Source of the DNA: an uncultured Erysipelotrichaceae bacterium
GTDB lineage: Bacteria > Bacillota_I > Bacilli_A > RF39 > UBA660
Reading direction: 5' to 3'
Assembly: GCA_902764545.1 (NCBI GenBank)
Contig: CACWWC010000010.1
Span: forward strand, 1 to 45,996
Length of the DNA: 45,996 nucleotides
Both the position numbers and the translations under genes were made by a program. Under the pieces are notes generated by a model. That model searched no databases and was not told where the DNA came from. It saw nothing but the letters and a program-made list of their open reading frames with translations. This document shows positions 1-45,996 of the stretch, in pieces. Each line of letters opens with the position of its first letter. Within the stretch, counting starts at the first letter, position 1.

Positions 1-522
1 ACAATCATCGATACCTCCGTGAAGATAATAGTAATTAGAATCACCATAAAACCATTGATGTTTAGAAGCATCTACTTGAATCAATTCTCCAGCATTTTCT
101 CTCCTTTCTCTAGGAGGGTGAGTGGTTCTATTTTTAGTTTTATATTTATGAGGAGATTCAACCCCAATAGAAGTTAATAAATTATATATAAAAGAATCAG
201 ACACTTTAATTTTATGATAATCTTCTAAGGCATCATTAAAATGATAAAAATTCCAGCCATTGTATTCATCTTTGTACAGTTTAATAATTTTATTTTTAAA
301 TTCTTCAGAGTAACCTTTACCATTAGGTTTACCTCTTAATTTATGTGGAATAGAATCGATTCCATTTAAAATATAATCTTTCTTTTTTCTATATAACTGT
401 CTTTCTGATAGTCCAGTCAATCTTATGGCATCACTCATAGAAATTTCTTTTGAAACAAGTTTAACCATAATATTATTTATTCTTTGTTCTTTCATAGTTA
501 ATGTAATCCTTTCATCGGTCAT
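1..522 (-). CDS. ISNCY-type transposase, N-terminal part (runs off window)
   Basis: The first 174 codons are visible and the 3' end lies beyond base 1, so the gene is cut by the window and not necessarily broken. Translation gives an N-terminal helix-turn-helix (around SMSDAIRLTGLSERQLYRKK), a second HTH-like part, then the basic stretch THPPRERRENAGE followed by GELIQVDASKHQWF and GGIDD. That is the first aspartate block of the DDE domain as seen in ISNCY-type transposases. The start at 522 is set by GAAAGGAG eight bases upstream. It is transcribed away from rpsD. Family assignment is from motif recall; the second half of the catalytic triad is not visible. Confidence 0.8.
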   Translation of the reverse strand, partial: MTDERITLTMKEQRINNIMVKLVSKEISMSDAIRLTGLSERQLYRKKKDYILNGIDSIPHKLRGKPNGKGYSEEFKNKIIKLYKDEYNGWNFYHFNDALEDYHKIKVSDSFIYNLLTSIGVESPHKYKTKNRTTHPPRERRENAGELIQVDASKHQWFYGDSNYYYLHGGIDDC

Positions 523-563
523 AATGATTACTCCTTTCTCAAGGAGCATATTATACTACATAC

Positions 564-608
564 TGACATTTTCAAAAAACGATACAACATGACATTATCA
601 TAAAATGA
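564..608. repeat. Two 19-bp direct repeats at the IS end
   Basis: TGACATTTTCAAAAAACGA (564-582) and TGACATTATCATAAAATGA (590-608) match at 16 of 19 positions, spaced 26 bases start to start, between the transposase start and the rpsD promoter. Position and spacing suit paired transposase-binding sites at the terminus of the element, so the IS boundary probably lies within about 560-620. The other IS end is outside the window, so the terminal inverted repeat cannot be confirmed. Confidence 0.5.
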
Positions 609-629
609 TTACAAACAATAACTAAATCC

Positions 630-658
630 TTGACACACAATGTTTTTTAGCATATAAT
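630..658 (+). promoter_or_regulatory. Near-consensus sigma-A promoter of rpsD
   Basis: TTGACA at 630-635 and TATAAT at 653-658 are separated by exactly 17 bases, a perfect consensus match. Transcription should start near 665 and give a leader of about 150 bases before rpsD. The -35 box begins about 20 bases after the last IS-end repeat. Confidence 0.9.
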
Positions 659-664
659 TAGAAA

Positions 665-814
665 TGCAAATTCCTTGAAACAGCAGTTTTGGAATATATT
701 AATGTGTTTTTTATTAAGTCAAGTAACTATAGCTGTTTACGTGAAAGAAGAAAAAAACTCCCTAATGTATGACCAAGACATTCAAGATTTGTAATAAAAG
801 AAAGGAGAGATATT
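665..814 (+). promoter_or_regulatory. Untranslated rpsD leader, candidate S4 autoregulation site
   Basis: About 150 bases separate the predicted transcription start from rpsD with no open frame of note. AACAGC (near 679) can pair with GCTGTT (near 732), and the region is long for a constitutive ribosomal protein gene. Bacillus subtilis rpsD is autoregulated by S4 binding its leader (established knowledge), so a similar control is plausible here. No known leader consensus was matched. The ribosome binding site AAAGGAGAG lies just before the ATG. Confidence 0.35.
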
Positions 815-1417
815 ATGTCAAGATATACAGGACCAAGTTACAAAAAAGCTCGTCGCGTTGGATTCTCAATCAGTGAAACTGGAAAAGAATTAGCTCGTCG
901 TCCATATGGACCAGGACAACATGGTAACGAAAGAAAAAGTAAATTATCAGACTATGGAACACAATTAAAAGAAAAACAAAAAGTACGTTTTATGTATGGA
1001 GTAAATGAAAGACAATTCAAGAAAACTTTTGCTGAAGCAGCAAAAATGCAAGGTATCCATGGTACAAACTTTTTAAGATTACTTGAGTCTAGATTAGATA
1101 ATCTAGTTTATCGTACAGGTTTCGCAACTACAAGACGTGGTGCAAGACAATTAGTCAATCACGGTCATGTAACTGTAAATGGAAAGAAAGTAAATATTCC
1201 ATCATATAGAGTTAAACCAGGTGATGTTATTTCATTAAAAGACGATGATAAGAATTTAAAAGTTGTTACTGAATCTTTATCAAAAGTTACAAAAAGAGTT
1301 GAATTTATTACATATGATGAAGGAAAGATGGAATCAACATATGTAAGATTACCTGAAAGAAATGAATTAAATGCTGATATTAATGAAGCATTAATCGTTG
1401 AATTTTACAACAAATAA
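815..1417 (+). CDS. rpsD: 30S ribosomal protein S4
   Basis: Primary rRNA-binding protein of the 30S body, nucleating assembly on the 5' domain of 16S rRNA. At 200 residues it has the usual length. The N-terminus [20 protein letters not shown] lacks the Cys cluster of zinc-binding S4 forms, so this is the zinc-independent type. The S4 RNA-binding domain (about 92-155) contains [14 protein letters not shown] and [20 protein letters not shown]. It is monocistronic, as in B. subtilis, with its own strong promoter and long leader, and ends at a hairpin terminator shared with the convergent phosphatase gene. Confidence 0.98.
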
Positions 1418-1421
1418 TCAA

Positions 1422-1452
1422 AAAAAGCATTTTCAAAAGAAATGCTTTTTTT
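1422..1452. terminator. Bidirectional terminator between rpsD and the phosphatase gene
   Basis: AAAAAGCATTT and AAATGCTTTTT form a stem around a short loop, with T-runs on both strands. It lies directly between the convergent stop codons. Confidence 0.85.
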
Positions 1453-1984
1453 ATACTTCAAATTCTTCAAATTGGCAATTCTCAATTCTACCATCAAGCA
1501 TCTTACCCCTTAATTCATGATTTAATAGTAAATGTCTTAGAGCTCTATAAACAGCACTATGAGTAAAAACAATAATATTATCACCCGAGTAATTCTCATA
1601 TAAATAATTTAAAAAAGAAGAGCATCTATCAAACAAATCATGGATAGATTCAATACCAAAGTCACTTTTGTTTAAATCGTAATCCCAAAACTTATAAGCA
1701 TTATATTCCTGAAAAGGTCTACCCTCTAATTCTCCCATCTCTCTTTCTATAAGTCTATCATCCGGAATCATTTTAACACGATCTCCAACACTTACTAATG
1801 CTGTTTCCATACACCTAGTTAAAGGCGAAACAAAACAAGCATCATATTTCTTATCCTCTAATTTCATCTTTAGCATCAAAACCTGTCGTCTACCCGTATC
1901 ATTTAATAATTCATTACTTCTTCCTTGAATATTTCTTAAAAAGTTTCCTTCTGTTTGAGCGTGCCTAACTAAAGTAATTTTCAT
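1451..1984 (-). CDS. Histidine phosphatase superfamily protein (phosphoglycerate mutase-like)
   Basis: 177 residues. The N-terminal MKITLVRHAQTEGN carries the RHG-type motif with the phospho-accepting His8, and FTHSAVYRAL near residue 142 supplies the second catalytic histidine; SPLTRCMETA is the conserved second Arg region. Substrate cannot be deduced: the family includes cofactor-dependent phosphoglycerate mutase, CobC-like and broad phosphatases, and the short length suits a phosphatase. Its ATG directly follows the TAA of the propeller gene (TAAATG), with GGAGG inside that gene's end, so the two are translationally coupled. Confidence 0.88.
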   Translation of the reverse strand: MKITLVRHAQTEGNFLRNIQGRSNELLNDTGRRQVLMLKMKLEDKKYDACFVSPLTRCMETALVSVGDRVKMIPDDRLIEREMGELEGRPFQEYNAYKFWDYDLNKSDFGIESIHDLFDRCSSFLNYLYENYSGDNIIVFTHSAVYRALRHLLLNHELRGKMLDGRIENCQFEEFEV

Positions 1985-3187
1985 TTACCCAACCTCCAAA
2001 ATTTTAAACGCACTACTATAACTTATAAACTTGCTCATATACCCATCATCATAAGAAGAATAACCAACTATTAAAAAATTATCATCTATACTTTTTATAT
2101 CGGTAAAAAAATCGTCCTGTTCATTATCATAAACTACACTATCAATTAAATTAAGTCCTAAATCATATTTTGCTAATACACCATCATAATTATAGTCTCC
2201 AACTGTTTTTTTATTTTTTGCATTTAAAGAAGCAATAGTTCCAATAGCTATTAAATTATTATGATTATCAACAACTAGCTTATTAAACCTTTCAATCCCA
2301 CGATTAGCATATATAGTCTGATTTATGTAGCGACAATCTAAATTATATTCAACAATCATAGCATCAGTATCGTTTTCACCAGATTTAACCGAACCACTTA
2401 CATAAATTGAATCATCAACATTTACAATACCGCTAAATCCCAAAGCATCAGTTGTTTTATAATCATTATAATCTAGATAATTTCCATCTAGGTCAAATTT
2501 AACAATAATCCCCCTATGATTTTCATCAGTACCCACAGCATAAATATTATCATCAATAACTATACAATCATTAAAAATAGCTTCCTTGCTGCTTCCATAA
2601 GAGCTACTCCATAAAAGATCCCCATCTTTACTATATTTTGCAAGAATTGCTCCTCCATCTTTATCTCCAATATGTGTATTCTTATAAATACTTTGCCCAG
2701 TCACAATATAATCATCATTGTACTTTAAAATACTTGTAAATTTAGAATTATCAAGTTGCATAAAATCTTTTTCAAAAATAATATCCCCATTTTTATCATA
2801 TTTTACAATTAAAGCTCGTCTAATAGAATCTTCATGTTCATCAATAGTCTTTTCATAACTACCAACAGAGACAATATTATCACCATCAATCACAACACCA
2901 AAAAAGGCACCATTATATCCAACATTATATAACCTCTCAAAAGTTTTTTGCTTCTTAGAATTATATTTTGACACAAAAGCTCTTTCATAATGCATTGAAT
3001 TATCGTTATTACTACCTACAGTTACATAAGAATTATTTTCAAATTCAAGCGCATTAGTCCCCGCAAAATAAATTGATTCTCGATTTTTATAAACCAGACA
3101 ATAGCTTATATAAAATACCTCTATAACAAGAATTATTATGCATACAAAAGCTAGTAATTTAAGGCGTTTATATTTTATCCTATTCAT
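1985..3187 (-). CDS. Membrane-anchored repeat protein, probable beta-propeller
   Basis: 400 residues from the ATG at 3187; the frame also opens 12 bases upstream at a TTG, but that codon overlaps the GGAGG that serves the ATG. One hydrophobic segment (about residues 9-28) follows a basic start and there is no lipobox, so it is a signal anchor with an extracytoplasmic C-terminal part. The rest repeats a pattern of roughly 45-50 residues: a YKDDYIVTGQS-like strand pair, then GAILAKYSKDGDLLWSS. This resembles delta-60/propeller repeats. A ligand or function is not evident. It lies upstream of, and is coupled to, the histidine phosphatase gene. Confidence 0.75.
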   Translation of the reverse strand: MNRIKYKRLKLLAFVCIIILVIEVFYISYCLVYKNRESIYFAGTNALEFENNSYVTVGSNNDNSMHYERAFVSKYNSKKQKTFERLYNVGYNGAFFGVVIDGDNIVSVGSYEKTIDEHEDSIRRALIVKYDKNGDIIFEKDFMQLDNSKFTSILKYNDDYIVTGQSIYKNTHIGDKDGGAILAKYSKDGDLLWSSSYGSSKEAIFNDCIVIDDNIYAVGTDENHRGIIVKFDLDGNYLDYNDYKTTDALGFSGIVNVDDSIYVSGSVKSGENDTDAMIVEYNLDCRYINQTIYANRGIERFNKLVVDNHNNLIAIGTIASLNAKNKKTVGDYNYDGVLAKYDLGLNLIDSVVYDNEQDDFFTDIKSIDDNFLIVGYSSYDDGYMSKFISYSSAFKILEVG

Positions 3188-3252
3188 AAAAACCTCCAAT
3201 CTATCCTCTACTACTATTATTGTAACAAATTTATTAAAGATTTTCTACCACA

Positions 3253-3288
3253 TAAAAAGAAAATATAAAATAATTATTATATTTTCTT
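3253..3288 (-). terminator. Terminator after tyrS
   Basis: On the minus strand AAGAAAATATAA pairs with TTATATTTTCTT around an AT loop and is followed by TTTTT. It overlaps the tyrS stop codon and closes the tyrosine T-box operon. Confidence 0.75.
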
Positions 3289-4519
3289 ATTCATAAATCC
3301 CAATATAATACTTCTTCTTTCCACGACGAACTACAACATATTTTGAATCGATACATACATCCTTAGAAATTGTATATTCTAAATCCGTAATTTTTTCACC
3401 ATTTATTGTTATTGAAGAATTAGAAACAAACTCACGCGCTTCTCTTTTGCTAGAGCATATTTTCCCATTAACAAGAAAATCCACTATATTTACATCTTCA
3501 TTTATTGTAAATGGAATAAGTCCTTTAAACGCAATTTCAATATCCTTACCAGTAAATGACTTTATATCCCCACTAAATAAACACTCACTTATTTTAACCG
3601 CATCAAGATAAGATTCCTCTCCATGCAAATCAGTAATAATTTCTCTTGCTAATGCTTTATGAGCTTCGCGTAATTCAGGATGCTCTTTATTCTTTACATC
3701 TAACTCTTTGATTTCATCAACAGATAAAAATGTAAATATTTTCAAATAATCAATAACCATCTCATCATCCACATTAATCAAATATTGATATAACTCATAA
3801 GATGAAGTTTTATTCTCATCCAACCATAATGCATTACCCTCGCTTTTTCCAAATTTATTACCATATTTGTCAAGAACTAATGGCATTGTAAATGCATAAG
3901 CTTCTTTGCCAAGTTTTTTCTTTATTAAATCAATTCCAGTTGTAATATTTCCCCACTGATCAGAACCCTCAACTTGCATTATACAATTTTTATTTTCATA
4001 TAACCATAAAAAATCATATCCTTGAATAATCATGTATGCAAATTCAGCAAAAGTAATACCAGTCTCAAGTCTTCTTTTAATAATATCCTTATCAAGCATA
4101 TAATTAATCGTGATATATTTACCAACGTCTCTTAATACATCTGTATACTCATAACCCTTAAACCAGTCATAGTTGTTAACTACTTCAGCTTTTCCATCAA
4201 AAATCTCACTAACCTGCATTTTTATACCAGCTAAGTTTTCTGCCAACTTTTCCTTTGTAATCATTTCCCTTTCAGCAGTAGGTCTAGGATCTCCAATTAA
4301 ACCAGTAGCCCCTCCACATAAAAGGATAGGATGATGACCAGCCCTAGCCAGCCTTTTTGCAGTTACTAAACTAGAATAGTGCCCTAAATGCAAACTATCT
4401 GCAGTAGGATCAGTACCCCAATAAAAAGTAATTTTTTCATTATCCAATTTATCTTTTATATCCTCACCAGCAACATCCTTAATAAGTCCTCTCCATTCTA
4501 ATTCTTCAAATAATGTCAT
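3287..4519 (-). CDS. tyrS: Tyrosyl-tRNA synthetase
   Basis: Class I synthetase charging tRNA-Tyr. 410 residues, usual bacterial size. The HIGH signature is HLGH at 44-47 (PTADSLHLGHY), the tyrosine-binding region contains QGYDFLWL and QVEGSDQWGN, and the KMSKS equivalent is KFGKS at 222-226. A C-terminal S4-like RNA-binding domain covers about 345-405 (FLVNGKICSSKREAREFV). AAAGGAG precedes the ATG. It is third in an operon behind CYTH and cupin genes (TAA, one base, ATG after the cupin gene), under a T-box leader whose specifier reads as UAC (Tyr). Confidence 0.97.
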   Translation of the reverse strand: MTLFEELEWRGLIKDVAGEDIKDKLDNEKITFYWGTDPTADSLHLGHYSSLVTAKRLARAGHHPILLCGGATGLIGDPRPTAEREMITKEKLAENLAGIKMQVSEIFDGKAEVVNNYDWFKGYEYTDVLRDVGKYITINYMLDKDIIKRRLETGITFAEFAYMIIQGYDFLWLYENKNCIMQVEGSDQWGNITTGIDLIKKKLGKEAYAFTMPLVLDKYGNKFGKSEGNALWLDENKTSSYELYQYLINVDDEMVIDYLKIFTFLSVDEIKELDVKNKEHPELREAHKALAREIITDLHGEESYLDAVKISECLFSGDIKSFTGKDIEIAFKGLIPFTINEDVNIVDFLVNGKICSSKREAREFVSNSSITINGEKITDLEYTISKDVCIDSKYVVVRRGKKKYYIGIYE

Positions 4520-4520
4520 A

Positions 4521-4943
4521 TTAAAAAACTCCTTTCATATTATCCACTTTATACACATCAAGATCATCATATCTTTGAGGGGAAAATTCAATCACACTAC
4601 AACCTTCATCTGATAAATAAGCATGTGCAACACCGGGCATAACTGACACAAGATCCCCTTCATTCAAATCAACTTTATAAAATATCTCGGGATTATCTGC
4701 AAAATAATATTTAGCATGAAGTCTTCCCTTTATAATTGCCATATTTTCTATTTTTTCTTTATGATAATGATTTCCTTTTACCTGACCTGCAGAAAACTCC
4801 AAGTAAGTAATAAATCTCATTTCATCACCATTATGACAAGCAACAGCATTACCTACATGATATCCTAACCCCTCCTCTAGAGATTGCATATCCTTTTTTC
4901 TATTAAGCTTTGTTATTTTTATATAATCCTTAACATTTCTCAA
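4521..4943 (-). CDS. Cupin-domain protein (RmlC/WxcM-like fold)
   Basis: 140 residues forming one cupin barrel. Motif 1 is GNHYHKEKIENMAIIKGRL (His-X-His, Glu, Gly) and motif 2 is PGVAHAYLSDEGCSVIEFS, so a metal site is likely. The FEEFS-like ending (VIEFSPQRYDDLD) resembles the cupin parts of sugar-nucleotide isomerases/epimerases and CapF-type proteins, but there are no sugar genes nearby and no substrate can be named. It overlaps the CYTH gene by four bases (ATGA) and stands one base from tyrS, so it is co-expressed with tyrosyl-tRNA synthetase. Confidence 0.8.
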   Translation of the reverse strand: MRNVKDYIKITKLNRKKDMQSLEEGLGYHVGNAVACHNGDEMRFITYLEFSAGQVKGNHYHKEKIENMAIIKGRLHAKYYFADNPEIFYKVDLNEGDLVSVMPGVAHAYLSDEGCSVIEFSPQRYDDLDVYKVDNMKGVF

Positions 4944-5482
4944 TCATTATCACCAAACTTTAATTCATAAATATTTTCCAAATCATATCCATAATCAAGG
5001 TATATGCCTTCAACATCTCTAGTAGTACAATCATCTTTTGTAAATCCTAAAGCTTCAACTGTATTATATACAGCTTCTTCGGATGGGCCTTCTATCTCTA
5101 AATAAGTAGGTATCATAGGCCAACTATCAATATCAACCTCTATTCCATTTAATTCATACTGTATTCTTCTATTTTCTTGATAACCCTTAGGGACATAACC
5201 AAGTTCCTTTAAAATTAGATTAGTCCTTTCAAAATTATCAACAACCACTTCCAATTCCTGAGTGCCATCAATCTTCGACGTTACTATATTTTTAATTGTC
5301 AACGTTGTTTTATCTCCATTTGTTCTAAGTCTAATCCACTTACCATCTAACTTAGGAATAAAATCATAAACATATCTTTTTTGTATTTGATCCCACTTCA
5401 TTTTAGCTTTAAGCTTTTCTAGTCTATCCTTTACCTTTTCAACATCAACTTCAAGTATTCTTACCTCATATTCCGTATGCAT
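4940..5482 (-). CDS. CYTH domain protein (triphosphate tunnel/class IV adenylyl cyclase-like)
   Basis: 180 residues. The CYTH signature at the N-terminus reads EYEVRIL, i.e. E-x-E-x-R instead of the common E-x-E-x-K. Later tunnel residues are present: WIRLRTNG, TTLTIKN, QELEVVV, RRIQYELNGIEVDIDSWP and YLEIEGP, consistent with the eight-strand tunnel that binds a triphosphate and divalent metal. Members hydrolyse inorganic triphosphate or thiamine triphosphate, or make cAMP; which applies here is unknown. First gene after the tyrosine T-box, with AGGAGG five bases before the ATG. Confidence 0.82.
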   Translation of the reverse strand: MHTEYEVRILEVDVEKVKDRLEKLKAKMKWDQIQKRYVYDFIPKLDGKWIRLRTNGDKTTLTIKNIVTSKIDGTQELEVVVDNFERTNLILKELGYVPKGYQENRRIQYELNGIEVDIDSWPMIPTYLEIEGPSEEAVYNTVEALGFTKDDCTTRDVEGIYLDYGYDLENIYELKFGDND

Positions 5483-5493
5483 AAAAACCTCCT

Positions 5494-5697
5494 AAAAAAA
5501 AACGAATCTTCATCCTAAGGACGAATAATTCGCGGTACCACCTTAATTCATGTAAAACATGCACTCATACTTTAACGCAGTAAACGATTTTTCTCAGAGC
5601 ATGTATTTCGCAATAATCATCATTTTAACTTACACCAACCGTTAAATCTCTATAAATCAAAATTATTACTACTAATTACTCATCACAGAAAAATTAT
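5494..5697 (-). promoter_or_regulatory. T-box leader, tyrosine specifier (CYTH-cupin-tyrS operon)
   Basis: On the minus strand the conserved AAGGTGGTACCGCG (T-box, 5531-5544) precedes a terminator hairpin (CGAAT...ATTCG, 5503-5532) and a run of nine T (5494-5502). Upstream are Stem I elements: GATGAGTAATTAGTAGTAA (AG-bulge region), AGAGA, GGTTGGTG, and a specifier loop GCGAAATACATG. The codon UAC in that loop is tyrosine, matching tyrS. Uncharged tRNA-Tyr should therefore favour the antiterminator and read-through into the operon. Confidence 0.93.
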
Positions 5698-5703
5698 AAG
5701 TAT

Positions 5704-5732
5704 AATATAACACTAACTAAATCAAATGTCAA
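5704..5732 (-). promoter_or_regulatory. Promoter of the tyrosine T-box operon
   Basis: On the minus strand TTGACA (5727-5732) and TATATT (5704-5709) are 17 bases apart, just upstream of Stem I. Confidence 0.8.
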
Positions 5733-5743
5733 AAAAGAAAAAA

Positions 5744-6871
5744 TTAATATTGACTAGTAATACCAAAATAATTCTCTAAAGATATCCAGTCACCATTATT
5801 ATATAACTTTCTTGATAACTCAACACCAACATATCTATAATGCCATGATTCATATATATAACCAGTTTCGAAGGTTTTACCTTTAGGATATCTCAAAATA
5901 AAACCATACTTATAAGCATTATCATTTAACCATTTTCCCTCTGCAGTATATTCAAAATTATCATCAACCATATTAAAATCTGCAGCAAGCCCCGTTTGAT
6001 GTTCAGAATGACCAGCTCTTGCAGAATAGGTATCAGCAGCATCAACACCATCTCTTGTAACATAATTATTATATAGATTTTTCTGAGTATTATATGATCT
6101 AAAGCCACTAACTACATATATACTTAAACCATCATTGGAAGCATCATGTACCATCTTATTAAATGCATCATTAAACTCACTAGTAAGCCCACCAACATAA
6201 TACGAAGAAGGCAAAGCATACGTCTTATTGGCAATTAAAATCCCATCGATATATGTAATCCCATCGCGAATTACACCATGAAATCCTTTAGAAGTTACAA
6301 AAGAACTATTAGCTTGCTCTGATGTAGCTTGCTTCCTTTCCTGTACATTTAAAACAAATTTTTTTGTCTCTTTATTTCCACTAGAATCAACAGCAACATA
6401 TTCTAAATCATAATTTCCAGGTATATTCAAATCATAATCACCAACAACTTGCGCAATAATATTCTCTAAAGAATTATCTTGAACCTTTACATTACTTAGT
6501 AAATCAACCTCATTACCAGCTACAACAGAAATATTATCATCTGCAATTATTTTAGGTTTTATAGTATCAACTATATTAACTTTATACTTATAAACTATTG
6601 TTTTCTTAAAAAAGTTTTTAATTCTTAGAGATATAGTCTGATTACCTAGATTAGAAGTATTAACCACTTTCTTCTTTGTAAGAATGTTACCATTATTAAT
6701 ACTTTTAATTTTATCAGTATTATATAACTTAGAATTAATTTCTACATTTAAATTCTTTTTTATCTTCACCACAAGTTTTTTAGAATTAAAAAATAATAAT
6801 ATACATATCCCAACAATTATAACTACGAAAATGATCAATGAAACCCACCAAAACTTACTTAAACGCTTCAT
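5744..6871 (-). CDS. VanY-type D-Ala-D-Ala carboxypeptidase with Ig-like domain
   Basis: 375 residues from the ATG at 6871, chosen for GAGGT seven bases upstream; the open frame extends 14 codons further. Order: short cytoplasmic start, one TM helix (about 8-28), an Ig-like DUF5011-type domain (about 101-177, DTIKPKI...VDSSGNKETKKF), then the VanY/LAS peptidase domain (about 226-356). Zinc/active-site motifs are SEHQTGLAADF (289-299) and ESWHYRYVG (341-349). It should trim the terminal D-Ala of peptidoglycan stems on the outer face of the membrane. It has its own promoter. A second VanY-type enzyme is encoded at 21.5-22.6 kb. Confidence 0.88.
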   Translation of the reverse strand: MKRLSKFWWVSLIIFVVIIVGICILLFFNSKKLVVKIKKNLNVEINSKLYNTDKIKSINNGNILTKKKVVNTSNLGNQTISLRIKNFFKKTIVYKYKVNIVDTIKPKIIADDNISVVAGNEVDLLSNVKVQDNSLENIIAQVVGDYDLNIPGNYDLEYVAVDSSGNKETKKFVLNVQERKQATSEQANSSFVTSKGFHGVIRDGITYIDGILIANKTYALPSSYYVGGLTSEFNDAFNKMVHDASNDGLSIYVVSGFRSYNTQKNLYNNYVTRDGVDAADTYSARAGHSEHQTGLAADFNMVDDNFEYTAEGKWLNDNAYKYGFILRYPKGKTFETGYIYESWHYRYVGVELSRKLYNNGDWISLENYFGITSQY

Positions 6872-6890
6872 AATAATTACCTCACTGATA

Positions 6891-6931
6891 ATTATAACAC
6901 AAAAGATGTCCATATCAATATGAACATCTTT
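6891..6931 (-). promoter_or_regulatory. Overlapping terminator and promoter before the VanY gene
   Basis: On the minus strand a hairpin AAAGATGT...ACATCTTT (6903-6931) follows the YtxH-like gene. TTGATA (6913-6918), located inside that hairpin, and TATAAT (6891-6896) are 16 bases apart and form a promoter for the carboxypeptidase gene. The T-run is stronger on the plus strand. Confidence 0.6.
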
Positions 6932-6933
6932 TT

Positions 6934-7335
6934 TTATTTTTCTGATAACCTTTTTTGTGTTTCTTTAGAAACCTTAATAACATTTTCTAATATTTCATTA
7001 GCAGTTTTTTTCAAAACAGGAGTTCCCTTTTCTACAGCAAGCTCAACCAATTCTTGAGCTTTTTTCTTAATTTTAGCTCCCTTTTCTTTAGCAATCTCTA
7101 ATGCTTTCTCTTTATCAAGATCAACTAAATCCATTTTAATATCTTCAACTTTTCTATTAAATTCTTTCTTAACATCAGATACATTAATGTTTTTTGCTTG
7201 TTCAACTATTTCATCAAGCTTTTTTTTCAAGACCTTTCTAGTATCTTCACCTTTCTTTGGTGCAAATAAAATCCCTAATCCTGCACCAACTGCAGCTCCT
7301 GCAATAAACTTTCCAATTCCAAATTTTTTACTCAT
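6934..7335 (-). CDS. YtxH-family small membrane-associated protein
   Basis: 133 residues. The start MSKKFGIGKFIAGAAVGAG followed by GLGILFAPKKGEDTRKVLKK is the YtxH/gas-vesicle-like signature: a glycine-rich hydrophobic segment, then APKKGEDTR. The rest is a long, highly charged helix. ATG at 7335 is favoured by GGAGG nine bases upstream; an in-frame ATG three codons earlier abuts that site. It overlaps the preceding DUF948-like gene by eight bases (ATGAGTAA). In B. subtilis ytxG and ytxH are adjacent, as here; that cluster is associated with general stress, but the molecular role is unknown. Confidence 0.85.
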   Translation of the reverse strand: MSKKFGIGKFIAGAAVGAGLGILFAPKKGEDTRKVLKKKLDEIVEQAKNINVSDVKKEFNRKVEDIKMDLVDLDKEKALEIAKEKGAKIKKKAQELVELAVEKGTPVLKKTANEILENVIKVSKETQKRLSEK

Positions 7336-7627
7336 AATCTTCATCCTCCTTATAATTTCCTTTAAACTTTCCAAATAACTTCGCAACAGCAGAAGAAATA
7401 CTAACAATAACTGAATCTCCTATACTAGCAACACCATCAGATACTGTCTTTAATACTTCCAGTGCTCCATTAAAAGTATTAACCTTATCATTAATATTAT
7501 CAACCACATTATCAATTTTATTCAAAATCTTGATCATTCTAATACACAATATAATCAAGACAATTAATAATATGATTGCAACTACGTATAATATTACCGG
7601 CAAAAAAACATTTACTAAAAATTCCAT
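7328..7627 (-). CDS. YtxG/DUF948-like membrane protein
   Basis: 99 residues: an N-terminal TM helix (about 8-30, PVILYVVAIILLIVLIILCI) followed by an amphipathic coiled-coil region with NKIDNVVDNINDKVNTFNGALEVLK and a short acidic tail. This is the usual DUF948 layout. The ATG at 7627 has AAAGGAGA upstream; the frame extends 14 codons further without a better start. It sits between the disordered protein gene and the YtxH-like gene in one operon. Confidence 0.78.
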   Translation of the reverse strand: MEFLVNVFLPVILYVVAIILLIVLIILCIRMIKILNKIDNVVDNINDKVNTFNGALEVLKTVSDGVASIGDSVIVSISSAVAKLFGKFKGNYKEDEDYE

Positions 7628-7640
7628 AATATTCTCCTTT

Positions 7641-8786
7641 CTAATCTTCCTCTTTATACATAGAGTCAATCAAATCAAATAAATTATCATCATCATCTAA
7701 AGTAGAAGATTTATTATCTTTACTCTCATCTTTTATATCAACAATTTTTTGCTTAGCCTCATCAGAAATAACATCTTCATCCTTGACATCCGATTCATCA
7801 GCCTTAATCTTCTCTCCATTATCATCAGTATTTTTTTTAGAATCATTTGACTTATTTTTCTTTTTAGATGCATCAACATAATCAACATTATACTCTAGGC
7901 CAAGATCCTGAAAATACTCCATCGCATCACCAACAGTCACTTCTTTTACAGCAGGTTTTTCTTTATCATTACTTAAATCAACTAACAAATTGTCTTCTTC
8001 ATCATCAACCTCAAAAGTAGCATTATTATTATCATTATTATTTATATCTTGATTATTATCCTTCTCATCAATTAAATCATTTTTTCGTCCAAATGCCTTA
8101 TTTCTGATATCATCAACATTTATATTTGTTCTTGAGTAATTAGAAGTAATTCTAATCTCTTTTTTTGATACAACATCCTCTTTTTTATAATTTTTATCTA
8201 AAATACCATAAATAGGAGAAATAATAGGACTAGGTTTAAAATAAGGTTTTTCATCCTTCTTCTCATACATACCATACTCATGAACGTTAACTTTATATGA
8301 ATCATCAATCCCATATATTTTATTTTGACGTTCTCTACCATGATAAGAATTATTACTAGACGAAACAATATCATCATTAGATTGTTTTGCAGGTTTTTCT
8401 TCAAATCTTTCGCTCATTCTTTTCTCATCTTTAACATCATCGGCATCTCTATCATTATAAACCTCAACAATTTTGGGTTCATCATATACCTCAAAATCTT
8501 TATCATCCATAAACTTAAAAGAACTAGAAGATGTAGACTTGAGTACCTCATCCTTAGGGCGGACTTCAAAATCTTCATCTTTTAACTCTTCTTCTAGTAA
8601 ATGTTCTACTTTTTCTTCTTTACCAGGTAAAACAATTTTTTTTGCAATAGGCTTATCCTCTACAACTTTTTTAGTGTTTTTTTCTTGATGTTTTTCTTTC
8701 ACCTTTTTCTCCTTCTTCGGCTTCTCATCTACTTCGACATATTCAACCTCAAAAAGAGCATTTTTAATCTTATCAAATACACCCAT
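7641..8786 (-). CDS. Large disordered, charged protein of unknown function
   Basis: 381 residues, dominated by Lys, Glu, Asp, Ser and Asn, with no membrane segment or signal. The start MGVFDKIKNALFEVEYVEVDE looks like a short amphipathic helix. The only stretch resembling folded or conserved sequence is FKPSPIISPIYGILDKNYKK (about 186-205), which stands out in otherwise low-complexity sequence and could be a partner-binding motif. A second ordered patch is VTVGDAMEYFQDLGLEYNVDYVD near 289-311. It is first in an operon with the DUF948-like and YtxH-like genes, suggesting a role at the membrane or division site, but no function is recognised. Confidence 0.7.
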   Translation of the reverse strand: MGVFDKIKNALFEVEYVEVDEKPKKEKKVKEKHQEKNTKKVVEDKPIAKKIVLPGKEEKVEHLLEEELKDEDFEVRPKDEVLKSTSSSSFKFMDDKDFEVYDEPKIVEVYNDRDADDVKDEKRMSERFEEKPAKQSNDDIVSSSNNSYHGRERQNKIYGIDDSYKVNVHEYGMYEKKDEKPYFKPSPIISPIYGILDKNYKKEDVVSKKEIRITSNYSRTNINVDDIRNKAFGRKNDLIDEKDNNQDINNNDNNNATFEVDDEEDNLLVDLSNDKEKPAVKEVTVGDAMEYFQDLGLEYNVDYVDASKKKNKSNDSKKNTDDNGEKIKADESDVKDEDVISDEAKQKIVDIKDESKDNKSSTLDDDDNLFDLIDSMYKEED

Positions 8787-8799
8787 AGGTTCACCTCTT

Positions 8800-9459
8800 T
8801 TAATAATCTAAATCGATTTTTTCATCCTCTAAGAATTTATTATACTCATCACTTTCATTTCTTTTGACAACATCCATATAAGTTTCCTTATTAGAATCAG
8901 CTTTAAAAAGACTGTAGTCCTCCTCCTGATAACTTAAAACGTTGTCACCAATCAAACTCTCAATGACAGAGTCATTATATTTAACCGATCTTAATATATA
9001 ACAAATATTAGTTATAGCAAATGTTAAATCATTATAAGAAACATAAGTTTCAATTTTAACATAATTATAAACAAACTGAACAAAATATTTACCATCAACA
9101 TCATCTATTTGAACATATCCATCTTTATTATTATAATTTAATCTCTTAGAATAATGAGAATCATCACTCGGTTCGTAATCATTATCTGCTTTATGAAAAT
9201 AACTAATAATATCGACATACATATAATATTTATTGTTGTGACCATCTTTTAATAAAGCATTATAATCATCTTTTGTAATAAAAGAAATACCCTTAGGTAA
9301 ATAGTATTTATATCCATCATAATTCACATTATGTAGTTTAGTACCATGAGATAATATTATTTTAATATTCTTACTTATATTACTGTCATCTAACTTATAA
9401 ACACTACAACCAGTTATAAAAACCACAACAATAGAGAGTAAAACAATTATCTTTTTCAT
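8800..9459 (-). CDS. Predicted lipoprotein, unknown function
   Basis: 219 residues. A signal peptide of MKKIIVLLSIVVVFITGC ends in the lipobox ITGC, so Cys18 should be lipidated. The mature part has a region GISFITKDDYNALLKDGHNNK and several beta-rich stretches with YVDI and VQFVYNYVKIETYVSY. No family is recognised. It lies 13 bases upstream of the disordered-protein gene on the same strand and probably shares its transcript, which would place that cluster in an envelope context. Confidence 0.72.
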   Translation of the reverse strand: MKKIIVLLSIVVVFITGCSVYKLDDSNISKNIKIILSHGTKLHNVNYDGYKYYLPKGISFITKDDYNALLKDGHNNKYYMYVDIISYFHKADNDYEPSDDSHYSKRLNYNNKDGYVQIDDVDGKYFVQFVYNYVKIETYVSYNDLTFAITNICYILRSVKYNDSVIESLIGDNVLSYQEEDYSLFKADSNKETYMDVVKRNESDEYNKFLEDEKIDLDY

Positions 9460-9518
9460 ATTTCACCTACTCTTACTACATTATATCATCTTTTTAGTAA
9501 ATGTAAAATTTTTTTAAA

Positions 9519-10160
9519 TTAATTTACGTCTTTTTTACTTTTAACACAATGAAGATAATATATTGGCATGCCTTCATTTGAAAATTTATCTTCGTATTCA
9601 GTTGTTACTAAGGGCATATTATCTAAATGCAGATTTAAACTTACTTCTAAAAATTTATAATCATAATTATTAAAACTAATCAAAGAATAAGAAAAAAGAT
9701 CTCTATTATCAGTTCTCATTTCAATATAATTATCTCCAAAAAAAAGATTATCATATTTTTTTAAAAATATTTCACTTGATAACCGTCTTAAATGATGACG
9801 TTTTTTTGGCCACGGATCAGAAAAATTCAAAAAAATTTTACTAATCTCATGACTAAATAAATTTTCTATATTTAAAGCATCCTCTCTAATCATATATAAA
9901 TTTTTAATACCATCAGGAACCTTTTGTAGCGCCTTTGCAATAACACTATCGTATTTTTCTATTCCAATATAATTGATATCTGGATTCATGATTGCACTGT
10001 TAATAATAAATTGCCCTTTCCCCATACCAATCTCAATATAAATTGGATTATTGTTTCCAAACAACTCTTTCCACTTCCCTTTATAACTATCCGGAAACTG
10101 TATTAAATAAGATGATGAATTCATTATCTCCTCTTTATTTTTCACATTTCTAAGTCTCAT
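9519..10160 (-). CDS. trmB: tRNA (guanine-N7-)-methyltransferase
   Basis: Methylates G46 in the variable loop of tRNAs using SAM. 213 residues from the ATG at 10160 (MRLRNVKNKEE, AGGTG five bases upstream); the open frame continues 15 codons further to a less likely ATG. The SAM motif IEIGMGKGQFI and the family hallmark NFSDPWPKKRHHLRRL are both intact, as is IGIEKYDSVIAKAL. It is divergent from the small coiled-coil gene. Confidence 0.96.
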   Translation of the reverse strand: MRLRNVKNKEEIMNSSSYLIQFPDSYKGKWKELFGNNNPIYIEIGMGKGQFIINSAIMNPDINYIGIEKYDSVIAKALQKVPDGIKNLYMIREDALNIENLFSHEISKIFLNFSDPWPKKRHHLRRLSSEIFLKKYDNLFFGDNYIEMRTDNRDLFSYSLISFNNYDYKFLEVSLNLHLDNMPLVTTEYEDKFSNEGMPIYYLHCVKSKKDVN

Positions 10161-10231
10161 AAAATCACCTGTAGATATTTTATCACAATTAATATTAAAA
10201 TGCATAAAATAAAAGAGAAAGAAGTGATATA

Positions 10232-10396
10232 ATGAATAATTTTATATATCCGCCACAAAATAATTATTATCAAATAATAATCGAAGAATTAAGAAGAATA
10301 AATGATACTTTAAAAAAAATAGATAACAAACTCAACGAAACCCATAAAAAAGAAAACAAATATTTAGAAAAAGACGATAACTATTATATGATTTAG
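10232..10396 (+). CDS. Small coiled-coil protein, 54 residues
   Basis: The frame starts MNNFIYPPQNNYYQIIIEEL and continues with RRINDTLKKIDNKLNETHKKENKYLEKDD, a single helix with heptad-like spacing, ending NYYMI. GAAGTG lies upstream of the ATG. Small proteins starting with a YPPQ-like segment and an amphipathic helix are common in Bacillota, without known function. It stands alone between divergent trmB and the FemX-like gene, 58 bases before the latter. Coding status rests on codon regularity and the plausible RBS. Confidence 0.55.
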   Translation: MNNFIYPPQNNYYQIIIEELRRINDTLKKIDNKLNETHKKENKYLEKDDNYYMI

Positions 10397-10454
10397 TTAT
10401 CTATTTTTTCACATATATGATATACTATCTATAGAAGAAAGAGAGGCAGCAAGG

Positions 10455-11762
10455 ATGCTTAAATTACAAAACATTGAAAAACAAAGATTTGATGATTACA
10501 TTAAAAATCATAAAACAAAATCCCATTTCTTACAATCTTTATCATGGGGAGAACTCTGCAAAGTAAAAAAAAATTTAACACCATATTATCTAGGCCTAGT
10601 TGATGAAAATAATAATATCGTTGCCGCAACATTATTGCTGCAAAAAAACTTACCTATGAATCTATGCTATTTATACGCCCCAAGAGGCTTCGTAATAGAT
10701 TATAATAAAAAAGAATTACTACAAACATTTACAAAAAAGATTGTAGAATTTGCAAAAAATAAAAAAGCAATTTTTATAAAAATTGATCCAGATATTATAA
10801 AACGTTCAACAAATTATTTAGGTGAAGAAAAACAAAACGATAATTTTAATAAAATTTTTAATAATATTAAATCATGTGGTTTTAAACATCAAGGATATAC
10901 AAAAAATTTTGAAACAATGCAGCCAAGATATACATTCAGAATAGATCTTAATCAAAGCATAGAAGAAATTGAAGAACACTTTTCAAAAACAACTAAGCAA
11001 AGAATATCAAAGAGTTTAAAATTAGATACCGAAGTAACTATTGGTACAAAAAAAGATATAAAAGAATTTTACCATTTAATGACTCTCACTGAATCAAGAA
11101 AAGATTTTATTTCATATAATGAAGACTATTATGAAACCCTATATGAAATTTTTAATGGCAACAAGAACACAAAAGCCACTCTATTCTTAGGAAAAATCAA
11201 TATTACTAAAACAGTTAATTCACTAGAAAAAAAATTAAAAAGTATTAATAACCAAATATCGATTCTACCAATTGATAACTTAAGCAAAAGTGCTAAAGCA
11301 AAATTAAATGATTTAACAAAACAAAAAGATAATACACTAAAAGAAATAGAAAAATATAAAACGTACAAAAAAGATTATGGGAACGAAATCACACTTAGTG
11401 CTCATATGATAATCGAATATGGAGATAAAGCTTGGGTATTATACGCCGGAAACCATAATATATTAAGTGAAACCTACGTAAACTATAATACCTATTTTGA
11501 ACATATAAAATATTGCAAAAATAAAGGCATAAAAATATATGATCAATTTGGAACAATTGGAGATTTATCAAAGGATAATCCTCTAATAGGATTACACGAA
11601 TTTAAAAAGAAGTTTGGTGGAGACCATGTGGAATTTATAGGTGAATGGGACTACATAACCAAACCAATTATGTATTTTATATTTACCAAATTAGTTCCTA
11701 TATATAGAAATATCATAAAAAATAAAAGTAAGAGGAAACTAAAAAATGAGTTAAAAAAATAA
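10455..11762 (+). CDS. FemX/FemAB-type aminoacyltransferase (peptidoglycan cross-bridge)
   Basis: 435 residues with two GNAT-like halves, as in FemA, FemX and MurM. Family features include SHFLQSLSWGELCK at the start, YAPRGFVIDY, the RISKSLKLDTEVTIG segment and DQFGTIGDLSKDNPLIGLHEFKKKFGG near residue 372. A charged coiled-coil arm interrupts the second half (about 255-305), the hairpin seen in Fem ligases. The enzyme should transfer amino acids from aminoacyl-tRNA to the lipid II stem at the inner membrane face; which residue it adds cannot be told. GAGAGG precedes the ATG. Confidence 0.9.
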   Translation: MLKLQNIEKQRFDDYIKNHKTKSHFLQSLSWGELCKVKKNLTPYYLGLVDENNNIVAATLLLQKNLPMNLCYLYAPRGFVIDYNKKELLQTFTKKIVEFAKNKKAIFIKIDPDIIKRSTNYLGEEKQNDNFNKIFNNIKSCGFKHQGYTKNFETMQPRYTFRIDLNQSIEEIEEHFSKTTKQRISKSLKLDTEVTIGTKKDIKEFYHLMTLTESRKDFISYNEDYYETLYEIFNGNKNTKATLFLGKINITKTVNSLEKKLKSINNQISILPIDNLSKSAKAKLNDLTKQKDNTLKEIEKYKTYKKDYGNEITLSAHMIIEYGDKAWVLYAGNHNILSETYVNYNTYFEHIKYCKNKGIKIYDQFGTIGDLSKDNPLIGLHEFKKKFGGDHVEFIGEWDYITKPIMYFIFTKLVPIYRNIIKNKSKRKLKNELKK

Positions 11763-11788
11763 GGATATATAAATATCTTTATTTTTTT
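11753..11788. terminator. Bidirectional terminator, FemX-like gene and flippase gene
   Basis: AAAATAAGGATAT pairs with ATATCTTTATTTT around a short loop, with A- and T-runs flanking so it can act on both strands. It overlaps the end of both convergent genes. Confidence 0.8.
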
Positions 11789-13431
11789 ATAAATATCTGT
11801 TTTATATTTTTTAACATATTATTACCAAAAATACTTTTTGTAAGACCACTTAAATGACAATATAAAAAATATATAATCATTCCAATTAAAGAATAAAAAA
11901 CAACAATTAAAATATTTAATAATCTTATACTAGAACTAATAGGAATAAAAAATCTTAAAATCATTAATCCAACTAACATTAATAATGAAGCACAAATAAT
12001 ATCTATCATTGATTTAGTAAGCTTTTCAAACCTAATTTTGTATTTGTTATGTAGAAATAAAAAAGATAAAACAATTGATAATAAATAACCAATTAAAGTA
12101 GCTGTTATTATACCATAATATGGGGGAAGTCCAATTGAGGCAAAAGTTCTTAAGCAGCTTAAATTAAAAATAATTTTAAAAATTACTCCAACTACTAAAC
12201 AACAAAATACAGCTTTATAATCTTTAAAACATTGTAAAATAGTAATTAATAATGTAAAGACAGAAACAATAAGACCTACAAAAATATAGTACTGTAAGAC
12301 CTTAGCACCAACAACACTATTACCATAGAAAATATTCCAAATAGGAGTAGCTAAAAAACTTATACCAAATGTAATAGGAATTGCCAAATATAAAAGCACA
12401 CATAATGATGTGACAATTTTATCCTGAATATCTTTCTTCCGTTTTTTTACAATACTTTCTGTCACATTAGGAATTAGACTAACAATAATTCCAGAAGAAA
12501 TCGCCAAAATAATCATATTAAGTTTCGTCGCCCAAGTTGATAACATACTATATACTATCTCAGCATTTTTTCCACTATAATTAGCAATATTAACAAGTCC
12601 CTTAACAACTGTAAACATATCAACATAATTATAAATAGACTTAAAAAAATCAATCATTATAAATGGAATAGCATAAATCATTATTTTTTTTATAATATTA
12701 TTGTCACTTATAATTGGTTCATTAACATTTCTTGCCCTATCATTAAATCTGGATTGATTTCTCCTATACTTATCCAATAAATAGAAATATCCAATTAAGC
12801 CTCCTACGGTAGCCCCAAATAAAGCTACTCCGACAGTACTTCTTAAGGATGCATTAAAAACTTTTAAAGTAATAAGACTTCCAAACACAATAGTTAAAAC
12901 CCTAAATAATTGCTCCAAAACTTGAGAAATAGAAGGCGGGCTCATAAATCTATGCCCCTCAAAATAACCCCTATATATACTTAAAAGAGGAACAATCAAA
13001 ATTGCAATTCCTATTATCCTAATAACAAATGTAACATCATTAACACTATTAGAAGAAACAATATCACCTAAAATCAATTTTGCAACAAAAGGAGCAAAAA
13101 TTATTATTAATAAAAAACTTATACCACCTAATAATACAGCAAGACGCTTTCCTAAAATAAAAGCCCTTTTTTTTGCCTTATAAAACCCCAAAGCCTGATA
13201 TTCTGAAACAACTCTACTAATTGATAAAGGAATACCCGCAGTTGAAACAGAGATAAAAAACAAATAAATTGTATACGCATAACCATAAAGTGCACCACCC
13301 TCATCCCCAATAATAGAATGAAATGGAATTACATATAGTATACCCAATAACTTTGTTAACACTATTCCAATAGTAACAATAAATGCACCATTGATAAAAG
13401 TACTTTTTTTCATAGTAACATCTTTCTTCAT
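11779..13431 (-). CDS. MurJ/SpoVB-like lipid flippase (MATE/MOP superfamily)
   Basis: 550 residues from the ATG at 13431 (GGAGG nearby; the open frame is 27 codons longer but that part looks like intergenic DNA). About 14 TM segments, with the typical first helix FINGAFIVTIGIVLTKLLGI and the segment STAGIPLSISRVVSEYQALG that marks the SpoVB/YtgP branch. In B. subtilis YtgP (MurJ) moves lipid II outward and SpoVB does so in spore cortex synthesis. As the only such protein in the window it is probably the lipid II flippase, but a role in other polyprenyl-linked glycans cannot be excluded. A Cse60-like gene lies 41 bases upstream. Confidence 0.88.
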   Translation of the reverse strand: MKKDVTMKKSTFINGAFIVTIGIVLTKLLGILYVIPFHSIIGDEGGALYGYAYTIYLFFISVSTAGIPLSISRVVSEYQALGFYKAKKRAFILGKRLAVLLGGISFLLIIIFAPFVAKLILGDIVSSNSVNDVTFVIRIIGIAILIVPLLSIYRGYFEGHRFMSPPSISQVLEQLFRVLTIVFGSLITLKVFNASLRSTVGVALFGATVGGLIGYFYLLDKYRRNQSRFNDRARNVNEPIISDNNIIKKIMIYAIPFIMIDFFKSIYNYVDMFTVVKGLVNIANYSGKNAEIVYSMLSTWATKLNMIILAISSGIIVSLIPNVTESIVKKRKKDIQDKIVTSLCVLLYLAIPITFGISFLATPIWNIFYGNSVVGAKVLQYYIFVGLIVSVFTLLITILQCFKDYKAVFCCLVVGVIFKIIFNLSCLRTFASIGLPPYYGIITATLIGYLLSIVLSFLFLHNKYKIRFEKLTKSMIDIICASLLMLVGLMILRFFIPISSSIRLLNILIVVFYSLIGMIIYFLYCHLSGLTKSIFGNNMLKNIKQIFIKK

Positions 13432-13472
13432 ACATCCTCCGATATTATATATCATAACATAAAATGAAGAAA

Positions 13473-13652
13473 TTACCCAATAATAGAATAAATAATCATT
13501 GCAGAAAAACAAAAAATTTGCTCTTCACTAAATACTGAAACGCCTACTTGATATTTAATATCAATAACATCAATAGAATTACCTTCAATAAAATCATTTA
13601 TATCTTTTTCTAAATCATTTTCATCTTCCTCATCAAATAATTTTACTTTCAT
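13473..13652 (-). CDS. Cse60-like small protein
   Basis: 59 residues starting MKVKLFDEEDENDLEKDIND and ending SEEQIFCFSAMIIYSIIG. The pattern of acidic N-terminal helix, IDIKYQVGVSVFSEEQI and CFSAMIIY matches the Cse60 family, named from a B. subtilis protein expressed in the sporulation mother cell; homologues also occur in non-sporulating Bacilli. GGTGAT precedes the ATG at 13652. It is cotranscribed with the SpoVB/MurJ-like gene. Whether this organism sporulates cannot be decided from the window. Confidence 0.8.
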   Translation of the reverse strand: MKVKLFDEEDENDLEKDINDFIEGNSIDVIDIKYQVGVSVFSEEQIFCFSAMIIYSIIG

Positions 13653-13718
13653 ATTATCACCAAAAAAATAATATCAAACAAAACAGTAAAAAAAAGTCAA
13701 AAAAAGAAATAAGAAAAA

Positions 13719-14654
13719 CTATCTTATTCTTTTAGATACATTATCAATTAATTGTTTAAAAAAATAATCATAAGCACAATTACTATATTCATTCATTATT
13801 TCCCTTACTTTGTCTAAATTAATCTGCCTCATTTTGTAATTTTCATTAACTTTTTTCACAACATAAAATATCGGTGCTAAAAAGGGATAATCAATCACAA
13901 CAATGTTAATAATATCAGTATATTCTTGATCAATATTTTTAAATAATATCATAGGTTTTACATAATTACCAACATTAAACTTTTTTAACAAATAACTTAA
14001 ATAATAATCAATATCATCATATCTAGTCAAATCGCTTCTTGTATTTATTAAACATTGAACTGCATAAATTTTATCAAAAAACAAATCTACAGCACTAATA
14101 TCTCTTTTTCTAGCACTCTCATTAATAACATCAATAAGTTTGCTGATATGCTCACTATCATAAAAAACTGTAAGGTCAACATTATTATTAGTTTTAGCAA
14201 GTATTTCTTGGTCTGCCTCTGCTAATTGATCAGAAAAAATAGGATCATCAATCATTGTTTGAAAATCTAACGTTGGGCTATGTAATTTTACTCTAGTTGT
14301 ATCATGTTTCTTAGTTGGGTCTAGCTTTAACACTTTACCTTGATGATAAACCATTACATATGCATGTCGAAACAGAGAACCATCCTCTAAAACAATCTCC
14401 GCATGAATATTAAATAAAGATAAAAGATCAACCAAAACTCGCGCATATGTATAACATACAATTTCAAATTGTTGAACATTTTCTAAATCTATTTTTCTTT
14501 CGTAAATAGACTGTTTAATATCATCACGAGCATAGGAAAATCTAATGTCATATGAGAACAAATCACAAACATAAAGATAAATATATCTTATCTTTGTAAA
14601 ATCATCAAACCCACTCTTTTCAAGAAAAACAATTATATCATTTTTTACGTTCAT
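13719..14654 (-). CDS. Transglutaminase-like cysteine protease fold protein
   Basis: 311 residues. A transglutaminase-core arrangement is visible: FEIVCYTYARVLVDLL (Cys67), FRHAYVMVYHQGK (His97) and LKLDPTKKHD (Asp112), the Cys-His-Asp triad in the expected order and spacing. No signal peptide or TM segment is seen, so it is probably cytoplasmic, unlike secreted relatives. The C-terminal half (about 160-311) is helical and unrecognised. GAGGG precedes the ATG. It follows the leuS terminator and has no informative partner; substrate is unknown. Confidence 0.72.
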   Translation of the reverse strand: MNVKNDIIVFLEKSGFDDFTKIRYIYLYVCDLFSYDIRFSYARDDIKQSIYERKIDLENVQQFEIVCYTYARVLVDLLSLFNIHAEIVLEDGSLFRHAYVMVYHQGKVLKLDPTKKHDTTRVKLHSPTLDFQTMIDDPIFSDQLAEADQEILAKTNNNVDLTVFYDSEHISKLIDVINESARKRDISAVDLFFDKIYAVQCLINTRSDLTRYDDIDYYLSYLLKKFNVGNYVKPMILFKNIDQEYTDIINIVVIDYPFLAPIFYVVKKVNENYKMRQINLDKVREIMNEYSNCAYDYFFKQLIDNVSKRIR

Positions 14655-14706
14655 ATATAATCCCTCATCCTACACTTGACTCTACACTAAAAAATAAGTT
14701 TTTTCA

Positions 14707-14731
14707 AGAAAAAAGAGAATATAATTCTCTT
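14707..14731 (-). terminator. Terminator after leuS
   Basis: On the minus strand AAGAGAAT pairs with ATTCTCTT, followed by TTTTTTC. It abuts the leuS stop codon. Confidence 0.8.
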
Positions 14732-17540
14732 ATTTAACAACAATGTTTACAATTTTTCCCTTTATAACAATGACCTTAACTATTTCTTTATCAGCAATAT
14801 GCTTAATGACATTTTCACACTCCATAGCCTTCTCTTTAATAGTATTCTCATCATCATCAATTGAAATTTTAATTGTAGCACGAACTTTACCATTAACCTG
14901 AACAGCAATCTCCTTAGTAGTCTCAATTGTTTTATTCTCATCATACTCAGGCCACTTTGCTTCACATATAGGCTGATATCCAAGTCTTTCATTCAACTCC
15001 TCTGTTATATGAGGAGCAATTGGATTAAGTAATATTAAGATCAATCGATAGTCATCTTTAGTAATAGAGTCCAACTCATCATATTTATTTGCTAAAATCA
15101 TTAGTGAAGAAATAACTGTATTATATCCCATGTGAGTCATATCATATTCGATCTTCATAATTGTCTTATTCTGAATTGATTCCAAACTTTCAGTATAACC
15201 CTCACAGTCTTTTACCTTATTTGCTAATCTCTCAATCTTATCCAAGAATCGCTTACAACCTCTTAATGAATCGGTACTCCAAGGAGCATCCATTTGATAA
15301 TCACCCATAAACATCTCATAGACCCTTAATGTATCAGCACCATATTCTTTAACAATATCATCTGGATTGATTACGTTTCCTTTTGATTTACTCATTTTTT
15401 GATTGTCTGATCCTAAAACCATACCATGAGATACCCTTGTCCATATCATTTCCTTATTTGGAACTAAACCTATGTTATATAAGAACTGCACCCAAAACCT
15501 TGCATATAAAAGATGTCTTGCAGTATGCTCCATACCACCATTATACCAATCAACTCTGTTCCAATATTTCATTGCATCCATAGAAGCAAATTCACAATCA
15601 TTATGAGCATCCATAAATCTTAAGAAATACCAAGAAGACCCAGCCCAGTTTGGCATTGTATCAGTTTCTCTTTTAGCATCATGACCACACTTAGGGCATT
15701 TGCAGTTTACCCATTCAGTAATATTTGCAAGAGGACTTTCACCATCCTCAGTAGGTTCATATTCTGCAACGTCCGGAAGTAATAAAGGTAAATCTTCTTC
15801 TTTCATTGGAACCCATCCACACTCCGGACAATTTATCATTGGAATAGGTTCACCCCAAAATCTTTGACGTGAAAAAATCCAATCTCTCATTTTATAGTTA
15901 GTTTTCTTTTTTCCACAATCATTTTTTTCTAGATAATCTATCATCGCATCAATAGCATCTTCTTTATTCATTTCATTTAAAAAGTCAGAATTAATGTGAA
16001 TTCCATCTCCAACCATTGCACCAGGAGACATAGCATATTCATAAGTCTTCATATGTAACTCATCACTAATTTCAGAAATTTGTTTAGAAGAAATCCACTC
16101 AACATCAAATACTTCATCACTGTCTAATTTTTGCTCGTTTCTTTTATTTGATTTTAATTTAAAGAAAAAACCTGTTGATTCAATATTAAAATATTTATCT
16201 TTATTGTATGCATAATAATGATGATTAATTTTAGGAAGTTCAGATACTAATTCTAAATCATTATAACCCGTTTCCTCTTCAATTTCTCTAATAGCACAAT
16301 CTAAAGCAGTCTCTCCTTCTTTTATTGTTCCACCAATAAATAATCTTCCACCCTTATCATGCCAATTAATTGTTAAAAACTTATCTTCACCTTCATCATA
16401 AACTATCGCAACAATAGAATTCTTTTTAGTCTCATTCTCATGAGGAGTCCCCGTAACTTCTTCCAATACTTGAACAATCGGAATATTGAATTTCATAGCA
16501 AAATCATAATCCCTTTGGTCATGGGCAGGAACGGCCATAATTGCACCAGTTCCATAAGTTGCTAATACATAATCGCTGATATAAATTGGAATTTTTTCAT
16601 TATTTACAGGATTAATTGCATATGCACCAGTAAAAACACCAGTTTTATCTTTATTTAACTCAGTACGTTCCATATCATTTTTAAAAGAACATTCCTTTTG
16701 ATATTTTTCTACCTTTTCTTTATATTCATCTGTTGTAATTTCATTAACATAAGGATGTTCTGGTGATAAAACACAGTAGGTAACACCAAACAAAGTATCA
16801 CAACGAGTAGTAAACACAGTAAACTTCTTATCATGGCCATCAACCTTAAAATCTACATGAGCACCAACTGACTTACCAATCCAATTAATTTGTCCCAATT
16901 TAACTCTATCTGCAAAATTAGTATCATCTAATCCTTTTAACAAATCTTCTGAATAGTCACTCATTCTAAGCATCCACTGACTTTTTTCCTTTTGTTCAAC
17001 TTGACTACCACATCTCTCACATACTCCACCAGCGGCATCTTCATTTGACAAAACACTCTTACATGTAGGACACCAGTTTACAGGAATAGTATCCTTATAG
17101 GCCATACCATGTTTATAAAATTGTAAAAATTGCCATTGTGTCCATTTATAATATTCAGGATCAGTTGTAGAAAATTCACGAGACCAGTCAAAAGAAAAAC
17201 CAAGAGATTTCATCTGACCTTTAAAAGTTTTAATATTTTCCCTAACTGCCTCTTTAGGGTGAATATGATTTTTTATAGCATATTGCTCTGCCGGAGCCCC
17301 AAATGCATCCCATCCCATTGGATATAAAACGTTATATCCTTGCATTCTCATCATTCTAGCAAGAGCATCTTGTGCAGTATAACTTCTAACATGTCCAACA
17401 TGCAAACCAGCACCACTTGGATAAGGAAATTCTACTAAAATATAGTAAGGTTTTTTATCTCCTCCATTATCACATTTAAAAGTTTCATTTTTATCCCAAT
17501 AATCTTGCCACTTTTTCTCTATTTTATTAATTCTTTCCAT
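14730..17540 (-). CDS. leuS: Leucyl-tRNA synthetase with a Nudix domain inserted in the editing domain
   Basis: Charges tRNA-Leu and edits mischarged products. 936 residues, about 120-130 more than the usual bacterial enzyme. HIGH is HVGH (47-50), Cys4-type zinc-binding residues are CPTC...CERC (157-177), KMSKS is intact (715-719), and NGKVRATIKIS near 883 is the C-terminal domain. The editing domain retains the T-rich region FTTRCDTLFG (243-252) and AHDQRD (339-344) with its catalytic Asp341. Directly after IPIVQVLEE (353-361) an extra block of about 130 residues carries a complete Nudix box before the normal sequence resumes at GDGIHINSD (511-519). Second gene of the leucine T-box operon, overlapping the membrane protein gene by 14 bases. 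Confidence 0.97.
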   Translation of the reverse strand: MERINKIEKKWQDYWDKNETFKCDNGGDKKPYYILVEFPYPSGAGLHVGHVRSYTAQDALARMMRMQGYNVLYPMGWDAFGAPAEQYAIKNHIHPKEAVRENIKTFKGQMKSLGFSFDWSREFSTTDPEYYKWTQWQFLQFYKHGMAYKDTIPVNWCPTCKSVLSNEDAAGGVCERCGSQVEQKEKSQWMLRMSDYSEDLLKGLDDTNFADRVKLGQINWIGKSVGAHVDFKVDGHDKKFTVFTTRCDTLFGVTYCVLSPEHPYVNEITTDEYKEKVEKYQKECSFKNDMERTELNKDKTGVFTGAYAINPVNNEKIPIYISDYVLATYGTGAIMAVPAHDQRDYDFAMKFNIPIVQVLEEVTGTPHENETKKNSIVAIVYDEGEDKFLTINWHDKGGRLFIGGTIKEGETALDCAIREIEEETGYNDLELVSELPKINHHYYAYNKDKYFNIESTGFFFKLKSNKRNEQKLDSDEVFDVEWISSKQISEISDELHMKTYEYAMSPGAMVGDGIHINSDFLNEMNKEDAIDAMIDYLEKNDCGKKKTNYKMRDWIFSRQRFWGEPIPMINCPECGWVPMKEEDLPLLLPDVAEYEPTEDGESPLANITEWVNCKCPKCGHDAKRETDTMPNWAGSSWYFLRFMDAHNDCEFASMDAMKYWNRVDWYNGGMEHTARHLLYARFWVQFLYNIGLVPNKEMIWTRVSHGMVLGSDNQKMSKSKGNVINPDDIVKEYGADTLRVYEMFMGDYQMDAPWSTDSLRGCKRFLDKIERLANKVKDCEGYTESLESIQNKTIMKIEYDMTHMGYNTVISSLMILANKYDELDSITKDDYRLILILLNPIAPHITEELNERLGYQPICEAKWPEYDENKTIETTKEIAVQVNGKVRATIKISIDDDENTIKEKAMECENVIKHIADKEIVKVIVIKGKIVNIVVK
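16034..16448 (-). other. Nudix hydrolase domain inserted in LeuRS
   Basis: Covers about LeuRS residues 365-503. The box matches G-x5-E-x7-R-E-U-x-E-E-x-G-U at every fixed position: G404, E410, R418, E419, E422, E423, G425. Before it lie beta-strand sequences SIVAIVYDEGEDKFLTINW and after it FFFKLKS and DSDEVFDVEWIS, typical of a full Nudix fold and not of a fragment. The frame is continuous with LeuRS on both sides, and base composition does not visibly differ. Catalytic competence is inferred from the intact box. Confidence 0.93.
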
Positions 17541-17898
17541 TTTTAATCATTCCTTTCCTCTTATAAAATAAGTAAACTAAATAATAACTTATAAAAATTA
17601 AAAAGAATACTGATATAAACCCAACTAATATTTCTAAGAATAAACTTTTAACCAAAGTGACTAAATATACAGCAATTGATATGTCTAAACTAGAAACAAT
17701 ACCACAAATTTGAACAAGCTGATTATAATTAATTCTTTTCAAATCTAAGTTATATTTAACTTTCAAATACTTTATCTCCAATAATTCCTTGTTACTTTTT
17801 TTCTTGTTATTTCTTTTTTTTGCAGGAATAACAATAAATAGCTGATATAGCACAAAAATGAGGACATAACTCATTATAAACAACAACAACTCTTCCAT
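17527..17898 (-). CDS. Small membrane protein cotranscribed with leuS
   Basis: 123 residues: a TM helix near 5-25 (LLFIMSYVLIFVLYQLFIV), a basic loop (PAKKRNNKKKSNK), a soluble helix containing LEIKYLKVKYNLDLKRINYNQLVQICG, then two more hydrophobic segments (about 70-110) and a basic tail. Small membrane proteins with a YLKVKYNLDL-like segment recur in Bacillota but no function is known to me. It is the first gene behind the leucine T-box and overlaps leuS by 14 bases, so its expression follows leucine-tRNA charging. Confidence 0.75.
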   Translation of the reverse strand: MEELLLFIMSYVLIFVLYQLFIVIPAKKRNNKKKSNKELLEIKYLKVKYNLDLKRINYNQLVQICGIVSSLDISIAVYLVTLVKSLFLEILVGFISVFFLIFISYYLVYLFYKRKGMIKNGKN

Positions 17899-17907
17899 AT
17901 AACCTCC

Positions 17908-18110
17908 AAAAAAAATAGCTATAAACCTAAGGACGTAATAACACGCGGTACCACCTTAATTTATAGCTACACTATACACTTAAAATCTATAACGGAATTA
18001 CCCAATTGCTCATAAGACAAGTTCATAAACATACACTATCTACTTCCACCCTACATAGACTCTCTATAAGTAATTATCTACTACTACTTCTCATTCAACG
18101 CAAAACATAT
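17908..18110 (-). promoter_or_regulatory. T-box leader, leucine specifier (membrane protein-leuS operon)
   Basis: AAGGTGGTACCGCG (T-box, 17944-17957, minus strand) is followed by a long terminator stem (AGCTATAAATTAAGG against CCTTAGGTTTATAGCT) and eight T (17908-17915). Stem I elements upstream include GAATGAGAAGTAGTAGTAG, AGAGA and GGGTGG. The specifier loop reads ATGAACTTGTC; by the spacing seen in the tyrosine leader the codon is UUG, while CUU is the alternative reading. Both are leucine, in agreement with leuS. Confidence 0.92.
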
Positions 18111-18114
18111 ACAT

Positions 18115-18135
18115 ATTATAACACAAAAATGTCAA
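18115..18135 (-). promoter_or_regulatory. Extended -10 promoter of the leucine T-box operon
   Basis: TATAAT (18115-18120, minus strand) is preceded by TGT, giving an extended -10. A TTGACA lies at 18130-18135, only nine bases upstream, too close to act as its -35. The assignment of the start is therefore approximate. Confidence 0.55.
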
Positions 18136-18158
18136 TTCCAATACTTATTTTTAAAAAA

Positions 18159-20579
18159 TTAAAATTCACCAATATAATCAAGAAGTTTTAAGAATAACTT
18201 CATATATTCCTTAGATAACCCAGCATTTTTTAATTTTCTAATTTGAATTCTTTTCTTTTCGATAGGTAAATCACCAAAAATTATTTTTGCTATATTTTCT
18301 TTTAAATAAGTATTAATCTTTAAGTCCATTAAGATACTATCTAAATCATCATTAATTAGTCTCACTGCATCTATTTCAATATCTTTTCCCTTACAGTTGA
18401 TAGTTAGCTGTCCTATTGTAGGAACATTCTTTACCTCAACCACAAAATCATTACCATCTACATAATTTTCACTATCTAATTTTTCTGAATTAAAATAAAT
18501 AGTTACATTTTCAGCCTTCTTAGTATTTCTAAAAACCATTTTATAGTTACGTCTTTCTGGAGCAATACCACTCTTACCCTCAATAGATCTAATTATAACA
18601 GTATAATTATTTCTCATATAATTATAGTCAATAGATGTTTTTAAAAACTTCCCCTCTCTATATAATGAGGTAATTCCATCATCTTCAAATAAAGTATAAG
18701 TATTACTAACGCCAGGAAATATCTGTATCTCCAAATCTGTAGGTAATCCAATATTATTAGTATCACTTTTATTAGAAAATGGAATAATTGAACCAGCATG
18801 AGCAAAAACAGGATAATCATCTTCCTTAAAAAACGAAACATATTTTCTATTTCCAGGAAACTTCTTACCAGTTACAAAATCATACCATACACCATCAGGA
18901 ACAAAAAATCTATGAATTGTCCTGTTCATTACAGGATCTTTAGGTTCCAAAATCGGACAAACCAATAACTGAGACCCAAAATAATACTGATTTCTATATA
19001 AATCATCATCATAAACCCACATATAATTATAATAAAAGGGTTGAATAACAGGAATTCCACTTCTGGTATAATTATAAGACTCTGTATATAAATAAGGAAT
19101 TAATCTATGCCTTAAATTTAAGTAACTAGTTGCAATATTTTCAGTCTTAGCATCCCATAACCAAGGTTCTTTTTTATAATAACGTCCTCTTGCACCATGA
19201 AATCTGAGTATAGGACCAAAAGTACTCAACTGTAAATAACGAAGATATAATTCGCCATCTTCAATACCTCCATGATTTCCACCGACATCATGACTCCACC
19301 AACATACACCAATATTAGCAGCATTTAAATATTTAAAAGGTAATTCCTTCAATCGATCCCAACTTATCTCAGAAGAGCCACCATACAATACTGGATATCT
19401 ATGAGGCGCATAAACACTTGCTCTCGCAAGAATTAATGCCCTTTTATTACTATTTCTACCTGAATCAAGGTACATATAATGATTCAAAGCCCACATTTTA
19501 TTAACATCACCATCTGCCATTGAGTCATTCCAAAAAAAGTCAACACCCATAGCCTCTAAAGGATGTAAAAACATCTTAAACATTACATCTACATGCTTTG
19601 GATTTAAAGGATCAAATCCTATAATAGTACCATCTTGCACCTTCAAATAAGAAATAGCCTGCTTATAAAATTGTTCATGAGGATATATACCTCCGATAGG
19701 ATCAACGACCAAACCAACTCTAATTCCCCTCTTATGAAATTCATTAATCATTTCTTTAGGCTCTTTAAATAGTTCATTATTAAATGTATAACCTGTCTTC
19801 AGCCCTTTTAAAGTTTCAGTATTTCTAATGTGCCAATCATGATCAAACAACATTACAGCTATAGGAATATTATTTTTTTCAAACTTTCTAATAAGATCCA
19901 GTGAACTATCATCATCATAGATTGTATTCCTACTCCACCAATTTCCTAGTGCATAGCGTGGTATTAATGCGGGAGCCCCAGTCAACTTAAAATAATCAAA
20001 CAATGCCTGTTTAAAATCTCTATCATATAAAAAAACATAAATATCTAAATGATTAGGTAATGCTTCTGAAATAGTACCATCCTGTTCAATAATTTTACTA
20101 TTACTATCATCTAATGAAGCAAAACCATCCAACGAATATAATCCCTTTTGCATATTAATTGGTAGATCAAAATCAACACTAACCATGTTCCCCAACAAAT
20201 TCCTAGCCTCAGGATGACCATAGTACCAATCCTTACAACGATCTCTTTCTTTTGATAAAAGTGTAATTTTTAAATTTTTCATTGGATCCACTTTACTTCC
20301 AACAAAAGGCTGCCCCTTTATATAACTAAGAGAAAAATACTTAGTAGTAATTTCTAAAATATTAGCATCCTGTCTCACCGAAAAATCCGGTAATCCAATA
20401 TTTCTTTTTTTTATCCATTGTGTAGGTTTATCCAAAAAAGCTCCATTAGAAGCATATTCAAGTCTAATTACTCTTTCACTAATAACAGAAAACCTAAAAT
20501 TATTACCTTGTACAATAGCTCTTTTATCAACCTTAGCTTTTGTAAAGTCAACCTCAAATTGTTTACCTAATGGATACAT
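18159..20579 (-). CDS. Glycoside hydrolase family 31 protein (alpha-glucosidase-like)
   Basis: 806 residues, no signal peptide, so cytoplasmic. N-terminal beta-sandwich (about 1-205), catalytic TIM barrel (about 206-530), C-terminal sandwich domains (about 560-735) and an extra helical tail (about 736-806, ENIAKIIFGDLPIEKKRIQI). Barrel motifs: YALGNWWSRN, VMLFDHDWH, and the nucleophile strand GVDFFWNDS with Asp352. The later block ANIGVCWWSHDVGGNHGG is typical of the family. At the acid/base position, where relatives have a GD ahead of SW, this protein reads LYGGSSEISW (398-407), with Ser402 aligned to the expected Asp. It may act on alpha-glucosides, but catalytic type is uncertain. Monocistronic. 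Confidence 0.85.
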   Translation of the reverse strand: MYPLGKQFEVDFTKAKVDKRAIVQGNNFRFSVISERVIRLEYASNGAFLDKPTQWIKKRNIGLPDFSVRQDANILEITTKYFSLSYIKGQPFVGSKVDPMKNLKITLLSKERDRCKDWYYGHPEARNLLGNMVSVDFDLPINMQKGLYSLDGFASLDDSNSKIIEQDGTISEALPNHLDIYVFLYDRDFKQALFDYFKLTGAPALIPRYALGNWWSRNTIYDDDSSLDLIRKFEKNNIPIAVMLFDHDWHIRNTETLKGLKTGYTFNNELFKEPKEMINEFHKRGIRVGLVVDPIGGIYPHEQFYKQAISYLKVQDGTIIGFDPLNPKHVDVMFKMFLHPLEAMGVDFFWNDSMADGDVNKMWALNHYMYLDSGRNSNKRALILARASVYAPHRYPVLYGGSSEISWDRLKELPFKYLNAANIGVCWWSHDVGGNHGGIEDGELYLRYLQLSTFGPILRFHGARGRYYKKEPWLWDAKTENIATSYLNLRHRLIPYLYTESYNYTRSGIPVIQPFYYNYMWVYDDDLYRNQYYFGSQLLVCPILEPKDPVMNRTIHRFFVPDGVWYDFVTGKKFPGNRKYVSFFKEDDYPVFAHAGSIIPFSNKSDTNNIGLPTDLEIQIFPGVSNTYTLFEDDGITSLYREGKFLKTSIDYNYMRNNYTVIIRSIEGKSGIAPERRNYKMVFRNTKKAENVTIYFNSEKLDSENYVDGNDFVVEVKNVPTIGQLTINCKGKDIEIDAVRLINDDLDSILMDLKINTYLKENIAKIIFGDLPIEKKRIQIRKLKNAGLSKEYMKLFLKLLDYIGEF

Positions 20580-20636
20580 GATAACACCCTCTTATTCTAA
20601 TAACATAATATCATAAAATAATCAAAAACCCAAGAT

Positions 20637-20659
20637 AAAAAAAGACTTTAACAGTCTTT
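20637..20659 (-). terminator. Terminator after the zinc-ribbon gene
   Basis: On the minus strand AAAGACTGTTAAAGTCTTT forms a hairpin followed by TTTT, overlapping the stop codon. Confidence 0.75.
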
Positions 20660-21479
20660 AATTTAATATTCTACTTAAATCAGATGTAGTACTATCTAAA
20701 ACTGAGTTAATATCATTTGCATCAGTTGAATTAAATCTTATACCATCATTAATTTTCTGAATTACAGCTAATGCATCCTTCCAATTATCATTATCAGTCG
20801 TTTCCACAGTGCCCATAGTCAAGTAACTATCATTAATCTTTGTTACATATAAACGTTTTATTTTTCCATTCATTTTAAATTTGTAAACAATAAACTCACT
20901 TGTTTTTATATTTATCTTTTCACTACTAACAACATCATATCCACTTTTGTCCAAGCTATTACTAAGTAATGTCAAATCATTAGAATACTTTTCATAATCA
21001 TCAGCACTATTTCTATATGAGATTGTATATTCATTAGTATCATATAAATATACAGTATCACCATCCTTATTATAATTCAAGTCACCCGAAAACTTTATTG
21101 TATAGTTATCCATTTTAAGAACAACATCAGCTGTTTTAGCCTTTTGATAAGACTCTGGTTCAGTTACCTTTTTCTTAGAATTAATAGTTGAGACAATAAT
21201 TACTATAAAAGAAATGATAATAATTGAAACAAGAACAGCATAAATTAAAATATCTTTAAGAGCCATATGATGTCTTTTTTTCTTTTTTATAGGCTTATCA
21301 TCAATACTTTTGTCATCTTCAAATTTCATACTATCATCAAAAATATTTTCTTCACTTTCATTCTCGCCATCAATATCATTTAGTTTTTCAGCTTCATCTT
21401 CATCGTCAATATAATTACCACAGTTTAAACAGTATTTTACACCAGGCTTTAAATCAGCACCACAATTCTTACATACCAT
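20658..21479 (-). CDS. Zinc-ribbon membrane protein with an extracytoplasmic domain
   Basis: 273 residues. A zinc ribbon (CKNCGADLKPGVKYCLNCG) opens the protein, followed by an acidic linker, a basic patch (KKKKRHH), one TM helix (about 86-108) and an extracellular C-terminal domain with LKMDNYTIKFSGDL and YKFKMNGKIKRLYVTKINDSY. This resembles the common Bacillota layout of cytoplasmic zinc ribbon plus external sensor-like domain; role unknown. The ATG at 21479 (MVCKNCG) is six bases from GAGGG; the earlier in-frame ATG touches that site. The upstream VanY gene ends 15 bases before. Confidence 0.75.
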   Translation of the reverse strand: MVCKNCGADLKPGVKYCLNCGNYIDDEDEAEKLNDIDGENESEENIFDDSMKFEDDKSIDDKPIKKKKRHHMALKDILIYAVLVSIIIISFIVIIVSTINSKKKVTEPESYQKAKTADVVLKMDNYTIKFSGDLNYNKDGDTVYLYDTNEYTISYRNSADDYEKYSNDLTLLSNSLDKSGYDVVSSEKINIKTSEFIVYKFKMNGKIKRLYVTKINDSYLTMGTVETTDNDNWKDALAVIQKINDGIRFNSTDANDINSVLDSTTSDLSRILN

Positions 21480-21494
21480 ATTCATCCCTCACAA

Positions 21495-22625
21495 TTACTT
21501 ATCTAAAAAACGCACATAATATTCCTCCAAGGACATATTATTGTGTTCATAAATATATTTAGCAATTTTTTTACCAACATATCTATAATGCCAAGCTTCA
21601 TTCCTAAATCCTGTTAAATCTTCATATCTTTTATCAAAGCGATATATAAAACCAAATTTATAAGCATTCTCCCTTAGCCATAAATACTCATCAGAATTTG
21701 CAAAAATTCTACTCTTCTTACTCCCAATATCAAATGCAAGACCTGTCTGATGTTCCGAATATCCAGGTTTAGCAACATATTTATCAACATATTCTTGACC
21801 ATAGCTATTTCGATAAATATTATTAAGTTCCTCTTGATCATCATAACTTCTATACGCTGAATTAATAATAAGTCCCATGCCATCCTTTTCAGCTTGATTG
21901 TTCATTTCAATAAAAGCATTCATCGCAACCCTAGACACCTTAAAACCACTCTCGGAAGCATACTTCTCATCAATATCCATTAAATCATCAGGAACAAAGT
22001 CCTTGCTTAGACATCTATGCTTATTAACAAGCATATCAAAAGAATATTTTTTTACTTCATACGGCTCAGAGTAATCATCTTTGTCAAGATTTAAATTAAC
22101 CATAATCACAACTTCTTCTTCATCAGATCCCGTCAAATCAGAATATAAAACATACCTATCATAATTTCTTATTTTAGCATAGTCAAAAGTATAAAACTCT
22201 TCTAAATATCTTACTTTTTCCCTTTTCGCAAATTCCATCACATCGTCTTCATTACCATGACTAAGAATCATATTAATATCACTATTACTATATCCAATTT
22301 TTAATAATTTATTAATCTCAATAATAATATTTTTATGATTAACATATTTGATTTTTGAATAATTATCTAAATATTTTGTATTAAAGAAATTACTTTCAAA
22401 AGCTTCATTAAGTGTTTTATTTTCTCCGATAGATAAAACATAATCTTTATTTCTGGAAAATAAAATATTATTTGCGGCCTTACGACTATAGTTTAGCTTG
22501 GTCAATTGTGATAATTGCCTATTATAAAAAATAAATATTCCAAATAATAAACAAAAGAAAACACAAAGTATTTTTAAAAAAGCCATAAATTTAGGTTTAA
22601 TCTTTACACTTTTTACTTTCCTCAA
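21495..22625 (-). CDS. VanY-type D-Ala-D-Ala carboxypeptidase, membrane anchored
   Basis: About 376 residues. One N-terminal TM helix (FLKILCVFFCLLFGIFIFY), a middle region of unknown fold (about 45-215, including KLLKIGYSNSDINMILSHG, a repeat type often found with peptidoglycan enzymes), then the VanY/LAS domain. Active-site motifs are SAYRSYDDQ, SEHQTGLAFDIGS and EAWHYRYVG. Start choice: the frame has GTG at 22634 and TTG at 22625; AGGTG sits six bases before the TTG and overlaps the GTG, so TTG is preferred. It is a paralogue of the 5.7-6.9 kb enzyme, without the Ig-like domain. Confidence 0.85.
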   Translation of the reverse strand: MRKVKSVKIKPKFMAFLKILCVFFCLLFGIFIFYNRQLSQLTKLNYSRKAANNILFSRNKDYVLSIGENKTLNEAFESNFFNTKYLDNYSKIKYVNHKNIIIEINKLLKIGYSNSDINMILSHGNEDDVMEFAKREKVRYLEEFYTFDYAKIRNYDRYVLYSDLTGSDEEEVVIMVNLNLDKDDYSEPYEVKKYSFDMLVNKHRCLSKDFVPDDLMDIDEKYASESGFKVSRVAMNAFIEMNNQAEKDGMGLIINSAYRSYDDQEELNNIYRNSYGQEYVDKYVAKPGYSEHQTGLAFDIGSKKSRIFANSDEYLWLRENAYKFGFIYRFDKRYEDLTGFRNEAWHYRYVGKKIAKYIYEHNNMSLEEYYVRFLDK

Positions 22626-22658
22626 GTTTATCACCTATTATAATAATAACATAATTAA

Positions 22659-22687
22659 TTGTAAAAAACCACATTTTGTGATATTTT
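22659..22687 (+). promoter_or_regulatory. Promoter of the radical SAM gene
   Basis: TTGTAA (22659-22664) and TATTTT (22682-22687) are 17 bases apart, about 40 bases upstream of the ATG. The -10 is weak. Confidence 0.45.
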
Positions 22688-22727
22688 ATACCATGAACAA
22701 ATAACACAAGTAAAGACGGTGAATCAT

Positions 22728-23666
22728 ATGTTTAAATACTCTAATACAAATAAAAGATATCATACATTAGATTACTATTATAAAAATAGATATGGAAAAA
22801 AAGTTTTTAAAGTTAGCTTAAACGGAGGATTTACATGTCCAAATATAGATGGCACAAAAGGATATGGAGGATGTATATACTGTTCAGCAACAGGGAGTGG
22901 TGAATTTGCAGGAAATAAAAATGACAGCATAATCAAGCAATTCCAAACAATTAAAAAAATGATGCACAAAAAATGGCCGGATGCACTATACATAGGATAT
23001 TTTCAAGCTAGAACAAACACATATGCTCCCGTCAGTAAATTAAAAAAACTATTTGAACCAATTCTAAAAGAAAAAAATGTTATTGGACTAAATATAGCAA
23101 CAAGAGCTGATTCAATATCAGATGAATGCATCGAATATCTAAAGGAACTGAACCAAAGAACAAATCTTACAGTGGAATTAGGTCTTCAAACTACAAAAGA
23201 AAAAACATCAATCTTAATAAATAGATGTCATGATTTAAAATGTTTTGAAGATATGGTCAAAAAACTAAGAGAAAATGATATTACAGTTGTAGTACATATC
23301 ATAAATGGTCTACCATATGAAACAAAAGAAGATATGATAAATACAGTTAAGTATTTAAATAATCTTGATATTCAAGGAATTAAAATACATATGTTAAGCA
23401 TTACCAAAAATACAAAGCTTGAAAAAATATATAAAGAAAAACCATTTCACGTATTAACAAAAGAAGAATACATAGATATAGTAGTTGACCAGCTAGAATT
23501 ACTGAGACCAGAAATAGTAATACACAGAATTACTGGGGATCCTAAAGCAGAAGACTTAATAGAACCTAAATGGTTAATAAAGAAATTTTGTGTTTTAAAT
23601 GATATAGACAAAGAAATGGTTAAAAGAGACACATACCAAGGCGCAAGCAAAATAAAAACAGTATAA
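22728..23666 (+). CDS. Radical SAM protein, TIGR01212/YhcC family
   Basis: 312 residues from the ATG at 22728 (GGTG eight bases upstream; an in-frame GTG lies nine bases earlier). The cluster motif is the widely spaced form in CPNIDGTKGYGGCIYCSATG, in which the last two cysteines follow a long loop, as in the TIGR01212 group. Other family marks are GYFQARTNTYAPVSKLK, ELGLQTTKEKTSILINR and HRITGDPKAEDLIEPKW. The family's reaction is not established. It stands alone, with a terminator shared with the convergent neighbour. Confidence 0.88.
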   Translation: MFKYSNTNKRYHTLDYYYKNRYGKKVFKVSLNGGFTCPNIDGTKGYGGCIYCSATGSGEFAGNKNDSIIKQFQTIKKMMHKKWPDALYIGYFQARTNTYAPVSKLKKLFEPILKEKNVIGLNIATRADSISDECIEYLKELNQRTNLTVELGLQTTKEKTSILINRCHDLKCFEDMVKKLRENDITVVVHIINGLPYETKEDMINTVKYLNNLDIQGIKIHMLSITKNTKLEKIYKEKPFHVLTKEEYIDIVVDQLELLRPEIVIHRITGDPKAEDLIEPKWLIKKFCVLNDIDKEMVKRDTYQGASKIKTV

Positions 23667-23683
23667 TATAATACTGTTTTTTT
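23654..23683. terminator. Terminator after the radical SAM gene
   Basis: AAAACAGTAT and ATACTGTTTT pair around AATATA, followed by TTTTTTT on the plus strand; A-rich sequence on the other side lets it serve the minus-strand neighbour too. Confidence 0.8.
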
Positions 23684-23694
23684 AGTTAACTATA

Positions 23695-24201
23695 CTATTT
23701 AATACTGTGTTTATACTGTTCTTCGCTCATAACATTATCAGTACTTAGTAAATCTTTTGCGGATATTTGATATTTTTCATCTTTCCTTTTCTCTTTTGTA
23801 GCATATCTATCTATCTGAAAAATCATTCTATTTGGAAAAAGTACATCTCCATCTACTCTATATCTCTTTCTTTCAAAAACTACACCCGCTTTATCTAATA
23901 TGCCAAGCAACAGTGGTAAAGATATTTCTTTATCAGTACGATCTAAATTCCAGTTAGTATAAATTCCTCTTTCCACGCACTCCCTTTGAAAGTCAGTATA
24001 TTCTTGCAAATCGGCAGAGACATGTGCATGATATACAATTTCAAACCATCTGGTTAACTCCTCCATATCATTACCACCTCTATGTGATTCCCTCTCAACA
24101 TATTTCTTAAAAAAATCTTCATCACTTAATAATGTCATTTTAATAACACGTTCTGCTTCTTTTAAAGTATTTTTATAAGTTTTTTTTAATTTCAGTTTCA
24201 T
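23695..24201 (-). CDS. Hypothetical protein, 168 residues
   Basis: No family recognised. It is soluble, basic at the start (MKLKLKKTYKNTLKEAERVIK), with an internal region MEELTRWFEIVYHAHVSADL and a C-terminal part containing DVLFPNRMIFQIDRYATKEK. There is no signal or membrane segment. AGGAG lies 13 bases before the ATG at 24201, longer than usual; a second ATG four bases upstream opens a ten-codon frame that overlaps the start, which could lower initiation. Codon use resembles its neighbours. Confidence 0.6.
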   Translation of the reverse strand: MKLKLKKTYKNTLKEAERVIKMTLLSDEDFFKKYVERESHRGGNDMEELTRWFEIVYHAHVSADLQEYTDFQRECVERGIYTNWNLDRTDKEISLPLLLGILDKAGVVFERKRYRVDGDVLFPNRMIFQIDRYATKEKRKDEKYQISAKDLLSTDNVMSEEQYKHSIK

Positions 24202-24275
24202 TCATAATAATCATCTCCTAACTTATATATACAATCACAGTTAAACAAATTCATCCAAAAGAGATTGAAGTTTAC

Positions 24276-24303
24276 AAAAAAAGACACAAATTGTGTATCT
24301 TTT
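24276..24303 (-). terminator. Terminator after the SPFH gene
   Basis: On the minus strand AAAGATACACAA pairs imperfectly with TTGTGTCTTT and is followed by a T-run. It overlaps the SPFH stop codon. Confidence 0.65.
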
Positions 24304-25183
24304 ATTTTTTCATCGACTCAGCAATAGTTGTACCAGCAGTAACAATTCCCTGTAGATCACTAGGAACAATAATCTTTGTAGCATTTCCATTAGCAACCTC
24401 TACCATAGCCTCATAACTTTTAAGTTTTAATACTGCATCATCCATCTCAGCAGTTTTTAGCAATTTTAATCCTTGGGCAGTAGCTTCCTGAATTTTAATA
24501 ATAGCTTCAGCTTCTCCTTCTGCAGCACGTATTTTTGCTTCCTTTTCTGCATCAGCACGAAGTATAGTACTCTCCTTTTCACCTTCTGCAATCAAAATAG
24601 CTGCTTTCTTCTCTCCTTCGGCCTTAAGAATTGCCTCACGTCTCTCACGCTCAGCTCTCATTTGTTTCTCCATAGACTCTTGAATATCTCTTGGAGGTAA
24701 TATATTTTTTACCTCTACACGATTAACTTTAACACCCCATGGATCAGTCGCCTCATCAAGAATACTTCTCATTTTTGTATTAATAACATCTCGAGAAGTA
24801 AGTGTTTCATCAAGTTCAAGTTCTCCAATAATGTTACGCAATGTAGTTGCAGTTAAATTTTCAATTGCATTTATTGGATTCTCTACACCATAAGTATATA
24901 ATTTAGAATCAGTAATTTGAAAATAAACAACTGTATCAATTTGCATTGTAACATTATCCTTAGTTATAACTGGTTGTGGAGCAAAATCTTTCACGATTTC
25001 CTTTAAACTTACATTATTTGCAACTCTCTCAATAAAAGGAATCACATAATGTAATCCAGTCTGCATAGTTCTATGATATGCACCTAGCCTTTCTACAACA
25101 TACGCTCTTGATTGTGGAATAATTTTAATACCCAATATTGCAATTGCAATAATTATAATAATAACAATTAATCCAAATCCCAT
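24302..25183 (-). CDS. SPFH/band 7 protein (stomatin-like, paired with NfeD)
   Basis: 293 residues from the ATG at 25183 (GGAGG nine bases upstream). One N-terminal TM helix (GFGLIVIIIIIAIAILGIKI), then the band 7 domain (about 20-180: IPQSRAYVVERLGAYHRTMQ, DNVTMQIDTVVYFQITDS, DPWGVKVNRVEVKNI) and a charged coiled coil rich in Ala, Glu and Lys (about 180-245). Such proteins form membrane scaffolds of the paraslipin/QmcA type. It starts one base after the stop of the NfeD gene, the usual SPFH-NfeD operon in which NfeD is thought to assist or tether the scaffold. Confidence 0.93.
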   Translation of the reverse strand: MGFGLIVIIIIIAIAILGIKIIPQSRAYVVERLGAYHRTMQTGLHYVIPFIERVANNVSLKEIVKDFAPQPVITKDNVTMQIDTVVYFQITDSKLYTYGVENPINAIENLTATTLRNIIGELELDETLTSRDVINTKMRSILDEATDPWGVKVNRVEVKNILPPRDIQESMEKQMRAERERREAILKAEGEKKAAILIAEGEKESTILRADAEKEAKIRAAEGEAEAIIKIQEATAQGLKLLKTAEMDDAVLKLKSYEAMVEVANGNATKIIVPSDLQGIVTAGTTIAESMKK

Positions 25184-25184
25184 T

Positions 25185-25604
25185 TTAATCATCCTCCTTC
25201 TTAACAATAAGTTTTACTCCTTCAATTCTCAATACTTTAACCCTAGCTCCTACTTCAATCTCAGAACTACTCATCGCTGTCCAAGTATTCCCAAATATCT
25301 TTACTTCACCATATTTATTACTTTCAATTTTCTTAGTAACCTCTCCTATTTTTCCAATTACCATATCAGAGTTAGTTGGAGTGATTTCAAATTTCTTAAA
25401 CCTATTGATTAAAGGTTTTGTAATCAATAGAGATACCAAACTTACAATAATAAAACTTAATAGCTGACTTACTAATGAATTAGTAGAAAACGATAAAATC
25501 ATTGAAGATAAAGCTCCAATAGCAAACCAAACAGTTATTAAATTAATAGTCAATATTTCAATCAAAAGTAATATTATAAATGAAGTAAACCAAAATAAAG
25601 TCAT
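25185..25604 (-). CDS. NfeD-family membrane protein
   Basis: 139 residues: two or three TM segments (about 1-75), then the NfeD C-terminal OB-fold (MVIGKIGEVTKKIESNKYGE, VKIFGNTWTAMS, IEVGARVKVLRIEGVKLIVK). It is the short NfeD1b type without the ClpP-like protease domain. AGGAG stands eight bases before the ATG at 25604. It is the promoter-proximal gene of the SPFH pair, and is divergent from the Ig-like protein gene. Confidence 0.9.
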   Translation of the reverse strand: MTLFWFTSFIILLLIEILTINLITVWFAIGALSSMILSFSTNSLVSQLLSFIIVSLVSLLITKPLINRFKKFEITPTNSDMVIGKIGEVTKKIESNKYGEVKIFGNTWTAMSSSEIEVGARVKVLRIEGVKLIVKKEDD

Positions 25605-25623
25605 AAAACTCACTCCTAATATA

Positions 25624-25652
25624 ATTATACGTTAAAAAAAATCTAAATACAA
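25624..25652 (-). promoter_or_regulatory. Promoter of the NfeD-SPFH operon
   Basis: On the minus strand TTGTAT (25647-25652) and TATAAT (25624-25629) are 17 bases apart. Confidence 0.7.
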
Positions 25653-25670
25653 TAAATTTAATATTTTTTC

Positions 25671-25699
25671 TTGTATACTTATAAATTACATATTATAAT
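25671..25699 (+). promoter_or_regulatory. Promoter of the Ig-like protein gene
   Basis: TTGTAT (25671-25676) and TATAAT (25694-25699) are 17 bases apart. It is divergent from, and about 20 bases away from, the NfeD promoter, and has the same two hexamers. Confidence 0.7.
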
Positions 25700-25726
25700 T
25701 AAATATAGAATATAGGAGTAATAAGA

Positions 25727-26416
25727 ATGAAGTTAAATAGCAAAGAAACAAAAATTCTAAGTGCAGTGATTGCAATATGGGGAATAGTTTTTATAAGCAG
25801 CGGAATAGTTATGAATAATTCAAAAAAAACCGAAACAGTTATAAAATACAAGTTAGATGTTTCAACCCAAAAAATTTCAGAAGCACAAGCAAAGAAAAAA
25901 GAAATTATTTTAAAAGAGTTAGAAACTGAAATCAACACCCCCATAAGTGTAAACATAAAAGATTATTTAGTCGATGCAGATAAAATGGACGAGTCTATTA
26001 TAAAAAAACTTGAACTGGATACATCACTTGTAAATATCAATCAAGCCGGAACATATAAATATACAGTTAAATATAACAAAAAAAAGTATCAAGGAACAAT
26101 CAAAGTAAAAGAAAAAGAATTGCCTGATATGACATTTACGCTAAAAAACATAACACTGGACATTGGAGATGCCATACCAGCAGACAAAAGAGAATATATC
26201 AACGAAACAATCTCTGACGAAGTTTATCAAAACATAACATTAGATATATCTCAAGTTAAAAATTCGATTCAAAACGATTATAAATACTATATCATATACA
26301 AAAATACAAGATATGAAGGAACAATAAGTGTAAGAAATAAAATTATCCCACCATCAGATATAAAACAAGAAGAAGAAAAATCAAATGAGCAAAAAGACAC
26401 AAGCATCAATAATTAA
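25727..26416 (+). CDS. Membrane-anchored protein with two Ig-like repeats
   Basis: 229 residues. One TM helix (about 11-30, LSAVIAIWGIVFISSGIVM) and an outside part made of two related modules. Module 1 (about 65-132) ends YKYTVKYNKKKYQGTIKVKE; module 2 (about 140-212) ends YKYYIIYKNTRYEGTISVRN. The shared ending, with Y-K-Y, a basic-Tyr pair and GTI, points to internal duplication of a bacterial Ig-like fold. The tail is polar (KQEEEKSNEQKD). No enzymatic domain is seen; it may be a surface or wall-binding protein. AGGAG precedes the ATG. Confidence 0.75.
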   Translation: MKLNSKETKILSAVIAIWGIVFISSGIVMNNSKKTETVIKYKLDVSTQKISEAQAKKKEIILKELETEINTPISVNIKDYLVDADKMDESIIKKLELDTSLVNINQAGTYKYTVKYNKKKYQGTIKVKEKELPDMTFTLKNITLDIGDAIPADKREYINETISDEVYQNITLDISQVKNSIQNDYKYYIIYKNTRYEGTISVRNKIIPPSDIKQEEEKSNEQKDTSINN

Positions 26417-26422
26417 ACGATC

Positions 26423-26449
26423 AAAAAAGAGCAGAAATGCTCTTTTTTT
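26423..26449. terminator. Bidirectional terminator, Ig-like gene and fhs
   Basis: AAAAAAGAGC and GCTCTTTTTT pair around AGAAAT, with T-runs on both strands, between the convergent stop codons. Confidence 0.88.
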
Positions 26450-28061
26450 AACTTAAATTTACTATTTCTCCATCAATAACATCTATAACCTCATAGTTAG
26501 GATGTCTAGATAAACCTGGCATAGTCATAATGTTTCCAAGTAAAATTGTGATAAACCCTGCACCATTATATACATCTATGTCATGAACAGTAACTGAAAA
26601 GTCCTTAGGGACTCCGACTTTATCCTTATCATCAGAGAAAGAATACTGGGTTTTCGCTATACAAATTGGTAATTTTTCCAAATTATTGCGCTTTATAAAT
26701 TCTAATTTATGTTTCGATAATTCACTAAAAAGAACTTCAGAAGCACCATAAATTTCACGACAAATCACATTTACTTTTTTTACCAAATCATCGTTTATGT
26801 CATATAGATAATTAACACTATCGCCTTTCAAATCAAGTACTTTGCTTGCTAAGTCTAAAGCTCCACTGCCACCATCAAAATAAGCCGTAGATATTGAAAA
26901 TAAATAATTATTATCTTCACAATGTTTTTGTAAAATCTCCACCTCATCATTTCTATCAGTATCAAACTTATTTAAACATACCAAAACGTTAACACCAAAC
27001 CTTTTTAAATTTGAGTAATGTTTATCTAAATTTTCAAACCCTTTAATTAGAGCACTAACATTTTTATCAAATATATTTTCTTTTGAAACACCGCCATGAT
27101 ATTTAAGTGCCTTTATAGTTACAACTAAAACAACTGAATCGGGAACAAGGCGTCCAATTCTACATTTAATATCCATAAACTTTTCAGCACCCAAATCAGC
27201 ACCAAATCCAGCTTCTGTTACTACATAGTCAGCATAGCTCAAAGCAGTTTTTGTCGCAACCAAACTATTACATCCATGAGCAATATTTGCGAATGGACCA
27301 CCATGAATAATTACTGGAGTATTTTCCAAAGTCTGAACAAGGTTAGGAAGAAAGGCATCCTTCAACAAAGCCATCAAACTTCCCTCAAGATGCAAATCTC
27401 TAACATAAACATATTCGCCTTTGCTATTAGTACCAATTATAATACTACCTAGTCTATCTCTTAAATCATCTATCGAAGTAGCTAAGCAAAAAAGGGCCAT
27501 AATTTCACTTGCAGAAGTAATAGTAAAGCTCTCATTTCTGTCACCTAAATCAACATTTCTTAACGCTCTATCATTAACATCCAAGCATCGTTTAAATAAC
27601 ACATTTTTAATATCCAGCTTATTACCAAAATAAATATGATTATCAATAGCAGCAGATATTAAATTATTAGCAGAAGTAATAGCATGAAAGTCTCCAGTAA
27701 AATGCAAATTAATATTTTCCATAGGAACAACCTGAGAATAGCCTCCTCCAGTTGCTCCACCTTTCATACCAAAGACAGGTCCCATAGAAGGCTGTCTAAG
27801 TGCAACAATAACATTTTTATTAAGTTTTTTTAATGCATCTCCAAGACCAATACTTACAGTTGTTTTACCCTCCCCCAAAGGAGTAGGACTTATTGCAGTA
27901 ACCAGGATAAGTTTTGAATCTTTTTTAATTTTTCCACAAGCTCTAATCTTTGCCATATATTTACCATATAATACAAGGTCATCACTTTTTATTCCCAACC
28001 CTTCAGCAACACTAACAATATCCTTTTTCATACAAGATTTTGAAATTTCAATATCAGACAC
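26448..28061 (-). CDS. fhs: Formate-tetrahydrofolate ligase
   Basis: Makes 10-formyl-THF from formate, THF and ATP, feeding purine and fMet-tRNA synthesis. 537 residues from the GTG at 28061, preferred because AGGTG lies six bases upstream; another in-frame GTG at 28070 overlaps that site. The P-loop is TPLGEGKTTVSIGLGDAL and further hallmarks are RQPSMGPVFGMKGGATGGGY, FTGDFHAITSANNL and TEAGFGADLGAEKF. The formate could come from the pyruvate formate-lyase encoded at 43-45 kb (inference). Confidence 0.97.
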   Translation of the reverse strand: MSDIEISKSCMKKDIVSVAEGLGIKSDDLVLYGKYMAKIRACGKIKKDSKLILVTAISPTPLGEGKTTVSIGLGDALKKLNKNVIVALRQPSMGPVFGMKGGATGGGYSQVVPMENINLHFTGDFHAITSANNLISAAIDNHIYFGNKLDIKNVLFKRCLDVNDRALRNVDLGDRNESFTITSASEIMALFCLATSIDDLRDRLGSIIIGTNSKGEYVYVRDLHLEGSLMALLKDAFLPNLVQTLENTPVIIHGGPFANIAHGCNSLVATKTALSYADYVVTEAGFGADLGAEKFMDIKCRIGRLVPDSVVLVVTIKALKYHGGVSKENIFDKNVSALIKGFENLDKHYSNLKRFGVNVLVCLNKFDTDRNDEVEILQKHCEDNNYLFSISTAYFDGGSGALDLASKVLDLKGDSVNYLYDINDDLVKKVNVICREIYGASEVLFSELSKHKLEFIKRNNLEKLPICIAKTQYSFSDDKDKVGVPKDFSVTVHDIDVYNGAGFITILLGNIMTMPGLSRHPNYEVIDVIDGEIVNLS

Positions 28062-28197
28062 AGTTATCACCTCAAAAAATATTATATCATACTAAATTAA
28101 ATTATTTAAAGACTATTATTATGTCAATTGTTTATATAGTCATATAAAAAATGCAAATATAAAAAATATATATAGTTCATTTAAACATTTTTCTAAT

Positions 28198-28226
28198 TTG
28201 AAAAAAATAATGATGAATGATAGACT
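28198..28226 (+). promoter_or_regulatory. Possible promoter of the adhesin-sortase pair
   Basis: TTGAAA (28198-28203) and TAGACT (28221-28226) are 17 bases apart, about 35 bases before the predicted start. The -10 fits in four of six bases. The rest of 28071-28197 is very AT-rich and shows nothing else recognisable. Confidence 0.35.
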
Positions 28227-28259
28227 CTAAAACATTAAGAAAAAAAAGGAGGGATTATT

Positions 28260-29687
28260 ATAAATAAAAAAATTTTTTTCTTAATAATACTTGGCATTTT
28301 TTTATCACTTAAAGTAAATGTCCAAGCAGAAACCGCTACATTTTATGAAGGAGAATATATTGATAATATTTATATGAGTAAATATCACTATTCTTCAAAT
28401 ACAATTTACTATCAAAAAGCAAGGTTCTTTAGAAAGAATGGTACTAATGAATTTGCATATTGTATACAACCATTTGAATTTTTCAAAGATGGAACAGTAT
28501 ATGAAACAGTTATTAATCCTAATAATTTAAACAGCACTCAAAAAGAAAGAATATCAAGAATTGCACATTTTGGCTATGGATATAAAAATCATACAGACGT
28601 TAAATGGTATGCAATAACTCAGTTTATGATTTGGGAAACAGCAGACTATGCATCAGGTAAGTTCTATTTTACAGATTCATTAAATGGAAATAAAATTAAT
28701 CCATACCAAAATGAAATTGATGAAATAAACTATCTAGTTAATACATATGACAACATCCCTATTCCAAATAACAAAAAATACACTATTCGAGAAGGATCTG
28801 ATTTAGAAATAAATGCTGGAGAAGTAATTAAATACTATAGTAGCGATAACAGTAATATAATAATAGATAACCAAAAAATAAAAATCAAAGACCTAAAAGA
28901 AGGTGAATACACATTTAATTTATATAGAAATGATAATAATTATAACAAACCAATTATTTTCTATCAGTCAAACAATAGCCAAAATCTTGTTGATACAGGA
29001 AATATAAACGATAAAAAAGTTACATTTATAGTCAAAGTGGTAAAAACTGAAATAACAATTAATAAACTAGATGATGATAACAAAGATATCATACCACAAG
29101 GAGAAGCAAGTCTTGATGGTGCTATAGTTGTAATATACAATGATAAAAATGAAGAAATTAATAAGTTAACTATAAAAGATAATCAAGCTATAATAAATAA
29201 CATTGATTTTGGTACATATTACATTAAAGAAGAATTACCGGGAGAAGGATACACAAAAAACGAAGAAGTACACAAAATAACAATTGATGAAAAAAATCCG
29301 ACACAAATGTTAAACATATATAATAAGGTTATTAAAAAAAATATAAAAATAATAAAAAAATATGGTGAGGGTGACAATTTTAATTCAGAAAAAAATATTG
29401 ATTTTGAAATATATGACAAAAACAATAAATTAATAAATACTATTTCCACAAATGAATATGGAGAAGCTATGATTACACTACCATACGGTAAATACAAATT
29501 TATTCAAAAAAACACCACTAAAGGATACCAAATAGTTGCACCATTTGATATCAATGTAGACAATAATGATGATGAAATTATTGAGTTAAAAGATTTAAGA
29601 ATTCCAGTTCCAAATACATATTCTGAAAGAAAAATAGATATAAGCACTATAATAAAGATAATATCATTCATACTATTTTTATGGTAA
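28260..29687 (+). CDS. Cys-Gln thioester-domain surface adhesin with CnaB-like repeats
   Basis: 475 residues if started at the ATA at 28260, seven bases after AGGAGG. This yields MNKKIFFLIILGIFLSLKVN...VQAET, a normal signal peptide. The first in-frame ATG (28374) would delete it, and no GTG, TTG or CTG is in frame between. A thioester domain follows (Cys68 in FAYCIQPFEF, Gln121 in WYAITQFMIWETAD), able to bond covalently to host amines. Two CnaB-like modules then appear (about 255-360, with YYIKEELPGEGY, and 362-450, with YKFIQKNTTKGYQ). The C-terminus has a sorting-signal-like VPNTY, a hydrophobic helix and no basic tail: it stops at FLW. It overlaps the sortase gene by seven bases. Confidence 0.82.
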   Translation: MNKKIFFLIILGIFLSLKVNVQAETATFYEGEYIDNIYMSKYHYSSNTIYYQKARFFRKNGTNEFAYCIQPFEFFKDGTVYETVINPNNLNSTQKERISRIAHFGYGYKNHTDVKWYAITQFMIWETADYASGKFYFTDSLNGNKINPYQNEIDEINYLVNTYDNIPIPNNKKYTIREGSDLEINAGEVIKYYSSDNSNIIIDNQKIKIKDLKEGEYTFNLYRNDNNYNKPIIFYQSNNSQNLVDTGNINDKKVTFIVKVVKTEITINKLDDDNKDIIPQGEASLDGAIVVIYNDKNEEINKLTIKDNQAIINNIDFGTYYIKEELPGEGYTKNEEVHKITIDEKNPTQMLNIYNKVIKKNIKIIKKYGEGDNFNSEKNIDFEIYDKNNKLINTISTNEYGEAMITLPYGKYKFIQKNTTKGYQIVAPFDINVDNNDDEIIELKDLRIPVPNTYSERKIDISTIIKIISFILFLW

Positions 29688-30217
29688 AAAAAATATTAAA
29701 TATACTTATAATACAAATTATAATTTTATCATCATTAACGTTAATAAAAATTAATCATGAATCAATTAAAGAAACAGCAATTCCATCATTTTTGATAATT
29801 CATAAACAAAAAAATAAAGATAAATTAGGAAAATTATCAATTGAATCATTAAAAATTAATGAATTAATATACCAAATTGGGAGTGAAGAAAACACAGTTG
29901 ACAAACATGTAACTATATTAAAAGAGTCAGTTCTTCCAGACAAAGAGAAAAGTATAGTTTTTTTGGCAGCACATTCAGGTACGGGAGAAAACTCATACTT
30001 TGAAAATTTAAAAAATATAACAGTGAATACTATTGTTAAATTAACCATAAATAAGAAAGAATATAAATACATAGTAAAAGAAATTTGGGAGGACAGAAAA
30101 GATGGATTTATTAATATTAATAAAGAAGATAAAAATCAATTAATTTTAACAACATGTAGTCCATTCAATAAAAACAAACAATTGATAGTAAGTTGTATAG
30201 AAAAAGAGTCTAATTAA
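29681..30217 (+). CDS. Sortase, dedicated to the adjacent adhesin
   Basis: 178 residues: one N-terminal TM helix (ILNILIIQIIILSSLTLI) and a sortase barrel. The catalytic His is in LAAHSGTG (about residue 89) and the Cys in LTTCSPF (about 158). The usual catalytic Arg, expected shortly after the Cys in a basic-LIV context, is replaced: the sequence reads NKNKQLIVSC, giving Gln or Lys depending on alignment. No good RBS precedes the ATG, which lies inside the end of the adhesin gene (ATGGTAA), so translation probably depends on coupling. It should anchor the adhesin to the wall or polymerise it. Confidence 0.82.
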   Translation: MVKKILNILIIQIIILSSLTLIKINHESIKETAIPSFLIIHKQKNKDKLGKLSIESLKINELIYQIGSEENTVDKHVTILKESVLPDKEKSIVFLAAHSGTGENSYFENLKNITVNTIVKLTINKKEYKYIVKEIWEDRKDGFININKEDKNQLILTTCSPFNKNKQLIVSCIEKESN

Positions 30218-30228
30218 CGACTCTTTTT
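30201..30228. terminator. Bidirectional terminator, sortase and S41 protease genes
   Basis: AAAAAGAGTC and GACTCTTTTT pair around TAATTAAC. It lies across both convergent stop codons. Confidence 0.88.
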
Positions 30229-31452
30229 AATAATTTCAATAGCTTTTTGAAATTGAGTATCATTATCCATAGATTTATTTGAATAATAACTATCATCAAG
30301 CTCAATATTATAATCCGGTTTAATTCCCTTGTTGTTAATGCTTTTACCCCTAGAAGTTAACCATGTCTCAGTTGTATATTTTACACTAGTGCCAGAATTA
30401 AGTGTTTTAGTTCTTTGAACCGTACCCTTTCCATATGTAACTTCACCAATAATAGTCACATTTTTATAATTATCCTTAAAACAAGAAACCATAACCTCAG
30501 AAGCAGAAGCAGTTGATTTATTAACTAAAAATATAACTGGATAATCACGATTTATGTTTGTAGTAGAATATATTTTTTTAACAGAAGAATCGCGACTTTT
30601 TAATCTATACAAAACAGTATTTTTATCAAAAAACAAACTTAATATTTTTTTTGTTTCTTTAAGGCTGCCTCCCGCATTATCTCTTAAGTCAATTATTAAA
30701 TAATTAATTTTCTTATCCTCCAATTTAATAAGAGATTTATTAAACTGTTTATAAATATTATCTGAAAAAATATCTATTTTCAAATAACCAACATTAATAT
30801 CATCATATTCTAAAAATTTTCTATAAACATTTTCTTGCTCTATAACTTCCCTAACAATAGTAAAAGTCTTTTCAATATTATCACGCTTTATATCTAATAC
30901 TACTTTTGTCCCTTTCCTACCTTTTATTAATTTTGTTAAACTTTTTCCATACAGCCCCTTACAATCTTTTCCATCAACATTTAAGATTAGATCATCTTTC
31001 TTTATCCCAGCCTTATATGCAGGACTATTTTTATTAACCTTAATAATTCTATTGTACTCTCCGTCATATTCAACAGTCACACCAATCCCAACAAATTCCC
31101 CATCAATATAATCATTAAATTCACTAGTAGCACTGCTATTCATAAACAAAGAATTAGGATCATCAAGTGAATTGATCATTCCAGATATAGCCGCTTGTGA
31201 CAATTTATCCTCATCAACCTTTTTATAATAATTATCCAAAATAATGTCATAAGTATTAATTATATCTTTTACACCAGAACTTGAGCGCAACAAGTTAATA
31301 TTTGTATTAGTATAAGTAATAATATATCCAATAATAATACCAAATAAAATTGATATAAATACAATTATTATAACTTCAAAAATAGAAAATCTAGAGTCAT
31401 TCTTTAAATCAATTAAAATATCTTTTAAATAACATTTATTCTTTTTTTTCAT
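30214..31452 (-). CDS. S41 carboxyl-terminal processing protease (CtpA/CtpB type)
   Basis: 412 residues from the ATG at 31452 (GAGGTG upstream). One TM helix (about 25-47), then the cap/PDZ part (about 115-200, GEFVGIGVTVEYDG and AGIKKDDLILNVDGKD) and the tail-specific protease core: YLIIDLRDNAGGSLKE, NKSTASASEVMVSCF with the nucleophile serine (about 315-318) and YGKGTVQRT with the catalytic lysine near 342. A C-terminal region GIKPDYNIEL follows. It cleaves exported proteins at their C-termini outside the membrane. Substrate here is unknown; neighbours are the adhesin-sortase pair (convergent) and a Trx-like protein upstream. Confidence 0.93.
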   Translation of the reverse strand: MKKKNKCYLKDILIDLKNDSRFSIFEVIIIVFISILFGIIIGYIITYTNTNINLLRSSSGVKDIINTYDIILDNYYKKVDEDKLSQAAISGMINSLDDPNSLFMNSSATSEFNDYIDGEFVGIGVTVEYDGEYNRIIKVNKNSPAYKAGIKKDDLILNVDGKDCKGLYGKSLTKLIKGRKGTKVVLDIKRDNIEKTFTIVREVIEQENVYRKFLEYDDINVGYLKIDIFSDNIYKQFNKSLIKLEDKKINYLIIDLRDNAGGSLKETKKILSLFFDKNTVLYRLKSRDSSVKKIYSTTNINRDYPVIFLVNKSTASASEVMVSCFKDNYKNVTIIGEVTYGKGTVQRTKTLNSGTSVKYTTETWLTSRGKSINNKGIKPDYNIELDDSYYSNKSMDNDTQFQKAIEIIKKSR

Positions 31453-31481
31453 AGAACACCTCAAACATAATAAAAAATATT

Positions 31482-31504
31482 AAAAAAGACCTAAAGTCTT
31501 TTTT
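31482..31504 (-). terminator. Terminator after the thioredoxin-like gene
   Basis: On the minus strand AAAAAAGAC and GTCTTTTTT pair around TTTAG, with a T-rich tail. It overlaps the stop codon of the gene at 31503. Confidence 0.8.
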
Positions 31505-32054
31505 AATTTAAATAATCAGAAATATTATCTAAACCTTCAATATATTCAACAACATTGTTATTGCTAAACTTAATCAAAGTTGGACCATTGATTTTAATAT
31601 CACTAGCCTTACTTGGAGAAGTATTAGATGAATCACTAACATATGATTTATTTAACCCATCACTCATGTCAACAGAGTATATATCAAGATGATTTTCTGA
31701 CGACTTATAATTACTAACTAACTCATTACTCTTTGAATTTATCTCATCATCACTTTTGTCAAAATAGAATATAAGATAATCACCATCACTTATTGAAAAA
31801 CTTCTACCCACAATTATTTCAGAATAAGAAATTTCCTCCACATTGCTTGAAGACTTATTGTCATTACTAGTTGTATCACTGTTATTTTTCTTTGTTATGT
31901 GAACTGTCAAAATATAAAATAAACATAAAATTATAATTATTACACAAACAATAATAATATTATTCCATATATCACCATCATAGTTATTTCCGACATTTTT
32001 AATCTTTGCCTTTTCATTTTTTATGTTTATATCTTTTTGTTTTTTTCTTGCCAT
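31503..32054 (-). CDS. Membrane-anchored protein, probable thioredoxin-like fold without CXXC
   Basis: 183 residues from the ATG at 32054 (AGGTGAT upstream). A basic cytoplasmic start (MARKKQKDINIKNEKAKIK), one TM helix (about 30-50) and an outside domain. That domain reads DGDYLIFYFDKSDDEINSKS, then a helix, DIYSVDMSDGLNKS and GPTLIKFSNNNVVEYIEG. The last segment resembles the cis-proline strand of thioredoxins (TPTLIxF-like), but no CXXC pair exists, so it cannot be a normal disulfide reductase. The fold call is by pattern only. It has its own terminator. Confidence 0.6.
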   Translation of the reverse strand: MARKKQKDINIKNEKAKIKNVGNNYDGDIWNNIIIVCVIIIILCLFYILTVHITKKNNSDTTSNDNKSSSNVEEISYSEIIVGRSFSISDGDYLIFYFDKSDDEINSKSNELVSNYKSSENHLDIYSVDMSDGLNKSYVSDSSNTSPSKASDIKINGPTLIKFSNNNVVEYIEGLDNISDYLN

Positions 32055-32101
32055 GCTAATCACCTAAAATAAGTATAGCATAAATATAAAACCAAAGTCT
32101 A

Positions 32102-33121
32102 TTATTTAATCGAAGATATTCCAACTACCGACTGAGCAATTTCAATCAATTCATCCTTATCCATAACCTCACTTACAAGATAATATTCCATATTCCCACT
32201 AGTCCATGATAGTGAATTATCAGTCATAACACCAATCGTATCCAATAGCTGAAATGGTTCTCCAGAACTAGGAATAATAGTTAACTCATTTAATACATCT
32301 AGTGTTTCCTCAACAAGCAAAAAGCTCTTTTCTCCGTCGTAAGTCATAATTACACGCTGTCCATTATCTTTATCAATTTTTTTTTCATCAATCAGTTTAG
32401 TGCCACTAGGTAAAAATAACGGATAAATCACATCATCAATACTCATAGTTTCCTTTGTAGTTGTATTATCACTTTTTTTCTTCACATTATCATCATTTAC
32501 AATAACATCTTCATCAAAATCAAAGTAATTTTTTTTAAATTTAGGAGACAAAGATAATTTATTAACAGTTAAGTTCATACAAACCTTATTATCTGAATCA
32601 TAGACACTTACCATTTTTAAATTATATCTATTATCAAAAATAATCTTTTGCTTAGATATTTTACTGTTATTTGGATAATTTACTTTTGTTCTATAAATAT
32701 ACTTATTATTTTTAAATTCAAATTTTTTTTCATTATCTCTTTTGATATCTTTTATTAAAGTATCAAATAAATATATTTGAGAATTATTATTTGGCCATTT
32801 ACTGCTAAACTTAAAACTTTTATTTAATGAAGGAGTAAGTAAAAATACGCCATCATTATTTTTTAATATTATCTGCTTAAAATCATTAGCTTTATTTTTA
32901 AGCGTAATTTTATAATTATCACCTTTTTTATCAAAAGCAGCTGTAACGGAATAGTTATAAACATCATCGTTATTATTAATTTCCAAATCCCCATTTAATA
33001 TATAACCACTACTTTTATCATACTTTTTTAAAATATTATTAGTAACATTACTAACACTGTTTTTTCCACATCCTGTAACCATTAAACATAGAAGAATTAA
33101 AAATATAGTTATTTTTTTCAT
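32102..33121 (-). CDS. Lipoprotein, LolA/GerS-like fold suspected
   Basis: 339 residues starting MKKITIFLILLCLMVTGCGK, with lipobox VTGC. Repeated strand patterns such as YNYSVTAAFDKKGDNYKITL, FKFEFKNNKYIYRTKVNY and SKQKIIFDNRYNLKMVSVYD form a long antiparallel sheet of the kind found in LolA-like lipoproteins of Gram-positives (YdcC, GerS). A second region (about 230-339), MSIDDVIYPLFLPSGTKLIDE, may be a separate domain. ATG at 33121 has GGAGA seven bases upstream. Function unknown; it probably sits on the outer membrane face. Confidence 0.68.
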   Translation of the reverse strand: MKKITIFLILLCLMVTGCGKNSVSNVTNNILKKYDKSSGYILNGDLEINNNDDVYNYSVTAAFDKKGDNYKITLKNKANDFKQIILKNNDGVFLLTPSLNKSFKFSSKWPNNNSQIYLFDTLIKDIKRDNEKKFEFKNNKYIYRTKVNYPNNSKISKQKIIFDNRYNLKMVSVYDSDNKVCMNLTVNKLSLSPKFKKNYFDFDEDVIVNDDNVKKKSDNTTTKETMSIDDVIYPLFLPSGTKLIDEKKIDKDNGQRVIMTYDGEKSFLLVEETLDVLNELTIIPSSGEPFQLLDTIGVMTDNSLSWTSGNMEYYLVSEVMDKDELIEIAQSVVGISSIK

Positions 33122-33172
33122 ATCAATCTCCAATCTACTAAATAGTATGATAAAATACAACTAATATTACAA

Positions 33173-33202
33173 AAAAACCAATACAATTACGTATTGGTTT
33201 TA
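33173..33202 (-). terminator. Terminator after cdaR
   Basis: On the minus strand AAAACCAATAC pairs with GTATTGGTTTT and is followed by TTTTG. It closes the cdaA-cdaR unit. Confidence 0.85.
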
Positions 33203-33204
33203 CA

Positions 33205-34560
33205 CTATTTTTTTGAAATAACAATTTTTACTTTTTTAGTCTTGGATGCATAAGAAAGTTTTAAATCTGTACCAGTAACTTTAACCTCAACCTCATGAGT
33301 ACCCTCTCCATAGTTTTTCAAATCAACATAAGCAGTAATATCACTATCCTTAATATTATTTAGGGACTCTTCGCTACCCTTAACAACAACAGTTACCTGT
33401 CTGTCTTCTTCACTTTCTGCTTGAACCTTATAAGCACTATCTAAGTTTTTCGTAGTTATTGATATATTATCAAATTCCTTACTTGAAGAATTATCTACAA
33501 CAACCTTAACAGTAACATTTTTTACACTTAATTCAGTTATACCTTTTGGCTTCTTTAAAGTAACATTGTAATCCTTATCCTTATCTAATCCCTTTACATC
33601 TATTTCAGCGTCTAATTGTTGAATCTCATCAATAGCAGACTGCTCACCATAAACAGTTACAGTTGAAATATTTGGAGTAATAGACTTAATAGACTTCCCA
33701 AATGCTAAATTGCCTTTAGGAACAACTCTAATAGGAACCTCTTTGCTTGGTGAAGTTATACTTACATTAGCTGCTACAGTCTTTGGAACAATCTCAACAT
33801 CTAATATTTTACCATCATTATCATATGCAACAAGAGGAATATCCTTTACAGTAATATCTCCAGCTTTTGGATTAGGAATATCATTAACATCCAACAAAGC
33901 TTTAACAGCAGCAACTTTTTCTAACTTATATTGCGCACCTTTTATAATAACATCGCTTCTATCAAGCTCAACATTACTTATATATAACTTACTATCTAAC
34001 TGATCCTGATGAAGAATATCATATGTTAATGGCCTATTCTCACTTACCTTTTCATAAATAGTAACATTTACCTGAGAAGGGTCCAATTTATAATCAAGCG
34101 ACTTCAATCTTTGAGTATATTTCAATGATACTTTATGCGTTCCAGGTTTTAACCCAGTTAAATCAACAGTAACGCCTTTAGAAGGTGACTGCTTTGCTAA
34201 AAAGATATGCCTTCTCTGTCCAATCAAAGTAATATCAACTGTCTTAGGCAAACCATCTATTACATAAAGTTCCTCGTTATAAACCGCAGTAACAGGCTGA
34301 TCATATAATATTTCTGCATATTGATCAATCATAACATTTGACTCATTATCAATATAAATAAAAACTATAAATGAAAGAATCAAACTAACTATTAATAAAG
34401 TCGACTTTTTACCAGAAAGTCTATCTAAACTTTTAGCAGCGTTCTTAGATAAATCCATAAATCTAATTATAAGTTTAGTAATAGGAGTAATTAATACCTT
34501 GTCAAAAAACAACCCAATCTGGCGAAACAATCTAACCAATAACTTACCTATCTTCTTCAT
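33205..34560 (-). CDS. cdaR: CdaR, YbbR-domain regulator of the diadenylate cyclase
   Basis: 451 residues from the ATG at 34560 (AGGAAG about ten bases upstream; an in-frame ATG exists five codons earlier). After a long amphipathic and basic start, one TM helix (about 49-66, TLLIVSLILSFIVFIYID) leads to at least four YbbR repeats, recognisable by DLTGLKPGTHKVSLKY, DVKGLDKDKDYNVTLKKP and YVDLKNYGEGTHEVEVKV. In other Bacillota CdaR binds CdaA and modulates c-di-AMP output in response to the envelope. It overlaps cdaA by 17 bases. The glmM gene that often follows is absent here. Confidence 0.92.
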   Translation of the reverse strand: MKKIGKLLVRLFRQIGLFFDKVLITPITKLIIRFMDLSKNAAKSLDRLSGKKSTLLIVSLILSFIVFIYIDNESNVMIDQYAEILYDQPVTAVYNEELYVIDGLPKTVDITLIGQRRHIFLAKQSPSKGVTVDLTGLKPGTHKVSLKYTQRLKSLDYKLDPSQVNVTIYEKVSENRPLTYDILHQDQLDSKLYISNVELDRSDVIIKGAQYKLEKVAAVKALLDVNDIPNPKAGDITVKDIPLVAYDNDGKILDVEIVPKTVAANVSITSPSKEVPIRVVPKGNLAFGKSIKSITPNISTVTVYGEQSAIDEIQQLDAEIDVKGLDKDKDYNVTLKKPKGITELSVKNVTVKVVVDNSSSKEFDNISITTKNLDSAYKVQAESEEDRQVTVVVKGSEESLNNIKDSDITAYVDLKNYGEGTHEVEVKVTGTDLKLSYASKTKKVKIVISKK

Positions 34561-35374
34561 ATATCTCTTCCTCATTCATTTCATCATCATAATCAATATC
34601 CTGTTTAGGCCTCAATTCATCTATCAACATCATTCTAACATCATCAATAGTCAAGTTATAAAGCATTTCTCCTTTTAAAGCAATTGAAACTCTTCCCGTC
34701 TCCTCAGAAACTACTATACATATTGCATCAGTTTCTTCCGCAAGACCCAATGCTGCTCTATGTCTAGTACCGAGTCTTCTATTTAGTTTCGGACTGCTAC
34801 TAGTTGGAAAAACTGCACCAGCACAAGTAATTCTATCTCCTTGAATAATAACACCACCGTCATGAAGAGGATTTCCTTCATAAAATATGGCAATTAATAA
34901 ATCACTTGATAAATCAGCATACAATTTTTTTGCCTTATCTATATAATTTCCTAGACTTATATCTCTTTCTATTACTATTAAAGCCCCAATTCTTTCCTTA
35001 CGAAGATAATCAATAGCATTAATCATCTCATAAACTAAATGTTCACGTTCATCAACAGTTAAAGTCTTATGTCTTCCAAGTAATTGATTGCGTCCAAGCT
35101 GCTCCAAAATTGTCCTAATTTCAGGCTGAAAAATAATAATTACTGCAACAGGACCCCATTGAATAATATAATCCAATAAATAACCAACAGTAATAAAACC
35201 AAAAACTTCACTAGCAATTTTCAGAATTATAATAAACAAAAGTCCCTTAAAAATCAAAGATAATTTTACATTATTTTTTATATTTTTCAAAATGAAATAA
35301 AAAATTAACCAAACTAATGATATATCAACAATTTTTCTAAACAATGTTAATACATCCGATAGTGATATAAACAT
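34544..35374 (-). CDS. cdaA: Membrane diadenylate cyclase CdaA
   Basis: Makes c-di-AMP from two ATP. 276 residues. Three TM segments (about 17-32, 40-62, 66-83), a linker, then the DAC domain (about 100-255). The two active-site motifs are LHDGGVII (residues 170-177) and GTRHRAALG (202-210). Most CdaA proteins have DGA in the first motif; here it is DGG. ATG at 35374 has GGAG seven bases upstream. It is the first gene of the cdaA-cdaR operon; about 110 AT-rich bases separate it from rnr upstream. Confidence 0.95.
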   Translation of the reverse strand: MFISLSDVLTLFRKIVDISLVWLIFYFILKNIKNNVKLSLIFKGLLFIIILKIASEVFGFITVGYLLDYIIQWGPVAVIIIFQPEIRTILEQLGRNQLLGRHKTLTVDEREHLVYEMINAIDYLRKERIGALIVIERDISLGNYIDKAKKLYADLSSDLLIAIFYEGNPLHDGGVIIQGDRITCAGAVFPTSSSPKLNRRLGTRHRAALGLAEETDAICIVVSEETGRVSIALKGEMLYNLTIDDVRMMLIDELRPKQDIDYDDEMNEEEIYEEDR

Positions 35375-35475
35375 TTCGTCATCTCCTTAAATAAAACATG
35401 GGATGATGACATTAATCACAACCCCATATCTAAAATAATAATAACATTTTATAATTAAATTATCAACTCAAATAT

Positions 35476-35511
35476 AGAAAAAGAAAGTTATTTTTTTCTA
35501 TTAACTTTCTT
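35476..35511 (-). terminator. Terminator after rnr
   Basis: On the minus strand AAGAAAGTTA pairs with TAACTTTCTT around an A-rich loop, followed by TTTTC. It overlaps the rnr stop codon. Confidence 0.75.
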
Positions 35512-37737
35512 AGACTTTTCTTCTTTTGCTTTTATTTTGACCAATTTATTTATACTATTAGCATCCACAATATTAGTCTCTTCAATTTTTTCAATAATAG
35601 TAAAATCTATTTTTTTAGTTTCAGCTGAAGAAGATTTCAGTTTTAATCTCAATCTATCACCAATATAATAGTTATTTCTATCTTCCAATGATACTAAAGA
35701 AAACGAATCCGGACTGTAAACATAATCACCATTCATGTCCTTAACTCTAATAGTACCCTCAATATAATTATCAAGTAAAACAGTCATGCATCCTTGAGAA
35801 ATACCTGTAATTATTCCCTCATATTCATCACCAATGTGCTGTTCCATATACCCAGCACATATCATTTGTAATACATCACGCTCAGCCTCATCTGAAATCT
35901 TCTCCATACGTGTAGTTTTTTCGGCAATTTCAGGAAGTTTCTTTTCCCATTTGTGAATCTTTTTTGCACTTGAGTCTTTATTAAAAACACAATCCCATAA
36001 AATTCTATGAACAGTCAAATCAGCATACCTTCTAACAGGAGATGTGAAATGACAATAATTGTCCTTAGCTAGACCAAAATGTCCAATATTTTCCGGACTA
36101 TACTTCGCTCTCGCCATACATTTTATTCCCTCATCTAATAACAAAGAAGATAATCTTCCACATGAATGCAAATGATTTACAAACTTTTGATAAACTTTCT
36201 TGTCATGAGCAATTCTTTCACTATCAAAATCTTTAAATGGCATATTAACTGCAGATAAAAATCTTAACAATTCCTTCACTTTTTCCTGACTAGGTTTATC
36301 ATGAACTCTATGTATACAAGGCAAACCTTTACTAGATAGTGTTTTATCAACAGTTTCATTTGCAATCAACATAAACTCCTGAATCAAATTTTCCGCAACA
36401 TCCTGAGTTCTAACAGAAAAATCAACTACCTTGCCATCTTGATATAACGCCTTTATTTCATGTCTTTCAAATTCAATCGATCCTTTTACTAGTCGCTTTT
36501 TCCTTAACTTCAAAGCTAATTTACTCATTAATCTCAAAGTTTCAACATAATCTTCATATTCAGAATCTACATCATTATCTTTGAGTATTTTATTTACCTT
36601 ATCATATGTCATTTTTAATCTAGATTTTATTATGGAAGGTGTAATTTTATAGTTTACTACATCTCCATTCTTATCAATTTCCATAATACAAGAGATAGCC
36701 AGTCTCCTAACATAAGGATTTAAAGAGCCTATTCCATTAGAAATCTGATGTGGAGTCATAGGAATAACGCTTCCACCTAAATAATAGCTATTTCCTTTAC
36801 GAAAAGCCTCCATATCTAAAGGAGAATTTTCAGGAATTAAACTTGCCACATCAGTAATATGTACTCCTAAAACATAGTTTCCATCTTTATTTATTGTACA
36901 GCTAATAGCATCATCCATATCTTTTGTATCAATACCATCAATCGTAAAAATACACCAATCAGTTAAATCCTCTCGCCCAATTGTATCAATATCTCTTACA
37001 GAATCAGGAATAGTACGAAGTTGTTCAATAGACTCATCACTAAACTCGTTGTCAATACCATGCTTAAACGCTTCCCACAAAATATCTTGGTTAGGATCAT
37101 CCTTATGATTAAATTCTCTGACAACTCTTCCAATATAATATTGGTCATTAACTTTTTTATCTAAAGAGACTGCAACTCTTGCACCCTCAATAGCTTCTCC
37201 TTCTAAAGCAATTGTTAATGCCTGTTTTCTTTTATCTATTGGCTTCACAAAGAAAGATGTTCCAATACGATAAACCTCTCCGGGAATATAATCTATATTT
37301 CTCTCAATAATCTTATAGACTTTTGGTTTTACCTTTTTATTTCCAATATCTACCAAAACATAATCGCCATCGATAGCACCATTTGCAGATCCTCTATTAA
37401 CCATATATTTAATTTCCTTAACAATATGTTTATTATCACTATCAATATAGGATGTCGTTACAGAGACTTTACCAGCTCCATTACGATCAGCATAAAATCT
37501 ACCCGTTCTAAATGATGTTTTGCCAATTAATATATAATTATCAGAAGAAGTCTTTATAACACGAAAGTTATTAACTTCATTATTTAGAATATCAATTACT
37601 TCTTGCTTCTCCTCATCATTTAATAATAATTCACTACCACAATCATCAGACATATTCTTTTCAATCTTGTGATACAGTCTCTCCAATGAAATCGGTTTTT
37701 TTTCCTTTTTTAGAATAGAATCAATATATGATTTCAT
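35488..37737 (-). CDS. rnr: Ribonuclease R
   Basis: 3'-5' exoribonuclease that degrades structured RNA and takes part in tmRNA quality control. 749 residues from the ATG at 37737 (GGGGG upstream; the open frame is six codons longer). Domains: helix-turn-helix-like N-terminus (about 1-65), cold-shock domains (about 70-220), RNB catalytic domain (about 250-580) with FTIDGIDTKDMDDAISC holding the metal-binding aspartates, TSPVRRYADLTVHR and a C-terminal S1 domain (about 630-715, EYEGIITGISQGCMTV). The basic tail KIKAKEEKSKKVNRKK is usual. smpB is not in the window, although ssrA is. Confidence 0.96.
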   Translation of the reverse strand: MKSYIDSILKKEKKPISLERLYHKIEKNMSDDCGSELLLNDEEKQEVIDILNNEVNNFRVIKTSSDNYILIGKTSFRTGRFYADRNGAGKVSVTTSYIDSDNKHIVKEIKYMVNRGSANGAIDGDYVLVDIGNKKVKPKVYKIIERNIDYIPGEVYRIGTSFFVKPIDKRKQALTIALEGEAIEGARVAVSLDKKVNDQYYIGRVVREFNHKDDPNQDILWEAFKHGIDNEFSDESIEQLRTIPDSVRDIDTIGREDLTDWCIFTIDGIDTKDMDDAISCTINKDGNYVLGVHITDVASLIPENSPLDMEAFRKGNSYYLGGSVIPMTPHQISNGIGSLNPYVRRLAISCIMEIDKNGDVVNYKITPSIIKSRLKMTYDKVNKILKDNDVDSEYEDYVETLRLMSKLALKLRKKRLVKGSIEFERHEIKALYQDGKVVDFSVRTQDVAENLIQEFMLIANETVDKTLSSKGLPCIHRVHDKPSQEKVKELLRFLSAVNMPFKDFDSERIAHDKKVYQKFVNHLHSCGRLSSLLLDEGIKCMARAKYSPENIGHFGLAKDNYCHFTSPVRRYADLTVHRILWDCVFNKDSSAKKIHKWEKKLPEIAEKTTRMEKISDEAERDVLQMICAGYMEQHIGDEYEGIITGISQGCMTVLLDNYIEGTIRVKDMNGDYVYSPDSFSLVSLEDRNNYYIGDRLRLKLKSSSAETKKIDFTIIEKIEETNIVDANSINKLVKIKAKEEKSKKVNRKK

Positions 37738-37774
37738 AATCATCCCCCTACACATAAATTAACACAAAAATATA

Positions 37775-37803
37775 GAAAAAAAAAGACTTTTCTAGTCCTT
37801 TTC
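37775..37803 (-). terminator. Terminator after the DUF378 gene
   Basis: On the minus strand AAAAGGACT and AGTCTTTT form a hairpin with one bulge, followed by TTTTT. Confidence 0.7.
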
Positions 37804-37998
37804 AAATTCAATATGGCTTAATAGTATACCGATGTTCACTAAACCACATACAGCAACTAGGGTATAAACTATTCTAGACATAATTGTTTGGTTACCAAAA
37901 ATTGAAGCAACAAGATTAATATCAAGTAATCCTACTAATCCCCAGTTTATGGCTCCAATAATAGTAATTACTAACAATACTTTTTGTAATGTTTCCAT
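37792..37998 (-). CDS. DUF378 small membrane protein (YuzA-like)
   Basis: 68 residues, METLQKVLLVITIIGAINWG then LVGLLDINLVASIFG and SRIVYTLVAVCGLVNIGIL: two TM helices with the INWGLVG core that defines DUF378. AGGAGG stands seven bases before the ATG at 37998. Function is unknown throughout the family. Its own terminator and distance from neighbours suggest a separate small transcript. Confidence 0.92.
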   Translation of the reverse strand: METLQKVLLVITIIGAINWGLVGLLDINLVASIFGNQTIMSRIVYTLVAVCGLVNIGILLSHIEFEKD

Positions 37999-38068
37999 TT
38001 TATTACCTCCTATATATATCATGTTCCATTTTAAAATATATATACATCACAAAAAGCAAAAAATTTAA

Positions 38069-38094
38069 TAAAAAAAAAAGAGCATTATTGCTCT
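38069..38094 (-). terminator. Terminator after the NlpC/P60 gene
   Basis: On the minus strand AGAGCAATAATGCTCT folds into a hairpin followed by about nine T. It overlaps the stop codon. Confidence 0.85.
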
Positions 38095-39115
38095 AATTTA
38101 TTCTTCTAACTGAAACAATTTGAGTTCCTGAACCCCTTAACCATCCTGCTATATTACTAACAATAACACCAGTTCCAGGATTTGCCGCATGAATCATTGT
38201 ACCATTACCAACATATAACGACGAATGAGTTACCACTCCATTATATCCCCATAATACGATATCACCTGGCTGTGCATTTTCATAACTTACACCTACACCA
38301 TCATACAATTGAGTTGATGAACTCCTACTAACATTTACCCCAACTAAAGAATAAACATATTGAACAAATCCACTACAATCAAACCCATAAGGCCCGCTTC
38401 CCCCAGATATATATGGTCTTCCAACAAGAGAATACGCAATTGAAGTTAAATCGCCACCATATACGCTAAAGTCAACATTTTCAAATACTGGCTCACTATG
38501 TTTTATAACAGGCTCCGGTTCAACTACTTCTAAAGTAAACTTTTGAGTAGATTTGTTACCTGAATTATCAATAGCATTGATAACGATTTCATGAACACCT
38601 ACACTATTGATATCATCACTATAACTGATACTATAGTACTTAGATCTACCGTCTTCAGCAGATTCTAAATAATCAAGATTTCCATCAATTAAATCACTCA
38701 CAGATTCAATATTATCAATCAGACTATATGAATCTCCTTGAGTAATTGTCATAGTTTCATTCTTAAGAGTAATAATTGGTGCCGCAGTATCAACAACAGA
38801 AACGACTATAGGTACTTCTTTAACTATATTATTCTTTTGTACCTCAAGAATTACTTCCTGTTCTCCAAGTTTGTTTGTATCAACATCCTTCTTCACAGAT
38901 ACAACTTCTCCATCTACATCTGTTATTAACTTACCCAAATCATAATTTGCACTTCCATATTCTATAACAGCAGTATTACTAACTTTTACGTTTATACTCT
39001 TATACGTGCTATAGCTATGAAATGAATAACAAGTTATCATCATTAATAATGATAACAGTATCAATCCCATAATTCTTTTTGTTTTAGGAATCGACGGTCC
39101 ATCAATTGATTTCAT
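38093..39115 (-). CDS. NlpC/P60 peptidoglycan endopeptidase with Ig-like domains
   Basis: 340 residues from the ATG at 39115 (GGGAGG eight bases upstream). One TM or uncleaved signal segment (about 13-31), an N-terminal strand-rich module, a DUF5011-like Ig domain (about 108-200, DTAAPIITL to NAIDNSGNKSTQKFTLEV), a linker, then the NlpC/P60 domain (about 220-340). Catalytic residues are Cys247 (FDCSGFVQYV), His297 (VTHSSLYVG) and His309 (MIHAANPGTGV). It should cut stem peptides between residues 2 and 3. It has a consensus promoter and a terminator of its own. The Ig domain resembles that of the VanY protein at 5.7-6.9 kb. Confidence 0.93.
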   Translation of the reverse strand: MKSIDGPSIPKTKRIMGLILLSLLMMITCYSFHSYSTYKSINVKVSNTAVIEYGSANYDLGKLITDVDGEVVSVKKDVDTNKLGEQEVILEVQKNNIVKEVPIVVSVVDTAAPIITLKNETMTITQGDSYSLIDNIESVSDLIDGNLDYLESAEDGRSKYYSISYSDDINSVGVHEIVINAIDNSGNKSTQKFTLEVVEPEPVIKHSEPVFENVDFSVYGGDLTSIAYSLVGRPYISGGSGPYGFDCSGFVQYVYSLVGVNVSRSSSTQLYDGVGVSYENAQPGDIVLWGYNGVVTHSSLYVGNGTMIHAANPGTGVIVSNIAGWLRGSGTQIVSVRRIN

Positions 39116-39140
39116 ATAAAATCCTCCCTGACAAGTGTCT

Positions 39141-39169
39141 ATTATAGCATATTCAAAAAATAATGTCAA
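39141..39169 (-). promoter_or_regulatory. Consensus sigma-A promoter of the NlpC/P60 gene
   Basis: On the minus strand TTGACA (39164-39169) and TATAAT (39141-39146) are exactly 17 bases apart, a perfect match to consensus. It lies immediately after the end of the CotF-like gene. Confidence 0.92.
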
Positions 39170-39173
39170 AATT

Positions 39174-39485
39174 CTACTCACTCAATCCAGTATAATCAGA
39201 ATTTAAAGTATTATATTTATCATTCAATTTTGTGTTTGTAACTGTCTCAAGTTGATACCAACCATTTTGAAACATTAGGATATATAATCTTCTTTGTAAA
39301 TCAGCAATATTCATAAAAGTATTTTTATAAATATCATATAGCCATTCATTACTTGCTTCACTCATTGCAATAACGTAATTCTTCTCCATATCCTTTAATG
39401 CAGTTAATAAACAAGTGCAATAATCCTTCTCATTAAGTTCAATTCCTAAAGGAACACTAGTAACACTATTACCAACCTTACTCAT
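39174..39485 (-). CDS. CotF-like spore coat family protein
   Basis: 103 residues from the ATG at 39485 (GGGGG eight bases upstream). The segment LNEKDYCTCLLTALKDMEKN, then YVIAMSEASNEWLYDIYKNT and LQRRLYILMFQNGWYQLETV, is the Coat_F four-helix, ferritin-like pattern. CotF is a coat protein in Bacillus, but the family is widespread in bacteria not known to sporulate. It overlaps the preceding small gene by eight bases and forms a pair with it. Confidence 0.82.
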   Translation of the reverse strand: MSKVGNSVTSVPLGIELNEKDYCTCLLTALKDMEKNYVIAMSEASNEWLYDIYKNTFMNIADLQRRLYILMFQNGWYQLETVTNTKLNDKYNTLNSDYTGLSE

Positions 39486-39711
39486 TATTTTCACCCCCTG
39501 GATTATTTATAATATCTAATACATCTGTCATATTATTTTCAAATAAATCACTTGCTTCTGAGAAAATCTCAATTATTTCCTGAGTATTTAAATACTCAAT
39601 ATCATTACAAGACTTTTTAAAAGCACAATAATTCCATTGAAACATATCACTTAAATAATCTAAATCTTTCCCTGTTATTGTATTTACAGGAACTTCTTGT
39701 AATTTATCCAT
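39478..39711 (-). CDS. Small helical partner of the CotF-like protein
   Basis: 77 residues, acidic and helical: MDKLQEVPVNTITGKDLDYL, then SDMFQWNYCAFKKSCNDIEY and a final helix before NNPGGENNE. It shows the helical length and Leu-Asp-Tyr-Leu spacing found in genes paired with Coat_F proteins, but the family is not recognised. GGGAGG lies eight bases before the ATG. The overlap with the downstream CotF-like gene suggests the two products form a complex. Confidence 0.7.
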   Translation of the reverse strand: MDKLQEVPVNTITGKDLDYLSDMFQWNYCAFKKSCNDIEYLNTQEIIEIFSEASDLFENNMTDVLDIINNPGGENNE

Positions 39712-39760
39712 ATTTATTTCCTCCCAATTTTATTATGAGAACAAAAGATAATAATTATAC

Positions 39761-39798
39761 AAAAAAAGAATGTTTTATCTCATAATATTTACATTCTC
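39761..39798 (-). terminator. Terminator after pepT
   Basis: On the minus strand AGAATGT pairs with ACATTCT across a 17-base loop, followed by TTTTTT. Weak by stem length. Confidence 0.55.
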
Positions 39799-41007
39799 TT
39801 TATTAAATTTAGAAAAATTATTTACAATTGAAATTAAAATTTCAACAACCTTCTGCATGTCCTCCAAACAAATATATTCATAAATACTATGAAAGTTATG
39901 TCCACCTGTACCGATATTAGGACAAGGAATACCCATCTGACTAATATTTGCACCATCTGTTCCACCTCTAACAGGAATTACAATAGGTTCAACATTAACC
40001 TCATCTATTGCCGAGAAAACAAGGTCCAAATAATCAGAATAATTTTTTATGATACTATGCATATTGAAATATTTATCTTGAATATTTAATTCGATACAAT
40101 TATTATATTTTTTATTTAGCTCATTAACAATAGCTGTTAACTTTTTCTTTCTTTTCTCAAAATCATTAAAAGAAAAGTCCCTAATCAAATATTTCATTTT
40201 AGCATAAGAAACATCTCCAGAAATTTCTTCCAAATGGTAGAAGCCTTCATAATTCTCAGTATTTTCAGGAATCTCTAGCGGCAAAGATGAATTAATCGCG
40301 ATAGCTAACCTAACGGCATTAACCATTTTATCTTTTGCTGTTCCAGGATGCGTATTTATTCCCTTTATTGAGATATTTGCCGTTGCAGCATTAAAGTTTT
40401 CATAAGATAACTCACCCAATACACTCCCATCAACAGTAAAAGCAATATCAGGATTAAAATAGCTCAAATTGAGATTATCCGTTCCCATACCAATTTCTTC
40501 ATCAGGTGTAAAACATACCAATATATCTCCGTGTTCACAATCATTATGAGTAAAGTGTTCTAACATTCCCATTATTTCAGCAATTCCGGCTTTATCATCA
40601 GCTCCAAGAAGCGTAGTACCATCTGTTGTAATTATTGTTTTACCAATATGGTTTTTCAAATCAGGATTACTAGAAACAGTTAATAAGCAGTTATCATTCA
40701 AACAAATATCTTGACCGTCATAATCAACAATCATCTTTGGAGAAATATCACTACCCCTCTCATCCTCACTAGTATCTAAATGAGAAACAAATCCAACACT
40801 AGGGTATGAAGAACTCCCATTAATCTTTGCATATATATAACAATGATCATTATCAAAATAAAGATTATCCACATTTAGTTCTTTTAACTCTTGCATAATC
40901 ACTTTCGCTAGTTTGCGTTGTCCCAAAGATGTAGGACTATCACTTTTCTTAGAATCAGATGTAGTATCAATACTGATGTAATTTAAAAATCTTTTTAGTA
41001 TATCCAT
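39775..41007 (-). CDS. pepT: Peptidase T (tripeptide aminopeptidase)
   Basis: Cytoplasmic M20 zinc peptidase releasing the N-terminal residue of tripeptides. 410 residues, standard length. Metal and catalytic motifs: VGFVSHLDTSED, LLGADDKAGIAEIM, FTPDEEIGMG and FTVDGSVLGEL, with RGGTDGANIS and TGGHNFHSIYE toward the C-terminus. The start MDILKRFLNYISIDTTSD is typical. It lies 11 bases after the LOG-family gene and is in the same operon. Confidence 0.95.
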   Translation of the reverse strand: MDILKRFLNYISIDTTSDSKKSDSPTSLGQRKLAKVIMQELKELNVDNLYFDNDHCYIYAKINGSSSYPSVGFVSHLDTSEDERGSDISPKMIVDYDGQDICLNDNCLLTVSSNPDLKNHIGKTIITTDGTTLLGADDKAGIAEIMGMLEHFTHNDCEHGDILVCFTPDEEIGMGTDNLNLSYFNPDIAFTVDGSVLGELSYENFNAATANISIKGINTHPGTAKDKMVNAVRLAIAINSSLPLEIPENTENYEGFYHLEEISGDVSYAKMKYLIRDFSFNDFEKRKKKLTAIVNELNKKYNNCIELNIQDKYFNMHSIIKNYSDYLDLVFSAIDEVNVEPIVIPVRGGTDGANISQMGIPCPNIGTGGHNFHSIYEYICLEDMQKVVEILISIVNNFSKFNKENVNIMR

Positions 41008-41018
41008 AAATCAACCTT

Positions 41019-41576
41019 TTAACTTTTTATATAAGTCTTTCCTTTATTATATTGTGATAAGTAATCTAATGTATCGACTGCAGAATCAGATAAATAATAA
41101 CTTCCCTGAACCTTATTTCCAGTAAAATTATCATTATATATTAATGATAAAAAATCTAAAAGTTTATCAAAAAAATGATTAGCATTATATATAACAATAG
41201 GTTTATCAAATTCATGATTACGTTTTGACTCAATCGCTGTAAACAACTCATAAATTGTACCAATTCCGCCAGGTAAAAAAATTAGTGCATCAGACTGCTC
41301 AATAACTTTATCAGTTCTATCTGAAATTGATGAAGTTAATTCAGTATGACTGCAATTCAAGTCTAACAAATCATCTTTATAAGCTTCAGGACATATACCA
41401 ATTATTTTATTACCATTTTTGTTTGCAATTTTATAAGCAAGACCCATTAGTCCAGATGAACATGCCCCAAACACAAGATCATTACTCATTAAAATCTCGT
41501 TTAAGTAATCATTACAATCCAATAAATAGTCCTTAGGAATATCATTACTTGATGAACACCCAATAAAAAGTTTCAT
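41019..41576 (-). CDS. LOG-family nucleotide phosphoribohydrolase-like protein
   Basis: 185 residues. The family signature PGGIGTIYELFTAIESKRN is intact, preceded by LVFGACSSGLMGLAYKIANK and followed by PIVIYNANHFFDKLLDFL. Members cleave nucleotide 5'-monophosphates such as AMP or cytokinin ribotides at the N-glycosidic bond; many are mislabelled lysine decarboxylases. Its bacterial role in Bacillota is uncertain. The start is at the ATG at 41576, with GGGAGG upstream. First gene of the LOG-pepT operon. Confidence 0.88.
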   Translation of the reverse strand: MKLFIGCSSSNDIPKDYLLDCNDYLNEILMSNDLVFGACSSGLMGLAYKIANKNGNKIIGICPEAYKDDLLDLNCSHTELTSSISDRTDKVIEQSDALIFLPGGIGTIYELFTAIESKRNHEFDKPIVIYNANHFFDKLLDFLSLIYNDNFTGNKVQGSYYLSDSAVDTLDYLSQYNKGKTYIKS

Positions 41577-41600
41577 AGCTATACCTCCCTAATAGGGCTT

Positions 41601-41629
41601 ATTATAATATAATGGATTAAAAACATCAA
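41601..41629 (-). promoter_or_regulatory. Promoter of the LOG-pepT operon
   Basis: On the minus strand TTGATG (41624-41629) and TATAAT (41601-41606) are 17 bases apart. The short leader contains CCCTATTAGGG, a small hairpin overlapping the RBS. Confidence 0.7.
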
Positions 41630-41631
41630 TA

Positions 41632-41654
41632 AAAAGAGTCAACAAGTTAACTCT
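41632..41654 (-). terminator. Terminator after the broken gene
   Basis: On the minus strand AGAGTTAAC pairs with GTTGACTCT, followed by TTTTT. It overlaps the last codons of the pseudogene. Confidence 0.75.
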
Positions 41655-42174
41655 CAATATCCATTTTTTTCTTCATACTTTTATCTTTTCTATTAGATAT
41701 TATTTCAAAATCATCTTTAATCATTTCAAAATAATAACTTTTGTTACTCAAAATCATAGAACGTATTTCTTCAAAAGATATATTAAATAAACTTTTAGCA
41801 GAAAGTGGCCTCAATATTTCAGGAACATTTCCTTTTTTTACAATCAGTTTTTCTTTAAATAATTCTATATCACTAATAACATGTTTGATATTCTGCTTGT
41901 ACCTCTTCAAAAGTATCAGCAACCGGGCTAATTCTTTCGTCTGATAAGTTCCATAAAATATCAAAATCATGAGTAGCTTCAGTAATATCTAAATAATAAT
42001 GTCCACCTAAGACACTTGATGCTTCATCAGCAAAAAACATGAGCCCAAAATAAAATCTACTCCAGTTTTAACATCTTTACACATAAAATGAAAAATTGGT
42101 TCATCATTACAATGTCTTGGCATTCTTTGAAAACGATCATAATAAAGCAATTTTCTTTCTGCCTTTTGGTCCAT
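41647..42174 (-). pseudogene. Broken gene of unknown family, two compensating frameshifts
   Basis: Starts at the ATG at 42174 (AGGTA upstream) with MDQKAERKLLYYDRFQRMPR and continues to about 42045, where the coherent sequence moves to another frame (GLMFFADEASSVLGGHYYLD, then ITEATHDFDILWNLSDERIS and FEEVQAEYQ). Near 41885-41895 it returns to the first frame (NIKHVISDIELFKEKLIV to KKKMDIES, stop at 41647). The first and third parts share a frame, so a -1 and a +1 shift would restore a protein of about 175 residues. A promoter-like TACAAT lies upstream and a terminator downstream, so it was once a normal gene. No family recognised. Confidence 0.7.
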
Positions 42175-42356
42175 AAATACTATACCTACCCTGTGATTAC
42201 ATATTGTAACATATATCACTTTATATTTGGAACAAATTTTTTTAGATACACGTAAATATAAGAAATCTGCATATCATCTCAATTATTTTAATACTTCCAC
42301 TTCAATTTTTATTCTTTCAACACATTTATAAAAATCGTCACATTCTTCATAATAAC

Positions 42357-42382
42357 AAAAAAACTAGACGGTAATTCTAGTT
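42357..42382 (-). terminator. Terminator after ssrA
   Basis: On the minus strand AACTAGA pairs with TCTAGTT around ATTACCG, followed by TTTTT. A second small hairpin, CTCGA/TCGAG (42397-42413), lies between it and the tmRNA end. Confidence 0.8.
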
Positions 42383-42426
42383 AATATTTATTACTGCTCG
42401 AAAAAAGATCGAGTTTACTATCAATC

Positions 42427-42806
42427 TGGTGGAGCTGAGGAGAATTGAACTCCTGTCCGAAAATAGAGCTACATAAACCTCTACAAGTTTAGTTAACTAA
42501 TTATTCTCATATGTTATTCAAGTAATTAACGACCAAAATAACATACCAGTCTCAAATTTCTTTCTATCTTCTAGACAAAAGATAGATATAGCCTATAAAA
42601 ATGAACCTCTAAATAATCACTAGGCATAGATTAAAAAGAAGCGCTGGCTCGAATTATTAAAGAGCGTAAGCAACAGCTTGGCGTCCACCAAAGAAGTTAG
42701 CTACAGCATTTTTTAATTTAGTTGCATTTATTTTTTTGCGTTCGTAACGTGAACAATCGACTTGCCATCCATGCTCAACTATTCCCGTCGAAACCATATC
42801 AGCCCC
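42427..42806 (-). ncRNA. ssrA: Transfer-messenger RNA
   Basis: Rescues stalled ribosomes with SmpB. On the minus strand the 5' end GGGGCTGATATGGTTTCGAC and the 3' end GGAGTTCAATTCTCCTCAGC plus TCCACCA (encoded CCA at 42427) form the tRNA-like acceptor and T arm. The tag frame begins at GCA, aligned with the usual resume codon after CGCAAAAAAATAAAT. It encodes 22 residues: it starts ATKLKNAVAN, continues with FFGGRQ and ends AVAYAL before TAATAA. The length, about 380 bases, is normal for a one-piece tmRNA. The ending AYAL differs from the common ALAA. Confidence 0.97.
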
Positions 42807-42814
42807 ATATACGC

Positions 42815-42823
42815 ATTATAACA
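42815..42823 (-). promoter_or_regulatory. Extended -10 promoter of ssrA
   Basis: TGTTATAAT on the minus strand is a TG-n extended -10; the 5' end of tmRNA lies nine bases further on. No clear -35 is seen. Confidence 0.7.
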
Positions 42824-42897
42824 TAAAAAGAGAAAAAAAGAAATATAAACCTTTATAAATCAAGCAATATAAACAAGAAAAAAAGAAAGATGTAAAG

Positions 42898-42913
42898 TGT
42901 TGCATTTGCAACA
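42898..42913. promoter_or_regulatory. 16-bp palindrome upstream of pflB
   Basis: TGTTGCATTTGCAACA is a perfect inverted repeat (7-bp arms, 2-bp centre) between the divergent ssrA and pflB genes. It overlaps a possible -35 (TTGCAT, 42900-42905). Likely an operator for a dimeric regulator; identity unknown. Confidence 0.6.
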
Positions 42914-42919
42914 TACCTT

Positions 42920-42939
42920 TTGTACTATGTATGGTACAA
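42920..42939. promoter_or_regulatory. Second inverted repeat upstream of pflB, Rex-like outline
   Basis: TTGTACTATGTATGGTACAA has 6-bp arms (TTGTAC/GTACAA) and an 8-bp centre. The outer TTGT...ACAA resembles Rex sites, which often control pflB in Bacillota, but the spacing is two bases longer than usual Rex operators. It overlaps possible -10 elements TACTAT (42923-42928) and TACAAT (42935-42940). Confidence 0.5.
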
Positions 42940-42959
42940 TATTCCAGGAGGTAGATACA

Positions 42960-45200
42960 ATGAATACGAACGACGAATGGAGAGGCTTTAAAGAAGGCTC
43001 TTGGTGTTATGAAATAGATGTAAGTAATTTTATCAAAAAAAACTATAAACCATATACAAATGGAGAAAAATTTCTAGCGGATCCTACCGAAAAAACGAAA
43101 AAAATCATAAAAAAATACGAAAACACATGTAAACAAGAGGTAAAGAAACACGTTATAGACATAGATGTAGACACACCAGCAGGGATAAATGCCTTTAAAC
43201 CAGGTTATATATGTCCAGAAGATAATGTAATTGTTGGTTTACAAACAGATGAACTTTGTAAAAGAAGTATAGTTCCAAAAGGCGGATTAAAAATGATTTA
43301 CCAAGAACTAGATGCATATGGTTATAAGATGAACCCAAATCTAGACAAATTCCTAAATACAAACTTAGTAAAAACTCACAATGACGGAGTCTTTGATGCA
43401 TATACAAAAGAAATTAGATTAGCAAGACACAATAAACTTTTAACTGGTTTACCTGATGCATATGGAAGAGGAAGAATAATTGGAGATTACAGAAGAATAG
43501 CATTATATGGTACAGAAAAGCTAATGGCAGAGAAATATAAAGAATGGAACGAAATGCAAATACGACAAATGGATGACGAAACAATACGGCTAAGAGAAGA
43601 AATTGCAATGCAATATAAAGCATTAAATGAAATAAAAGATATGGCTGCCAGCTATGGTTTCGATATTACAGAGCCAGCTAAAAATGCAAAAGAAGCAGTA
43701 CAATGGACATATTTTGGTTATTTAGCTGCAATAAAAGAAAATAATGGAGCAGCAATGTCATTAGGAAGAGTTGATGCGTTTTTTGATATTTATTTTGAAA
43801 GAGATTTTAGTGAAGGAACACTTACAGAAATTGAAGCTCAAGAAATAATTGACAATTTTGTAATTAAACTAAGAGCCGCAAGGCATCTAAGAACACCAGA
43901 ATACGATGAGTTATTCTCAGGAGATCCTACATGGGTAACATGCTCTCTTGGGGGAATGACTTTAGAAGGTAAAACACTAGTAAATAAAACATCATTTCGA
44001 ATTGTACATACTCTTGAAAATCTTGAAAGTGCTCCAGAACCAAATATGACTATATTATGGTCACAAGATCTGCCAGAGGCATGGAAAAAATACTGTGCAA
44101 AAGTATCCATTGCAACTGACTCCATTCAATATGAAAATGACGATTTGATGAGAAAAACTATGGGTGATGACTATGCAATTGCATGCTGTGTATCATCTAT
44201 GAGAATAGGCAAAGACATGCAGTTTTTTGGAGCAAGATGTAATCTTGCAAAAGCATTATTATACTCAATTAACGGTGGAGTAGATGAAATAAAACGTGAA
44301 GTAGTTATAAAAGGTTTTGAGAAAAATAAAGATGAATATTTAGAATACGAAAAAGTAAAAGAAACATACTGGCGTATGATTAAAGAAGTGGCAAAAATAT
44401 ATAATGAAGCAATGAACATTATCCATTATATGCACGATAAATATGCATATGAAGCTGGCCAAATGGCACTACATGATACAAATGTCAACAGATTAATGGC
44501 ATATGGAGTGGCAGGATTTTCAGTTGCTGTTGACTCACTTTCCGCAATTAAATATGCGAAAGTAAAACCAATAAGAGATGCTGAAGGAATAGCTATTGAT
44601 TTCGAAATTGAAGGAGATTACCCAAAATATGGTAATGATGATGATAGAGTAGATGAAATAGGAAAAGAATTACTTGAAAAAGTATACAAAGAACTTTCAT
44701 CACATAAATGTTATAGGAATGCAACGCCTACCCTTTCCGTACTAACCATAACATCAAATGTTGTGTATGGAAAAAACACAGGTGCTACACCAGATGGCAG
44801 AAAATCAGGCGTTCCATTTGCACCTGGAGCTAATCCAATGCATGGAAGAGACTCAACAGGCGCAATCGCATCACTAAACTCTGTCGCAAAACTTGATTGG
44901 ACAAACTGTTGTAGAGACGGAATATCAAATACCTTTTCCATTATACCAAATTCTTTAGGTAAAAACGAAAAAGAAAGAGTGAATAACTTAGTACAACTAA
45001 TGGACGGATATTTTTCACAAGGAGCACATCATTTAAATGTTAACGTATTAAATAGAGATATGTTAATTGATGCAATGAATAATCCAGATAAGTATCCTTT
45101 ATTAACAATTAGAGTGTCAGGATATGCTGTTAGATTTAATAAATTAACAAAACAGCAACAAGAAGAAGTTATAATGAGAACATTTCATGAATCAATGTAA
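42960..45200 (+). CDS. pflB: Pyruvate formate-lyase
   Basis: Glycyl radical enzyme splitting pyruvate with CoA to acetyl-CoA and formate, the core of anaerobic mixed-acid fermentation. 746 residues from the ATG at 42960 (AGGAGG nine bases upstream; the frame stays open 21 codons further, through the operator region). The catalytic pair is Cys409-Cys410 in [20 protein letters not shown] and the radical glycine is Gly721 in RVSGYAVRF. The N-terminal [12 protein letters not shown] is typical. The activase gene overlaps its end. Two inverted repeats upstream suggest redox or metabolic control. Confidence 0.97.
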
Positions 45201-45918
45201 TGGAAAAATCAGTAAAATTGAAACATTTGGAACAGTAGATGGTCCAGGGATAAGAACTGTATTATTTTTCAATAACTGTTTATTAAGATGCAAATTTTGT
45301 CACAATCCAGAAATGTGGCAAGAAAAAAATTGTAACTTTAGCTCAGAAGAAATTGTAAAAAAGATTTTAAGAAATAAACCATATTTCAAAAATAATGGAG
45401 GAATCACAATTTCAGGTGGAGAGCCTTTGCTTCAGTACAGATTTTTAATAGACATTTGCAAAAAATTAAAAAAAGAAAACATACATATTGCACTGGATAC
45501 ATCAGGAATAGGCCTAGGGCATTACAAAGAAATTTTAGAATATATTGATTTAGTTTTATTAGATATTAAACATGTTAATAAAAATGGATTTAAAAATATA
45601 ACACAAAAAGACAAATATGATGAATTTATTAAATTTATATCATTTCTTAACAAATCCAATAAAGAAGTGTGGGTTAGACAAGTAATAATACCAGATGTTA
45701 ATGATAATGATAAATACATTAAGGAACTAGCAAAATTTATAAAAAAAATAAAGAATGTAAAAAAAATAGAATTTCTTCCATTTCATACCATTGGATTTAC
45801 AAAATATAAACAACTAAATATTGATAATCCATATATCAATAAAAAAGCAAAAGATGAAAAAGAGTGTAAAAAACTATATAATAAATTTCAAAAGATATAT
45901 AAAAAAGGAATGAAATAA
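45187..45918 (+). CDS. pflA: Pyruvate formate-lyase activating enzyme
   Basis: Radical SAM enzyme that abstracts hydrogen from the PflB glycine. 243 residues. The iron-sulfur cysteines are Cys31, Cys35 and Cys38 in [14 protein letters not shown], preceded by [29 protein letters not shown] and ALDTSG are SAM-binding motifs. The ATG lies 14 bases inside the end of pflB without a clear RBS, so translation is probably coupled to pflB. The lysine- and isoleucine-rich C-terminal part reflects the AT-rich genome. Confidence 0.95.
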
Positions 45919-45929
45919 ATTTCATTCGC

Positions 45930-45955
45930 CAACCTCTTTGAGGTTGTTTTCTTTT
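45930..45955 (+). terminator. Terminator after pflBA
   Basis: CAACCTC and GAGGTTG pair around TTT, followed by TTTTCTTTT. The remaining 40 bases of the window show no gene. Confidence 0.85.
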
Positions 45956-45996
45956 GGTTTATAATTTATTTATGGTTATATGTACTGAAAATAATA

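Follow-up and report, generated by a model that had tools for sequence, protein, structure and literature searches.

A conserved AUA, AUU or AUC start and a predicted 5'-terminal hairpin at a thioester adhesin gene of an uncultured Erysipelotrichaceae lineage

A thioester-domain (TED) adhesin gene lies in the window, the whole 45,996-nucleotide stretch of contig CACWWC010000010.1 analysed here, and the ATA at position 28260 seems to be its real initiation codon. This ATA is most likely a deliberately weak start that is rescued by a strong Shine-Dalgarno sequence and would supply the adhesin and a coupled sortase at a low level from an mRNA with a predicted 5'-terminal hairpin. The element is larger than first seen and consists of a predicted promoter, a predicted 5' hairpin, an AUH (ATA/ATT/ATC) start and a coupled sortase gene, with a genus-wide distribution. 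When the sequences of relatives are compared, the AUH start, both hairpin arms, the promoter geometry and the stop/start overlap between the two genes are all conserved.

The adhesin gene and its start in the window

The adhesin gene has the following features.
28260..29687, + strand: adhesin gene, 475 aa, with TED (PF08341) and SpaA/Cna-B-like domains (PF17802)
28246..28253, + strand: Shine-Dalgarno sequence AAGGAGGG, in the loop of the predicted hairpin
28260..28262, + strand: initiation codon ATA; 31/38 species of the genus have AUH here
28260..28328, + strand: signal peptide, from the translation, with its boundary set by inspection
28455..28742, + strand: thioester domain (PF08341, E=1.3e-10), with conserved YC and TQ..IW motifs
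29601..29684, + strand: C-terminal PVPNT motif and hydrophobic tail, a probable sorting signal; (I/V)PNT/PDT followed by a hydrophobic tail is conserved

The original prediction of AGGAGG at 28247-28252 followed at normal spacing by ATA 28260 is borne out by the sequence and by the orthologue alignment. The Shine-Dalgarno run AAGGAGGG at 28246-28253 includes this AGGAGG, and ATA 28260 lies 7 nt 3' of GGAGG. The adhesin frame is closed on its 5' side by TAA at 28236 and ends with TAA at 29685-29687. The near-cognate codons between the Shine-Dalgarno sequence and the signal peptide are solely ATT 28254, ATT 28257 and ATA 28260. As had been claimed, the frame from the stop at 28236 holds no ATG, GTG, TTG or CTG 5' of ATG 28374. 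A start at ATG 28374 was rejected, as it would have virtually no Shine-Dalgarno sequence and would lose the signal peptide; the longest Shine-Dalgarno match is 2 nt there and 8 nt at ATA 28260. An upstream NUG or an in-frame extension was rejected as well, with the stop at 28236 blocking the frame and the frame 5' of the start not conserved in relatives. The encoded protein carries a thioester domain with both the Cys and the Gln motifs of a TED.

Predicted promoter and 5'-terminal hairpin

The predicted features upstream of and around the start are as follows.
28197..28200, + strand: predicted -35 element TTTG, 37 nt before the predicted +1
28218..28226, + strand: predicted extended -10 element TGATAGACT, consensus TGnTAnnnT, from column conservation in 71 orthologues
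28234, + strand: predicted transcription start, the R of RTTAAGAA, from promoter spacing
28234..28246, + strand: left hairpin arm ATTAAGAAAAAAA, with the conserved core RTTAAGAA at 28234-28241
28273..28285, + strand: right hairpin arm, TTTTTTTCTTAAT region, codons 5-9, with the conserved core TTCTTAAY at 28278-28285

TTTG lies exactly 37 nt 5' of the R of RTTAAGAA in 60/68 orthologues where it was found, and the predicted start has C at -1 in 69/71 and a purine at +1 in 71/71. TTTG and TGnTAnnnT together look like a sigma-A-type extended -10 promoter with its start point on this R. From the promoter geometry, read from sequence alone, the mRNA is therefore predicted to open with the left arm of the hairpin, with roughly 25 nt of 5' UTR.

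RTTAAGAA stands just 5' of the Shine-Dalgarno sequence in all 71 orthologues (as RTCAAGAA in one), and TTCTTAAY follows downstream within the coding sequence. RUUAAGAA at the 5' end of the mRNA can pair with codons 6/7-8 (UUC UUA AY), leaving the Shine-Dalgarno sequence and the start codon in the loop. The codons TTC and TTA are invariant in 71/71 orthologues, and they make up 24% of Phe and 54% of Leu codons, respectively, in these genes. AUH members have stems of 10-13 bp, and most sequences of the ATG sister group have stems of 8 bp. In 38 of 39 same-genus genomes there is a single copy of the pattern TTAAGAA...GGAGG...TTCTTAA, always at the adhesin gene, and a reversed-pattern control gave zero matches in the 39 genomes. 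Across the order, the hairpin pattern occurs in 17/241 genomes from five genera, and the matches sit at the adhesin gene. In the source genome a flanking 8-bp inverted repeat is an uncommon feature of GGAGG sites, present at 4 of 301. An Rfam search of the hairpin element returned no match.

The inverted repeat RTTAAGAA...TTCTTAAY could also be a DNA operator for a repressor of the promoter rather than an RNA hairpin, with the AUH start a separate matter. As in a protein site, seven of eight positions of the arms hardly vary, and the spacing between the arms clusters at 31-36 nt. Some leaders, moreover, do not favour the hairpin fold: the leader in the window favours other local folds in part, as do several relatives, and its arm pairing is 0.12. 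However, the arm spacing ranges over 28-37 nt, and the element occurs once per genome. The outer base pair (+1 and its partner) is A-T in 31, G-C in 27 and G-T in 13 of the 71 orthologues and A-C in 0, so that it allows G-T and never A-C, although this pattern is supportive and not proof because related sequences share ancestry. Thermodynamic arm pairing averages 0.57, compared with 0.22 in synonymous variants. An operator is thus unlikely, and the RNA hairpin is the preferred reading. Two orthologues show arm changes in which pairing, judged by eye, is seemingly kept (L213, ATAAAAA/TTTTTAT; L223, GTTAAGA/TCTTGGC). Promoter geometry and arm conservation favour a position of the putative hairpin at the 5' end of the mRNA, an end that is itself predicted, in a family where some leaders are calculated to prefer other folds.

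Conservation of the start codon among relatives

The relatives comprise same-genus genomes and 31 further loci from named genome contigs, mostly of gut or rumen Bacilli; the collections compared hold one genome per species, and the genomes appear to be mostly metagenome assemblies. Every same-genus genome of the search has an adhesin homologue. Close orthologues are 44-58% identical, and one 58%-complete genome has a distant match only. As an alignment of the locus had been proposed to reveal, the codon at the aligned position is ATA, ATT or ATC in 31/38 same-genus species with the element and ATG in 7/38. Among 71 distinct orthologues (duplicates removed), the aligned start is ATA in 19, ATC in 8, ATT in 5, ATG in 37 and TTG in 2, and the ATG starts stand in exactly the same alignment column as ATA. 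In the AUH members, the first two bases are invariably A and T and the third is A, C or T, while the preceding codon is variable. The strong Shine-Dalgarno sequence at normal spacing is retained in the orthologues, and paralogous TED proteins of the genus have conventional ATG starts.

The maximum-likelihood tree requires 3 changes between AUH and NUG (shuffles average 23) and 10 switches among A, T and C; its deep nodes are weakly supported, and a single origin of AUH is not claimed. Because dN/dS between AUH pairs is 0.11-0.26, the adhesin genes with AUH starts are functional. Had the start drifted and died, its first two bases would have been lost and the gene would have decayed, and neither is seen. 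AUH is not required, since the seven same-genus species with ATG pair it with the same hairpin.

Drift, in which the cell tolerates low expression and AUH is kept without selection, is a rather improbable account of these data. Genomes of 25% GC favour A or T third bases, and ATG, TTG and AUH are all present in the wider family. However, ATG could be regained by one common substitution, and yet this is rare inside the AUH group; both the hairpin and the Shine-Dalgarno sequence are kept, and TTG, another weak start, recurs in sister genera (L007, L151/L234, L214, L216, L218, L222, L230). This recurrence suggests that low initiation, rather than AUH itself, may be the selected trait. Beyond the 39 same-genus genomes compared, orthologues with the hairpin start unusually often with TTG and in no case with GTG.

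The original prediction had left a choice between a deliberately weak start and an ATG-to-ATA change that silences a costly surface antigen, with an assembly error hiding a true ATG as a further possibility. The first is supported by AUH in 31/38 species, by the constraint to AU followed by A, U or C, and by intact genes under purifying selection. Silencing or error in this single genome is extremely improbable: ATA is one base from ATG and 7 same-genus species have ATG, but 31 species from independent assemblies read ATA, ATT or ATC, a number that makes a shared assembly error implausible, and purifying selection acts on the genes, which are intact.

Other starts and decoding in the genome and genus

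AUH starts were surveyed in part of the source genome, a 446-kb sample with 419 long ORFs. ATA 28260, with its 8-nt Shine-Dalgarno match, ties for the best-supported AUH start among the 419 ORFs, and NUG with a Shine-Dalgarno sequence was found in 313/352 ORFs of the sample. A genome-wide AUH habit was ruled out, as most ORFs have NUG and a Shine-Dalgarno sequence, with infC as the expected exception. The same scan recovered the ATC start of infC, which is ATC almost throughout the genus (L096-L125) and ATA in L118. These cells therefore rely on an AUH start at the gene where one would be expected.

Of the tied cases, a CDF-type transporter gene (L132:9593; G000:C3:9593) was compared with relatives; it seems to have an ATA start, or GTG three codons 5'. 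It was rejected as a conserved AUH start, being private to the source genome with ATG in the orthologues. In addition, a SpoIVFB-like peptidase gene (L139 ~3084-3818, minus strand; G000:C6:23084-23818) lacks a usable N-terminal ATG, GTG or TTG in most of the 15 loci from the genus. Since its reading frame differs from that of the upstream gene that it overlaps, its translation would begin at AUH or follow a -1 frameshift within an A-rich run.

Efficient use of AUH in the genus through a dedicated initiator tRNA or through altered decoding would fit the freedom of the third base among A, U and C, but it is hardly credible, since the sampled rest of the genome has few AUH starts and the tRNAs found in this 93.5%-complete genome are ordinary (three with CAU, plus Ile-GAU), with no special initiator tRNA seen in the set.

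The downstream sortase gene

The adhesin gene is followed by a second gene.
29681..30217, + strand: sortase-family gene (PF04203), with its ATG on the adhesin stop (overlap ATGGTAA) and no Shine-Dalgarno sequence of its own

The same arrangement, a sortase ATG on the adhesin stop with no Shine-Dalgarno sequence, is found at most same-genus loci, where the junction reads ATGGTAA, ATGTTAA or ATGA. Because the sortase start sits on the stop codon and lacks a Shine-Dalgarno sequence, its translation would need ribosomes that finish the adhesin. The weak adhesin start would then probably cap the output of adhesin and sortase alike. In L006, L010 and L061, the sortase start itself reads ATA, and the overlap is ATAA, not ATGA. 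The sortase-like protein keeps His98 and Cys159 in the window and in 55 orthologues from several genera. Near the expected position of the catalytic Arg of sortases, sequence alignment of the 55 orthologues shows a conserved Gln and no conserved Arg.

Comparison with known systems

The infC gene, which encodes IF3, is the textbook gene with an AUU, AUC or AUA start and is autoregulated through IF3. Like the adhesin gene, it combines a conserved AUH start, AUC in this genus, with a strong Shine-Dalgarno sequence. Unlike infC, the adhesin gene does not encode an initiation factor, and it combines a predicted 5'-terminal hairpin with a coupled sortase gene. In excerpts of a report on Staphylococcus aureus, infC starts with AUA, conserved AUH sites have extended Shine-Dalgarno sequences, and in poor medium the yield from the AUU start of cvfC1 and the AUA starts of ccpN and citZ is about 10% of that from AUG; in rich medium, ccpN reaches up to 30% (PMC13009471). 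These three genes resemble the adhesin gene in their AUH start and extended Shine-Dalgarno sequence, and the starts of cvfC1 and ccpN are conserved across relatives (PMC13009471). However, cvfC1 encodes a small putative zinc-finger protein, ccpN a repressor and citZ citrate synthase, and the excerpts note no 5'-terminal hairpin like that of the adhesin for any of the three (PMC13009471).

Fixed non-NUG starts at single genes, as at the adhesin gene, also appear in excerpts on E. coli pcnB, with AUU (cited in PMC13009471 and generally known), on Listeria, with infC ATT and rnhC ATC (PMC13068326), and on Borrelia pncA, where AUU is confirmed by structure (PMC13398362). In a Listeria rsbW reporter, the order is ATG > ATA > ATT (PMC13068326). 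Unlike the window gene, pcnB, rnhC and pncA encode non-adhesins, and genus-wide interchange of A, U and C is not reported for them in these excerpts.

Bacillus mRNAs are stabilised by 5' hairpins and by strong Shine-Dalgarno sequences near the 5' end, as in the aprE 5' stem-loop, ermC and the cryIIIA STAB-SD (PMC3997798). The adhesin leader likewise has a predicted hairpin and a strong Shine-Dalgarno sequence at or near the mRNA 5' end. In contrast to these stabilisers, its Shine-Dalgarno sequence and start codon lie inside the loop and its right arm is coding, and stabilisation is putative. The window adhesin shares with TED adhesins a signal peptide, a TED with Cys and Gln motifs and SpaA/Cna-B-like domains; it differs in being short and in having a PNT-type instead of an LPXTG tail, its own sortase-like partner and an unusual start codon. 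AUH starts have precedents in infC, pcnB, cvfC1 and ccpN, and an adhesin with a 5'-terminal hairpin would be new.

A model for low-level expression and its significance

The mRNA probably begins at 28234, and its first 8-13 nt can pair with codons 5-9. The hairpin may protect the mRNA 5' end or tune initiation. An ordinary initiator tRNA would read ATA 28260, and the weakness of this codon would be offset by the strong Shine-Dalgarno sequence, with the yield of this core surface adhesin held low. Low sortase levels would follow through translational coupling. By analogy with known systems, IF3 would be the probable discriminator against the ATA start, and a low-yield, probably IF3-sensitive start on a 5'-protected mRNA is the most likely reading. 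More tentatively, and with less than even confidence, the promoter-anchored hairpin, of a kind not known to have been described, and the AUH start might form a genus-wide translational switch, through which adhesin and sortase synthesis would follow a physiological signal such as the supply of IF3 or ribosomes, the state of growth or the temperature.

To our knowledge, very few bacterial genes have conserved non-NUG starts, and most of these encode IF3 or regulators. In these genomes, a gene caller restricted to NUG would overlook the start or the signal peptide. The orthologues offer a natural A/U/C/G series for studies of start-codon selection. A core surface adhesin has retained AUA, AUU or AUC through at least 10 changes of the third base, which suggests selection for the weak start itself.
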